A DNA stretch of 64,000 nucleotides from Erodium maritimum (lineage: Eukaryota; Streptophyta; Magnoliopsida; Geraniales; Geraniaceae), in assembly GCA_963921825.1 (NCBI GenBank), contig OY997590.1:55046012-55110011 (forward strand), read 5' to 3'. Positions 1-64,000 of this stretch are shown here, piece after piece (position 1 is the first letter of the stretch; every line of letters starts with the position of its first letter). The position numbers and the translations under genes were made by a program. The notes beneath the pieces are model-generated. The model made no database searches, had not been told where the DNA came from, and saw only the letters and a list, made by a program, of their open reading frames with translations.

Positions 1-3000
1 GAAAAAGCCCGATTCGCCCGACATGGCGAATCTGCCCAGGTTTTGAAAACGCCCTTCCGGGGCTCCGAAAATTCCCGTTTTCGTTTCTACGGTCTGAGAA
101 TAATTCAAGGGTTCCTATGCACTCGACGGAATCAATTTACGACTTCCGAGTCATTTAATTCGCGTTTGAAGTTTCTAAAACCCGTCAATTACAACTTTCA
201 CAATTTAATTCCAAATTTCGATCCGGGTGTGGATTAATTACTTGGGGAACGTTCTAAACCACCCGAACACGAAACCTGAATACCCGAGCATGTGGGCCCC
301 ACCCGAACCCCTTTGGCCGTGGGTGGCTTGGGTCGGTTTGGGGCCGGTCCACCATGGTGGTGGCCGATCCTAGCTCCAGCCAGCCACCGTGCACGGTGGC
401 CGGAGCTCCCCCCGAGCCTCTGGTCACCGGAAAACGGTCATCTCTTCACTCCAAACACCTCCAACAAACTCCACACCTCAACTCATCCAAATTCAACCCA
501 TTTCAAACCAAACCCTAACTTTTAAACTTAACAAAACGAGAATCGATTAGGTGCTCACCGTAGAGAAAGTCGATGTGAGCTCGATTCCTTTAGCTCTGAG
601 ACGATCCAATGGTTTGATGATCGAGAATAGTAGAAAAACCCTAGCCAACCCTTCTCTTTTCTCTCCTTTTCTCCTTCTCCTTCTCTCTCTAAAACTATCT
701 TCTTTTTTCTATTTTTTTTCCTTTTTTCCAAGTGTTGGCCGAACCTCTCCCCCTTGTACTTATCTTGTTTTTCCTCAAAAACCTAAAACCACCACTTGTT
801 TGGCAAGTGCCAACTGGGTCCCACACCTTTTTGGAAAAATATCTTCTAGATATTTTCCAATCAGATTCGCGAAATTCGACTATTTCGGGCCCCGAACGGG
901 CACTTTTTGCAAGAAATTACGAAACTTAACGGGCTACAAGTAAATGGCTCAACTAAGATCGCTGCGATGACGGCTAATCTTTTTGGATCCAAATAGGACC
1001 TCGAATGGACCAAAACGTCGCTCGGTTGACTTTTCCAGCGAAAAGTCAACATTTTCCAAAATGGTCAGAAAGTTGCCCTGAGTCCCCCGGAACTCACTTT
1101 GGTCGATAACGGGGTCAACTTAAGTCCGGTATGACCCTCGGGGTCAAATTTAGGTTCTATTAAGTGTTTGTCTAAATTTTTTAAATTTTCCCGTTTTTCG
1201 CATATTTGACTGGCGTTGACCGGGAGTGGTTCTTACAGTTTTGAAATAAAAGAAATTAAAAATAGATTTGATTTAAGACGGGTTTTGTACTGTGAACGGA
1301 TTTTTAACCACGGGCGATAAAACGGACGTTTAAACGGGACGATTAAAAATCGAACTTATACGGGACTTAAAGTGGAACGATGAATCGGACTTGAAACTCA
1401 TGTCTCGGTAATCGTGCCTAGAAACTCGTGCCTCGGTAAACGTGCACCGGGTTCTATGCTCGGGTGCTCGAACCCGATTCGTCGTAATCCCGTTTTTATC
1501 CCGTTCGAGTTTAAAAGGCAACGTATTGAACTTATTTTGGACCGTACCTGATCTGATCGTAAGTTTGAACTGTTAAAAACCCAGACTTGGACTTTTCCCG
1601 AGAACTTGGACTTCGCCCAAGAAGACAGAGTTGGCCCGGTCGTCAGCAGCTAGGAGATGTAGCTGTTGTGATCGTCATTGTGGTAGGGAAAAGCCGTAAA
1701 CTCCACTCCTGTTTTAAATAACGCTAATAGTATACCTACATGATAATTAATAACCGGAAAGGTCCTAGATTGCATATAGGATGAAATTCACTAGAATAGC
1801 CGTATTTCAATTATAACAACAACTGGACGAGTCATAGTATGCATATAGGATATGATTCACTAGTTAACTGCTTTCAATACTTGGGAAATTGTCGTGCTGG
1901 TAGATGGGCCGTGATGAGCCTTAGGATTGTTTGTGTTTGCCTCACATGTCGTGCTTGCTTAGTATTTAGGTTAGGACATGAGTCTAACGAAACTAGATCA
2001 ATTGTAATGTTGAATGTATGCTTGAATGAATGCTACATGAATGCTTGAATGAATGCTTCATGAATGCTTGAATGAATGCTTGAATGAATGTTTGAATGAA
2101 TGCTTGAATGAACGTTGAGTGTAATTGATTGTGCCAAATGGTATGATCGGGTGAGTGATAGACTGATGATCGTGGTTGGTAAGTATGCAGGTAAGCTTGG
2201 TTGCTAGTATGAGTTGTGTGTTGTGGCCTGTCGGGAATTGAGTGCCTTCGTTGTTTACTTATCGAGCGGGTATTCCGATCTGTTATGTTTAAGTTGTTGT
2301 CTATTACGTGGCTTCGTGATCCGGAGAGATCTATGGTGCAATACCGTCTTATCCGTGGCTCTGTGATCCGGAAAGACTGGTTTCACCCCGATACTTCATG
2401 ATATTATTGCCCTTCCCGATGCTTCGTGTTCCGGAAGGACTGGTTCCACCCCGATGCTTCGTGATACGGGAAGACTGAGCCGATGATGTTCCGGCACTAT
2501 ACTTAATTGTCTTATTCCGATGTTACGTGTTCCAGAGAAACTCACTTTGTCCCGATGAATTATGGTCCTTCGGGACATTTTCAGGGACTTCCGAGAACGT
2601 GCGTTCCTAGGGAACTTTTTCGGAAATCCCGATGATTGTGTTTTCCTCCAGATCGAGGGGCTTCCTAATATGATGTACCATTCTGTGTACGGATCAGAGT
2701 CTTGGAATTCGATGTTAAGCATTTCAGTATTGTGTACTTCTTTATTTAATGCTTGTGATGAATTGTTTCTTCTTATTGATACCCTCGAGCTTTATCTCGG
2801 TTAAAGTATTACATGCGTTATTTCCGTTGTCATCCTTGAGGGTTATCTTCTTAAGGCTTGAACTTTTATTGATCTATATTTATGTCATCTTTCGACAAAT
2901 CCTTCTAGCCTTAAATTCTGTTTAATTGCACTACTTGATTTTTATACTTTAACGGAGTTATTTTACTTTACTGTTTTTCCCTACTGAGCGTAAGCTCATC

Positions 3001-3306
3001 CCCCTATTTGTTTACTGTGGCACAGGTTTCTTTGCTGAGTAGAGTTAGAGGTTGACCCAAGGCTTGGGAGTACCTTGAGGATCCGGGTGGTTGATGTTGT
3101 AGACGGCGTACCTCTTTTTCTGTACTAAACATCGTTTTAAATTGATTTGTTTTGAACGGTGGACTTATGTATTATTTATCGGAATGTCCATTTTGAACTT
3201 AAAGTTTTACGAGTTATTTTTCGTTAAATTTCACTTAAATTATTATCTATTTATTATTCCTAGTTCACGTCACGAGTCCGGTCAAAACCGGATATGGGGC
3301 GTGACA
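1..3306 (+). mobile_element. Ty3/Gypsy-type LTR, right part (3' or solo LTR)
   Basis: The segment ends in the block GAGTCCGGTCAAAACCGGAT followed by GGCGTGACA, which also ends the well-delimited solo LTR at 35660-38241. The two also share a stretch around 'ccctactgagcg.aagctca' (2981-3000 and 37911-37930) and the 'catataggat...gccgtgatgagcc' region (1770-1920 and 37100-37270). The sequence after 3306 has no primer-binding site, so this is a 3' LTR or a solo LTR rather than a 5' LTR. Its left end lies outside the window, so the insertion duplication cannot be tested. The two LTRs differ widely in sequence, suggesting old insertions or separate subfamilies. Long LTRs of this type are usual for the Tekay/Del group, but without a coding region that clade is a guess. 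How far left the LTR extends within 1-950 is also inferred. Confidence 0.6.
2006..2115 (+). repeat. 12-bp tandem repeat inside the LTR
   Basis: About eight degenerate copies of a unit close to TGCTTGAATGAA run head to tail. A much shorter version (ttgaatgaatgcttgattcc) sits at the matching place in the solo LTR near 37370-37390, so the array expanded in this copy. Confidence 0.8.
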
Positions 3307-3530
3307 CTTCCTCCTTTTCCATCAGGTCCGTCGTCGTCCTTGCATCCTCTACCACCAGAGTCGTCTCCACCAAAACCTCCTCTTTTTCCACTGGATCTTC
3401 CAGTGTCCTCGCCTCCTCTACTACCAGAATCGTCACTGTCAGTGCCTTCTCTGCCACTAGAGCCATTCCCCCCCGCCTCTTACGCTTACTCGGGGTCAGG
3501 GAGAGTGGAATCAACAACTACTCCTGCTGA
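3307..3530. other. Low-complexity coding-like segment (Pro-rich on +, Gly-rich on -)
   Basis: Three imperfect units of roughly 57 bp read as Pro/Ser-rich peptide on the plus strand (PPKPPLFPLDLP and similar) and as Gly/Asp-rich peptide on the minus strand (GGFGGDDSGGRG). It starts at the LTR edge, so it may be the remaining end of a host proline- or glycine-rich protein gene broken by the LTR insertion. I cannot decide the strand or the family. No start codon, splice site or terminator can be tied to it. Confidence 0.25.
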
Positions 3531-4776
3531 CAACAATGGATGGTCGATGCAAGTCGGACCTCATGGTTCCCCGACTTCCTGGTGTTCGCCCTGTATGCCC
3601 GTTATCCTTTCAAGTTCCCCCAATTTTTTACCACAAGCATTTTCAGGTCGAGTCTGGAAGTGATCATCACCGACGAGCTCTCGTCCGCAACTACAAACAA
3701 GACGTTTGCCTCCCAACTATTCTCCCTGATATAACCGGACATCATGTAGCAGAGTTAATGTTCAATATCGACGGATTAGGATCTACGGATTCGAACTATG
3801 CCTCTCCTTTTTCATTTCATTTTATCATTGTCTACCTATATCTGAGTTACAAGTTTAATCTCATCTTTTCGTTTATTCTAATATTGATTTACAATTTACC
3901 ATTTAAGTCCTCTTGTAACGGATAAAACCTTAAAATATATTTATATTTAATTTACATCTTTTCATGAGAGTACAGCAGAAAAGACAGGAACGAGGAAAAA
4001 GAAGACCCTCCAACCAAACCAAAGAATCAATTTTCTTGTGGCTTTGTTCATAGTACATACGGTCTCCTCCTTGTCAAGATTCCTTTCTGACAGTAACTCC
4101 GAGGGACAACCTCTTACCCAAAGGGACCTCTCTCTTACATCAACATCCACAGAGTTTGAAAGGGAAGAGTGCCCTAAAAGGTTCTTGCATTTTCATGGAT
4201 AAGTAGGTGTCTTCCAAAGAAAAATGAAAGGAGAGTTTTAGGAAGAAAGTGGAACCAAAAGATCTAAAACACAGTACTGAAAACAATCATTCAAGACCAT
4301 CTTATCATCATCAGGCAGAGCAATGATGTTTGCATGAATTTCATCCACAACAAGGAAGAAAAGAGAGGCCTAAAGAGGACAGTTAATCATGTCGCGTCCC
4401 TCCTACCATTCGAGACCCTTTGCAAGTTGCATTTCTTAGTCCATATGAAACTGATTTACTATTTTAAGGAAGGTGTGAACAGATCTTAACCAAATCAGAG
4501 AAGTATGATCTTTGGTGTTACTTCTAAGATGGTTTGGTTTAGTATGTAAAAAGAACAAGGTTATAAATTATCACTAAACAAAATAATTGGTTGATATCCA
4601 AACTAACTTCTTCAAAGTGATTTATAAGCATGCACGAGTTTATCAATTGAATTATAAGGATATAAAAACCTTTTTTATAACTCAAATTTATCCAACTAAT
4701 CGTTCTTAATCATCAATTCCATTAATTTACATTTGCATGCTCAGAAAAATGGCCCTCAAAATAAATTCTGACTAAG
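3531..4776. other. No gene recognised
   Basis: The segment is mostly AT-rich from 3800 on. Short open frames at 3536-3925 and 3962-4150 have no recognisable motif. It ends at the left target duplication of the following LINE. Confidence 0.6.
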
Positions 4777-4785
4777 AGAATATGA

Positions 4786-7046
4786 GTGTTGAGGACGAGT
4801 GTTGAGGACCATCGATCGTCGTTGCTCGTTGGTGTCGATTCGCTCCGACTGACTGATTGGGCGTCAGAGTGCGATTTGGTCAGACGAAGAGGTGTTGTTC
4901 GCCGGCGGAGACATGGTTGTCGGCCAGACTGTTCTGGGATCGCCTCCTTCAGGGTCGCAAGCAGTCTTCAAGCCAGCGGTTTTGTCTGGTTCTTCTCTCT
5001 CCCATTTCAGTTTTGATTGCTGGAGTTCATAGTTGTGCAGAGGACTCATACAATCCAAAAAGGGTCAATTATATGGTGATCCAGTATATGGTGTTATCTG
5101 CATAACAAGTCACGGCGAAAAGGGAGAAAAACAGAAGGGTGGATGTTGACCCTGCCGAGGAAGGACCCAGAGGAAAGGATCCGTCTAGGGAAGGTGCTCG
5201 CCGGACGGGGAGAGTTGCTGCTCCGGGTTCCCTTTCCGATCACAAGATTTTTGTTTATAATCTACTGGATGGGACGACAACTGAAGGTCTGAAAGTGACT
5301 TTTGGCACGGTTGCGGATGTTACTCATATTCACATTCCAACAAATCCAAATCGGATAGATAAATTCTTCGGTTTTGTCTCCTTTCGGATTTGGACTGATC
5401 TTGAACAGGTGGTGAGAAAGGTTAATGGATCCATGTTGGGCTCCCACAAGCTTTTTGTTGCTCAAGCTTGAGATCAAAGCCTTGCCATGGATTTACGAGA
5501 CTCCATCAACAAAAACAGGGAGGAGCGTGCTCGGGGTGGAAGGAAGCAACTAGTTTTGCAGGTTAACAATGCTCGGGCCTCAGAAGTTGATGCAGGGTGG
5601 TTGGGGGTGCTTCGAGAGAACATATTGCCAGCTGATCTGCAAGATGAGTTTGTTCGACAGGGAGAGACTTCCGTTAAGATTACGGCATTGGGGAACAGAG
5701 TCGTCTTGATCCTTTGCTTGGACAAATCGATAGAAGAGCGAATGGTTCTCACAAGATGGGCCTGGCTTTCTCAATGGGTTGTCATGGGTCTTGACAAGGA
5801 GGCTCTACTTAGTAACGGAGGTGTGTTCAATTGGGTTAATTTTGTCGGGGTTCCATACCAAGGGCGGAGTTGTGCGAATCTAGAGTCCCTGGCTGAGAGT
5901 TTGGGTACGATAGTCATGGTTCTTCCAGATTCGTTACATGGACTAAGTTTTGCTGAGTCTTTGGTATTGATCCATATGGAGCCTTGCCTAACTTTGCAGA
6001 TTATGGAGGTGGAATTAGGGGACTCGGTTGTCTCGGTATTGCCTTTGGTCGTTGAAGCTGCCTCTGTGCCTAATTTGTTTGTTGCTGAAGGGACTCGGTG
6101 GGGTGAGGGTGACGTCTCGAGGAGTGGGACAAAATATTATGACGACTCCGATAAGGATAATTGATCTGATTCTCACTTCAGGGAGCCTGTTGATATGGTG
6201 TCGGCGACGCTTTCTGTACCAAGCGATTTTATGAAGACAGAATACACGTTTTCTAGCCCGCAAGTCTAAGGCAGGGAGATTGAGAGCGTGACACCTTCTC
6301 CCACGTACATTGGGGGAGTAGGGATGGACTCAGTACAGGTACATACAAACATGATTGTGCCTGACACGAACTCTCCAGCAGGGACATGTGATTCGGAAAG
6401 GACAGTGTCGAGCAATTTCCTTTTCCGCAAGAAGAAGCGCACGCTTAAGGGTAAGGAACTCTGCAGTAATTCAGGTACCTTATCGGATCAGACTTTCGCG
6501 GTTGATGCATACGGGCCCGGGCCTACCATAGATTTGAGCAAACAACAGTTAGCAACCAAAGCTTGGGCTTATTGTAGCAAAATGGGCTTCAAATCCAAGA
6601 GTACTGCCGAACAGTTCAGGAAGGAACTTGATTTGTTATACGCAGAATTGCGTCCCCCTAGTCCGCAGTGTGATATTTTTGACTCGGAATATACTCCGGA
6701 TAACCCACGAATGTGCAAGGAGGTGGGCTGATCTTTGATGTGGTGAGGTCTGTGGCGGGGCGGAACTATGTGCTGATCTTTGTCTTGTTTCTTCTTAGTT
6801 TTCTTTGGTTCGGTGTAGCATGAGTCCTTTGGTTCCAAGTAGGTTTGGTTGAGTTCTCTAGGTCGGTGGTTATGCTTTTCGATAATTTGTTTGTTTCGGT
6901 TCGTGTTTTTAGCTTGTATTATAGTTGGATGGTATATCCACCTTTGATACTGTCTATTGTAGTTCGTGGTCTTAGTCTGCCCTCGTGCAAAGTGCCTATA
7001 TCTCATTTTGAGAATAAGGCTTATAAAACTTCTCTGATAAAAAAAA
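4786..7046 (+). mobile_element. LINE with ORF1 only (RRM-type, half-LINE)
   Basis: A non-LTR retrotransposon insertion bounded by the direct repeat AGAATATGA at 4777-4785 and 7047-7055, with a 3' A-tract (7039-7047) after CTCTGAT. The body holds a 5' leader (4786-5138), an ORF1 with an RRM domain (5139-6731) and about 310 bp of 3' UTR ending in the A-tract. No endonuclease or reverse transcriptase follows, although both ends look intact. RRM-containing ORF1 proteins are known from the plant BNR-type L1 lineage. Loss of ORF2 by internal deletion before or after insertion, or a line that spreads with ORF1 alone, would both give this structure. It would depend on another LINE for reverse transcriptase. 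Confidence 0.72.
5139..6731 (+). pseudogene. LINE ORF1 protein with RRM domain
   Basis: Starts MDVDPAEEGPRG. An RNA-recognition motif spans about residues 33-110: the RNP2-like strand reads KIFVYNL and the RNP1-like strand reads KFFGFVSF. One frame is used throughout. It is interrupted by TGA at 5469-5471, and it is open again at 5487-6164 (middle domain with WVNFVGVPYQGR and an acidic end, YYDDSDKDN). It is closed across 6165-6287 and open to a stop at 6729-6731. The C-terminal piece has a Lys/Arg stretch (RKKKRTLKGK). ORF1 proteins of plant LINEs bind the element RNA and form particles with it. At least two disabling changes make this copy inactive. It is read as LINE ORF1 rather than a host RRM retrocopy because of the element-like leader, tail and target duplication. 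Confidence 0.65.
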
Positions 7047-7055
7047 AGAATATGA

Positions 7056-7555
7056 ATCCACAAGTTCATTTATTAAGTGGTTAAAACTTTATTTTTTTGA
7101 TCAAAAAATTATTTTAATAGATATTAGATCTAAACCTAGAGAGTTGAGAGTTTGTTTTCGTTTTCGCCTAGTTTTAGTATGGTATATAATCGCCAGGACA
7201 AAACCCAAAAAAGAGAGTGCACTAAAGGATCCAAACGATCTTCTCGAACATCTAGGGCAACGAAACCAATAAATATATTATAAATGTTGTTTTCTATTAA
7301 TTTATGATTTCGTTTATATAATTTTGATTTCGTAATTTTGTCTATATAACTAATTCGATTATGAAAATTTTGAGTTTTTTCTGGGTGTTCCATTAATGAT
7401 TGGGTAATTGAAATAGCCTGCCATTATGATTATTTTGATAAAATATGACAAAAATGTATATAATGTATAATTCAATTAACAAACTTTTTGGATGACCTTT
7501 CTCACTTCATGACTATTCATAAGTAGTTTCAAAATCAAGCGGGAACGGTTTCTCT
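7056..7555. other. AT-rich spacer, nothing recognised
   Basis: Poly-T and AT-rich DNA. The minus-strand open frame at 7136-7393 has no motif and low coding quality. Confidence 0.6.
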
Positions 7556-8700
7556 TCACACATGGTCTACAGAAATTTTTAGTTTTACTGTTCGTCTCTT
7601 CTCAGATGTGTGCCACCGATGGTCGGTGTGGCCTCGGTCATAAGAGCCGCTAGTGGCTATCCCTCTCTTCTCCGTCCCTCTTCCCCTCATCTCTCGGTGT
7701 ATCTCTCCCCAAGTTTGCTTATGTTCTTTTTGATTCAGTGTCGCCACGAGCTCTAGAAACCTTGCCTAACCGTTGAAGCAGTGCCGGCGTGCTTCACCTA
7801 CATGCACGCCTAGCCAAGCATGGCTTTCTCCTCGTGCAGACCGACGAACTGCCCCGAATCCGCCCCTGCCGGCCAACCCTAGAAATGTCCAACAGCTTCC
7901 AAGCTCGGGTACCCCGAGCTTTGGTTTTGCCCCACCATTGCGGCCCGCCTCCGCCTTCCTTCCCCAACAAGGATCTTTCATGTCGTGGAACCTCCGTCTC
8001 CCTAGTCTTCGTTGGCTCGTGCTACGCCACCATCCCTTTCGTAGACAGCTTTGGTGTCAGTTTTCCCTCGAACCCGTTGGGCTCCGTCGACACTAGCCGT
8101 CGTTAGTTTCCCCTATCTGGCCTCGTCTCCTGACGATGAAGATCGAGCTTCTCCGACCGAGCATCTCTACCACGTTTCTCCTACGGGCATATGTTCATAT
8201 GTACATCCACCTTCTGTTAGAGCATCGTAGTCCGAGCAGCTTAGTCGTGCTCCTGCATATCGTGCTTACCCGACCAGACCCGTTCATCAGCCTCAAGAGG
8301 ATTAGATATGCACTTTTCGGCGCCGCCCACCTCGCTCCAATCCTAGCCCTATACGTAGGAGGTCGTCCTCAAAGTAGTTCATGCTCGTCGTGGTTGTTTC
8401 TTTTGTTTATTTTCCTTATAATTTTTTCTGCTTTTTGTATGCCCTCTCTATCGGATCTTCGGCGGATGTGGTTGTTGTATGTGGTGGCGTGTCCGGTCGG
8501 GGCTCTTTATCGGTATCTCTTTTCGGAGAGAGAATAGGGAAGACCGACTTAGTAGTTGTTGGTTTTCTAGGTGCTATGTCGCCCTTTTCGAGATCTATTC
8601 ATCTCGCTCGTCGTCCCTAATGTTCCTGAGAACGACCGATGGATGCAAGACTTGTTTGGTTTATGAGTGTTGTTCAGTATGTAAGGTTTATTGATTTAAG
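7556..8700 (+). other. Unidentified GC-rich retroposon-like or gene remnant
   Basis: A CT-rich leader-like start (7590-7710) is followed by GC-rich sequence with several overlapping open frames up to about 8380, then a T-rich, UTR-like end (8381-8700). One plus-strand frame near 8110-8370 reads as a Ser/Pro/Arg-rich C terminus ending RRRSSSK. The layout of leader, basic C terminus and T-rich tail recalls the ORF1-only LINE at 4786-7046. No domain, A-tract or target duplication is visible, so LINE, retrocopy and host exon remain open. It stops at the edge of the fold-back element. Confidence 0.25.
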
Positions 8701-9400
8701 GGGTGATTACATTTAGCTACACTTAATTATCACTAACTATCACTTAGCTACACATAATTCTTTTTCGTATGAGAGATACCTAACTTTCAAATTTTTACAC
8801 TTTACTACATTATGCTAGTTTTGACATTTTTTTTGGTCTAATAGACACTCTAACTTTCATATCTTTAAACTTTACTAGTTTTTTTTTTAAGTTAGAGTAT
8901 CTCTCAGACGAAATAAATAATGTAAAAACTAACGAATTGTAATAAAGTATAAAATTTTGAAACTTACAGCATCCACAACGGTCGTGGCAGGTGTGTCGTG
9001 GCAAGGCCTGCCACGGCTCTGCCATGACTTGCTGCCACGACTCATCGTGGCAGGACGTCGTTGCAAGGGGGTGTGGCTACGGGTCGTGGCAGGATCCAAA
9101 CACGGCGCAACGCCGTGGTAGGACCTATTTTAGAGGAGAGAGAATACCATTTTGCTTCAAAAACAATTACAAACCATGACCCCCTACCATTATTTATGAT
9201 TTGTCATTGAAGAGACCGTGACAGGAAGCTATAGTAGGGAGGAGAGAGAAAACCAAAAAGCACTTCCTACCATGGCTTATTGACACTAGTCATAGTAGAC
9301 CATTGAAAATGTTAGTAAGGTATCTCTCATATGGGAAAAACAATGAAGTGTGGTTGAATGATAATCGATGATAATTCTATATAAATAAATGTAATTATCC
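8701..9400. mobile_element. Fold-back MITE interrupted by a second MITE
   Basis: The left end GGGTGATTACATTTAGCTAC pairs with the right end ...AAATGTAATTATCC. The match continues inward: ATGAGAGATACC on the left near 8769 against GGTATCTCTCAT at 9319-9330, then CTTTACTAC... on the left against its complement at 8925-8966. The right arm is cut by the inner MITE at 8967-9311. Without it the element is a hairpin of about 350 bp with arms over 120 bp. No matching flanking duplication is evident, so the family is not assigned. Confidence 0.7.
8967..9311. mobile_element. Tourist/Harbinger-like MITE
   Basis: 345 bp flanked by TTA at 8964-8966 and 9312-9314. The ends read CAGCATCCACAACGG and, reversed, CATTTTCAATGG; both resemble the GAGCATC.-CAA-GG ends of plant PIF/Harbinger MITEs. 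The interior is rich in TCGTGGCAGG and its complement CCTGCCACG, giving several small hairpins. No coding capacity is present. It sits inside the right arm of the fold-back element and is therefore younger than it. Confidence 0.65.
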
Positions 9401-9771
9401 TGTAATTTATCGAAGATTGATAACCTTAAATGGGATCATGTGTATTTTGAAGAAGAAATGAATGACATTAATACCGATAAGAAAAGAGGGAATACATTAA
9501 TGCCACAACGTAAAGACACAAAAGTATCTTAGTTTAATGGATTAAAGCTTAAGACCACTCCTCCCTATGCACATCAATGATATGGTTCTTGAATTTAATT
9601 GATGAGTTCTTGATTAAATTGCACTAAACCATTCCAAAGCTCATCTAAACCGGCCCCAACTCCAAGACGTAGTAGCCTAAATTAGCCTTTTCTAAAAGAA
9701 GAGCCACAAGTCATTTCCATGAGGAATTATGTAAGGCAATGGGCTGGTCCGAGGAGTGTCCTGTCAATATG
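9401..9771. other. Spacer, nothing recognised
   Basis: Unique-looking AT-rich DNA between the fold-back element and the microsatellite-seated cluster. No open frame of note. Confidence 0.5.
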
Positions 9772-9787
9772 TATATATATATATATA

Positions 9788-10034
9788 GGGGCTATCGAGT
9801 ACAAACCTTGTTTCGAGTCAGAACGTAGAACTAATCTGGACCATTGATTATCCAAATCGGATGGCCACCGAAATTCAGGGGGGGTGGGGGTGATTGATTA
9901 CGAAATAAATTACAAGATATGCATTAATTAAAAAGATATGCATTAAATCTGGGCCTTTAATTTTACGATCCAATGGCCCAGATTGAAAGTTCTACGTTCT
10001 GACGAAAGATACAAGTTTGTACCTGATAGCTATC
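9788..10034 (+). mobile_element. TA-microsatellite-seated MITE, copy A
   Basis: 247 bp between (TA)8 at 9772-9787 and (AT)12 at 10035-10058. The ends read GGGGCTATCGAGTACAAACC and, reversed, GATAGCTATCAGGTACAAAC. A subterminal inverted block TCAGAACGTAGAAC...AATCTGG lies about 25 bp in on both sides. It has no coding capacity. The position between TA runs resembles the rice Micron elements, which are known to insert into (TA)n microsatellites; family identity is not shown. Confidence 0.7.
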
Positions 10035-10058
10035 ATATATATATATATATATATATAT

Positions 10059-10306
10059 GATAGCTTTCAGGTGCAAATCTTATAACTTCGTCAGAACGTA
10101 GAACTTTCAATCTGGGCCCTTGGATCATATAATTAAAGGCCCAGATTTAATGCATATCTTTTTAATTAATGCATATCTTGTAATTGATTTCGTAATCAAT
10201 CACCCTCACCCCCCTGAATTTCGGTGGCCATCCGATTTGGGTAATCAATGGTCCAGATTGGTTCTACGTTCTGACCCGAAAATGGGTTTGTACTTGATAG
10301 CCCCCC

Positions 10307-10310
<4 letters not shown>
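10059..10310 (-). mobile_element. TA-microsatellite-seated MITE, copy B (inverted relative to A)
   Basis: 252 bp, the reverse complement of copy A at roughly nine bases in ten, bounded by (AT)12 at 10035-10058 and a long (TA)n at 10311-10350. A and B face each other across the TA run and form a near-palindrome of about 520 bp. Divergence between the copies suggests two insertions rather than a fresh inverted duplication. Confidence 0.7.
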
Positions 10311-10353
<43 letters not shown>

Positions 10354-10391
10354 CACTTGAGTGTGAGCCTATATACATATATATATATATA
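10311..10391. repeat. (TA)n microsatellite with an orphan element end
   Basis: (TA)20 at 10311-10350, then 19 bp (10351-10369) that are the reverse complement of the first bases of element C with one change, then another TA-rich run to 10391. The 19 bp look like a terminus left by a deleted inverted copy of C or by imprecise excision. Confidence 0.7.
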
Positions 10392-10674
10392 GGCTCACAC
10401 TCAGGTGCGAACCATGAGTTACGGTGTGAACATGCGCACTCAACAAGATTGCGCCATGTGTCGCGCTCAGAAATGCTCCTCTTTTTTTATAATCAAGTTT
10501 ATTAATTTGATTTTTCCCATTTCGTTTCAACTCCGATTTCATTTTTTCTTGCGCCAATATTCTTATTTTTTTCAAGAGCTTTCTAACAAGTAGTGGATTC
10601 CATATGCTTTGATGTATTTTTGAATACGTTTGTGGATGTGTGAATATGAGTGAGAAAAGTGTGATGTGTTTTGC

Positions 10675-10851
10675 AAATTTAGTGTATATGGTTTGCGGAT
10701 TTTGTGTATATGGTTTGCGGATTTAGTGTATATGGTTTGCGGATTTAGTGTATATGGTTTGCGGATTTAGTGTATATGGTTTGCGGATTTAGTATATGTG
10801 ATTTGCGGATTTAGTGTATATGGTTTGCGGATTTAGTGTATGTGGTTTGAG
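10675..10851 (+). repeat. 22-bp tandem array, left arm of element C
   Basis: About eight copies of ATTTAGTGTATATGGTTTGCGG. The same unit occurs inverted in the right arm (11254-11346) in only about four copies. Confidence 0.85.
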
Positions 10852-11253
10852 AATATACTAAATTCTCTGCAAATTGGCTTTTGATTTGCATAATTTCTGA
10901 ATGTCTGTGCTCCTTTTTTTCCATTTGCTCAGTTTAGTTGCTGCTTCATGAAATATTTTTATCCAGAGGAGACACCAAGGGAATTTAGATTTAGTTTAAA
11001 TTATTCATCCAGTTAAGTTCAATTGCTTCTGATTTGTAAAATTTAATTTACTGTAATCACAATTTCTATACAATTTAGTTCAATTACCATGACTTTGAAT
11101 TACTACCCAACATATTGATGATGGATTAATATCGAGAACAATTGGATATGGATGCTTCTTCTCAAATGTAGAGTTTTTTTTTCGAACAAGGAAAAAGACT
11201 CTAGGTGGACTTGTTATTTCACCACTTAGTCATATTTCTTATGCATTTTATAT

Positions 11254-11346
11254 TCTCAAACCACATATACTAAATCCGCAAACCATATACACTAAATCTG
11301 CAAACCATATACACTAAATCCGCAAACCATATACACTAAATTTGCA
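11254..11346 (-). repeat. 22-bp tandem array, right arm of element C
   Basis: About four copies of the complement of the left-arm unit. The difference in copy number between arms shows expansion or contraction after the arms formed. Confidence 0.85.
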
Positions 11347-11643
11347 AAACACATCACACTTTTCGCACTCATATTCACACATCCACACACGTATTCAAAA
11401 ACACATCAAAATATATGCAATCCACTACTTGTCAGAAAGCTCTTGAAAAAATAAGAATATTGGCGCAAAAAAAAAATTAAATCGGAGTTGAAACGAAGCG
11501 GGAAAAATTAAATTAATAAACTTGGTGGGGAAAAAAAGATGAGCATTTCTAAGCGCGACACGTGTCATGTTGTTGTTGAGTTCGTATATTCGCTTTTTTA
11601 AGAGGGGTTCGCACGTGAAAGTATCCATATATATATATATATA

Positions 11644-12574
11644 GGATAACATTCAGGTACGACCATGCCAATTTTTTGCGAAATACGAATCCATCCCAGC
11701 CTTGGAATCGCATGTAATCGCATAACGCAAGGCTGAAATGTTTTTTATTTTTTTTTCACTAAGTTTCTTATTTTGATTTTTCCCGTTTCGTTTGAACTCC
11801 GATTTAATTTTTTCTTGCGCCAATTTTTTTCTTTTTCAAGATCTATCTATCAAGTAGCATATTGAATATGTTTTGAAGCAAGAAAAGACATGTACAAGCA
11901 AAAACACAAATTGTTAACCGTGAACTAATGTATGTTTTTACAACTGCATTTGTATGAATAAGCTAATCTTAATGTATGTTTTTGTATATATGTTTTTAAA
12001 ACTGCATGTTTTTAAACTTTCAGTTATATATGTACGTTGAACGTAATGTATGTTTATGCAATTTTAAATGTATGTTCTTGGCATTTTCATTTGTATGTGT
12101 AAGCCAACCTTAATGCATGTTGTTTCAGTTGTATGTATATGCTGAATTTAATGTATGCTCTTACTATTTTCATTTGTATGTGTATGTATGTTTTGTACGT
12201 GTAAGCTAATGAATTAAGACTAGCTTAAACATACATTAAGATTAGCTTATTCATACAAATGCAGTTGCAAAAACATACATTAGTGCACGGTTAATTATTT
12301 GTGTTTTTGCTTGTACATGTTTTTTTTTTGCTTCAAAACATATTCAATATGCTACTTGATAGATAGATCTTGAAAAAAGAAATTTTTTGGCGCAAGAAAA
12401 AATTAAATCGGAGTTGAAACGAAGCGGGAAAGATCAAAATAAGAAACTTGGTGAAAAAAAAAATAAAAAAAATCAGTCATGCGAAAATCGCAGCCCTTGG
12501 GCATTCTACGATTCCAAAGTTGGGATTAATTCGTATTACGTATCTAAAGATTGGTTTGTACCTGAAAGGTCCCC
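11644..12574 (+). mobile_element. TA-microsatellite-seated element D with long inverted repeats
   Basis: 931 bp between (AT)n 11627-11643 and (TA)6 12575-12586. The left end is GGATAACATTCAGGTACGACC; the right end reversed is GGGGACCTTTCAGGTACAAACC. Inverted arms of about 330 bp include AGATCTATCTATCAAGTAGC and matching blocks around 'aatgtatgttttt'. The centre (11930-12220) is made of short variants of a TGTATG-rich motif. It shares a 50-bp core with element C. No coding capacity. Confidence 0.7.
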
Positions 12575-12586
12575 TATATATATATA

Positions 12587-13042
12587 GTTGGTATCAGTTA
12601 CAAACCACCTTTTATTGTGCAAACTACGAACCAATCTGAGCCATAGGATCCCCCCAAAATGATGTCAGCAGAGCGCACCAGATGCTGACACGTGGGCAAT
12701 AAATATATAAAACACCGCACCTTATTGTGCAAACTACGAACTCACCAGGTGCTGACACGTGGGCGCGCGCGCTGCTGGTGCGTGCGCGCACAATGCTGAT
12801 CGTTTTGCGCGCACAGTGCTGATAGTTTGCATTTATACCAAACTATCAGCACCCCCGCGCGCAAACGATCAGCACTGTGCGCGCGCGTGGTCAACATGCT
12901 CACGCGCGCGGGCAGAGGCGCGCGCGAAGCGGCCACGTGTCAGCATCGCTCGCGCTCTGCTGACGACACTTTGACCGCATCCTGTGGCTTAGATTGGTTC
13001 GTAGTTTGCACAATAAAGATGGTTTTTACTGGATATCTACCC
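12587..13042 (+). mobile_element. TA-microsatellite-seated element E with GC-rich hairpin core
   Basis: 456 bp after (TA)6 12575-12586 and before a TA run at 13043-13056. Both ends carry TTATTGTGCAAACTACGAAC within terminal repeats of about 60 bp. A third, internal copy at 12722-12741, preceded by a short TA run, hints at one copy nested in another. The centre folds: GTGCTGATAGTTT at 12817-12829 pairs with AAACTATCAGCAC at 12840-12852. Alternating GC runs (gcgcgcgcgc) flank the hairpin. Non-coding. Confidence 0.65.
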
Positions 13043-13182
13043 TAAATATATATATTTAAAATAATTGCACTCATAAAGAAAGATTTACATGAAGACATTC
13101 TACGGTTTCGAGATATACCTGATACAGGTCAGGAATAAGTATGGTTGTCCTCAATTGGAAACCAAACAAGCGAGCCGGCGCT

Positions 13183-15449
13183 CTAAGCTCCTAAAAAAAG
13201 TCTACACAGACCAGTAGACCAAACGAACTTGCAAAAGATAAGATCAAACACACAAAACCTAGGAGCTAAATTCCCCTGGGGGAGGTTGTCTTGGTGTGCG
13301 ATAGGGTTCTGACCCCTGCCCCGAAGATCCAAGCCCAGCCAGGGAGCCCCTGCGGGGACGTGGGAAGGACACTCGAGAGTCTCCCTCCCCTGCCTTAAGC
13401 CTATCATTGATCTCGACGAGGCTGCTCGAAAACCTTCGTCGATAACTCTATGTCTAGGGTCAGCAAGACATCCTCCATTATCTGATCAGCTTCCATGATT
13501 AGGAATTCCCGCTTCCTTGATTTTGATTTTGCATCAGTCTGGTGCGGTACCTTCTTTGCCCTAGTTGTCTTTGCTATTCTTGGGGCCCGAGGGGTTGGTT
13601 GTGTCTTTCCCCCTATTTTCCTTCCTTTGTGCCCCGATGTATCCGAAACATGGCCCGCAGGGAAGCCAGCAAGTGTCTCATGTTGGAGACTCCTCGTTAC
13701 CGGGACTAATAAAGAGAAGTCAAGGATGTCCTGGGGGCTTTGTACCTCCCTTGGTGCTTGTGCTATTTCATCCGCCACCTTGGCGCATGTTCTTTTATAG
13801 TAGCGGTTACACCAGCCTTGATGTTAGGCTTGGATATGAGGTTGATGGTATGGGCGGTGCGGGGAGACACTACCGATCCCTTCCCCTGATCCGCATCATT
13901 CACCTTTACTGCTGATGTGTGAAATTCGGTACTCTGAGACTTAGGCTTGGTTGTAAGGTCAACTTTGTCAACATGGAAAGACTGTTGCCCTCGGGGACAC
14001 TCTGTCTCCTTTGCTGTCTGGACCCGTTGTTGGATATCTCTTCATGGATAATTATGGGGTCTTCTTGAGCAATAGGGAAAGGAGCCATGTGAGTTACACC
14101 TATGGAGGGCTAGTGCATCGGTCTCCGGAATATTGGTATGTCCAGTCTGTCCAGAATATCACCTATGTGCGGATTTCTGGCGGCTCCCAGAGGAAGTCCC
14201 TGTATCTTCTTGAAAGCTAATCCACTCCCAGGAGGACAACAGTGCATCCGACATTAGTATGGCTGATACAACCACTTCTATAGAAAAAATACGATAGCTT
14301 CTCGTATTGCAGCCTCACTTTTTGGTATTCCGGGTCGCCCTCTTCTTGGAACGTAAGGTAGCGGCGGAGAGGACGAGTGACATCTAACTCCACCCAAAGC
14401 CATAGGTACTCCTCCCATCCCCGGAGAAGGGTCATGTTCTTTGTTGTACGGCTCCTTTGGTGCTCAACCTCCCTCCTAAACTTTGAGAGGATGAACGCCT
14501 TCAACTCCGCCGTCCTTGTCTCCACCAGTATATCGTATGCCCTGGTGGATATCTGGATGGATCAGAAGCACAGGCTCTCCTATAGCGCTCTCGGAGGTAG
14601 CGGTGTAATGAGAAGGACCGTGTTGTAAAAAGCCCATGGTTCACGAGCTTTGATCGATCCCTTCGATGGCTGACCTGGACAGGAAGTAGAACGCAATGAT
14701 TTTGTCGGTCGATGGTTGTACCTTAAGGTCCTTTACGTTCCATGCGTTCACTACCACCGTGCAGAGGATCCTGGGTTTTACCCTTTTTGTTAACAAGCAG
14801 TTGGCCCGCCAAAGCGAGCTTGTACCTGAGATCATCGAAGAACGGAACCGTGTTTGCCGGCAGCACCATGATCTCATCATCCTCGTCGGAGAAGTCAATT
14901 GGTGGATCCGGGTTAAGGTAGACTTGGTTCAGCTGAGCTTGGACTGCCTCGACGTTGGCTCCTTGCGTCTCTAGTTGACCAGTGTCCCTTATGAATGAAT
15001 CAACCAAGGAGGGTCCGTTCTCCGGAGAGGAGGGACCGGGTTGCATGTCGGGACAAACCCCCAGAAAATATGTTGTTGTATGCGAGGTTTGGGGCTCCAT
15101 CTGAAGTTGAGTGAGGAATGGAGGTTTAGGAAGAATCGACAGTTGGTGGTGGTGGTGGTCCTTGTGAGAAGAGGAGAGGGGTATGTACGCTGTGAGGCGG
15201 GGGACTCATCATTTGTCGCTCTCGGCTAGGATTGAAGGAGGTTGTTGGGGTTGTGGCTTCTGTGGGTTGTGAGACAGAGGAGGTGAAAGATGAATCAGAG
15301 GCGAGGTTGGGGAAGAAGAGAGAAGGGCTCCATTGGTAAGTAGGAGCAGGCCTTACCATTATGCCATCGATGGGGAAGGGTGGCGATAGGCGGTGATTAA
15401 CAGTCATAGAGCACGTGAAGGAGGGGCTCGAGGGAGAGAACGAGGGCAC
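13183..15449 (-). pseudogene. LINE ORF1 (DUF4283 plus CCHC type), decayed
   Basis: Reading right to left: a Ser/Pro-rich start (15449-15126, MPSFSPSSPSF), a DUF4283-like segment (15100-14723, with YKLALAGQLLVNKK), then WVELDVTRPLRRYL and the zinc-knuckle region LQYEKLSYFFYRSG..SHTNVGC (14525-14217). In that region the first two Cys of the CX2CX4HX4C knuckle have been lost. A basic C-terminal part follows (13778-13404, KKVPHQTDAKSKSRKR). Several frame changes and stops separate these pieces. Downstream (13400-13080) there is UTR-like DNA and no ORF2. Plant L1 elements carry this ORF1 upstream of an endonuclease/RT ORF2. No A-tract is seen; element E abuts the 3' side. Confidence 0.6.
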
Positions 15450-15601
15450 GCAAGGCTTTAAATGGTGGTGTTTTTAGTGTTGGAATATGGTTTGTCAATA
15501 TTTTAATTATGCTCATCAATAATGATTTTATTTAGTCTATGCCCACAAATAAATTTGATTTTTTTCTTAAAAGACAAATATATGTGAGTTGAGTTTTTTT
15601 T

Positions 15602-16880
15602 ATCTTGTCTTGAGCTCATCGTGCTCGGTCGTACGCGCCTCTTCATCTGCCTTTCCTCTTTCCCAAGGAGACGGTTATGTCTACCCTACCATGCCTTCTC
15701 TCTTCCTCCCCACGCCAAAGAAGCTCACCGGACCTCCTCCTCCCCCCCCCCTGCCCTGCCTCCTTTGAATCCTTCACGTCTCCTCTCACAAAGCTCTCAC
15801 CCCCAAAGAATAGGCAGAACACGGGATTTCATTCGGCCCCGAGCATTTTGGTGACCCCGACCGCGTAAGCACCATCTTCTTCGGTTTTGTCGACCACGCT
15901 CAACCCCACTAACACTGTGGCACCACTATCCGGCGTTAATCTCACCCTATCATGTAACTTTGGACAAATTTACCAGCATGCAAGCCACTTCAAGGAAGAG
16001 AAGCCAAAGACCCAACCCTACATCCTACATGCAAACCTCCCCTCGAGCTCGGCGATTCAGCACCCTTCTCAGGGTTTGGCGACTATTCATACCCAATCCA
16101 CTCGCGGTCTCGAGATGGGTCCGAGCCAGAATAGAAAGGATGACGACGACAAGGTCATTGTAGTACCACCAAACCTGTTGTCGAAGGTGGAGGAGGGAGG
16201 GAGAAGTTACGCCCTAGCTGGTAAACTCATTCAACTACCAGGTGTAAGTTTCCAAGACCTTTGCCTTCTTTTAAGTCAAAAGTGGAAGCTAGAAGGGGTA
16301 GTTTTTCAACCCTTGACCAACGACACAATCACATTTTGTTTGAGACTGTTAGGATGGGGGTCCGGGTGTTCGATACCCCTTGGGAAGCAAGATGATCGCC
16401 GATGAGAACCCTTATAGCCACAAACCTAGGGAAGGAAGTGGGGACAAAGGGGCCTGATTCGACAAGCCAGTCAATAACCCATATCTCTTGGGTTCCTAAC
16501 CTCCATCTTCGGCTTGATATCGATATTACAACTCCCCTGAAGAGACATTTGATACTCCAAGTCTTTGGAAAGTCGACATCGGTTGTCCTCCGCCTACAGT
16601 ATGAGCATTTACCTCCCTTTTGTCATTACTGTGGAATGCTGGACCATACTCTAGCGTCTTGTAGAGCAGCACCTCAAGGAACCCGGCCCACCGAGACTCC
16701 ATACGGGGACTGTTTGCGAGCCTTGCCGGCGGCCCCGACATATATGGAACGCAGTTTGCTGCATCCAAGTATCCAACATCCGGTAATATTAATAGGGACC
16801 CCAACGGGTATCTTTGACTACTCCTCTGTTTCAGGTCCCCGTCACGGGAAAGGATTGATGCTTAGGACGGAAGATGTCAA
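15602..16880 (+). pseudogene. LINE ORF1 (DUF4283 plus CCHC), 5' part, split by Copia
   Basis: A CT-rich leader and Pro/Ser-rich N terminus (from 15677) lead into a DUF4283-like segment (15887-16405, SYALAGKLIQLPG). After a change of frame near 16400 there follow LRLDIDITTPLKRHL and an intact CCHC knuckle, CHYCGMLDHTLASC, at about 16620-16663. In-frame stop at 15866-15868. The frame runs to 16880, where the Copia element enters. The C-terminal part continues after 25336. It is the same protein type as 13183-15449 on the other strand but clearly a different copy. Confidence 0.65.
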
Positions 16881-18567
16881 TGTTAGTCTTAGTGCCCGTA
16901 GCTCAATCATAAATGTCCAAATGTATATATCATCGTTAGCAATAAAATTAAAGCGGCTTTATATTACTTATGTGTTGGAGTAATATATCGATGTGTGCTC
17001 TGATCTATGCCCACCATGCGAATAGAACCATAGATCGAGATAGATCACACTCGATGGGTCCCTAGTCAACAAAGCTTCACTAGAAGCGACTAGTATGAAA
17101 GATGGCTCTTTATGGCTTACGTTCTGTTAGTCATTGGAATGAGATTCCGGAGTCTGATCATAGATATCATGTGGGACATGATATTGGACGACCCGCCCTG
17201 AATATGTGCCATAGATTAAGTCATGAACATATTCAGTGTTGTAGCTTGTCATGTATCCTTAGACCAAGGAGTCTTTGTGATCGCTATGTAGTCAACAACT
17301 GAGTTTGACCTGAGCCTAACGTTGTTCGTAACAGGGCTTCCATAACGGCCAGGATTGGCTTGGGGACGGGCTACATGAGTGACACGAAAGGCGGCTAAGG
17401 GATTTATCCCTCATACTGAGGTATGGGAAAGATATCGGTTCTCGGCCGCTTGATCGAGAGTGACTGAAAGAATAGCATGGCCATGCACATGATACTGGGT
17501 ATCATATCTTCAGTCATCTCACATATCAAGGAACGGTGATTGAGAATAATAAGGATGACGGCTCTATGCCTTATCTCAATCAGGATATCGGAGATAAAAG
17601 GATAATGACAGGGACGACGGAAAGGTTAGAATCGACAGGGTCGATTCGTTATGTAGTGTCAGGCAATACTAAAGTCTCGTTAGTTGCCACTTAAATAGGA
17701 TCAAGTAAAATGGGATTTTACGTTGATCTATTGACATGCATAAACCTAAGGGTCACACCGGAGGATGAAACTCATTGACACATTTATGGAGAATGGCCAA
17801 AAGGGAGTTGTCTCGGGACATGACCAAAACTGGGTTTTGGATCATGTGCCCGTAAGTGAATAGGACTTTACGGATCGAGACAAGGCTTGGAGTCTTGGGA
17901 TTGATCGCGTCGGATAATGTTGGACATTTCCGGTATGGAAGGCATGGAGGCAATGAGCGAATCACGGGACCTCGTTGGAAATGGCCACGGGCCATGTTCC
18001 AAGAGGCCCATGAAAGGCCCATGCAACCAAGGCCCATGGAACTAATTAATCAAGTCTTGATTAATTAGTACTAAGTAAGCAAGACAAGGATTAAGGTGTT
18101 GGTGATTCACCACCTAACCCAATCTTGTCTTGCCATACTTTGTCCTATTTACACCTTACTTGACACCATACTTGTCCCATGCCTTTAGTTGGACAAGTAT
18201 GGGTTTTGTTATGTTTAAGTCATCTTTTTTCAACATAACAAAGACAAGACAAGAATAGGAAACACATTTTCTCTCCCTCTTCGATGGCCATTTCGGGTTT
18301 GGCTAGTTTCCACCTCCATTTTTGTGTTCTTGAGTCCTCAAATAGAAGAACTACGTGGCTTTGATTCCCATGTGGATACGTAGGCGTCTTGGAGACTCAA
18401 GCCAATCATTCGTTAACCGGTGTTCTTGTTTTGGTAAGAAATAGTGCTGAATTTTTCTCTTGTGAATCCATTCTTTGTTAGTTGTTTCATGGTTTAATCG
18501 TCTCTTGGTTTTCATTGATTTTCCGCTGCGAGTTGGTTCATCTCCAACCCTACCTCGAGACCCAACA
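16881..18567 (+). repeat. Copia copy 1, 5' LTR
   Basis: Runs TGTTAGTCTTAGTGCCCG to CGAGACCCAACA. The open frames of 60-94 codons inside it recur in all four LTRs of this family because the DNA is conserved; they show no protein motif. Confidence 0.93.
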
Positions 18568-21500
18568 GTGGTATCAGAGCCGTGCTACCTTTGGGATTCA
18601 CAAGACGGTGTTCAAAGTTTCGGTTTTGCTTGAAAGTTTCGTTTTTTGGCATGTTGTTTTGCTAAATTGTTTGATAACATGTTTTAAATTCTTGTTCATG
18701 GATTTAATGCATGTAAAATGAATTTTTGAAAATTATTTCAAATCTTGAAAGTTTGAAAAAATTTTGATTTTTCGGGTCTCGGGAGCGGGACTCTCGGGGA
18801 GCCGAAACCGGGACCAAACGGGGCTCCGTTGGACGGAGCTAGGCCAAGCATGACCATTGGATGGTTGATATGCCAAGGCTAAACCGTTTTGTTAGTTATG
18901 ACGAGTTTGGAACCGTCATGACGAACTCGAAGATCAAATGTTCAAAAGTTTCATTTTTGAACGGTTTCGATAAACCGAGCATCAAAAAATTTCGAAACTT
19001 GGCTATTAATTAAAACCGGAAAATCACATGATGTTTGATAACATGCTTGTTTGATAACATGATGTGTGATGTGATGTTGGCATGGTGTACATAATATCCC
19101 CGAGCTCAATTTAATTATTTATCGCTTTTCACGGCCTGCGAGCCGTTAGTGTTAGCGTGTAATTATTCTTTCAAGGTGTGGTCGTCGAACCACTTGTTTG
19201 TAATATTTATTTATTCCCGACCTGCGAGTCATGTATTAAATTGTAATATTTTACTCAAGATGGAGAAAGGGCGAAAAGGTCATTTGGTGGCTTTTCGGGT
19301 GTTGGCATCGGCTTGGAGTCGGTGGAGCTCAAGAAGCTAGTGGGAGTTAGTTTAGGGGGCTATTATGTGCATATTTATCGCTTTATGCTTGGTTTAGTTT
19401 ATGCATGATTAATTCTGTGTTTTAGAATTGCATGCTTAACTTTATTTACCGAGCATATCACCTCACATGCAAAGATAAAATTGGAATTTTAATCCTTGTG
19501 TGTGAGCCCTTAGAATCGTCATTACATTGGATGTAGTTGACGGGTTCGAAGGAAGAATTACATTGGATGTAATTTGAGGCATCATTGCATTTGGAATGTA
19601 GTTGATGTGCTCATCGCATCTAGGATGTGTCAAAGTTTTAAACACAACCGGACAAGTAAAAACGGGTCATGTCCGATACCTCCCAATTATCAACACCTTA
19701 CTACCTCCCCATCCTATGGGTGTCGTGCGCATTAGCGGAGCATCCATGGGAAAGCGGGGTAGTAGGTTTGGACGACATATGTGGGTGTCGTGCGCATTAG
19801 CGGAGCACCTACATAGTGACGAGCCATAGTTGAAAATTGGTGGACCCGACTACGATTCTCAGCCTGAGGTTGAGCTAGGGTAACAGATAGGGTAAGTCGT
19901 GTACATAAGTACATACCCTAGCCAAGAGTCACATTGGATGTGATTGGATGGAGTCCTACCTACATAGCTCGATTAAGTGGTGAGCATTAGTTCAGCTTAA
20001 TCGAGTGAATCAAGGATCTTGGTTTCAGATTCTAAAGGTTTAGAATTGATTGTTGGTGTTTAAGCTTGATCTTCATAAAATTTATTCAGTTTACTGATTG
20101 AATTTTATCTATTGTAGATCAAATGGCAAATTCAGCGAACATTAATAGTTTGTCATTAAAAACCATTCTTGACAGGGTCAAGCTAAATGGGACAAACTAT
20201 TTGGACTGGTACAGAATTTTGAGGATAGTACTCAAGTATGAACGCAAAGAATATGTCCTTGACAAAGCTGTCTCTAAGACCATATCAGAGTTACATGAAG
20301 TGTCATTAACTGCTGAGAAGAATATCTCAGGGATATGGGATCCAAGGATATTCTGATGGTCAACAAGGGAATTGGAAGTGGCAAGGGCTGGGCCCATGCG
20401 CACTTGGCAGGAAAGATGAGACACCTGAGAATGTCTGCTTTTACTGCCAACAGCCTGGTCATTGGAACCGGGATGACAGGAAGTTCACGGCTGATCTGAA
20501 GAAGGGCAGTGGGACTGCGCCTTTATCAAATAGCCTGGATGATCTGAAGAAGGGCAGTAGGACTGCGCCTTCATCAGGAAACCTGGATGATCTAAGGAAG
20601 GGCGGTGGGACCGTGTCTTCATTCAGTATTAACTCTATAGAGCTACATCTCTCTACTTCCAAAGATTCATGGGTATTAGATACCATGACTGAATCTCACA
20701 CATGCACTAATATATGGTGGCTGAAAGTAGGAGAGATTTGGAAAGCACGAAATGGACCTCAGAGTTGTGGCAACTGCTGTAGGATCCATGAGTCTTGCTT
20801 TGCCAAGAGGCCTTGTCTTAGTATTGTATAATGTATATTGCATAGCTACTTTTAGTAGGAATATTATATCTGTATCTGTGTTTGACAAGGAAGGATATAA
20901 TGTTAATATTGGAAATGGAGTTTTCAATGTTCTATGCAATGATATGTTTTATACCAGTACTGACATGGTTGGAGGATTGTACATATTAGATATGTGTAAC
21001 AATGCCTCAAGTTCTATATATTCCGTTAATACCAAGAGGTCTAAATCCAACGATTTAAACCTAACTCTGTTATGGTACTGTCATTTGGGTCGCATAAACA
21101 AGAAGCGCCTATCAGCACTTTAGAAGTGCGGGCTTTCAGGTTCATTCGAATTCCATTCGATCGATAGGTGCAAGGTTTGTTTGATGGGCAAAATGACTAA
21201 AGTGCCCTTTATCGATCTCGATGAAAGGGCGGGTGAATTATTGGGGCTGATACACTCGAATGTGTGTAGACCAATAAGTTCACTTGCCAAGAGGGGTTTT
21301 AGCTACTTTATCACATTTACTGATGATTACAGTAAATATGGTTATGTCTATTCGGTGAGACATAAGTCTGAAGCTTTTGATAAATTCAAAGAGTTTAAGA
21401 CTATAGTAGAAAACCAGCTCGACAAAGGTATTAAGGCACTTCGATTGGATCGAGGTGGAAAATACTTGATCACAGAGTTATTAGATCATCTAAAAGAGAA

Positions 21501-23644
21501 TGGGATCCTTTTGGAATGGACTCCTCCTAGGTCACTGTAGTTGAAAGGTGTAGCCAAACGGAGAAATCGGACATTGTTAGACAATGGTCTGTTCCATGAT
21601 TAGTTGGACTGATCTCCCAATCTCTTTTAGGGGTCTTGCTCTAGAGACGACCGCATTCATAGTGAATCGGGCTTCGACGAATGGTGTGGAAGGGACACCA
21701 TTTTAAAAATGGTACGGGATGATGCCCGCTTTGTCCTTCCTAAAGATTTGTGGTTGCGAGGCTTATGTGAAACATTTGGTTTCGACTAAGCTCGAACCAA
21801 GATCTGAGATATGCACCTTCGTGTGGTATCCCAAAGCAACAAGGGGATACTACTTCTACAATCCCAGTGAGAACATGGTGTTCGTCGCATGGGGCGGGGT
21901 CTTTATGGAAAAGAAGTTTTGTTTCCAAAGACGTCATTGGGAGGACTATGCATCTCGAAGAAATTCAGGATGGTACAGATCCGTCTAAACCAATTGGCAA
22001 CCCAGTAGAAAGGAGCCAGAGATTGTCGTAGAGTAAGAACCAATTCCTGTTACAATTCCGGAAGGTCCAAGGCAATTTGAAAGGATCAATCTTCCACCTC
22101 CAAGATATGGTATCTGGAGGTGACAATGAAGTCATGGTGGATCACGATGATCCAGCCACCTTTCAGGAAGTCGTGGATGGGCCCAACTCCGAGTTATGGC
22201 TGGGAGCCATGAGGGAGGAAATGCAATCCATGTCGGACAACCGAGTCTGGGAACCGGTTGATCCTATCAATGGGGTAATGACCATCGGATGCAAATGGAT
22301 CTTCAAGGTGAAGATGGACATGGACGGCAACCCTCTGACCTACAAAGCTCAACTGGTGGCGAAAGGTTATAGGCATGGATTGACTATGAGGAAACCTTCT
22401 CCCTAGTGGCTATGGTCAAAATCGATCCAAATTCTTCTTGACATAACTGCGTATCATAATTACGAGATATGGCAAGTGGATGTCAAAACCGCTTTCCTAA
22501 ATGGAAATTTGACTGAGTACATTTGTATGTCTCGGCCCAAAGGTTTTGACGATCCGAAGAATAAAGGAAAGATTTATAAGTTGTTGAAATCCATATATGG
22601 ATTGAAACGAACTTCTCGGAGTTGGATCCTTCGTTTTGATGAAGCTGTAATTGGATTTGGCTTAATCAAGAACGAGGATGAATCTTGCGTTTATAAGAAG
22701 GCTAGTGGGAGCAAGATTACCTTTCTGGTTCTCATTGAAAACGACATCCCAACCTTGCACGAGACTAAAGCTTGGTTGAGGAAGTGTTTTTCAATAAAGG
22801 ACTTAGGCGATGCTTCTTATATCTTAAGGATTAAGATATGTAGAGATCGCACCAAGAGGGTCTTGGATTTAAGTCAGGGAACCTATGTGAAAAAGGCATT
22901 GAGTAGGTTCTTAATGCTCGATTCAAAGAAAGGACTCTTACCCACTAGTCATGGTATTCATCTCAGCAAGACTCAGTGTCCTAAGACACCTGATGAGCTG
23001 AAAAGGATGATGAGAATCCTATGCGCCTGGGGGCAGGATCGATCATATATGCCATGACATGTATGAGACCAGACGTCTCGTACGCCTTATGTTGTACCAG
23101 TAGACATCATTCTAACCCGGGGGAAAGATGATGCTGAACTAGTCGTCGAAGGATGAGTAGACACTAGTTTTCCAAGACAAATCCAGATGACTTTAGAAGT
23201 CAATCAGGATATGTGTTTACGCTGAATGGCAGAGCTTTAGCTGGGAGAGCGTAAAGCAAGATATCATTGCCGAATCTACGACAGAGGCCAAGTACATGGA
23301 TGCTGCAGAGGCAGGTAAGGAGGCTATGTGGATTTGGAAATTCATGGCAGGGCTGGGTGTAATTAAAAACCCATCCAGCCCGGTGAATCCATCTTGCGAC
23401 AACACAAGGGCCATTGCGCAAGCTAAAAGCCTAGATCGTATAACAAATCCAAACATGTACTGCGGCATATCCACCTCATCAGATAAATACTGAACTGAGG
23501 TGAAGTAAAGATAACCGATATTGCAACAGATGATAACATAGCCAACCCTTTGACTAAGGCAGTGTCACTGCCTGAACATGTTAGACATGTAAAGTCGATT
23601 GGGACATATTGGAGTTTAGATTGGAACTAGGGCAAGTGGGAGAT
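18568..23644 (+). mobile_element. Copia copy 1 internal region
   Basis: An untranslated leader of about 1.5 kb comes first. Then follow gag from about 20123 (start MANSANINSL, with LNGTNYLDWY) to a zinc-knuckle area near 20.4 kb, a protease area near 20.66 kb, and integrase from about 20.9 to 22.0 kb. Reverse transcriptase runs from about 22.1 to 23.06 kb (VKTAFLNGNL, YGLKRTSRSW) and RNase H from about 23.2 to 23.5 kb (EAMWIWKFM). The gag section is shorter than usual for Copia. The region is not intact. A purine tract, AAGTGGGAGAT, at 23634-23644 precedes the 3' LTR. Confidence 0.85.
18569..18580 (+). promoter_or_regulatory. Primer-binding site (initiator Met tRNA)
   Basis: TGGTATCAGAGC lies one base after the 5' LTR, matching the 3' end of plant initiator tRNA-Met. 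Confidence 0.9.
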
Positions 23645-25331
23645 TGTTAGTCTTAGTGCCCGTAGCTCAATCATAAATGTCCAAATGTATATATCATCGT
23701 TAGCAATAAAATTAAAGCGGCTTTATATTACTTATGTGTTGGAGTAATATATCGATGTGTGCTCTGATCTATGCCCACCATGCGAATAGAACCATAGATC
23801 GAGATAGATCACACTCGATGGGTCCCTAGTCAACAAAGCTTCACTAGAAGCGACTAGTATGAAAGATGGCTCTTTATGGCTTACGTTCGGTTAGTCATTG
23901 GAATGAGATTCCGGAGTCTGATCATAGATATCATGTGGGACATGATATTGGACGACCCGCCCTGAATATGTGCCATAGATTAAGTCATGAACATATTCAG
24001 TGTTGTAGCTTGTCATGTATCCTTAGACCAAGGAGTCTTTGTGATCGCTATGTAGTCAACAACTGAGTTTGACCTGAGCCTAACGTTGTCCGTAACAGGG
24101 CTTCCATAACGGCCAGGATTGGCTTGGGGACGGGCTACATGAGTGACACGAAAGGCGGCTAAGGGATTTATCCCTCATACTGAGGTATGGGAAAGATATC
24201 GGTTCTCGGCCGCTTGATCGAGAGTGACTGAAAGAATAACATGGCCATGCACATGATACTGGGTATCATATCTTCAGTCATCTCACATATCAAGGAACGG
24301 TGATTGAGAATAATAAGGATGACGGCTCTATGCCTTATCTCAATCAGGATATCGGAGATAAAAGGATAATGACAGGGACGACGGAAAGGTTAGAATCGAC
24401 AGGGTCGATTCGTTATGTAGTGTCAGGCAATACTAAAGTCTCGTTAGTTGCCACTTAAATAGGATCAAGTAAAATGGGATTTTACGTTGATCTATTGACA
24501 TGCATAAACCTAAGGGTCACACCGGAGGATGAAACTCATTGACACATTTATGGAGAATGGCCAAAAGGGAGTTGTCTCGAGACATGACCAAAACTGGGTT
24601 TTGGATCATGTGCCCGTAAGTGAATAGGACTTTACGGATCGAGACAAGGCTTGGAGTCTTGGGATTGATCGCGTCGGATAATGTTGGACATTTCCGGTAT
24701 GGAAGGCATGGAGGCGATGAGCGAATCACGGGACCTCGTTGGAAATGGCCACGGGCCATGTTCCAAGAGGCCCATGAAAGGCCCATGCAACCAAGGCCCA
24801 TGGAACTAATTAATCAAGTCTTGATTAATTAGTACTAAGTAAGCAAGACAAGGATTAAGGTGTTGGTGATTCACCACCTAACCCAATCTTGTCTTGCCAT
24901 ACTTTGTCCTATTTACACCTTACTTGACACCATACTTGTCCCATGCCTTTAGTTGGACAAGTATGGGTTTTGTTATGTTTAAGTCATCTTTTTTCAACAT
25001 AACAAAGACAAGACAAGAATAGGAAACACATTTTCTCTCCCTCTTCGATGGCCATTTCGGGTTTGGCTAGTTTCCACCTCCATTTTTGTGTTCTTGAGTC
25101 CTCAAAGAGAAGAACTATGTGGCTTTGATTCCCATGTGGATACGTAGGCGTCTTGGAGACTCAAGCCAATCATTCGTTAACCGGTGTTCTTGTTTTGGTA
25201 AGAAATAGTGCTGAATTTTTCTCTTGTGAATCCATTCTTTGTTAGTTGTTTCATGGTTTAATCGTCTCTTGGTTTTCATTGATTTTCCGCTGCGAGTTGG
25301 TTCATCTCCAACCCTACCTCGAGACCCAACA
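23645..25331 (+). repeat. Copia copy 1, 3' LTR
   Basis: Same length and termini as the 5' LTR, preceded by the polypurine tract and followed by the GTCAA duplication. Confidence 0.93.
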
Positions 25332-25336
25332 GTCAA

Positions 25337-25700
25337 TAGTCTGGATGACACTCTGGTTCAGAACTAGGATATGCTCTACCCCACACCCAAGCCTATTTCG
25401 TTTTCTCCAGACAACCCACTTCCGGGAAGCCATGGAGGAAGTAGGGACAGGGTAAAGAAACCAATGGAAGTCCCCAGGTGGTCACGGGTAGGTCCGTCAG
25501 CTGCCACCATGTTGGCGCCAAGCAGATTTTTGACAAATTTCCTGAAGGGGACCCGGGGAGCGAACAGTGGACCTAGCAATCACATGATCATTTCTACATA
25601 CACAACACCCCTAGGAACTCAGAGGCTAGTGGTCTTACATGGAACGAGGGATTCAGCAAGATGAGGAAGCTTGAAGGGGCTTTCCAAAGTCACCATGCAG
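25337..25700 (+). pseudogene. LINE ORF1 C-terminal part, right of Copia
   Basis: The sequence resumes the ORF1 reading interrupted at 16880 and gives a Pro/Ser-rich C-terminal region (PISFSPDNPLPGSHGG and on). It runs into the Harbinger transposase remnant without a recognisable ORF2, UTR or A-tract, so the 3' end was lost or replaced. The exact junction, somewhere in 25640-25740, is not visible. Confidence 0.5.
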
Positions 25701-25739
25701 GACAATTCAGACCAGGGCTCGGGACTACGACACCCCTAA

Positions 25740-26861
25740 TGAGATCACATCGATGTCATTGACGAGTACTTGCGAATGGCGAAGAGCACTGCTTTGAAAT
25801 GCGTCAAGAAGTTTTGCATCGGCATCATTAGGATTTTTGGGTGGACATATCTACGACGCTCGACCGAGGAGGATACACGTCGTCTACTGGAAATCAACCA
25901 ACTGTGCGGCTTCCAGGGTATGATAAGGAGTCTCGACTGCATGCACTGAGATTGGTAGAACTGTCATGTGGCATGGGCTGCACAATTCTCAAGCAAAGAC
26001 CACGGGTACGTCCCCATAATCATGTTATAATTCATTGCATCCCAAAACCTGTGGATATAACACGTTTTTTTTGGAACACCGGGCTCCAAAAACGACATCA
26101 ACGTGCTCAATAGTTCTACATTATCTCACCATGCATGTCGAGGCTTCGCTTTAGATATGAATTTCACGTTCAACGGTAACGAATACACAACCTCTTATTA
26201 CTTGACTGGACGAATTTATCCTCCTTGGGCTACATTTGTGAAGACAATACTGGCACCACAAATGGCGAAGCAAAAGTGCTTTGTTAGAGTCCAAGAAGCG
26301 TGCATGAAGGATATCAAACGAGCATTTGAAGTTCTACAGTCTTGCTTCCACATCGTTACTCGTCCGAGCCGAATGTGGGCTAGGCACTTACTCGCAATCA
26401 TCATGACTTGTTGTATTGTTCTGTAGAACATGATTGTTGAGGATCAACGGAGGTCGTACCCCACTGATCCGTTTGCAGATATTGGTGTCCCAGAACCAGC
26501 GACCCTAGAGGATCACTACCAACGGTAGACTATACAAGTATATTGGGGCATATAGCATGAATCAAGGATCGGGATGTCCATAACAGCCTCCACGTCGACC
26601 TCATCGAACATATTTGGGCTAAATTTGGAGTTGATGTTGATAATTAGAGTAATATAATAATATAATGTATTTCATATTTGGTATAAATAAAAATAATAAT
26701 TTTATTTAAAGTGATTTTTTAAATAGTGAAAGTACAAACCATAACTCCAAACCATTGAAAATAGTTTGTTATTGAAGGTGTAGTGGTAGAAAATAATAGT
26801 TTGGAAGAGAGAAAAAGATGTTCTTAAACCATTGTACAGTAGTTTGCCGTTAAATATGTTC
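25740..26861 (+). pseudogene. PIF/Harbinger transposase (HARBI1-like, DDE_4), truncated
   Basis: The reading shows the plant PIF/Harbinger pattern: DVIDEYLRMAKSTALKC, then GWTYLRR.TEEDTRRLL, LCGFQGMIRSLDCMH (first catalytic Asp region), NVLNSSTL, TFNGNEYTTSYYLTGRIYP, WATFVKTI, and VQEACMKDIKRAFEVLQ. It ends with the closing NMIVEDQRR motif at about 26430-26460. Several stops and frame changes separate these pieces, and the middle with the second Asp is reduced. The N-terminal helix-turn-helix part is missing. After the coding part an AT-rich tail ends in a terminal repeat at 26861 (reversed GAACATATTTAACGGCAAAC), directly beside the next Harbinger element. Confidence 0.8.
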
Positions 26862-27193
26862 TAAGAGCATCCGCATCGAAGGGGGCTTGATGACTAGGCC
26901 GGGACGGGAGCAGAAGGGGAAAGGGGTTCAGCCTCGAGGTTCAGTCGGTGTGGGGAGAGGGGCGTGCGGGGCGCGGGGCAGGAGAGGTTGGGCTCGGGTT
27001 CGGGGGGTAGAGGCGCGGGGCCAAAATCAGCCCTGCAGCCTCGCGCCTCTCTGCCTCTCTACTGCCCAGTGACAGTGTGCCACGTGTCCGGGCCGAAAAA
27101 AAATAATCGTTGCTCTCAGCAATGGCCGGCAACAGCTGCATTTTTTAAAAAATCAAATACAAAATACATTAAAAAAAACACTTCTTCAACCAC

Positions 27194-27201
27194 TATAAAT
27201 A
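27194..27201 (+). promoter_or_regulatory. TATA box of the Myb-like gene
   Basis: TATAAATA lies about 107 bp before the ATG at 27301. A CA/CT-rich leader without upstream ATG lies between them, as in typical plant promoters. Confidence 0.65.
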
Positions 27202-27300
27202 CCCCTCACCCCATTTCACCAAATCCACACAACAAACTTCTAAATTCTCTCAAACCTCACTCTCTCAAGTTCATATCGTCTTTGCAAAATCCGATCGATA

Positions 27301-28041
27301 ATGTCTGACGACGGTTTCACTCAACCGCTGGAACACCAAGTTTTCAATACGGACGAGGAAGACAACACCGATCAACAAGGTGCGAACACCAATCACCAAG
27401 GTGCGACCACCAATCAACCCGGTTCGACCTACGTACATATGTTACAAACCAGTTTCACCTCAACCGGTGGTTGGAACCCTGAGGCGTTCAACCGATACAT
27501 GGCCTCTCTTTGGGCCAAAGTAATTTTATGAATTATAATTTTATTTATTTCGTTAATTAAAATATTAAACATTTCATTAATTTAAATTTCATGTATGTTC
27601 AATTGTAGTTAAATTATATGTTTAATTTTAATTATGTATGATCAAAATTTGAATTATCCATTGTTAATTGTAATTAAAATTTAAATGTCAATGTAGGTGG
27701 AATAGGACAATCGGCCTACCCAACGGGACAACCGGCCAATCCAATCGGACAACAGCCCAATCCAATTGGACAACTGCCAAACACGACTGGGGTATTCAAC
27801 CGCCCAATGTTCGACCCTTACAACATGGGGGCCAACTATTTCGGCCAACAACAATTCTCGATGTCGGCCGCCACCGGAACCTGCCTGTCGTCTACTTCAT
27901 CATCCGTGGGACCGAGGACCCGGGAGACACCATACAGGCGAAGCAAATGGCCCCCTGAAGTGGATATGCTCCTGATCAACTCCTGGCTACGCACAACGCA
28001 CGACCCCGTCACCGGAACCTCTCAAGATCGGAACACGTTCT
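27301..28041 (+). pseudogene. Harbinger Myb/SANT-like accessory protein, N-terminal part
   Basis: Exon 1 (27301-27519) starts MSDDGFTQPL and holds three TNxQGA/PGS-type repeats. A likely intron (27520-27696, GT...AG) follows. The second part (27697-28041) has a Gln/Pro-rich stretch (TGQPANPIGQQPNPIGQ) and opens the Myb/SANT-like domain: KWPPEVDMLLINSWL...DPVTGTSQDRNTF. Accessory proteins of this type act with the Harbinger transposase in nuclear import and DNA binding. The splice phase does not join cleanly, which may reflect decay or a different acceptor. The LINE enters at 28042 within the domain. Confidence 0.65.
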
Positions 28042-28772
28042 CTGTTGTACCTATCGCCAAGGAACTTCCATCTCAAGACAGCATCGCCAATTCTCGGCCA
28101 TCGCTGGGTGACCGCGCCAAGGACCGGCCAACTCTAGGCGGCCTCGCCAACCATCGGCCAACCCTGGGCGGCCTCGCCAAAACTTGGCCAAGCTCGGGCG
28201 GTCTCTCCACTGACCAGCCAAATCCGGGAGGGCTCGCCAACTCCTCTCCAAGCATGGGCGGTGTGGCCAACATCCGACCAACTTTGGGCGACCTCACCAG
28301 CGACCGGCCCATCCTGGGCGGAGCGGCCAATTCTCGGCCAACTCTGGGCGGTGTGGCCAACAACCGGCCAATTTCGGGCGACCTCGCCAGCGACCGGCCC
28401 ATCCTGGGCGGAGCGGCCAAAATTCGGCCAACTCTGGGCGGAGTGGCCAAAAGCCAGCCAGCTTTGGGTGCCAGCTCATCGGCCTTGCGTGCATTACAAG
28501 CCAGCTCCTCTGGTCTGAGTAAGAGACGTTCTAGACTTCCTGCCACACCCTTTGAGGTTACGGGTCCTTCTAAACTCCCCTCTCCTACTCCGACTACCTG
28601 GAACCACGTGGAGAGAATTGGCTTTAAGGCTTTGGCTGCAGGTGGGGACGTGAGGGAACAATTTGAGAACATTGAGGCTGAACTTACTGGGTACTTGCAG
28701 CTTGAAGGCACAGCTTCTGGTGTTCCTAGTGGAGACAATCCCGTTGTCTCTACTAGCTCTCCCTCTTGTTAG
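28042..28772 (+). pseudogene. LINE ORF1, C-terminal part with decapeptide repeats
   Basis: Open from the insertion point to TAG at 28770-28772. It begins with a run of about 12 decapeptides of the form RPTLGGLANH (28096-28470), and a Ser/Pro-rich linker (SKLPSPTPTTW) follows. The end is acidic and Ser-rich (FENIEAELTGYLQ, VVSTSSPSC). No DUF4283 or zinc knuckle remains because the 5' end is lost. The frame is continuous with the Harbinger exon upstream, giving one open frame across the junction. The function of the repeats is unknown; they could be a disordered RNA-binding or assembly region. Confidence 0.6.
28096..28470 (+). repeat. 30-bp coding tandem repeat in LINE ORF1
   Basis: About 12 units, each encoding R/Q/S-P-x-x-G-G/D-x-A-x-x. 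Units vary but keep Pro and the Gly pair, and higher-order pairs recur: RPILGGAANSRPTLGGVANN resembles the later RPILGGAAKIRPTLGGVAKS. Confidence 0.9.
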
Positions 28773-28776
28773 CAGC

Positions 28777-31700
28777 ATGAAGCTTCTCTCTTGGAACGTG
28801 AGAGGAGCGAACTCTCCTCATAAAAGGAGAGACATTCGGAGAGTTATCCTTGCACACCGAGCTGAATTTGTCATGATGCAAGAGACTAAAATCTCTGATA
28901 TTACTGTCGTCTTTCTCTGGGAGTGTGGCCTATTCCAGGGATGTGATTTCTGACATATCCCCTCCGATGGTGCTGCTGGTGGCCTTTTTTCAGCTTGGAA
29001 GCTTTCCTCGTTCTCCATGGCTAGTTCTCGTCCGGTTGGTTCCGCTCTCTTTTGGTCGGGCACCCACATCAGTACAGGTCAACTTGTTTCATTTCTAAAT
29101 TTTTATGGCCCTTCTTTATCCTCTGCTCGTAGCACTCTTTGGGACCTGCTTATTGTTGATCGGTTTTCGTTTGGGGACATCCTCATAGCAGGAGGGGACT
29201 TTAATTTTGTCCTTAATGCTGATGAGAGACGTAACACTCAAACGTCTACATCAGATTGCTCTTTGTTTAGTGACTTTCTGCAGGCAATGGAGCTGGTTGA
29301 TCTTAATCTTGTGGGTGCTAATTATACCTGGTATGGAGGGGGATCAAAAGCGTCTCGTCTAGACCGCTTTGTGGTCTCGCCCTCGGCTCTGATCATGTTT
29401 GGCGACCTGGTCCAGTGAGCTCACCCACGCTCTCTATCTGATCATCGTCCGCTTACCTTGGAAGTTGCTTCGGTTGATTGGGGTCCCAAGCCTCTTCGGT
29501 TTCTCAATGCTTGGATCGATCACAAGCATTTCCGATCAGATGTGAAGGCTTTGTGGGATTCTTATGATTGTCAAGGTTCGGCTGGTTATTGTCTCTGGTT
29601 CAAACTCCGTTGCCTACGACGTGACTTGCATCGTTGGGGTTTTGAGGTGTTTGGCCGTACTGATCGAGATGTAGAAGCCCTTGAGGCGGAGATAGATTCT
29701 TTTCACTCGGCCCTGGATGATAGCCTTCTATCGGATGCTGAATGTGTGGCCCGTTCTCTATTGCGTGTGCGTCTCATACGCAAACAGAAGGTCCTTGCAC
29801 GAATTTGGAGCCAAAAGGCCCGTTTGAAGTGGCACAAGCAAGGTGACCTTTGCTCTCGGTTTTACCACAAGATTGCAAATGTTAGGGCCTCCAGAAACAA
29901 GATTGTGCAGGTCACGGTCGATTCGGTTTCATATACCGATCCCTCTGATATCAAGCGACTTGCAGCAGCGCACTTTGGCCTTCGCTTCTCCAAACCGGTG
30001 TCCAGGGTGCCCCTCCCCTCCCTTCCTTTTGCTAGGTTGTCAGCCGGCCAGATTTCTTTTCTTGAAGAGCCATTCTCGCTAGAAGAAGTTCGAGCAGCCC
30101 TCTCAGCTTGTGGTTCAGAGAAGGCACCGGGACCTGATGGTTTCTCTCTTTTATTCTACAAGGAATGTTGGGATGTGCTCAAGGATGACTTGTTGAGGTT
30201 CTTCTCGGACTTTTATGCTTCAGGGACCATTGGTAAGGGTCTAAACTCCACTTTCCTTACCTTGATCCCTAAGCATCAAAATGCAGCTAGCTTTCAAGGT
30301 TTTCGCCCAATCAGCCTTATTTCGGGTCCCTACAAGATCCTAGCTAAGGTCCTCTCCAACCGGCTTAGATAGGTTCTTGATGACATCATTGGTGACTCCC
30401 AATCGGGGTTTGTGGCAGGCAGGCAACTTGTAGATGGTGTCTTGATCGCCTCTGAGGTCATAGACTGGGTCTGGAGATCTGGTGAAGAGGTTGTTGTCCT
30501 CAAATTAGACTTCGAGAAGGCCTTTGACAAGGTACATTGGGATTATGTGGATGAGGTTATGAAGGCCATGGATTTTGGGCCGAAGTGGAGATCTTGGATG
30601 GCTTCCTGTTTTCGGGCTTTTGTGGCTGTGTTGGTGAATGGTTCTCCGAGCATGGACTTCCCTATCCTGAACGGTATTAGGCAGGGGTGCCCCCTTTCAC
30701 CCTTTATCTTCTTGTTAGCTGCTGAAGGTTTGCATCAGGTCCTTGACAAGGGAATAAGTTTGGGGAAATTCTCAGGCATTCAGCTTGGTCCTAGTGGTCC
30801 GGTTCTGTCCCATCTCCAGTTCGCAGATGAAACTCTGTTATTTGTGAAAGGGTCCCCTAAAGATCTCCTCCGTCTCAAGAGCACTTTACTCACTTTTCAG
30901 CTATGTTCAGGGCTCAAAATCAACTTTGAAAAGTCCACTGCCATACTCCTTAATGCAAGGACTTGCACACCAGACTCAGTCGCCTCCTCCCTGAGGTGTT
31001 TGGTTGGTTCTCTACCTTTCAAATACCTTGGTTTTAGCTTGGGCGCGAATCCTAGGCGCCGATCTTTTTGGGCTCCTGTCATCCAGAAGTTTAAGGACTC
31101 CCTTGCCTTATGGAAGACTAAGGACCTTTCTATGCCGGGAAGACTAGTGTTGATAAAGTCCACCTTGTTTGCTTTGCCTATTTTCTACATGTCCCTTTTC
31201 AGGGCACCGAAAGGAGTTATTCAGGATTTGGAGTCTTGGAGACGGCGGTTTTTGTGGCATAACAAGGCTCACTCTCGGGTTTTTTGCAAAGTTCGTTGGT
31301 CCACTATTTGCAAGCCCAAAAGTGAGGGCGGCCTAGGGATTAGAGGCTTGGAGAGAGTCAACCAAAGTCTGCTAGCTAAATGGTTCTGGAGATTTGCCAC
31401 TGAGAAGGATTCCTTGTGGAAACGGGTCCTTTGTGCAAAGTTCGGCTGGAACTTGTCTGAATGGGACTTGACTGCTCTAGATAAGCCAGGCTCCTCCTTC
31501 ATTTTTGGCCATATTATGGAACTTTCTGCCTCACCGACCTTCAGAGGTTTGTTTGGGGATCAGAGTTTGCATTGGTGTGTTGGGGAAGGTGACCGTATAC
31601 GTTTTTGGCAGGATATTTGGCTTGGCCCCTTAGCCTTTCGTTATCGCTTCCCAAGAATTTATAGTCTCTGTCTGGGTAAGTGGTCTCGTGTTGGGGAGTT

Positions 31701-32455
31701 ATGGAGAAATGCCTCTTGGTGCATTGTTTATCGCCGACCCTTTTATTTCTCTTATGAGCGAGAGGATTTAGCTTTGCTTATGGGTCTTCTAGCCTCAGTC
31801 ACCATTCGGCCAGGTTCCCCGGACTCGGTCTCTTGGTCTCATCACCGTTCGGGCTTCACTTCGGCCTCTGCTTTTCTTTTGCTAGATGACAGTGCTCTGT
31901 CTCCGGTTCCTTGAGGGGGATTTCTCTGGGTCAAGAATCTCCCCCCCCCCCCCCCCCAAGTACAGCTCTTTGGTCTGGTTACTGGCTCACAATGCAGTTC
32001 CAACCAAAACTTTCTTAGAGGAGCGAGGTATGCGTATATCCCTCAATGATATGTTCTGTTGCCTTTGTGCTACTGTTTTCGAGGATGCCTCCCATCTCTT
32101 CTTGCACTGTGTTTTTGCTTGGTCGCTTTGGTCCAAAGTCTATTCATGGTGGTCGATTATTTGGGTGGTGCCGGGTGATTGTTTGGCCTTGATCTCTGCT
32201 TGGCGAGGTTTGGGTAGAAGGCGCTGGTGGAAAATATGGGTCAAGGTTGGCTACCTTGTTCTTTGGCATATTTGGTTGCAGAGGAATTCTGGTGTTTTCA
32301 GGCGCCAGTCTGATTCGGTTGACATTGTCTTCAGTAAGCTCCAACATCACAGTTTCAGCATTTGCAGGATGTCTGGTGATATCTTGGAGGATGTCAGCTT
32401 GCCTCTTTGGCTGACTTCCCATCATCTTGTTTACATTTTCGTTGTTAGGAGTTAA
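28777..32455 (+). pseudogene. LINE ORF2: endonuclease, reverse transcriptase, zf-RVT
   Basis: Starts MKLLSWNVRGANSP. Apurinic-type endonuclease: MMQETKI, GGDFNFVL, RLDRFVVS and SDHRPL (28777-29460). Reverse transcriptase about 30060-30950: EKAPGPDGF, FRPISLI, LDFEKAFDKVHWDY, RQGCPLSPFIF and LQFADETLLF, where the usual catalytic FADD reads FADE. C-terminal zf-RVT region: WLLAHNAVPTKTFL...CCLC...EDASHLFLHC (31960-32120). In-frame stops lie at 28951, 29416, 30370 and 31912. A run of 17 C at 31941-31957 shifts the frame before the zf-RVT part. The protein makes the nick and copies the RNA at the target. This copy is dead. Confidence 0.9.
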
Positions 32456-32584
32456 TACTCCTCTTTATCTTACTTGGTTTTTCCTTTCTGTAGTAGGTTA
32501 TTTTGGGGTATTGCACCTCGTGCTTTGTAATATGTTATTACAACGCCATGAATAAAACCATCATTTATCAAAAAAAAACGTTCT

Positions 32585-33416
32585 AGAGCACGGTGAAGAG
32601 GCACTTGTGCAAAGCTGGGAATTTCCCAAACAATCAGTGGACGGTGCAAGCCGTCAAGAGCCATTTCAACAAAAGTGCTACAAGAGTCAGGCGGTATATC
32701 ACACTGCTGAGGAAGGAGAGGGCCCAGGTAGATCATAGCGGCTGGAACGAAGAAAAGTACAGGGAGCGGGTGATGGAACTCTATCGAATCCACACCATGC
32801 CTATCAAATTTGAGCCGAAGATTTTCAAGATCCACCATTGGATAGAGCCGTTGGAAAATGATGACAAGTTCTGGGCAGATGAAGGCAAAGTCGAGGTACT
32901 TCGACGATGATTGGACGAGTCCGACAGTTATAGCAGCACAACCCCGCCCACTTCACTCCCCACCGACGATGATAATGTCATACATTTAAGTGGTGACGAG
33001 CAACCAGCCGGACGTCCAAGTTCCCCAATCGCTCCAAGTTCCCCAACCGGGGGTACAAGTTCCCCAACCGGACGTCCTAGTTCCCCAACCAGGGGTGCAA
33101 GTTTCCCAATTGGCATGCCGCCTCCACGAGAACGCTCAATTGACAATAAGGCCGTGAAGAGGAAGAGGAAGAGTTTGGCGGACATGGCATCGTATCTCGT
33201 CCAAATGGATCAGTGGAGGTGTGAGAAGGCGAAGCTTACCGTGGCTCTTGACCAGAAAGTTGATAAAAATATGCAGGAAATTAAAGATATGAGGGCTACG
33301 GACACGTCCGATTTTACCCCGAAATAGAAGGAGCATCATTTGGAAATTATGCAGGTATGGATGGCTAAAATTCGAAAACTTCATAAACAAATCGACCACA
33401 TTAATGTGGATGTCTA
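32585..33416 (+). pseudogene. Harbinger Myb/SANT-like accessory protein, C-terminal part
   Basis: Continues the gene cut at 28041. It reads STVKRHLCKAGNF, then WTVQAVKSHFNKSATRVRRYI, then HHWIEPLENDDKFW, a stop at 32908-32910, and a Ser/Thr/Pro linker. That linker holds five to six copies of SSPTGxP-type repeats (33013-33115). Then comes the basic stretch NKAVKRKRKSLADMA (likely nuclear signal) and a helical end resembling the NAM-associated C-terminal region (MQVWMAKIRKLHKQI). A second stop lies at 33325-33327. The order domain, linker, basic stretch, helix fits the PIF/Harbinger accessory protein. Confidence 0.65.
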
Positions 33417-33725
33417 ATTATGTAAAACATAAAATAGATATGTATTTTTTTATGTTATGTATTTTTTAAATTTTGTATTTTATTAATAAACTTTTATTTC
33501 TATTTATGAATTTTATTTCTATTTTATTTAGTAGTTGTTGATTTAAAAATTACGTTAATAAATTCAGTTAAAAACTTAATTATTTATACAGTCAACCCTG
33601 CCTCATACTTGTCTCTTTAATACGGAACACACTCTGTTTAGGAGGTAGGGGGCTGAACCCTATCCCGTGAACAGAGAGTTCAGTCTCAAGCCTCAGAGTT
33701 TCTGCCTCCTTAATACGGGCTCTAA

Positions 33726-34972
33726 CGAGACAAACCAAAACCAAGAGTGGGTAAGAACTTTATCATGTTGCCATTTCTCTTACCCCATGTAATGAGAGGT
33801 GAAAACCACATGAACGGTCCTAATTGGCAAAACAGTGATACATTATTTGAGAGGGAATCTCATAAATCTCTATTATTATTTTTACGTTGAACTCATTGTC
33901 TTCTTCCTTGAACTGGTCTTTTCTATTTCCAGAGTTTGGTTCATGGTTGCTCATGTATTGCACGCCATTATGATTTCTCTATTGTAGTACTGTATTGTGA
34001 ATCCAACCTAATCAAGGCAAATCATTTTCACCTCTTACATGCCCAATAATAATATTATACAAAGCTTATTAAATTAGGGTTTTAGTTAATTATTTTATAT
34101 TCGTAAAGTAGTTATAGTGTGAACTGTGAAGGAGATTCTATTATTCTAAAGCCTGGGTCTTGGTGACTGCAAGTCCCAATGCCAACTAGTAATGACATGT
34201 AAGAAATAAAGCAAGAAACAAGACAGTCCATCAATGATAGTACAAGATCGCAATATTTCTTTTTAGTTATTCGTGGATGACCTCTAGCCTCTAGGTGAAT
34301 TTACTTACAGATTAGATTGTTTGACTGAATTTTTATATTAATGTTAAATTATATTTTCAACCTTAATACTTCCTACTTTGTGAGCTAAGTTTTAAAAGAA
34401 CTAAAATGATTTTTTTCATTGAAAATTTCTACTTTTTTTACTTATTTTTTATAACATATGATTTGTTTGATTCCAAATAAGATAAAATATTCTTTCTGAT
34501 TACTCATATCAACTTAAAGAATAAAGAATAATATATTTTCCTCTAGTTTTGGAGAGCATATTTGATATCATTAAGCTCCTCCCAAAAGTATGAGAGAGAG
34601 ATCAATTTTCATTCTTGTTATTTAATTTGGATAAGAAATCATGATTCAGAGTTGAGAGACCAAACATGTGAGGTAGGGAAGCGAAATAGGATTTGAAACA
34701 AAGAAACATGAAGGCTATGGGATTGAAATTTTGGTTCCGGGGAATTATTTTATTGTAATATAAGATTTGGGAGCTTTGTGTTCTGTTTGCCGGTAAATGT
34801 ATATATATTTTAATCTTTGGGTTTTTGTGGAAAATTCAGACGCTGCTTAGTTGGAGAAAGTTTTCACAATCTTGCATACACGGGTTTCAAGAAATTCCAA
34901 TTAGTTTATGAGCATTTGCACTAAAATAGTCTATCTATTTTAAATAGAAAAGGTAAATCTCTATTACATTTA
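33726..34972. other. AT-rich spacer, nothing recognised
   Basis: No open frame or motif of note. A GAGCATTTGCACTAAAATAG motif near 34911 resembles a Harbinger-type MITE end, but I find no matching right end. Confidence 0.5.
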
Positions 34973-35659
34973 TTTATTTAGTTAGTTTTTTTTTTAGCGA
35001 AAGGTACATATTTTTATTAAATAATTTGGGTGTAATAACAAGACAGTGTATCAGAGATTCTCTGATCACAAAAAACAGACATAGAGCATGTAAAGATACT
35101 AGCAGTTCTTTTCACAATAGAACCGTCCTCGACAGTATTGAGTTGGAGCCCCGTGGGCAAAGGCAGAAGGCGGATAGAGGGAACGAGGTACCGAAGATAC
35201 TGAAAGATCTCGACGGTAATGATGAAGGCGGGAGGCAACACCTCATACAGGAACCCCTCCCAAGGCCAGTCCCGGGCGTCTACCATCCCTTCTCGCGAGG
35301 CCTCTTACCAGCCCTCACCTGGTGGTCTGGTGATGCCTTACCCCGTAGGCGCTTGGCCTTTCCTTGAACCAATGGAGGAGACCCATCTCCCAGCACGAGG
35401 AAACCCCCCGCAAGATCAGTACCCTCTATGACGACCTGCAGCGCGGGCGATGGCGGGGTTGGCAGAAACAGCCTATCCTTAGCGTAGCGGGCCAAGGATG
35501 TAAGGGCCTGGGTCCGACCTCGTCGAGGCCTGGATTGCTTCCCAGTCCTCGCCTAGTTGTCCGGTGTTGCCTCAGCCCGTGGGTGTGTATCGTGCGCTAG
35601 AGCCGCGAGATCAGTATCCTCTATGGCGAGCTGCCACACGGGTGACGACGGGGTCGGCA

Positions 35660-38241
35660 TGTAAGAACCGCCCCCGGTCGATCCCGGTCGAGCCGGTGAA
35701 TCCTAACCAAGTTCGACTTTTGGCAGGAAAAGTCAACCGATGACTCGGGAAGTCATTCGGGACCTTTCCGGGGCCCAAAAAGCTTTGCCAACCTCATGGT
35801 TAGCTTAGTTGGGTCGTTTCCTTCAGTTTTACTATGATATTGTTTAAGTCAACTGTCTGTCAAACTTGGACTTTATATCGACTTTTCCCGACTAAATTTG
35901 GACTGCTGGAACTTTATTAAAATAAAGTGGCTCCCACAATGCCGCATGGCATTGGAGGCTTGGGTGAGAAGAAAAGGAGTTGAAATGACCTCTTGACCCT
36001 CCCTAAAGACTCTAAATGGATAAAACTTGAAATGGCCTTTTGATCATTTAGCATTTAGGTCATTTAAGGCATTTATTGGACACAAATTCAGCCATTCCCC
36101 TCATTTTGTAGCTGATAATTTCTAGCAGGAGAGAAGAGAGAAGCTCTTGGCTTGAGCAAGAAGAAAGAGAGCTAAGAGAAGATTTTTGGCTCATCTTTCC
36201 ACCATTTCTCCTTTCCAAGCTTGCTAGCTTCATCTCCTACACATCCTCAAGGTATGGATGCTCTAAACTTCTCATTTCATCCACTTTCAATCTATGGGTT
36301 TTGTGGGTATTTGGCTTGGAGTTGAAGAACTAGCTATTTTGATGATTGTTGGAGTTGGGTTAGTGAAGATAGGTTGTTTGATTGTGTTTTGGTTGAAGTT
36401 TTGATGAACCCATTGAGGGTGGTGTTGATTGGAGAGTTTTGCTGACCATTTTGGAGTTTGAAGGACTTAGAAATGGGGTTTTTTAGTTGATTTTCGTGGA
36501 ATTCGAGTTGGGAAAGAAAGGGGAAGGATCTGTTCTAGTTTGACACGGTAGGCAACCCGGACCGGGCCATGTGCTGACACGGCAGGCCGCACGAAACGGT
36601 CTGGTACCGGCACGGTACGCGGCACGGAACGGACGCGAGTCCGGCACGGTACCTCACACGGTCCATGTCAGACTCCGGGTCGGTCTGTGATACGGTCCGT
36701 GCCAGGTTCCGGCACGGCCAGTGATACGGACCGGGCTGCCTTCCGGATAAGATTTCCAGACCCTAAAACCTTCCTTTTTAACCCCTTTCGATTCCTAAAT
36801 CATTCCTTTAAACCTTGTTTCCGTTACTTTTGAGTATTGTCTGTATTTTGGGGAGAGGAGCACATCGTTGGGTTACTAATTTTGGTCTTATTGTGGTCTA
36901 AGACCGTGGTACCGAGCAAGCAAGGAAGGAAGAACTTGAACCCAAGCTAGAAGAACGAAGATCACGCCGGAACCCGTGTGAAGAACGGAGTTGTGACTAC
37001 CGAGTTTGACAACAGAGTTTTAGAGGAAGGCCACGAGGTAGGGAAAGTCTTAATTCCTCGTTTGATGACGCTTAGTATGCCTATTAGGCTAATAAAATTG
37101 GAAAGGTCCTAGAGATGCATATAGGATGCGAATAACTAGATTAATTGTCTCTCAATTACTAATAACCGGGCGTGTCTAGTAAGCATGCGTAGGATGCAAA
37201 TCACTAGTATAACTCGCTTTCAATACTTGGGAATTGCTTTACTAGTAGAGAGGCCGTGATGAGCCGTCAGATTAGTTCTGTGCTAGGTTCACATGATTGA
37301 TTGCTTAGTGGATAGACTAAGAGTCAATTACAACTAGAGTATTGAATGTTGAACTTGATTGTTGAATGTATTTGAATGAATGCTTGATTCCTTGCATCAT
37401 TGAATGGAGAATCAAGTATGACTGGTCATACCAACCGGTACGATCAGGTGATCGATGGACCGATGGGTCATGGTTGGTAACTAATTGGTAAGTTAAGGTT
37501 ATGTTGATTCGTGTGGTGTGTTGTGATGAATTGGGACTCGTTATGACTTGGTTGCTTCGTGATTGCTTGAGTGCGTTATTCATTTATAATTGGTTATTGT
37601 TGATTCACCCAAGTGTATGCTTCCTTTGGGAGTACTAACTTGGTTCCCGAGGACATATAGCTCTTTGGAGACGTTTCCGAGAATCCCGACGATAAGCGCC
37701 CTCAGGGGTTGTTACCGGTATCCTTGATGATATGCGTCTCCTCTAGACTGAGGGAAAATCCGACAGGACACATCATGTGTGGATCGGAGGGTGGTGACTT
37801 CATGTGCCACGGCATTAATTGGATTGTCTACTTCCTGTTAATTGCTAAGAAATACTTCGTTGTCCTTAATTGCAATTTTTGAGCTTAAAGGTCGCCCTCG
37901 TTATGTATTTTCCCTACTGAGCGCAAGCTCACCCCTATTTGTTTACTTGTTGTTGTTACAGGCTTGATTGATGAGTAGAGGACTCGAGGCTCGGGAGCTT
38001 CTATGGTCCGGGTATCGTTCTAGAGACGTTGGCCATATTTTATGTCATGAACCTTTTGAGGATTTACTTTGGATTTTCACACCCTTGTTAAGGGATTTAC
38101 TTATGTTTTAAATTGATATACTTTGGTTTGAGAATTACATTGAAAGATTTTATGGAAATTGTTAATGGTTTATTATGAATAAAATTACTTTTCCTTAAGT
38201 CACGTCTCGAGTCCGGTCAAAACCGGATTTGAGGCGTGACA
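35660..38241 (+). mobile_element. Solo LTR, Ty3/Gypsy type
   Basis: 2,582 bp beginning TGTAAGAACC and ending GGCGTGACA, with the 5-bp duplication CGGCA at 35655-35659 and 38242-38246. No internal region, primer site or second LTR is present, so unequal recombination between two LTRs is the likely origin. It matches the end and several inner blocks of the LTR at 1-3306. It lies within the retroposon at 34989-39503 and is therefore younger. Confidence 0.92.
36540..36745 (+). repeat. CCGGCACGG-rich cluster inside the solo LTR
   Basis: A 200-bp GC-rich patch in which variants of CCGGCACGG, GGTCCGTGCC and GATACGG recur in both orientations. It gives many short overlapping inverted repeats in otherwise AT-balanced LTR DNA. 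Confidence 0.6.
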
Positions 38242-38246
38242 CGGCA

Positions 38247-39436
38247 AGACCAACTTATCCTAGCATAGCGGGCCAAGGATGTAAGGGCTTGGGGTCAACC
38301 TCGTCGAGACCTGGGCTGCTTACCAGCCCCCGCCTGTTTAACCCCCATCCCAGGGGGTCAACCCGCGAGAGCAGTACCCTCTATGGCGACCTACAGCGCG
38401 GGCGACGACGGGGTCGGTAGGAGAAACTTCTCCCTAGCATAGCGGGCCAAGGATGTGAGGGCCTAGGGCCGACCTCGACGAGACTTAGTCATCGGTGGAT
38501 GTGGGTCCTCTGTATCCAAGTCTTCACACGCGGTCAAGTCCCCATTCCTCAAAATCGGATGCGGCTGTGGCAGTATTGGGGAAGGAGGGGACTGAGCCCG
38601 GACTCCCACCAGCCGAGGGAGTGTGAGGGTCCGATGGGCCGCTTTCAATCCAATGTGCCAGGTGGAACCAAAACATGTTCCGCTTGTGGGACCGAGGAGA
38701 CCCTAGGTAGGGTCAGGGTAGAAACCCTAAGCAGGGTCGGGGTAACACCGAAAGTCAAAGAAACTCTAGAATCCTCGCCGCCAACGAACAACGCCAGAGC
38801 AAGGTGATGGCCGATAGGGGAGGACGAGAGACTGGGCGGAAGAGTCGTCCCGCCAGGGTTCGGGAGAGGTAAGGCCAAAGGGCCAGTACTTGGGGGGAAG
38901 GTATAGGGCGATACAGAGGCCTCCCCCGCCTTGAGTTAGCATACGATACCAGAGACGTCGATCCGAGAGAGTAGCCTCCCCATAGATTGGTTCCATAGAT
39001 GGGGGGATCGCAGAGGGTGGCCTAACAGCCGAAGCAAGATGCCGAAGAGGATGGTAGAAAGGAGAAATCCACCATCAGGGATAGTGGATTCCAGTGCTGG
39101 CGTCGTGACTGCAGCGGGTGCAGCGGCGGCGAGAGAAGGAGGGGTCACCATACGCGAGAGGTCATGTCGATCAGTCGAGGCAGGGCGACTGGATGGAGCC
39201 AAGGGAGAAGGACAAGGAGACCTGGCGATCGAAAGAGGAGTCACCGAGGACATCAGAGGGTCGGAGGAGGGGAGAGGTGCAGAGGGTTGAGGAAAAGCCA
39301 GTCACCTCCACCTGTACGCAAACCCCGCACCAGGTGTGGTCTGCGAGGTCATCTGGACAGGATAGGAGAATACGGGGACGACAAAGCCGACCACCCCAAG
39401 CGGCGCAGCAGTAGCAACGGTAGACGAAAGCTCCAT
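38247..39436 (-). pseudogene. Unrecognised ORF1-like region of the retroposon
   Basis: From ATG at 39434-39436 (MELSSTVATAAPLG) the frame gives a Pro/Ser/Ala-rich protein with several interruptions. One piece (38996-38766) reads PPSMEPIYGEATLSDRRLWY...LPPKYWPFGL. The C-terminal part is encoded by the GC-rich tandem units (LARYAREKFLLPTPSSPAL type). I recognise no domain. The position after a short leader and before the 3' tail suggests an ORF1 by analogy with 4786-7046 only. Confidence 0.35.
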
Positions 39437-39519
39437 AGCGGCGAGGTTAGGGCTAAAGCTAGAGTAGGCTCTCAAGTCGCGAGAGAAAAACATTATTTTT
39501 TATTTTATTTAGTTAGTTT

Positions 39520-39690
39520 ATTCCAATCGATCATGCAACATTTGTTTTATTATCGGAGAATGAAGGGTATAAAATCTCACCTTTTGAAGTAATAGAAAAG
39601 AACAATAAGATATAAAGATCTATTATACTGCGTAAGAGCATTCCAATAAAGGAATCTTAAACAAACTAACTAAATAAAATCTTATCGTCC
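39520..39690. repeat. Inverted copy of the retroposon target motif
   Basis: AAACAAACTAACTAAATAAAAT at 39653-39674 is the inverted form of the duplicated target TTTATTTAGTTAGTTT at 39504-39519. The target therefore lay in one arm of a small AT-rich hairpin, perhaps a MITE; GAGCATTCCAATAAAGG at 39633 resembles a Harbinger-type end. Confidence 0.5.
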
Positions 39691-40690
39691 GATTTATCAA
39701 TCATGAAATAAAAACAAATACAATCAAGTTTATAATACCCCAATTTACCCATCACAAAACTCAAAAACTATAACAACAGCAAAGAAAGAACCAAAACAAA
39801 ATTGTTGGGCCTGAAACCAATCCTAACCAAAACGAAACCCTAAAGCTTCACCATTGATGTCACAACCACAACCTTCGGCAACCACACCCGAGAACTCAGA
39901 GACAAAAACCTTACCGGTCCCAAGACCGACCAGAACTCAAACAAGCCAAAAAACCAACAAGGTGGCTTCCACCAACAAACCGAGTGTCCCCGATAACCAC
40001 TAGGGTCAGGGAAAAGGAGAACTAACGACTGAAAATTGAAGGTAGAAGAGACTTACCAAGGTGGGCGATGGGTCATCACGCAACAGACCCATAACGAAAA
40101 CCACCGCAAAATGTTTGAGCACCGAGACGGCACCACTCGAGGCCAATACCACTAGGAAAGATAGGACCACTAGATACGGATCTCACAATCGGAAGACAGA
40201 AAATAGGTTTGGCCAGTCCGAGGAGAGTTACTCGTCACGGAGAAAGGGGGCATAGACCAAAAATCAACTGATCCACATCAGCAACAACCATGATCCACTC
40301 AGCGCGAACTACTCAGTTACCCTACGGGTACCCATGTAGCCAACACCCCAGCGAATCAGAAGTAGAGTTTGACACGACCCTCTCAAATCCTCCATTGGAC
40401 AGAGTAAATAGAAGAGTACGATAAATAACACAAAGGGAGAAGGAGAAGAAAAGACTGCCACCGAGAGAGAATGAGAGGGATCAGCAATGGGAGAAGCCTA
40501 GAAAGAGAGAAGAAGGGAAAACAAGGAGTAGGAAAGAAAAGGAGCCACCGACGACCACTTGGCTACATGGACATGTCAGGGTAGTTTCCAACAGTAGGGA
40601 AGTACATTTTGGGTTAGAGGTTGAGTTTAGGGCTTTTTAAGAGAAAAGGTTACAAGGAGCTCTAAAAGTGATAGAGCACAATATTCTTTT
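39690..40690 (-). other. Possible LINE-like fragment without ORF
   Basis: Read on the minus strand it begins with a CT-rich leader-like stretch (near 40500-40430). It continues as GT-rich, UTR-like DNA and ends near 39690 in GGGGTATTATAAAC...TTTCATGATTGATAAA. That resembles the 3' ends of the LINE at 28042-32577 (GGGGTATTGCACC...) and of the one at 4786-7046 (CTCTGATAAAA). No domain or target duplication is seen. Confidence 0.3.
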
Positions 40691-40959
40691 TAATACGCAA
40701 ATCGTCAAGATCTTTCAATTTTTAATTCGATATTAGAAAAATAAACGAGAATCATATGTTCAGTATATGGTAGATGCATCAAATTAATTCGTATTGATTG
40801 AAAATTATAAAAACTTGACCAAAATTACATTAAAAAATTATCAAAACTATCCCCGTATTATTCTCATATATGTTTGATCATATCATTTGGGATTTAATCA
40901 TTGTAGTCCAATATCACATTAAAAATTGGAAAAGGGCCCACAAAAATACACGATCTCGA

Positions 40960-41480
40960 TGTGGTAGGTGTTCCTTCGTCATCCTCGACGAGTTGATAGT
41001 ATTCATATGTTGTTTACCCTAAAATATCATGTTATGCAATACAATGAAAGTATTATTTGTATTTGTAAAGCTTTTCCTATCCCAAAATCTACTTGGCCGG
41101 GTAATAATTTAATAGATTAAAGAACTCTAAATGCTCATTCTACCTTCTTCCTGGACCTCTTTGGTATTGGACAAATAATTTGTACCTATCCATCAGTAAT
41201 ACAAGTATTGTTTACAAAAATGTCATACGCATAGGATAAATACCACCGACCAAATAATAACCCAGATTCTAGCGCGTATTGTTTGCTATGTGGTTGACAA
41301 GAGGTTGGTGGCCTTATAAGACGTCTACGAACAAAGGTGATTGGTTCAGAAGTTGATGCCATTGTTGGAGTGGGCTACATCAAAAAATCATGTCATATCC
41401 ACGTGTCTTGATATGCGATCACTTCTAGCACGAGCGTTGACCAGTCATGGTCATCACGTTTATGTTTCTCTTTCTAGGTC
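40960..41480 (-). pseudogene. PIF/Harbinger transposase, strongly decayed
   Basis: The minus strand, right to left, gives VLEVIAYQDTWI.HDFFD (from about 41420), an NNGIN block (the second catalytic Asp region of DDE_4), GYYLVGGIYP (about 41265), a TF..TI remnant, then PSRFWDRKSFTNTN and IVLHNMIF (about 41095-41025). This is the closing half of a HARBI1-like transposase in the right order, with many stops and frame changes. No accessory gene or terminal repeats can be attached to it. It is older and more worn than the copy at 25740-26861 and on the opposite strand. Confidence 0.7.
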
Positions 41481-42588
41481 ACTAGACAAGTTTTCCATCA
41501 TCCGTGTATGTATTTGATGCTTCCTAACATGCTTGGGAAAACACGGTGCTAGCCTATTTCCAACAATCAAAAAATATTCTCAAATATCTTAATAAAGCAT
41601 TTGTAAAATATCGTTACACATCCCATAACGCTGGTTTCGATCATTTCGTATATTTCATCAACAAAATATGCAAAACCACTGTGAAATCATTTAATTTTCT
41701 ATTTTATATTTTTAGTATGCGGAATATCCAAACTTATTGTGACCGTCTACCCTTCGTCGAAAGTATGTGTCATGTCTCGCAAGTGTGTTCATTATGTGAA
41801 GAAAAATGTTTCCTCTCATCCGAAATCTATGAACAAAATACACTCATCATACACTAGTGGGTTGGCAGACTAATCAACCATAAGGATCCGATGTACCTGA
41901 CCCGATCAGGGCCGACCTAATAGTAGTAATAAAAATATTATTAATACATTGTATGCACACACATATTCTCTAGTTCATTTTATTCTCTTTTAACTTATCT
42001 CTTTCTAACTACAAACTCTTACTCTCCATCCCTAACTCTTTCCTATCTCTTATTTTTATATTCCATGCCTCTCATTCTCCTATCTACAGACTCTACCTCT
42101 CGTTGTCATGTTCTTCGTCTAATTCTTTTCATTGTTGTCGATGACCCTCTTCGCGAAGACTCTTCGTGAAGAATGATCTTTTATTCTCAAAAAATATGTA
42201 TATATAATATTCGCCTCTCTTTCTTAGAGCTACATTGTGACCGACGACTTCAGATTTGGAAAGTATCTGGGTTGTTGTCACTCCTACAACTCAATTACCT
42301 CTTTATCTAAAGTTGGACCGTCTTCTTTAGCTATTAATTTCCTTTAATTCGGAAACCAATTTCCCAGTGTATTTGTACATAGTGTTAAAAATCACTTGAA
42401 TCGAGGTGGTAAGGAATTTCTAGGTTTCAAGTTATGTTTATATCTCTCAAAATTCTCAAGGAATCCCCAACGGGATAGAAGCGGGGAAAAGACGAAGCAT
42501 AGGGCTTGAGGGAGGGGTGGGTCGGGAATCGTGAACCTGACCTATACCTACCTTATTATTATCCTTAATTTTAAGTGATATAATGTCA
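41481..42588. other. AT-rich spacer, nothing recognised
   Basis: Includes a T/C-rich part at 41960-42130. The 103-codon frame at 41546-41857 has no recognisable motif. It ends at the CACTA terminus. Confidence 0.5.
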
Positions 42589-42599
42589 CACTACTGCAG

Positions 42600-43020
42600 A
42601 AATCCACTTGGGTGACGGATAAAATGGATATGTCATTAAAGTTTTGGCACTCTAGCCACGGATACAGACATCCGTCAGCCAAGTGAAAATTTTTTGGCCA
42701 CGGATGCTGTATCCGTCGGCCAAGTTGTCACTTGGCTGACGGATATAATATTCGTGGATAAGGTCAGTCGTATCTGTCAACAAAGTGAGAAACCTTAGCC
42801 ACGCATGTCGCATTCGTTAGCCAACTGAGAAAACCTTAGCCACACATGTCACATTCGTCAGCCAAGTGAGAAAACCTTAGCCACACATGTTGCATCCGTC
42901 AGCCAAGTTATAAAACCTTAGCCACCCATGTTGCATCCGTCAGCCAAGTGATAAAACCTTAGCTACACTTGTTGTATCCGTCAGGAAAGTGACTTGTATC
43001 CGTTGGTAAAGTGAGCCAAT
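42600..43020 (-). repeat. CACTA left subterminal repeats
   Basis: About six units of 42-44 bp, each with CCTTAGCCACxCATGT and GCATCCGTCAGCCAAGTG, follow the terminus, with some reverse copies (TTGGCTGACGGAT). In En/Spm such motifs bind the element's TnpA protein and hold the ends together. Confidence 0.85.
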
Positions 43021-43199
43021 ATACGAAATCATTTATTTTCATCCCGATGAACATATCGACATTACACATGAAACCTGTATGAAACAATCCGTATATAAAC
43101 ACAAAAACAATTCATAGATAATGTGTTTGGAAAAAGTACATTGTTTTAACACATCATTAATCATACTTCTAAAACAAAATACATAAACGCCTAATAGAG

Positions 43200-43500
43200 C
43201 TACGAAGCAAGCAGACTTCTGATAACACGCTCTTGCATTCCTTTGTTCACTTCCATCCATTCAACAAAACGTCTAAACCACACAGGCTCCTCTATAGCTT
43301 GAAGGTCGTTGTCCTGAACCTCGTTCAACCACTGAGGCCTCTACAGCGGGCCTACACCATCAGGGAGTGGAGGAAGGTAATCACCTTTCGCACGCATCAG
43401 GCGAAAAATATAGTCGTATCGTTGATGTCCTTCCTCGACTAGTAGGTAAAACTGTTGCACCCACACTGGGCCAGCTGCAGCGTTGGCTCCATGTGGACCA
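43200..43500 (-). pseudogene. Unrecognised coding remnant in the CACTA, C-terminal exon
   Basis: The minus strand reads VWVQQFYLLVEEGHQRYDYI, then MRAKGDYLPPLPDGVGPL, one stop, then WLNEVQDNDLQAIEEPVWF and EWMEVNKGMQERVIRSLLAS before a stop at 43200-43202. The composition is good protein-like sequence in a single frame. It could be the last exon of the minus-strand gene whose leader is at 45158-45420. I do not recognise the family. Confidence 0.4.
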
Positions 43501-43795
43501 AGTAAAACTGTTCATGCATTTTCACATCGATGCCACCTACGCTCAAGTCGAGGATCAAAGTTTGGTTCCATCCTGACCCAAAGAACAAATTACAGTTATA
43601 ACCAGTCCCAAATAATTAAGTCAAAACATACGGAAGTAATATTCATAAAAACTAACACTTAATTAATAAAGTGAACAAAAATTAAAACAATCGTTAAAAC
43701 ATTCAAACAAATTCATAGAAAGTGATATTCAAACAAAAGTCATCCTTAACACACATCCGTTAAATACTAATACATTAATATTCTAGCTAGGGCAT

Positions 43796-44235
43796 CTAGT
43801 CTTCGAACTCGCGCTCCGAGTTGTCTTTCAGCCGCTGCACGTACACCCTTGCGTCATGCTTTGGGCCGCACATAGAGGTTGCTCCATAAGATGTACGAGA
43901 CTCCGAGGAAGCAACAAGTCTTGCATGAACACGCCTAGCTCTTGCAGCAAGCCTAGCTATTTCAGCAGCTCTTTCAGCAACTCTTTCATCCTTTCTCTTT
44001 CAGCAGCTCTTCCAGCAGCTATCCTTTCTCCCTCTTGGTTAATGAGGCCCCTTAACCTCATCCGAGCTGCTGCGACCGCTCTCGTGCGTGGCAAAGACTG
44101 TCTTGGAATGTTGTTAAACAATCTCATCATCTCAGAATGCAAATCTAGCTCCACGTGTTGTGGTCCATCATATTCGTCATCTGAGACTGTTCTCCCCGGC
44201 GCTAGTTTTGTCATCCATTGACTAAATGAAAGCAA
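43796..44235 (-). pseudogene. Arg/Glu-rich helical protein segment, copy 2
   Basis: The minus strand gives RTVSDDEYDGPQHVELDLHSE, then RRMRLRGLINQEGER-like sequence. After a one-base frame change near 43985 it continues AERAAEIARLAARARRVHARL and ends NSEREFED at about 43796. It is likely a coiled coil, with Ala/Arg/Glu heptads. It is paralogous to the segment at 44425-44803: both carry RM..R.LI..EG.R and end in an acidic or basic FxD. The function is unknown. Confidence 0.4.
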
Positions 44236-44424
44236 ACCTTAGTTATATCAAAACGAATATACCATAAACAAATTTAAATCAACTCCGGCCACTCATAACA
44301 TAATAAGCATACTTATATTAGCATTCATAAAATGTATTAGCATGAGATATTAATTACCAAGTCATAGAATTAAAACTTAAATATAACCTAATTTAAACAT
44401 CGTTCATATACTAAGTAGTAAACT

Positions 44425-44803
44425 AGTCTCGGAACGCGCGCTTGGAAGTCGGTCCATCAGACGGAGTCCGCCTTGTGCTTTCAGCAGCATGTCTCTCAAT
44501 GGCCAGCCCATCTCGTTTAGCCCTTTGCTTTCTAAGTCTAGCTCCTTCAGCTGAAATCAGACGTCTAATATACATGCGAGTCTCTGACTCGTGAAGCGAA
44601 AAAAGTCCCTAGGCAATTTGTTCATGACTAAGTTAATTGATTTTTCCCAATCTACATCTCTCACTAGGGGCACTTCTTCATCAATGTGATCTGGCACAGT
44701 TAGGCTATTCTCCCAAACAATACTGCTATTGGTTTCATCCATCAAAATGAAAACCTCATAAACACAGGCATGAACTTGTTTTTCAGGATATAAACATATC
44801 ATA
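44425..44803 (-). pseudogene. Arg/Glu-rich helical protein segment, copy 1
   Basis: The minus strand opens MDETNSSIVWENSLTVPDH, passes VDWEKSINLVMNKLPRDF, and after a frame change reads RMYIRRLISAEGARLRKQRA. It ends ESTRRTPSDGPTSKRAFRD at about 44425. Compared with 43796-44235 the nucleotide order is parallel, so the two arose by tandem duplication. They may be two exons or two genes. No family is recognised. Confidence 0.4.
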
Positions 44804-45157
44804 TATTATATTAAACTCTGCATTTCTAAATTTCTGAAACTTTTTCACAAATGTATCGTATTTTATTAAACCCTAAATTATTTTGAAACCAAACTGCCCG
44901 GAAACCCTAATTAAACTCAAGCTTATTTCTGCAACCCTTAATTCCTGAAACCCCAAATTTATCATGCAATTCAGATTTTACACCTACATTCCTAAATTTG
45001 TGAAACCATACATTTTCGAAAGCCTAATGTCTTTATTCCACACAAAATTAAGTGTAAATGTCTAAATTTCTGAAATAGTTCTAAAACCTAATATATATAT
45101 ATATACACTAACAACAAATATATAAAAAGAAATCGATGTGTTTGAAACTTTACGTAC

Positions 45158-45420
45158 CTGAAGGAGAGGGATGTCGAAGAAACGGAGGATATCGGGGGAG
45201 GACGCCGGAGCAAGACCGGGAGGAGGGCGGCGGCGGCGTTGGAGCGGAGAGAGGCGGTGGCTGCATTGGAGCAGAGAGTGGCAGAGTGGCGGCGACGGCG
45301 TTGGAGCAGAAGGAGGCAGAGCGCGGCGATGGAGCAGAGAGAGGTAGAGGGGCGGCTTTGGAGCAGAGAGAGGGAAGTGCGGGTGAGGAGAGAAGTCGGA
45401 AGTGAGGGGAATTAGGGTTC
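45158..45420 (-). other. 5' untranslated exon of the minus-strand CACTA gene
   Basis: On the minus strand, an AACCCTAATTCCCC start is followed by a CT/GCC-rich plant-type leader and a strong donor, CTTCAG|GTACGTAAAG, at 45158. The leader faces away from TNP2, with the palindromic motif island between them. The plus-strand open frame in this DNA is low-complexity and not a gene. Confidence 0.45.
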
Positions 45421-45443
45421 GTGGTAGTTAAATACGCGAACCT

Positions 45444-45583
45444 CTTGGCCGACGGATCCATGTATCCGTCGGCCAAGACAAAACGACAGCGTATTGATAA
45501 GTTGGGCTGAGTAGCGGGCAGAAACGCTGTCGTTCTGTATGTAGGGTAAAGCTGGCCGACGGATGCATGGATCCGTCGGCCAA
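45444..45583. promoter_or_regulatory. Palindromic terminal-repeat motifs in a divergent promoter
   Basis: Two near-perfect inverted repeats built from the subterminal motif: CTTGGCCGACGGATCC...GTATCCGTCGGCCAAG at 45444-45477 and CTGGCCGACGGATGCATGG...CCGTCGGCCAAC at 45552-45583. They lie between the minus-strand leader and the start of TNP2. In Spm the TnpA protein binds the same motif at the ends and at the promoter, so self-regulation is a reasonable inference here. Confidence 0.6.
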
Positions 45584-45913
45584 CTTTTCTGTGTTGTACT
45601 TATTCTCAGCCACTTAAAAAACTTTACCTTCTCTCCCATCTCTTTTTCATCTCCCAACTCATTCTTTCTTCCCAAATCTCTTTTTTTCTCTTCCACCTCC
45701 ATTATTTTTCTACACAAGATTCCCTTGTTTATATCTATATTGACAAGATTCTTTTGTCTTGTTCGATATTGACAAGATTCTTTTCTCATGTTTGATATTG
45801 GTAAGAACCCTTCGTCGTGGAAGTTTCTTCAAGCTCGAGAATGGTACGTATGCATATTTTTTAATTTTTGTTAATATTGTCGTGTATATATATTTATATA
45901 TTGTGTCCAATAG

Positions 45914-46169
45914 TTGTTAGTATTGACTGTGTATCAGGATATTGATAAGAGTTGGATGAGTTTGAGTAAGTACGATCCGAATTTTATGAAAGGGGTAGCG
46001 GTTTTTATCGAATATATACAGACAACTTTCCCTAATATTGAATCACACAGGTGTCCGTGTGGTAGTTGTCTTAACGCATTTTACCAAACTGCTTCGAATA
46101 TATATATATGCATTTGATTAGGAACGGAATGATGAGGGGTTACGATCTGTGGATTTTTCACGGTGAAAA
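45914..46169 (+). pseudogene. TNP2-like transposase, N-terminal part
   Basis: Reads DIDKSWMSLSKYDPNF, then GVAVFIEYIQ and HRCPCGSCLN: the CPCxxC pattern of the Transpos_assoc domain that opens plant CACTA transposases. It then reads (frame change near 46100) GYDLWIFHGEN, where the family has Y..W.WHGE. The Copia element follows at 46170. A leader at 45610-45910 is T-rich with no clear TATA. Confidence 0.75.
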
Positions 46170-47857
46170 TGTTGGGTCTCGAGGTAGGGTTGGAGATGAA
46201 CCAACTCGCAGCGGAAAATCAATGAAAACCAAGAGACAATTAAAACCATGAAACTACTAACAAAGAATGGATTAACAAGAGAAAAATTCAGCACTAGTTC
46301 TTACCAAAACAAGAACACCGGTTAACGAATGATTGGCTTGAGTCTCCAAGACGCCTACGTATCCACATGGGAATCAAAGCCACGTAGTTCTTCTCTTTGA
46401 GGACTCAAGAACACAAACATGGAGGTGGAAACTAGCCAAACCCGAAATGGCCATGGAAGAGGGAGAGAAAATGTGTTTCCTATTCTTGTCTTGTGTTTGT
46501 TATGTTGAAAAAAGATGACTTAAACATAACAAAACCCATACTTGTCCAACTAAAGGCATGGGACAAGTATGGTGTCAAGTAAGGTGTAAATAGGACAAAG
46601 TATGGCAAGACAAGATTGGGTTAGGTGGTGAATCACCAACACCTTAATCCTTGTCTTGCTTACTTAGTACTAATTAATCAAGACTTGATTAATTAGTTCC
46701 ATGGGCCTTGGTTGCATGGGCCTTTCATGGGTCTCTTGGAACATGGCCCGTGGCCATTTCCAACGAGGTCCCGTGATTCGCTCATCGCCTCCATGCCTTC
46801 CATACCGGAAATGTCCAACATTATCCGACGCGATCAATCCCAAGACTCCAAGCCTTGTCTCGATCCGTAAAGTCCTATTCACTTACGGGCACATGACCCA
46901 AAACCCAGTTTTGGTCCTGTCCCGAGACAACTCCCTTTTGGCCATTCTCCATAAATGTGTCAATGAGTTTCATCCTCCGGTGTGACCCTTAGGTTTATGC
47001 ATGTCAATAGATCAACGTAAAATCTCATTTTACTTGATCCTATTTAAGTGGCAACTAACGAGACTTTAGTATTGCCTGACACTACATAACGAATCGACCC
47101 TATCGATTCTAACCTTTCCGTCGTCCCTGTCATTATCCTTTTATCTCCGATATCCTGATTGAGATAAGGCATAGAGCCGTCATCCTTATTATTCTCAATC
47201 ACCGTTCCTTGATATGTGAGATGACTGAAGATATGATACCCAGTATCATGTGCATGGCCATGCTATTCTTCCAGTCACTCTCGATCAAGTGGCCGAGAAC
47301 CGATATCTTTCCCATACCTTAGTATGAGGGATAAATCCCTTAGCCGTCTTTCGTGTCACTCATGTAGCCCGTCCCCAAGCCAATCCTGGCCGTTATGGAA
47401 GCCCTGTTACGGACAACGTTAGGCTCAGGTCAAACTCAGTTGTTGACTACATAGCGATCACAAAGACTCCTTGGTCTAAGGATACATGACAAGCTACAAC
47501 ACTGAATATGTTCATGACTTAATCTATGGCACATATTCAGGGTGGGTCGTCCAATATCATGTCCCACATGATATCTATGATCAGACTCCGGAATCTCATT
47601 CCAATGACTAACAGAACGTAAGCCATAAAGAGCCATCTTTCATACTAGTCGCTTCTAGTGAAGCTTTGTTGACTAGGGACCCATCGAGTGTGATCTATCT
47701 CGATCTATGGTTCTATTCGCATGGTGGGCATAGATCAGAGCACACATCGATATATTACTCCAACACATAAGTAATATAAAGCCGCTTTAATTTTATTGCT
47801 AACGATGATATATACATTTGGACATTTAGGATTGAACTACGGGCACTAAGACTAACA
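46170..47857 (-). repeat. Copia copy 2, 3' LTR
   Basis: On the minus strand it starts TGTTAGTCTTAG and ends CCCAACA, next to the polypurine tract (AAGTGGGAGAT on the minus strand, 47858-47868). Confidence 0.94.
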
Positions 47858-50800
47858 ATCTCCCACTTGCCCTAGTTCCAATCTAAACTCCAATATGTCC
47901 CCATCGACTTTACATGTCTAACATGTTCAGGCAGTGACACTGTCTTAGTCAAAGGGTTGGCTATGTTATCATCTGTTGCAATATCGGTTATCTTCACTTC
48001 ACCTCAGTTCAGTATTTATCTGATGAGGTGGATACGCCGCAGTACATGTTTGGATTTGTTATGCGATCTAGGCTTTTAGCTTGCGCAATGGCCCTTGTGT
48101 TGTCGCAAAATGGATTCACCGGACTGGATGGGTTTTTAATTACACCCAGCCCTGCCATGAATTTCCAAATCCACATAGCCTCCTTAGCTGCCTCTGCAGC
48201 ATCCATGTACTTGGCCTCTGTCGTAGATTCGGCAATGGTATCTTGCTTTACGCTTTCCCAGCTAAAGCTCTACCATTCAGCGTAAACACATATCCTGATT
48301 GACTTCTAAAGTCATCTGGATTTGTCTTGGAAAACTAGCGTCTACTCATCCTTCGACGACTAGTTCAACATCATCTTTCCCCCGGGTTAGAATGATGTCT
48401 ACTGGTACAACATAAGGCTTACGAGACGTCTGGTCTCATACATGTCATGGCATATATGATCGATCCTGCCCCCAGGCGCATAGGATTCTCATCATCCTTT
48501 TCAGCTCATCAGGTGTCTTAGGACACTGAGTCTTGCTGAGATGAATGCCATGACTAGTGGGTAAGAGTCCTTTCTTTGAATCGAGCATTAAGAACCTACT
48601 CAATGCCTTGTTCACATAGGTTCCCTGACTTAAATCCAAGACCCTCTTGGTGCGATCTCTACATATCTTAATCCTTAAGATATAAGAAGCATCGCCTAAG
48701 TCCTTTATTGAAAAACACTTCCTCAACCAAGCTTTAGTCTCGTGCAAGGTTGGGATGTCGTTTTCAATGAGAACCAGAAAGGTAATATTTCTCCCACTAG
48801 CCTTCTTATAAACGCAAGATTCATCCTCGTTCTTGATTAAGCCAAATCCAATTACAGCTTCATCAAAACGAAGGATCCAACTCCGAGAAGTTCGTTTCAA
48901 TCCATAAATGGATTTCAACAACTTATAAATCTTTCCTTTATTCTTCGGATCGTCAAAACCTTTGGGCCGAGACATACAAACGTACTCAGTCAAATTTCCA
49001 TTTAGGAAAGCGGTTTTGACATCCACTTGCCATATCTCGTAATTATGATACGCAGTTATGTCAAGAAGAATTTGGATTGATTTTGACCATAGCCACTAAG
49101 GAGAAGGTTTCCTCATAGTCAATCCATTGGATCTGCCTATAACCTTTCGCCACCAGTTGAGCTTTGTAGGTCAAAGGGTTGCCGTCCATGTCCATCTTCA
49201 CCTTGAAGATCCATTTGCATCCTATGGTCCTCACACCATTGATGGGATCAACCGGTTCCCAGACTCGGTTGTCCGACATGGATTGCATTTCCTCCCTCAT
49301 GGCTCCCAGCCATAACTCGGAGTTGGGCCCATCCACGACTTCCTGAAAGGTGGCTGGATCATCGTGATCCACCATGACTTCATTGTCACCTCCGGATACC
49401 ATATCTTGGAGGTGGAAGATTGATCCTTTCAAATCGCCTTGGACCTTCCGGAATTGTAACAGGAATTGGTTCTTACTCTACGACAATCTCTGGCTCCTTT
49501 CTACAGGGTTGCTAATTGGTTTAGACAGATCTGTACCATCCTGAATTTCTTCGAGATGCACAGTCCTCCCAATGACGTCTTTGGAAACAAAACTTTTTTT
49601 CCATAAAGACCCCACCCCAAGCGACGAACACCATGTTCTCACTAGGATTGTAGAAATAGTATCCCCTTGTTGCTTTGGGATACCACACGAAGGTGCATAT
49701 CTCAGATCTTGGTTCGAGCTTAGTCGAAACCAAATGTTTCACATAAGCCTCGCAACCACAAATCTTTAGGAAGGACAAAGCGGGCATCATCCCGTACCAT
49801 TTTTAAAATGGTGTCCCTTCCACACCATTCGTCGAAGCCCGATTCACTATGAATGCGGTCGTCTCTAGAGCAAAACCCCTAAAAGAGATTGGGAGATCAG
49901 TCCAACTAATCATGGAACAGACCATTGTCTAACAATGTCCGATTTCTCCGTTTGGCTACACCTTTCAACTACAGTGACCTAGGAGGAGTCCATTCCAAAA
50001 GGATCCCATTCTCTTTTAGATGATCTAATAACTCTGTGGTCAAGTATTTTCCACCTCGATCCAATCGAAGTGCCTTAATACCTTTGTCGAGCTGGTTTTC
50101 TACTATAGTCTTAAACTCTTTGAATTTATCAAAAGCTTCAGACTTATGTCTCAGCGAATAGACATAACCATATTTACTGTAATCATCAGTAAATGTGATA
50201 AAGTAGCTAAAACCCCTCCTGGCAAGTGAACTTATTGGTCTACACACATTCGAGTGTATCAGCCCCAATAATTCACCCGCCCTTTCATCGCGATCGATAA
50301 AAGGGCACTTTAGTCATTTTGCCCATCAAACAAACCTTGCACCTATCGATCGAATGGAATTCGAATGAACCTGAAAGTCCGCACTTCTGAAGTGCTGATA
50401 GGTGCTTCTTGTTTATACGACATAAATGACAGTGCCATAACAGAGTTAGGTTTAAATCGTTGGATTTAGACCTCTTGGTATTAACAGAATATATAGAACT
50501 TGAGGCATTGTTACCCATATCTAATATGTACAATCCTCCAACCAAGTCAGTACTGGTATAAAACATATCATTGCATAGAACATTGAAAACTCCATTTCTA
50601 ATATTAACATTATATCCTTCCTTGTCAAACACGGATACAGATATAATATTCCTACTAAAAGTAGGTATGCAATATACATTATACAGTACTAAGACAAGGC
50701 CTCTTGGCAAAGCAAGACTCATGGATCCTACAGCAGTTGCCACAACTCTGAGGTCCACTTCGTGCTTTCCAAACCTCTCCTACTTTCAGCCACCATATAA

Positions 50801-52943
50801 AAGTGCATGTGTGAGATTCGGTCCTGGTATCTAATACCCATGAATCTTTGGAAGTAGAGAGATGTAGCTCTATAGAGTTAATACCGGATAAAGGCACGGT
50901 CCCACCGCCCTTCCTTAGATCATCCAGGTTTCCTGATGAAGGCGCAGTCCTACTATCCTTCTTCAGATCATCCAGGCTATTTGATGAAGGCGCAGTCCCA
51001 CTGCCCTTCTTCAGATCAGCCGTGAACTTCCTGTAATCCCGGTTCCAATGACCAGGCTATTGGCAGTAGAAGCAAACATTCTCAGGTGTCTCATCTTTCC
51101 TGCCAAGTGCGCATGGGCCCCGCCCTTGCCACTTCTAATTCCCTTGTTGACCATCAGAATATCCTTGGATCCCAGATCCCTGATATATTCTTCTCAGCAA
51201 TTAATGACACTTCATGTAACTCTGATATGGTCTTAGAGACAGCCTTGTCAAGGACATATTCTTTGCGTTCAGACTTGAGGACTATCCTCAAAATTCTGTA
51301 CCAGTCCAAATAGTTTGTCCCATTTAGCTTGACCCTGTCAAGAATGGTTTTTAATGACAAACTATTAATGTTCGCTGAATTTGCCATTTGATCTACAACA
51401 GATAAAATTCAATCACTAAACTGAATAAATTTTATGAAGATCAAGCTTAAACACCAACAATCGATTCTAAACCTTTAGAATCTGAAACCAAGATCCTTGA
51501 TTCACTCGATTAAGCTGAACTAATGCTCACCACTTAATCGAGCTATGTAGGTAGGACTCCATCCAATCACATCCAATGTGACTCTTGGCTAGGGTATGTA
51601 CTTATGTACACGACTTACCCTATCTGTTACCCTAGCTCAACCTCAGGCCGAGAATCGTAGTCGGGTCCACCAATTTTCAACTATGGCTCGTCACTATGTA
51701 GGTGCTCCGCTAATGCACACGACACCCACATATGTCGTCCAAACCTACTACCCCGCTTCCCCATGGATGCTCCGCTAATGCGCACGACAACCATAGGACG
51801 GGGAGGTAGTAAGGTGTTGATGATTGGGAGGTATCGGACATGACCCGCTTTTACTTGTCCAGTTGTGTTCAAAACTTTGGCACATCCTAGATGCGATGAA
51901 CACATCAACTACATTCCAAATGCAATGATGCCTCAAATTACATCCAATGTAATTCTTCCTTTGAACCCGTCAACTACATCCAATGCAATGACGGTTCTAA
52001 GGGTTCACACACAAGGATTAAAATTCCAATTTTATCTTTGCATGTGAGGTGATATGCTCGGTAAATAAAGTTAAGCATGCAATTCTAAAACACATAGAAT
52101 TAATCATGCATAAACTAAACCAAGCATAAAGCGATAAATGTGCACATAATAGCCCCCTAAACTAACTCCCACTAGCTTCTTGAGCTCCACCGACTCCAAG
52201 CTGATGCCAACACCCGAAAAGCCACCAAATGACCTTTTCGCCCTTTCTTCGTCTTGAGTAAAATATTACAATTTAATACACGACTCGCAGGTCGGGAATA
52301 AATAAATATTACAAACAAGTGGTTCGACGACCACACCTTGAAAGAATAATTACACGTTAACTCTAACGGCTCGCAGGCCGTGAAAAGCGATAAATAATTA
52401 AATTGAGCTCGGGGCTATTATGTACACCATGCCAACATCACATCACACATCGTGTTATCAAACAAGAATGTTATCAAACATCATGTGATTTTCCGGTTTT
52501 AATTAATAGCCAAGTTTCGAAATTTTTTGATGCTCGGTTTATCGAAACCGTTCAAAAATGAAACTTTTGAACATTTGATCTTCGAGTTCATCATGACGGT
52601 TCCAAACTCGTCATAACTAACAAAACGGTTTAGCCTTGGCATATCAACCATCCAATGGTCATGCTTGGCCTAGCTCCGTCCAACGGAGCCCCGTTCGGTC
52701 TCGGTTTCGGCTCCCCGAGAGTCCCGCTCCCGAGACCCGAAAAATCAAACTTTTTTCAAAATTTCCAGATTTGAAATAATTTTCAAAAATTCATTTTACA
52801 TGCATTAAATCCATAAACAAGAATTTAAAACATGTTATCAAACAATTTAGCAAAACAACATGCCAAAAACGAAACTTTCAAGCAAAACCGAAACTATGAA
52901 CACCGTCTTGTGAATCCCGAAGGTAGCACGGCTCTGATACCAC
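47858..52943 (-). mobile_element. Copia copy 2 internal region
   Basis: Reading right to left: leader, gag from about 51387 (MANSANINSL), zinc-knuckle and protease area about 51.1-50.7 kb, and integrase about 50.76-49.5 kb. Reverse transcriptase follows at about 49.4-48.4 kb (VKTAFLNGNL), then RNase H about 48.2-48.0 kb. The parts and lengths match copy 1. Not intact. Confidence 0.85.
52931..52942 (-). promoter_or_regulatory. Primer-binding site of Copia copy 2
   Basis: GCTCTGATACCA, the complement of TGGTATCAGAGC, lies one base from the 5' LTR. Confidence 0.9.
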
Positions 52944-54631
52944 TGTTGGGTCTCGAGGTAGGGTTGGAGATGAACCAACTCGCAGCGGAAAATCAATGAA
53001 AACCAAGAGACAATTAAAACCATGAAACTACTAACAAAGAATGGATTAATAAGAGAAAAATTCAGCACTAGTTCTTACCAAAACAAGAACACCGGTTAAC
53101 GAATGATTGGCTTGAGTCTCCAAGACGCCTACGTATCCACATGGGAATCAAAGCCACGTAGTTCTTCTCTTTGAGGACTCAAGAACACAAACATGGAGGT
53201 GGAAACTAGCCAAACCCGAAATGGCCATGGAAGAGGGAGAGAAAATGTGTTTCCTATTCTTGTCTTGTGTTTGTTATGTTGAAAAAAGATGACTTAAACA
53301 TAACAAAACCCATACTTGTCCAACTAAAGGCATGGGACAAGTATGGTGTCAAGTAAGGTGTAAATAGGACAAAGTATGGCAAGACAAGATTGGGTTAGGT
53401 GGTGAATCACCAACACCTTAATCCTTGTCTTGCTTACTTAGTACTAATTAATCAAGACTTGATTAATTAGTTCCATGGGCCTTGGTTGCATGGGCCTTTC
53501 ATGGGTCTCTTGGAACATGGCCCGTGGCCATTTCCAACGAGGTCCCGTGATTCGCTCATCGCCTCCATGCCTTCCATACCGGAAATGTCCAACATTATCC
53601 GACGCGATCAATCCCAAGACTCCAAGCCTTGTCTCGATCCGTAAAGTCCTATTCACTTACGGGCACATGACCCAAAACCCAGTTTTGGTCCTGTCCCGAG
53701 ACAACTCCCTTTTGGCCATTCTCCATAAATGTGTCAATGAGTTTCATCCTCCGGTGTGACCCTTAGGTTTATGCATGTCAATAGATCAACGTAAAATCTC
53801 ATTTTACTTGATCCTATTTAAGTGGCAACTAACGAGACTTTAGTATTGCCTGACACTACATAACGAATCGACCCTATCGATTCTAACCTTTCCGTCGTCC
53901 CTGTCATTATCCTTTTATCTCCGATATCCTGATTGAGATAAGGCATAGAGCCGTCATCCTTATTATTCTCAATCACCGTTCCTTGATATGTGAGATGACT
54001 GAAGATATGATACCCAGTATCATGTGCATGGCCATGCTATTCTTCCAGTCACTCTCGATCAAGTGGCCGAGAACCGATATCTTTCCCATACCTTAGTATG
54101 AGGGATAAATCCCTTAGCCGTCTTTCGTGTCACTCATGTAGCCCGTCCCCAAGCCAATCCTGGCCGTTATGGAAGCCCTGTTACGGACAACGTTAGGCTC
54201 AGGTCAAACTCAGTTGTTGACTACATAGCGATCACAAAGACTCCTTGGTCTAAGGATACATGACAAGCTACAACACTGAATATGTTCATGACTTAATCTA
54301 TGGCACATATTCAGGGTGGGTCGTCCAATATCATGTCCCACATGATATCTATGATCAGACTCCGGAATCTCATTCCAATGACTAACAGAACGTAAGCCAT
54401 AAAGAGCCATCTTTCATACTAGTCGCTTCTAGTGAAGCTTTGTTGACTAGGGACCCATCGAGTGTGATCTATCTCGATCTATGGTTCTATTCGCATGGTG
54501 GGCATAGATCAGAGCACACATCGATATATTACTCCAACACATAAGTAATATAAAGCCGCTTTAATTTTATTGCTAACGATGATATATACATTTGGACATT
54601 TAGGATTGAACTACGGGCACTAAGACTAACA
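52944..54631 (-). repeat. Copia copy 2, 5' LTR
   Basis: Same length and ends as the 3' LTR, with the GAAAA duplication just outside. Confidence 0.94.
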
Positions 54632-57069
54632 GAAAAATCTAACATGCCTACCTTAACAAAAGTAATGAATAGTTGTAGAAGAAGTTGGAACACTGGAGCT
54701 TCATCAAGTAGCGCAACTGTAGTAGTGAATGAAGCTCACCGTAGTGATCCAGTAATTATGGAGTATATGGACGATGTGTTCCCATTTCGGTGCGGCGGAC
54801 AAATGGATGAATTGGTACAAGATGACGATGACATTGCGGATGTTGACAGGTCGATTGCGCAAGAAGCGGCAAACAACTACACAAAATTATTGAAAGAGCA
54901 TAAAAAATTGTTGTACAAAGACGCCACAACGGATAAGTTGACGGTGATCTTGGAGTTGATGGCTCATAAGGAGAAATATTAGTCGTCCAACGAAGCATTC
55001 ACTGCGTCTTGTGTGTTGCATAAAGCATTGTTACCGGCTGATAACCATTACCCATCTTCATTCAAAGAGGAAAAGAGTGTTTTGAAGAGTGTGGGGATGA
55101 GTTATAAGACTTACCATGCATGTGTAAATGGTTGTATCTTATTCGATGGACCTCATTCGAAAGATGAAGTGTGCTACAAATGTGATTCACCTCGCTATGA
55201 GAAGATCACCGAAATGCGAAAACCAAAGGATATGAAAAATGTTAGATACTTCCCCATTATTCCACAATTGCCAAAATTATACAGTTCACCTGATATTGCA
55301 AAGAAAATGCAATGGCATCGTAGTGAGGAAAGAATCACCGACCCGGATAAGCTGACTGGGAAGGCTGGTTGGACTTCGATAGAACGAGGCATCGTTTTGG
55401 ATATGAAGCTGTCAATGTGCGTCTTGCATTGGCAACTGATGAGTTTAGTCTGTTTGGTGGAAATGTTGTCCCTTATAGTGTGTGGCCCGTTGTAGTGATG
55501 TCTTACAATTTACCTCCAAGCTCATGCATGAAGAAAGAATTTAACATCTTAACGCTGTTAATATCTGGTCCTAAGTCGCCTGGTAAGGGTCTAAATGTGT
55601 TAATGAGACCCTTGATGGATGATTTAAAAAGTTGTGCTCCGATGGGGTTGTAACCTTTGATGCATCCAACAACTGAACGTTCAAGATGCGAGCGGCGGTA
55701 TTATGGACTATTAATGACTTTCCCGGGTTGGGAATGTTGGGAGGCATTCAGACGAAGGGTTATAAGCCTTGTCCAATATGGATGGATGATCTCGAAGGGC
55801 ATCACAATCATAATAGGACGTACAACGTAGGAGCACGGAAGGACTTGCCAGATAATCATGCATTACAGAAAAGAAAAAAAAAATCAACGGTATACGGGAG
55901 ATGAACAAATCCCGCCTTGAAAAGAGTGGGTATGAAATATATGAAGAAATATCGGACATTCAGTTTCCCGAATTGTCGTTGCATCCAAAGTTTACTCAGA
56001 AGAACAAAGTCGGACATAAGAGGTTGTGTTGGACACATGAATCGATATTTTGGGAACTCCCGTACTGGACATCTTTGAGGACAAGGCACGCATTGGACAC
56101 AATGCATATTGAGAAAAATATTTGCAACAATCTTATTGGAACACTTTTTAGCTTGCCTGGGAAAAAAAAAGATGATTCGAAAGCCAGAAAAATGTGGGAG
56201 GAGTTGGGTGTGCATAAGGATCTATGGGCCAAAACAACCAGCAACAAGACTTTCATACCTTATGTCGAATACGCGATCAAGCCTGAGAAACGTGGTGAAG
56301 CGCTTGATAAGGTTACAATATACGGTTTCCATTGGGCAATGCGGGAAGCTTGAAAAACAAGATAAGCGTGAAGGATAAGAAGTTTTTTGGCCTGAAAACA
56401 CACGACAATCATGTTTTGCTGCAACGTATACTTCCCATCATTGTACGCCCTCATGTGGCACCGCACGTAGCCACCGTGATATGTGAGCTTGCAAATTTCT
56501 TTCAGTCTCTCTGTGCAAGGGAGATTTCAAAGAAGAAGCTAAAGGACATACAAGTTGATATTGTATTGATTCTCAATAAGTTGGAAATGATATTCCCTCC
56601 ACCGTTCCACACGATCATGGTGCATTTATGTAAACATCTCCCATCTCAAGTCCTGCAAACTGGTCCTGTCAACTATACTTGGATGTTCTCGATGGAACGT
56701 GAATTGGGGTACTACAATTAATGGGTGCGCTACCACCGATACCAAGAGGGTTGCATCGCAGGATCGTACATCAATCATCAATGTGCGACGTTCATCAATT
56801 TGTACCTCGATAAACAAACCACAGAGTCGGAGATGCCAGATAAATGGGGCATTTCAATTGTTTCCGAACATGTGCTTCTATCAATTCAGATATGGGAGCC
56901 CATGATAACCAAGGAATATTTGCGTATCGCTCATTGGGCCGTTATGCAGAATGCTGAAGAATTCAGCTCCGAGATGATTGATTTCAAAGAGGATTATGAG
57001 CTGACTCACCCAGGATCAACCGATTTACAACACCGAATTGCTACATTTTGCTCAATGTTCAAGGAAACC
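54632..57069 (+). pseudogene. TNP2-like transposase, main part
   Basis: The typical CACTA order is present: YHACVNGCILF, KYFPIIPQL-like (VRYFPIIPQLPKLY), AKKMQWHRSEER, then NVRLALATDEFSLFGG, WPVVVMSYNLPPSSCMKK, ISGPKSPGKGLNVLMRPL, and RAAVLWTINDFPGLGML. Next come SIFWELPYW, RHALDTMHIEKNICNN, LKTHDNHVLLQRILP, CELANFFQSLC, LEMIFPPPFHTIMVHL, GPVNYTWMFSMEREL and YQEGCIAGSYI (DUF4218). Five or more frame changes and stops (for example 54980-54982 and 56719-56721) disable it. TNP2 cuts and joins the element ends. A donor GTAAGT at 57070 ends this exon. Confidence 0.85.
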
Positions 57070-57110
57070 GTAAGTTCAATATCATTTAAACGTGTATTCC
57101 CTTATATAGC

Positions 57111-57146
<36 letters not shown>

Positions 57147-57176
57147 ATTAATAACTATGTATGCAATAATTCCCAG
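57070..57176 (+). other. Intron of the TNP2-like gene with TA/TG microsatellite
   Basis: GTAAGT at 57070 to CCCAG at 57176, containing (TA)n followed by (TG)n at 57107-57147. Confidence 0.6.
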
Positions 57177-57886
57177 ATGGATTCTTATTCTGATGACGAT
57201 CATCAGTATCTGGCAGCCAAGGCTCTGAGTCGTTACATGTAGAGAGCAAATTATTATGCTCGATGTCATGTACACGGTGTGAAATACATGTCCGAACAGC
57301 GCGATAAAGGAAGAACCTCACAGAACAGTGGTGTGATGCTTATTGCAGGGGGGCGGTGTAGCTTATTACGGTGTGTTGTTATACGTAGTTGAGCTTCTCT
57401 ACACTGGAAGGATGCCGATTGTTTTGTTTTACTACCGATGGTATGATCTAAATATCGTGAAAGTAGATAATGGTTTGATATCCATAAATACCAACACAAA
57501 TGCATATCGCGATGATCCATTCTGCCTAGCAACCATGGCCAAACAGGCAAGTTATCATTTGTATATTACGTATAATTGTTGGATAGTTTCCTAATTATTT
57601 ATTTACATCGATGATCCGAAAATGGGTGGAGGGTATAAGATCGTGAACAAGGTGGCCCATAAAGGACTATTCATCTTGGAAAATATTTTTCCATCCATTT
57701 TGTATGAGGTGGACGCTCCTTACCAAGAGACCCAACCTAAAACTGCACTAGTTGTAGCGGAACTAAATGTTATCCCAAATTCTGATGGCGGTCTCCAAGA
57801 GGTACATGATGTTGAGGATAACGACAAGCATAGTAAAGAGGAGTGCGAAGATCATGGATACAATAATGACGAAAGAAATGACTCCG

Positions 57887-57918
<32 letters not shown>
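57177..57918 (+). pseudogene. TNP2-like transposase, C-terminal DUF4216 part
   Basis: Reads MDSYSDDDHQYLAAKALSRY and GVKYMSEQRDKGRTSQNSGV, then after a frame change VAYYGVLLYVVELLY, VLFYYRWYDLN, INTNTNAYRDDPFCLATMAKQ (DUF4216). After a possible short intron (57549 to about 57612) it gives MGGGYKIVNKVAHKGLF and an acidic tail. A (TA)n run at 57889-57918 has replaced or extended the end. This region follows TNP2 in many plant CACTA elements. Confidence 0.75.
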
Positions 57919-57920
<2 letters not shown>

Positions 57921-58082
57921 CATTGTACTAATATTATAATTATAAAACAGTTTGTTCTAACGTGTTGTATGTCTCCACATATCTACTTGAAACAAATGCA
58001 ATGATTGACTGTACAGATACACTGTTTTTCAGGTGGCCTGTTGTTCTGGTGTTTTGTTTTGCAGGCATATTGTTTTCACTGT

Positions 58083-58146
58083 GACAACACATGGTCGACG
58101 GATGCACGCATCCGTCGGTACAGACACAACCTGGCCGACGGATCCA
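58083..58146. promoter_or_regulatory. Palindromic terminal-repeat motifs after TNP2
   Basis: GGTCGACGGATGCACGCATCCGTCGG followed by CTGGCCGACGGATCC: the same inverted motif as at 45444-45583, here between TNP2 and the second gene. Confidence 0.55.
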
Positions 58147-58317
58147 AGGTCCAAAAACAGAGAGCAAATACTCTGTTTCGGTTTGAATTTCTTGCATAAA
58201 CCCGTCAAATTGACATGTTTTTGTATGTTCTATAGTTCATTAATTGTTTTAGAACAACAACATATATATGATGTGAAAGAGAATTACAGATATCATATTT
58301 TACAACTAATTGATTTT

Positions 58318-58432
58318 TAAAATTCTTTATCCACGAATGTAATGTATCTGTGGCTAGGGTTCTAAACTTGGCTGACGGATGTGTATCCGTCAGCCAAGTT
58401 TTACGTATCCGTGGGTAAAGTAAGATGACTAT
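58318..58432. promoter_or_regulatory. Inverted terminal-repeat motifs between the CACTA genes
   Basis: TTTATCCACGAATGTAATGTATC on one side, then ACTTGGCTGACGGATG...CATCCGTCAGCCAAGT-like inverted copies, then GTATCCGTGGGTAAAGT: a compact two-way version of the subterminal unit in the middle of the element. Confidence 0.55.
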
Positions 58433-58880
58433 TTTTTAAAAAAGTAGTTGACCACAAAGATCTAGACGAATTAACCGTTCGATGGAAGTTTTTTTACATA
58501 TAGATACTAATTTGGGTAGTACATACGAGATGAACGGTATTGATTATATAATATGCGAACGACCGACATACGTATTGATTGAAATGATCAGTTCCACTAT
58601 GTGCATGAACATATTCAGTCCTATGGTAGTATAAGGTATTACGTTGTCTCGTTCATTTTATGTATGTGATATTGAAGAGTACTATATGATCTTATATTTT
58701 ATTTGAGGCATGCTAAGTACTTTTATCGTTCAATTATCAATAAAACGATAATCGAGAAAGATGACGTCGCATTCGTCAGCCAACCTTTAAATATTTTCCA
58801 AATTCGCTAAGTGTTGGAAGCAAAACGTTGTCTTTTTTCACCTGGCCGACAAATGCGTGTATCCATTGGGAGAACCCATA
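58433..58880. promoter_or_regulatory. AT-rich upstream region of the second CACTA gene
   Basis: Mostly AT-rich, with single subterminal-type motifs at 58763-58785 (GCATTCGTCAGCCAACC) and 58842-58870 (CTGGCCGACAAATGCGTGT). This is the likely promoter of the gene that follows. Confidence 0.4.
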
Positions 58881-59194
58881 GATTAGGTCAAAACCGAACT
58901 CGGCCTCGTCTGTCCTCATTTCCTCTTTCTTCTTCTTTGACCCTCTCTCTCTCTCTTCTGAATCGCGAATCGCGAATCGCCGTCGACCACTGCTCGCCTG
59001 AGCCTCCTCGTTGCCGACCACTGGTCGCCTCCTCATCTCTGACCACTACTTGACCGAGCCTCCTCGCCGCTGACCACTGCTCACCTCCAAAGCTCTAAAC
59101 CTCGCCGCATGTGCCTCCTCGTCTCCGACCTTCGACCACTGCTAGCCTCCAAACCTCGCCGCCCGTCATCTCCGACCATCTCCGCTCTCTACAG
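58881..59194 (+). other. 5' untranslated exon of the second CACTA gene
   Basis: A CT-rich plant-type leader with three copies of a CTGACCACTGCTCGCC-like block, ending in the donor CTACAG|GTTCGT at 59194. The intron 59195-60168 contains a duplicated 43-bp block near 59960-60060 (GGGGTATCGTACTTGAATGG) and ends in TTAGCAG. Confidence 0.55.
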
Positions 59195-60168
59195 GTTCGT
59201 TTCACCTCCTCCCTTGTTGTTCTCTATGTTTATTTTGGGGTTGGTTTGGTGGATTCAAAAATTAGGGTTTTGGGGTTGGTTTGGAGGATTCGAAAATTAG
59301 GGTTTTGGGGTTGGTTTGGGGTAATTGTACATATGGTTTTGTTGAGGAATGAGTGTGTTATGACCCTAATTTAGTAAAAGGGGAATGTTTTTGTTGATGA
59401 ATGGGTGTGTTATGGTCGTAATTTAGTAGAAGTGGGATTATAGAGAGGATGTAGAATTTAGGGTTAATAATTGTAGATATTGGATTGAGATTGTAGATAA
59501 TGGAGAAGATAGTCAGAAGATAGATGAAAGAGAGAAGAGAGACAAGAAATATAATTGTCAAATGAGGTGAATTCATGAATTTCTCATTCAACAAAGTATA
59601 TGTTGGTTTTAGGTTTAGAAGTTAATATGCAGAAGTGAGGACGGTGCTTAGTTTCAGGTTTAGGGGTAGGTTTGTGGATTCGAACATGTGAGTGATTTTG
59701 TTGAAGTTTTAGGTTCAGAAGTTAATATGCACAAGTAAATTAACTGGTAAACATGCATGATAGTTGCTTGATCGAATAATTATCAATTTCTTGCACAAGA
59801 GATATATGATAAATTAAATGGATATTATAGGGATTATGATCAAGTAATGTTACCTAAACATTATAGGGATACTGATGCATTTTGATCGATGACCTTGAAT
59901 GTTAGCTAATCGATCTAATATAACAAATAGCATGATTATATTAGTGATGAGAAGAATTAAAATTATGGGGTATCGTACTTGAATGGTGTTTTTGATGATT
60001 CAATTTTATGGGGTATCGTACTTGAATGGTGTTTTTGATGATTCAATTTTATGGGGTATCATACTTTTATGCTCAGTAAGTTAATAGGTGATAATCATTG
60101 TTAGTAAACTTTACTTGATTTTGCTAGAATTAATGTTTTTTTGTCTGCATTTTGACATGAGTTAGCAG

Positions 60169-62102
60169 GATGGGAAAGAGAAATTATAGAAAATTCTACA
60201 GCCGCCTCCACTTCTTGAGTGCTCCCGAGCGCCCCCATGAGGAACTCTCAGAATCAGGTGGCACCACCCAAGCCTCCACCCAATCAACAATGGCTCGGGC
60301 ACCTGCAATGCGGCGTCTCCGAGATTGCGAGACCCCTTCTCCTGGTGGTAGTGAGGCATCATCCACCACCAACCGTGCCAATGTCCCGAGCATTCGTTCC
60401 CCAAACCTAGTGGAGGATGATGAAGATGTGGCTGCCCTGCTGGCTGGAGGAGAGTCGGCATCCACCTCAACGAAGATAGAGACCGGAAAGAGAGGTGTGG
60501 TGACCAACAAGAACCTCCACCGTAGGCTCAAGGATATGGCCCCGCCCGGGGGGAAATTTATTTTGGGGCATAACGATAAACATCTCACAGGGACGCTGGA
60601 TCGGGAGGATGTCGTTCGGGTGATTTAGTCCATAGTGCGGACTTACATCCCCATGAACCATCCACACTTCCATCAAGTGACTGAAAGTGCTAAGGAGGTG
60701 ATGTTTTTCCAGCTCAGCGTAAGTACATTACCTTTTCGATTTTATTAATGCATTTAATTGTTTCGTATATAATTACTATTGTGTTGTCTTTATTCAGATT
60801 TTGTACATGTTCGAACCTGGAGAGCACTTTGACAAACTGCTTGATTTTGTTTTGGAAACGGCATCCAACCGTTACCGTGATTGGAAGCATGATATACATG
60901 TTTGGATCCTCAAAATGGAGGCGAAGTACAAAGACCCTGAGCACCCCGATGTTGACATACACATACCCACGCCGTTGGAGTTCCTTGAACGCGAGGACCA
61001 GCTCCATTGGCTCTGTAAGTACTTCAAATCGGAAGACTTCAAAGTAAGCACTTTATTATTGTGTTTGGTAAATTATGTACATTAATATATGAGTTATCAA
61101 TTAGTTTAGAAATTGGTGTTTGATAAATTATATAACTGAATATATGAGTTATCAATTAGTTTAGAATTTGGAGATATGATTCTAGACGTGGAAATGAATT
61201 AGTATGTTAATTATAAATGTTTAATTATTGTCCAACCAAGTTCTATATGGATCTATGCTAATGTGAATTAACACATTTTTCGTTTATTGTAGATATTGAG
61301 TGACAATGGGAAGGCATCTCGAGCACATCACATGACCGCTCACCACGGGAGTAGTATGCCACTCGCAAAACGGGTCAAACTCTGTCTTGCGAAATCCTCC
61401 GTACTTCCACGTTGCGATGCCTACGTCGAAGTATACACAAAGGAAGATGACCGCAACGAGGAGAACGTGAAAAGAGCGGTATATATTGCTTTAATTACAT
61501 TTATTGCATTTTGAAATTTTAAGTGAATACGATTGTTGGTTTTTCTATCATGTATCGTATACAATCTAAATAAAATTTAATGTTATGTATCTCAGGCACA
61601 TGCCAAAGCAATTGTGGAGGAGGCCCAAGAGAAGTTATCGCAGCCACAAGTGACAAAGTGCGAGGGTTCATCCCCTACTGTTTTCAAGGCATTGACTCTA
61701 GAGGAAGAGCTATCCATCATCCACATCATAACGGGTAAACAACAAAAGGGCATACTTCAATCCGACATCGGGAAGGCGGTGAAGCTCCCAACACAACGGG
61801 ATGTGGGAGGCAGTGGGTGCTCGAGTGCGCGTTCAGTAAGCTCGTCTGAGGAGCTAGAAGAGCTGAAGAATCGCATGGCTGATCAAGAGGCCAAGTTCGC
61901 GCGAAAATTGGAGGAGCAACACCAATTGATGGAGGAGCAGCGCATAGAGCTCGAGGCTAGGCTTGCTGCCCAAGTAGAGGAACAAGCTCAGTTTCGGGTG
62001 TTGTTTAACTCTTGGGCACCCACACAGCAGAACACAATCATTCCTTCTTCCGTCAACCTATTTGCGACTCCGGCATCAACGACTCCGGCATCAGCCCCTT
62101 AG
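60169..62102 (+). pseudogene. CACTA second gene, Transposase_24-like (TNPA-type)
   Basis: Four exons with GT-AG introns. Exon 1, 60169-60718 or so, has ATG at 60170 (MGKRNYRKFYSRLH), a Ser/Thr-rich stretch, MAPPGGKFILGHNDKHL and IPMNHPHFHQVTE. Exon 2, 60798-61043, has ILYMFEPGEHFDKLLDFVLE, RYRDWKHDIHVW, HWLCKYFKSEDFK. Exon 3, 61293-61478, has LSDNGKASRAHHMTAHHGSS. Exon 4, 61596-62102, ends in a long coiled coil (EELEELKNRMADQEAKFARK and on). The W-K-D, SxxN/GKxxR and H-x-G-S pattern fits Transposase_24 (PF03004) proteins of plant CACTAs. One in-frame TAG at 60626-60628 interrupts exon 1; the rest is open. Its product likely binds the subterminal motif. Confidence 0.7.
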
Positions 62103-62334
62103 TCAGTCCTCCCCTTTTTCCTCTGAACAATATTTATTTGGATATGTGCACTTATAAACTTATTCGGATATGTGAACTGATAAATTTACTTAGAACTTAT
62201 ATCCCTAAATGTCTGTTGGATGTGTGTGTATGCTGTTTTCTGGGTTTGATAAGACATGTATAGGTACAGGTACATTTTAATGCACAATTGGGTGCAGGAT
62301 ATTTGAAACTTTTTTTTTTGTTTTTCACAACAAA

Positions 62335-62700
62335 CTTGGCTGACGGATACGATCTTTTACATCAGTGGGTAAGGTTTAACACTTGGCTGACGGATCGGAT
62401 CCGCGGGTAAGGTTTAAGACTTGGCTGACAGATCTAATCTGTGGGTAAGGTTTAATACGTGGTTGACGGATCAGATATGTGGGTAAGGTTCAACACTTGC
62501 CTAACGGATCAGAACCGTGGGTAAGGTTCAAAACTTGACTAACGGATCAGATCCGTGGGTAAGGTTCAAAACTTGCCTGACGGATCGGATCTGTGGGTAA
62601 GGTTAAAAACTTGGCTGACGGATCGGATCCATGGATAAGGTGAACACCCTACCGACGGATGTACGCATCCGTTTCCCGAATTCTTGGCCGACGACACTTG
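62335..62700 (+). repeat. CACTA right subterminal repeats
   Basis: About eight units of 38-42 bp with ACTTGGCTGACGGATCGGATC and GTGGGTAAGGTT, then the palindromic CCGACGGATGTACGCATCCG at 62653-62672. They are inverted relative to the left array, as expected for element ends. Confidence 0.85.
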
Positions 62701-62813
62701 GCTGACGGATCTTGGCCGACGGATACATCCGTCAGCTAAGATCCTGGCCGACAGATATGTTAACCTAGGTGACAGATCTAATCCATCAGCCAAGTCGATA
62801 TCAGCAGTAGTGA
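62701..62813 (+). repeat. CACTA right terminal segment
   Basis: Further TTGGCCGACGGAT motifs and TAACCTAGGTGACAGATC lead to the terminus GCAGTAGTG at 62805-62813. Confidence 0.75.
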
Positions 62814-63069
62814 TAACTTCAAACTGATCCTCCCCGACTTTCTTGTGAAAGGAGGTCTTCTTCAGCTTCCCTCTCTTGGGGATTCCCAAAGAAACCTCCT
62901 AGATAACCTATTGCACTATTCGTTTCTAACCTCGGGTTAAGCAGGATGGTGGACGTCACCGAACACTACTCAGTCTCCCATGATGGACAGGTGGACCCAG
63001 GTTAGAGTCGAAGTCCCAACTATTTGGTGACTTATGCAGAACGGTGGACCCCAGGTTGGTCTGTGGTAA
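62814..63069 (-). other. DNA between two CACTA right ends, coding-like on minus
   Basis: The minus strand next to the terminus reads IPKRGKLKKTSFHKKVGED and FEVIT in one open frame, protein-like but unrecognised. The rest (62905-63069) has no motif. It may be the old flank of the first element or spacer between two copies. Confidence 0.3.
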
Positions 63070-64000
63070 CTGATGGAGGAGCAACGCATACAGATGGAGG
63101 ATAAGATTGTTGCCCAAGCAGAGGAACAAGCTCAGTTTCGTGCGTTGTTAAACTCTTGGGCATCCACACAGCAGCACACAATCATTCCTTCTTCCGTCAA
63201 CCCGTCTGCGACTTCAGCATCAGCGACTCCGCCATCAGCCCCTTAGTCAGTCCTCCCCCTTTTCCTCTGAACAATATTTATTTGGATATGTGAACTTATG
63301 AACTTATTTGGATATGTGAACTGATAAACTTTCTTAGAACTTATATCCCTAAATGTCTGTTGGATGTGTGTATGTTGTTGGATATGTGTGTATGCTGTGT
63401 TCTGGGTTTGATAACACAGGTACAGATACATGTACATTTTAATGCAGGATTGGATGCAGGATATCTGAAACCTTTTTTTTTCACAACTAACTTGGCTGAC
63501 GGGTACGATCTTTTACATCCGTAGGTAAGGTTTAAGACTTGGATGACGGATTGTATCTGTGGGTAAGGTTATAGACTTGGCTGACGGATCGGGGCTGTGG
63601 GTAAGATTCTTGACTTGCCTGACGGATCCGAGGGTAAGGTTTATCACTTGGCTGATGGATCTGATCCGTGGGTAAGGTTCAAATCTTGGTTGACGGATCT
63701 TATCCATGGGGAAGGTGATAAAACTTGGCTGACGAATCGGATCCGTGGGTAAGGTGATAAAACTTGGCTGACATATAGGATTCGTGGGTAAGGTGAACAA
63801 ACTTGGCTAACGAATCGGATCCGTGGGTAAGGTTCAAAACTTGGCTTAGGATCAGATCCGTGGGTAAGGTGAACAAACTTGGCCGACAGATCGGATCCGT
63901 GGGTAAGGTGAACAGTCTACCGACGGATGCAGGCATCCGTTTCCCGAATTCCTGGCCGACGGGACTTGGCCGACGGATATGCTAACCTAGGTGACAAATA
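63070..64000 (+). mobile_element. Second CACTA right end, partial (runs off the window)
   Basis: Repeats the end of exon 4 (MEEQRI coiled coil, EEQAQFRALLNSW-like, to TAG at 63244-63246). It then has the same 3' UTR and a subterminal array of about eleven units (63490-63910), with the palindrome CGACGGATGCAGGCATCCG near 63922. The last bases, GCTAACCTAGGTGACA, match copy 1 at about 62760-62776, which lies some 40 bp before its terminus. The missing end should therefore fall just past 64000. It diverges from copy 1 by several per cent with small indels. Confidence 0.8.

Follow-up and report, generated by a model that had tools for sequence, protein, structure and literature searches.

The element at positions 4786-7046 of the window (the whole 64,000-nucleotide stretch of Erodium maritimum DNA analysed here) belongs to a multi-copy family of LINEs that contain ORF1 and no ORF2. 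The reading that we favour, and to which we give a probability of about 0.8, is that it represents a dead copy of a plant-L1-type ORF1-only family, whose members would borrow the ORF2 protein of a related two-ORF LINE by means of a common 3' tail.

Anatomy of the window copy

The features of this copy, with their basis in brackets, are the following:

4777..4785 (+): target-site duplication, 5' copy, AGAATATGA (read from the sequence)
4786..5072 (+): 5' leader, probably shortened at its 5' end compared with other copies (leader lengths, start block)
5073..6731 (+): ORF1 frame of 552 codons plus stop, pseudogene copy (four premature stops)
5247..5453 (+): RRM_1 domain in ORF1 (Pfam PF00076, E 2e-9)
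5670..5918 (+): DUF4283-like segment of ORF1 (E 0.013, below the Pfam cut-off)
6732..7038 (+): 3' UTR (sequence and genome matches)
6974..6993 (+): tail hairpin 1, its 3' arm altered in the window copy (alignment, pair counts)
7001..7013 (+): tail hairpin 2, TCTCA-TTT-TGAGA (alignment, pair counts)
7021..7042 (+): conserved terminal motif TTATAAAACTTCTCTGATAAAA (27-nt pattern around the motif, genome-wide)
7039..7047 (+): A-tract, its final A common to the target duplication (sequence)
7047..7055 (+): target-site duplication, 3' copy, AGAATATGA (sequence, duplication scoring)

The leader, RRM-type ORF1, 3' UTR and A-tract described in an earlier note on this DNA are all seen in the sequence, and its statement that ORF2 is missing is confirmed, since only about 315 nt separate the end of ORF1 from the end of the element. 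The copy is dead, because its ORF1 frame carries four premature stops (5103 TAA, 5469 TGA, 6162 TGA and 6267 TAA); an alignment of the protein of another copy, L024, to this frame likewise shows two TGA and two TAA. L024 has an intact ORF1 of 547 aa, to which the window frame is 79% identical at the amino-acid level; in it the RRM_1 domain reaches E 1.1e-12 (Pfam) and the DUF4283-like segment E 3.8e-5, with 23.8 bits against a Pfam cut-off of 27.2.

Both ends of the element had been taken to be intact, which holds for the 3' end but not for the 5' end. The leader measures 287 nt, whereas it spans 337-597 nt in 17 other copies (L006, whose duplication is uncertain, and loci with weak duplications were left out). 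Furthermore, a start block, CCCTAGGAGAACGCG, which occurs with at most three differences near the 5' end of nine of 18 relatives and as a variant in two more, is absent from the window copy, which is therefore probably slightly 5'-truncated. Between the target duplication and the start block, the copies L002, L008, L011, L014, L016, L019, L024, L025 and L026 carry 12-60 nt that appear to be different in each copy, as if transcription had started in flanking DNA or filler had been added at the 5' end.

ORF1-only copies across the genome

The plant's own genome (763 Mb in 40 contigs) was searched with the element, with its 3' UTR alone, with a tail pattern and with the ORF1 protein of L024. In the element search, 40 of 364 candidates were scored, giving 53 matches; the sequences of the 30 best loci, the window copy included, were then retrieved. 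At every one of these loci the distance from the end of ORF1 to the tail end is 268-410 nt, and a comparison with the ORF2 of the window's other LINE found no similarity upstream in the same orientation. The question put in the earlier note, whether many copies share this ORF1-to-3'-UTR arrangement, is thus answered in the affirmative.

With the 3' UTR as sole query, 40 of 266 candidates were scored and 30 loci obtained, 13 of which had already come from the element search. Among the 17 new ones, ORF1 lies directly upstream in ten, six show none in the bases fetched, and one (L037) adjoins the end of an unrelated LINE. A 27-nt tail pattern, allowing up to two mismatches, occurs at 115 places in the genome, against none for its reversed control; 20 loci were fetched from the 100 places listed among these, 14 of them picked for variant tails. 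The end of ORF1 was found upstream in seven, only an inner part of ORF1 in one (L067), and none in 12. Across the 17 3'-UTR loci and the 20 tail loci, a piece of ORF2 (same query) stands upstream at only two, L037 (812 nt from the tail end) and L065 (975 nt from it), in both cases outside the homology of the element. Both were considered as possible two-ORF partners and rejected. At L037, a 3' UTR end 95% identical to the window's follows reverse transcriptase (RT) and RH pieces, but these are part of a different LINE, which has G and C tracts, and the match begins abruptly; at L065 the RH piece sits at the distance just given.

With the L024 protein, 79 of 11,718 candidates were scored, yielding 92 matches at 75 distinct loci. 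A known tail follows within 1 kb in at least 53 of them and at 1-3 kb in two, and none is listed for the other 20. For 14 divergent ORF1 relatives (52-66% amino-acid identity in their main matches) the downstream side was fetched: 11 reach the same tail without ORF2, two are interrupted, and one, L094, enters ORF2. Loci whose ORF1 is followed by a tail at no more than 1 kb, at least 53, outnumber those in which the end of ORF1 stands beside the start of ORF2, at least 12 with L094 included, although the queries behind the two counts differ. The sampling of the family starts from ORF1-only sequence and so favours that class. The 3'-UTR bodies of L081, L090, L064, L071 and L073 resemble that of the window copy; those of other subfamilies do not.

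Two stretches on C7, 73679778-73680091 (-) and 73683220-73683533 (+), are each 94% identical to the window 3' UTR; they lie about 3.1 kb apart in opposite orientation and start at the same point of the element, and the pair is probably a local inverted duplication.

The family spread by LINE-type insertion, with independent target duplications. In 15 of the 30 loci, duplications score 12-17, each above the maximum of its own control (20 shifted positions per locus, with maxima of 8-11, and 13 in two loci). The remaining 15 comprise three that lie slightly above the control maximum and 12 that do not, among them the window copy (9 against 10). The 9-bp duplication noted earlier in the window is thus found exactly at both ends, yet by its score it lies within chance in a wide search; it is made credible by that exact position together with the 15 loci that score 12-17. 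The strong duplications begin with A in 13 of 15 cases and are preceded by a pyrimidine in 13 of 15, their exact start being blurred by A's common to the tail. The intact copy L024 has a target duplication of 16 bp.

The ORF1 sequences carry traces of selection. Variants were classified in 29 of the 30 copies (L018 was left out for its coverage, as were variants present in exactly two copies). Singleton variants are 27% synonymous, against a neutral expectation of 25% under the same mutation spectrum, whereas variants common to at least three copies are 51% synonymous (Fisher p 3e-16); the contrast persists when C>T and G>A changes are removed (p 3e-9). Over 406 pairs the median dN/dS is 0.35 (range 0.21-1.63), with 0.69 in the eight closest pairs. 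Since singletons are near-neutral and shared variants constrained, copies decay freely after insertion, while their sources kept ORF1; the ORF1 protein therefore probably stayed functional while the ORF2 protein was supplied in trans. Some of the constraint seen in shared variants may be older than the loss of ORF2 and come from a two-ORF ancestor. In the closest pair, L004 and L022, ORF1 is 96.6% identical, which at plant substitution rates of 0.7-1.3 x 10^-8 per site per year would correspond to roughly 1-2.5 million years of divergence.

The two-ORF relative and the common tail

At L094, whose ORF1 has 52% amino-acid identity to that of L024 (the one two-ORF copy for which this value was measured), ORF1 runs straight into the endonuclease (EN) of ORF2. 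Used as a DNA query, the ORF1 end plus EN of this locus matches at least 14 other loci at 67-79%, at least 11 of which extend into the end of ORF1. The 3' end of such a partner was read from a copy on C8: 420 nt of ORF2 C-terminus, a stop and a 3' UTR of about 200 nt. This C-terminus is similar to the part of the window's other LINE that bears zf-RVT (33% amino-acid identity, E 2e-20), and the last 93 nt of the copy are 80.6% identical to the window tail (E 1e-17). When both C8 pieces were searched and their places compared, at least 13 pairs of ORF2 C-terminus followed by tail were obtained, and in at least five loci the ORF1 end plus EN, the ORF2 C-terminus and the tail stand in line:

C8:3424054-3428209: ORF1 end + EN, ORF2 C-terminus, tail
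C7:30185504-30189757: ORF1 end + EN, ORF2 C-terminus, tail
C7:53337666-53341870: ORF1 end + EN, ORF2 C-terminus, tail
C9:57130150-57134124: ORF1 end + EN, ORF2 C-terminus, tail
C8:56762597-56766720: ORF1 end + EN, ORF2 C-terminus, tail

Two further loci are of partner type without a listed tail. In this comparison of places, 25 of the 42 matches to the L094 query were left out, being short and directed to a different repeat at the end of the query; the partner is read from the parts named above, its RT core being expected in the intervening 2.4-2.6 kb or so. Downstream of the partner copies on C3, C9 and C1 (L095, L096 and L097), the expected LINE sequence was not found. A partner-type copy at C6:60495346-60496205 (+) passes from the ORF1 end and the beginning of ORF2 without interval to the C-terminus of ORF2 and the tail. 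By its arrangement it is a two-ORF LINE with an internal deletion, and no second pair of this kind occurs among the matches listed.

The tails of the ORF1-only copies match the partner 3' UTR over its last 93 nt or so only, at 81-85%. The body of the partner 3' UTR does not match that of the window (z 0.3) and resembles only two of the 25 bodies tested, L083 (z 3.1) and L085 (z 4.4). Of the full-length partner with ORF2 and the same 3' UTR contemplated in the earlier note, a two-ORF relative was therefore found, but the 3' UTR is common only in this terminal part.

This tail is probably both conserved and structured. In an alignment of 23 chosen tails, that of the partner included, two hairpins form 81.1% of their possible pairs; slid out of register, they form 27-46%. 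Seven of the 13 hairpin pairs are changed on both sides (mean of shuffles 3.8, with 12 of 500 as high), and the covariation score is matched by 32 of 500 shuffles; slid by one column, six pairs and 11 cells are changed on both sides, against seven and nine in register. The support that pairing gives to the hairpins is thus moderate.

Regarding the source of the enzyme, no intact ORF2 of the partner group was found among the 150 matches listed per search; the longest open frames among the matches listed are of 462 aa near EN (59-70% identity) and 485 aa near the ORF2 C-terminus. A LINE at 51% EN identity has a frame of up to 824 aa with one stop, and LINEs at 34-41% EN identity have five stop-free frames of 1,219-1,249 aa. 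The related two-ORF LINE is the best candidate source of ORF2 protein; a helper outside this group, for instance a LINE with a long ORF2 frame, is possible. Whichever the donor, the family would very probably be fed by the ORF2 protein of some LINE through the common tail.

The mechanism that we propose on these bases is as follows. Source copies would transcribe an RNA consisting of leader, a single RRM-bearing ORF1 and 3' UTR, and the ORF1 protein, judging by its RRM and by the selection on it, would probably bind its own RNA in cis. The related two-ORF LINE would supply in trans an ORF2 protein with endonuclease and reverse transcriptase, which would recognise the common tail of about 93 nt, with its two hairpins, the TTATAAAACTTCTCTGAT motif and the A's, and would make a new genomic copy of the RNA by target-primed reverse transcription. 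Selection on ORF1 in an element that borrows its ORF2 would suggest, in turn, that the ORF1 protein is needed in cis.

Origin of the family and known half-LINEs

A more tentative proposal, which we would place somewhat short of even odds, is that the ORF1-only LINEs form an old and diversified lineage, with early loss of ORF2, a constrained ORF1 and many subfamilies (52-66% identity), in which half elements are more numerous than the two-ORF donor of their enzyme and may have survived it.

It is improbable, in our judgement, that each ORF1-only copy is a new derivative of a two-ORF LINE, produced by internal deletion or by removal of ORF2 from the RNA through splicing, so that the constraint would be that of the parent. 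The deleted LINE on C6 demonstrates that internal deletion does occur, and mammalian HAL1 arose several times (PMC5753468). However, no two-ORF parent with an ORF1 near the L001-L030 group was found among the matches listed, the measured two-ORF copy standing at 52% to L024, and the rarity of ORF2 pieces upstream of the 3'-UTR and tail loci (L037 and L065 only) also speaks against it.

Slightly less probable still is that the copies are processed retrocopies of one or several domesticated host genes derived from a LINE ORF1, copied by LINE enzymes. The mammalian gene L1TD1 offers the model: it too has kept ORF1 without ORF2 (PMC4161310), but it is a host gene, whereas the present family is dispersed, with a LINE tail and target duplications. 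A constrained ORF1 as the only coding sequence, and many nearly complete copies bearing A-tract and target duplications, would agree with such an origin. Against it, the LINE tail is kept across the ORF1-only subfamilies and the two-ORF LINE, while a host mRNA needs none; the intact L024 is itself flanked by a target duplication; and the diverged subfamilies (11 loci) would require several source genes.

Lastly, most LINE copies are truncated, but an ordinary truncated copy or a single private deletion of ORF2, the case that the earlier note had named as its own refutation, has hardly any probability left, as the same arrangement recurs at different sites in 30 of 30 loci.

The family here read as ORF1-only LINEs mobilised through a common tail works in the manner of mammalian HAL1, from which it is nevertheless distinct. 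It resides in a plant, its ORF1 carries RRM_1 and a DUF4283-like segment and does not derive from mammalian L1, and its 3' tail is common to a two-ORF LINE; to our knowledge, HAL1 has no such conserved tail and relies on poly(A). The likeness lies in a LINE-derived, multi-copy family that encodes the ORF1 protein only and has kept the coding capacity of ORF1 by selection (which here may partly precede the loss of ORF2), the ORF2 protein being thought to act in trans (PMC5753468, PMC3627910). Guinea pig HAL1 kept its coding capacity for some 29-44 Myr, which its authors read as ORF1p acting in cis and ORF2p in trans (PMC3627910). The comparison with HAL1 drawn in the earlier note is thus upheld for structure and for the probable mode of spread, the mobilisation in trans being what we infer.

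Among plant elements, several share one or another of these traits. BNR is a two-ORF LINE family, unlike the present ORF1-only one. The two have in common an RRM in ORF1, RRM_1 in the case of L024, as far as the title of the paper on the BNR-type LINEs of Beta vulgaris indicates in reference lists (PMC5348765, PMC11603912). The Celine-type LINEs of poplar bear in ORF1 a DUF4283 domain that is described as conserved in the LINEs of a range of plants (PMC11288735); they are two-ORF LINEs, whereas here the DUF4283-like segment, whose match is below the Pfam cut-off, is accompanied by an RRM. Ohshima's review treats a lineage of plant L1 whose conserved 3' stem-loop also occurs in SINEs: Stringent-type L1 (ME1, monocot 1a) shares this 3' end, with compensatory changes, with non-autonomous SINEs of maize and sorghum (PMC3747384). 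A conserved 3' end common to a two-ORF LINE and its borrower is likewise found here; SINEs, however, code for nothing, whereas the present borrower codes for its own ORF1 protein.

The earlier note knew of no established plant equivalent, and no plant ORF1-only LINE family was found among the papers listed by the literature searches; as far as these papers tell, this plant type of half-LINE has not been described before. If so, half-LINEs would not be peculiar to mammals, and the family would offer a natural separation of ORF1 from ORF2 in plants, with a common tail through which its recognition by the reverse transcriptase of a plant L1 can be put to a direct test. For annotators it adds a class to be sought, since the non-autonomous classes named in a 2022 plant review (LARDs, TRIMs, SMARTs, MITEs, SNACs and MULEs, with SINEs as an order) include no LINE derivative (PMC9033089).

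The genome appears to be LINE-rich, as zf-RVT gave 12,902 first-look candidates genome-wide. The window's other LINE, at about 28954-32575, comprises endonuclease, RT and zf-RVT pieces and has a different 3' end without the family tail. Positions 28073-28768 hold imperfect repeats with frames open on both strands, coding for repeated short peptides. Finally, a retrotransposon of about 8.5 kb is present in two copies of opposite orientation (16881-25331 and 46170-54631), 97.9% identical to each other and each with terminal repeats of 1.7 kb that are 99.6% and 99.9% identical within the copy.
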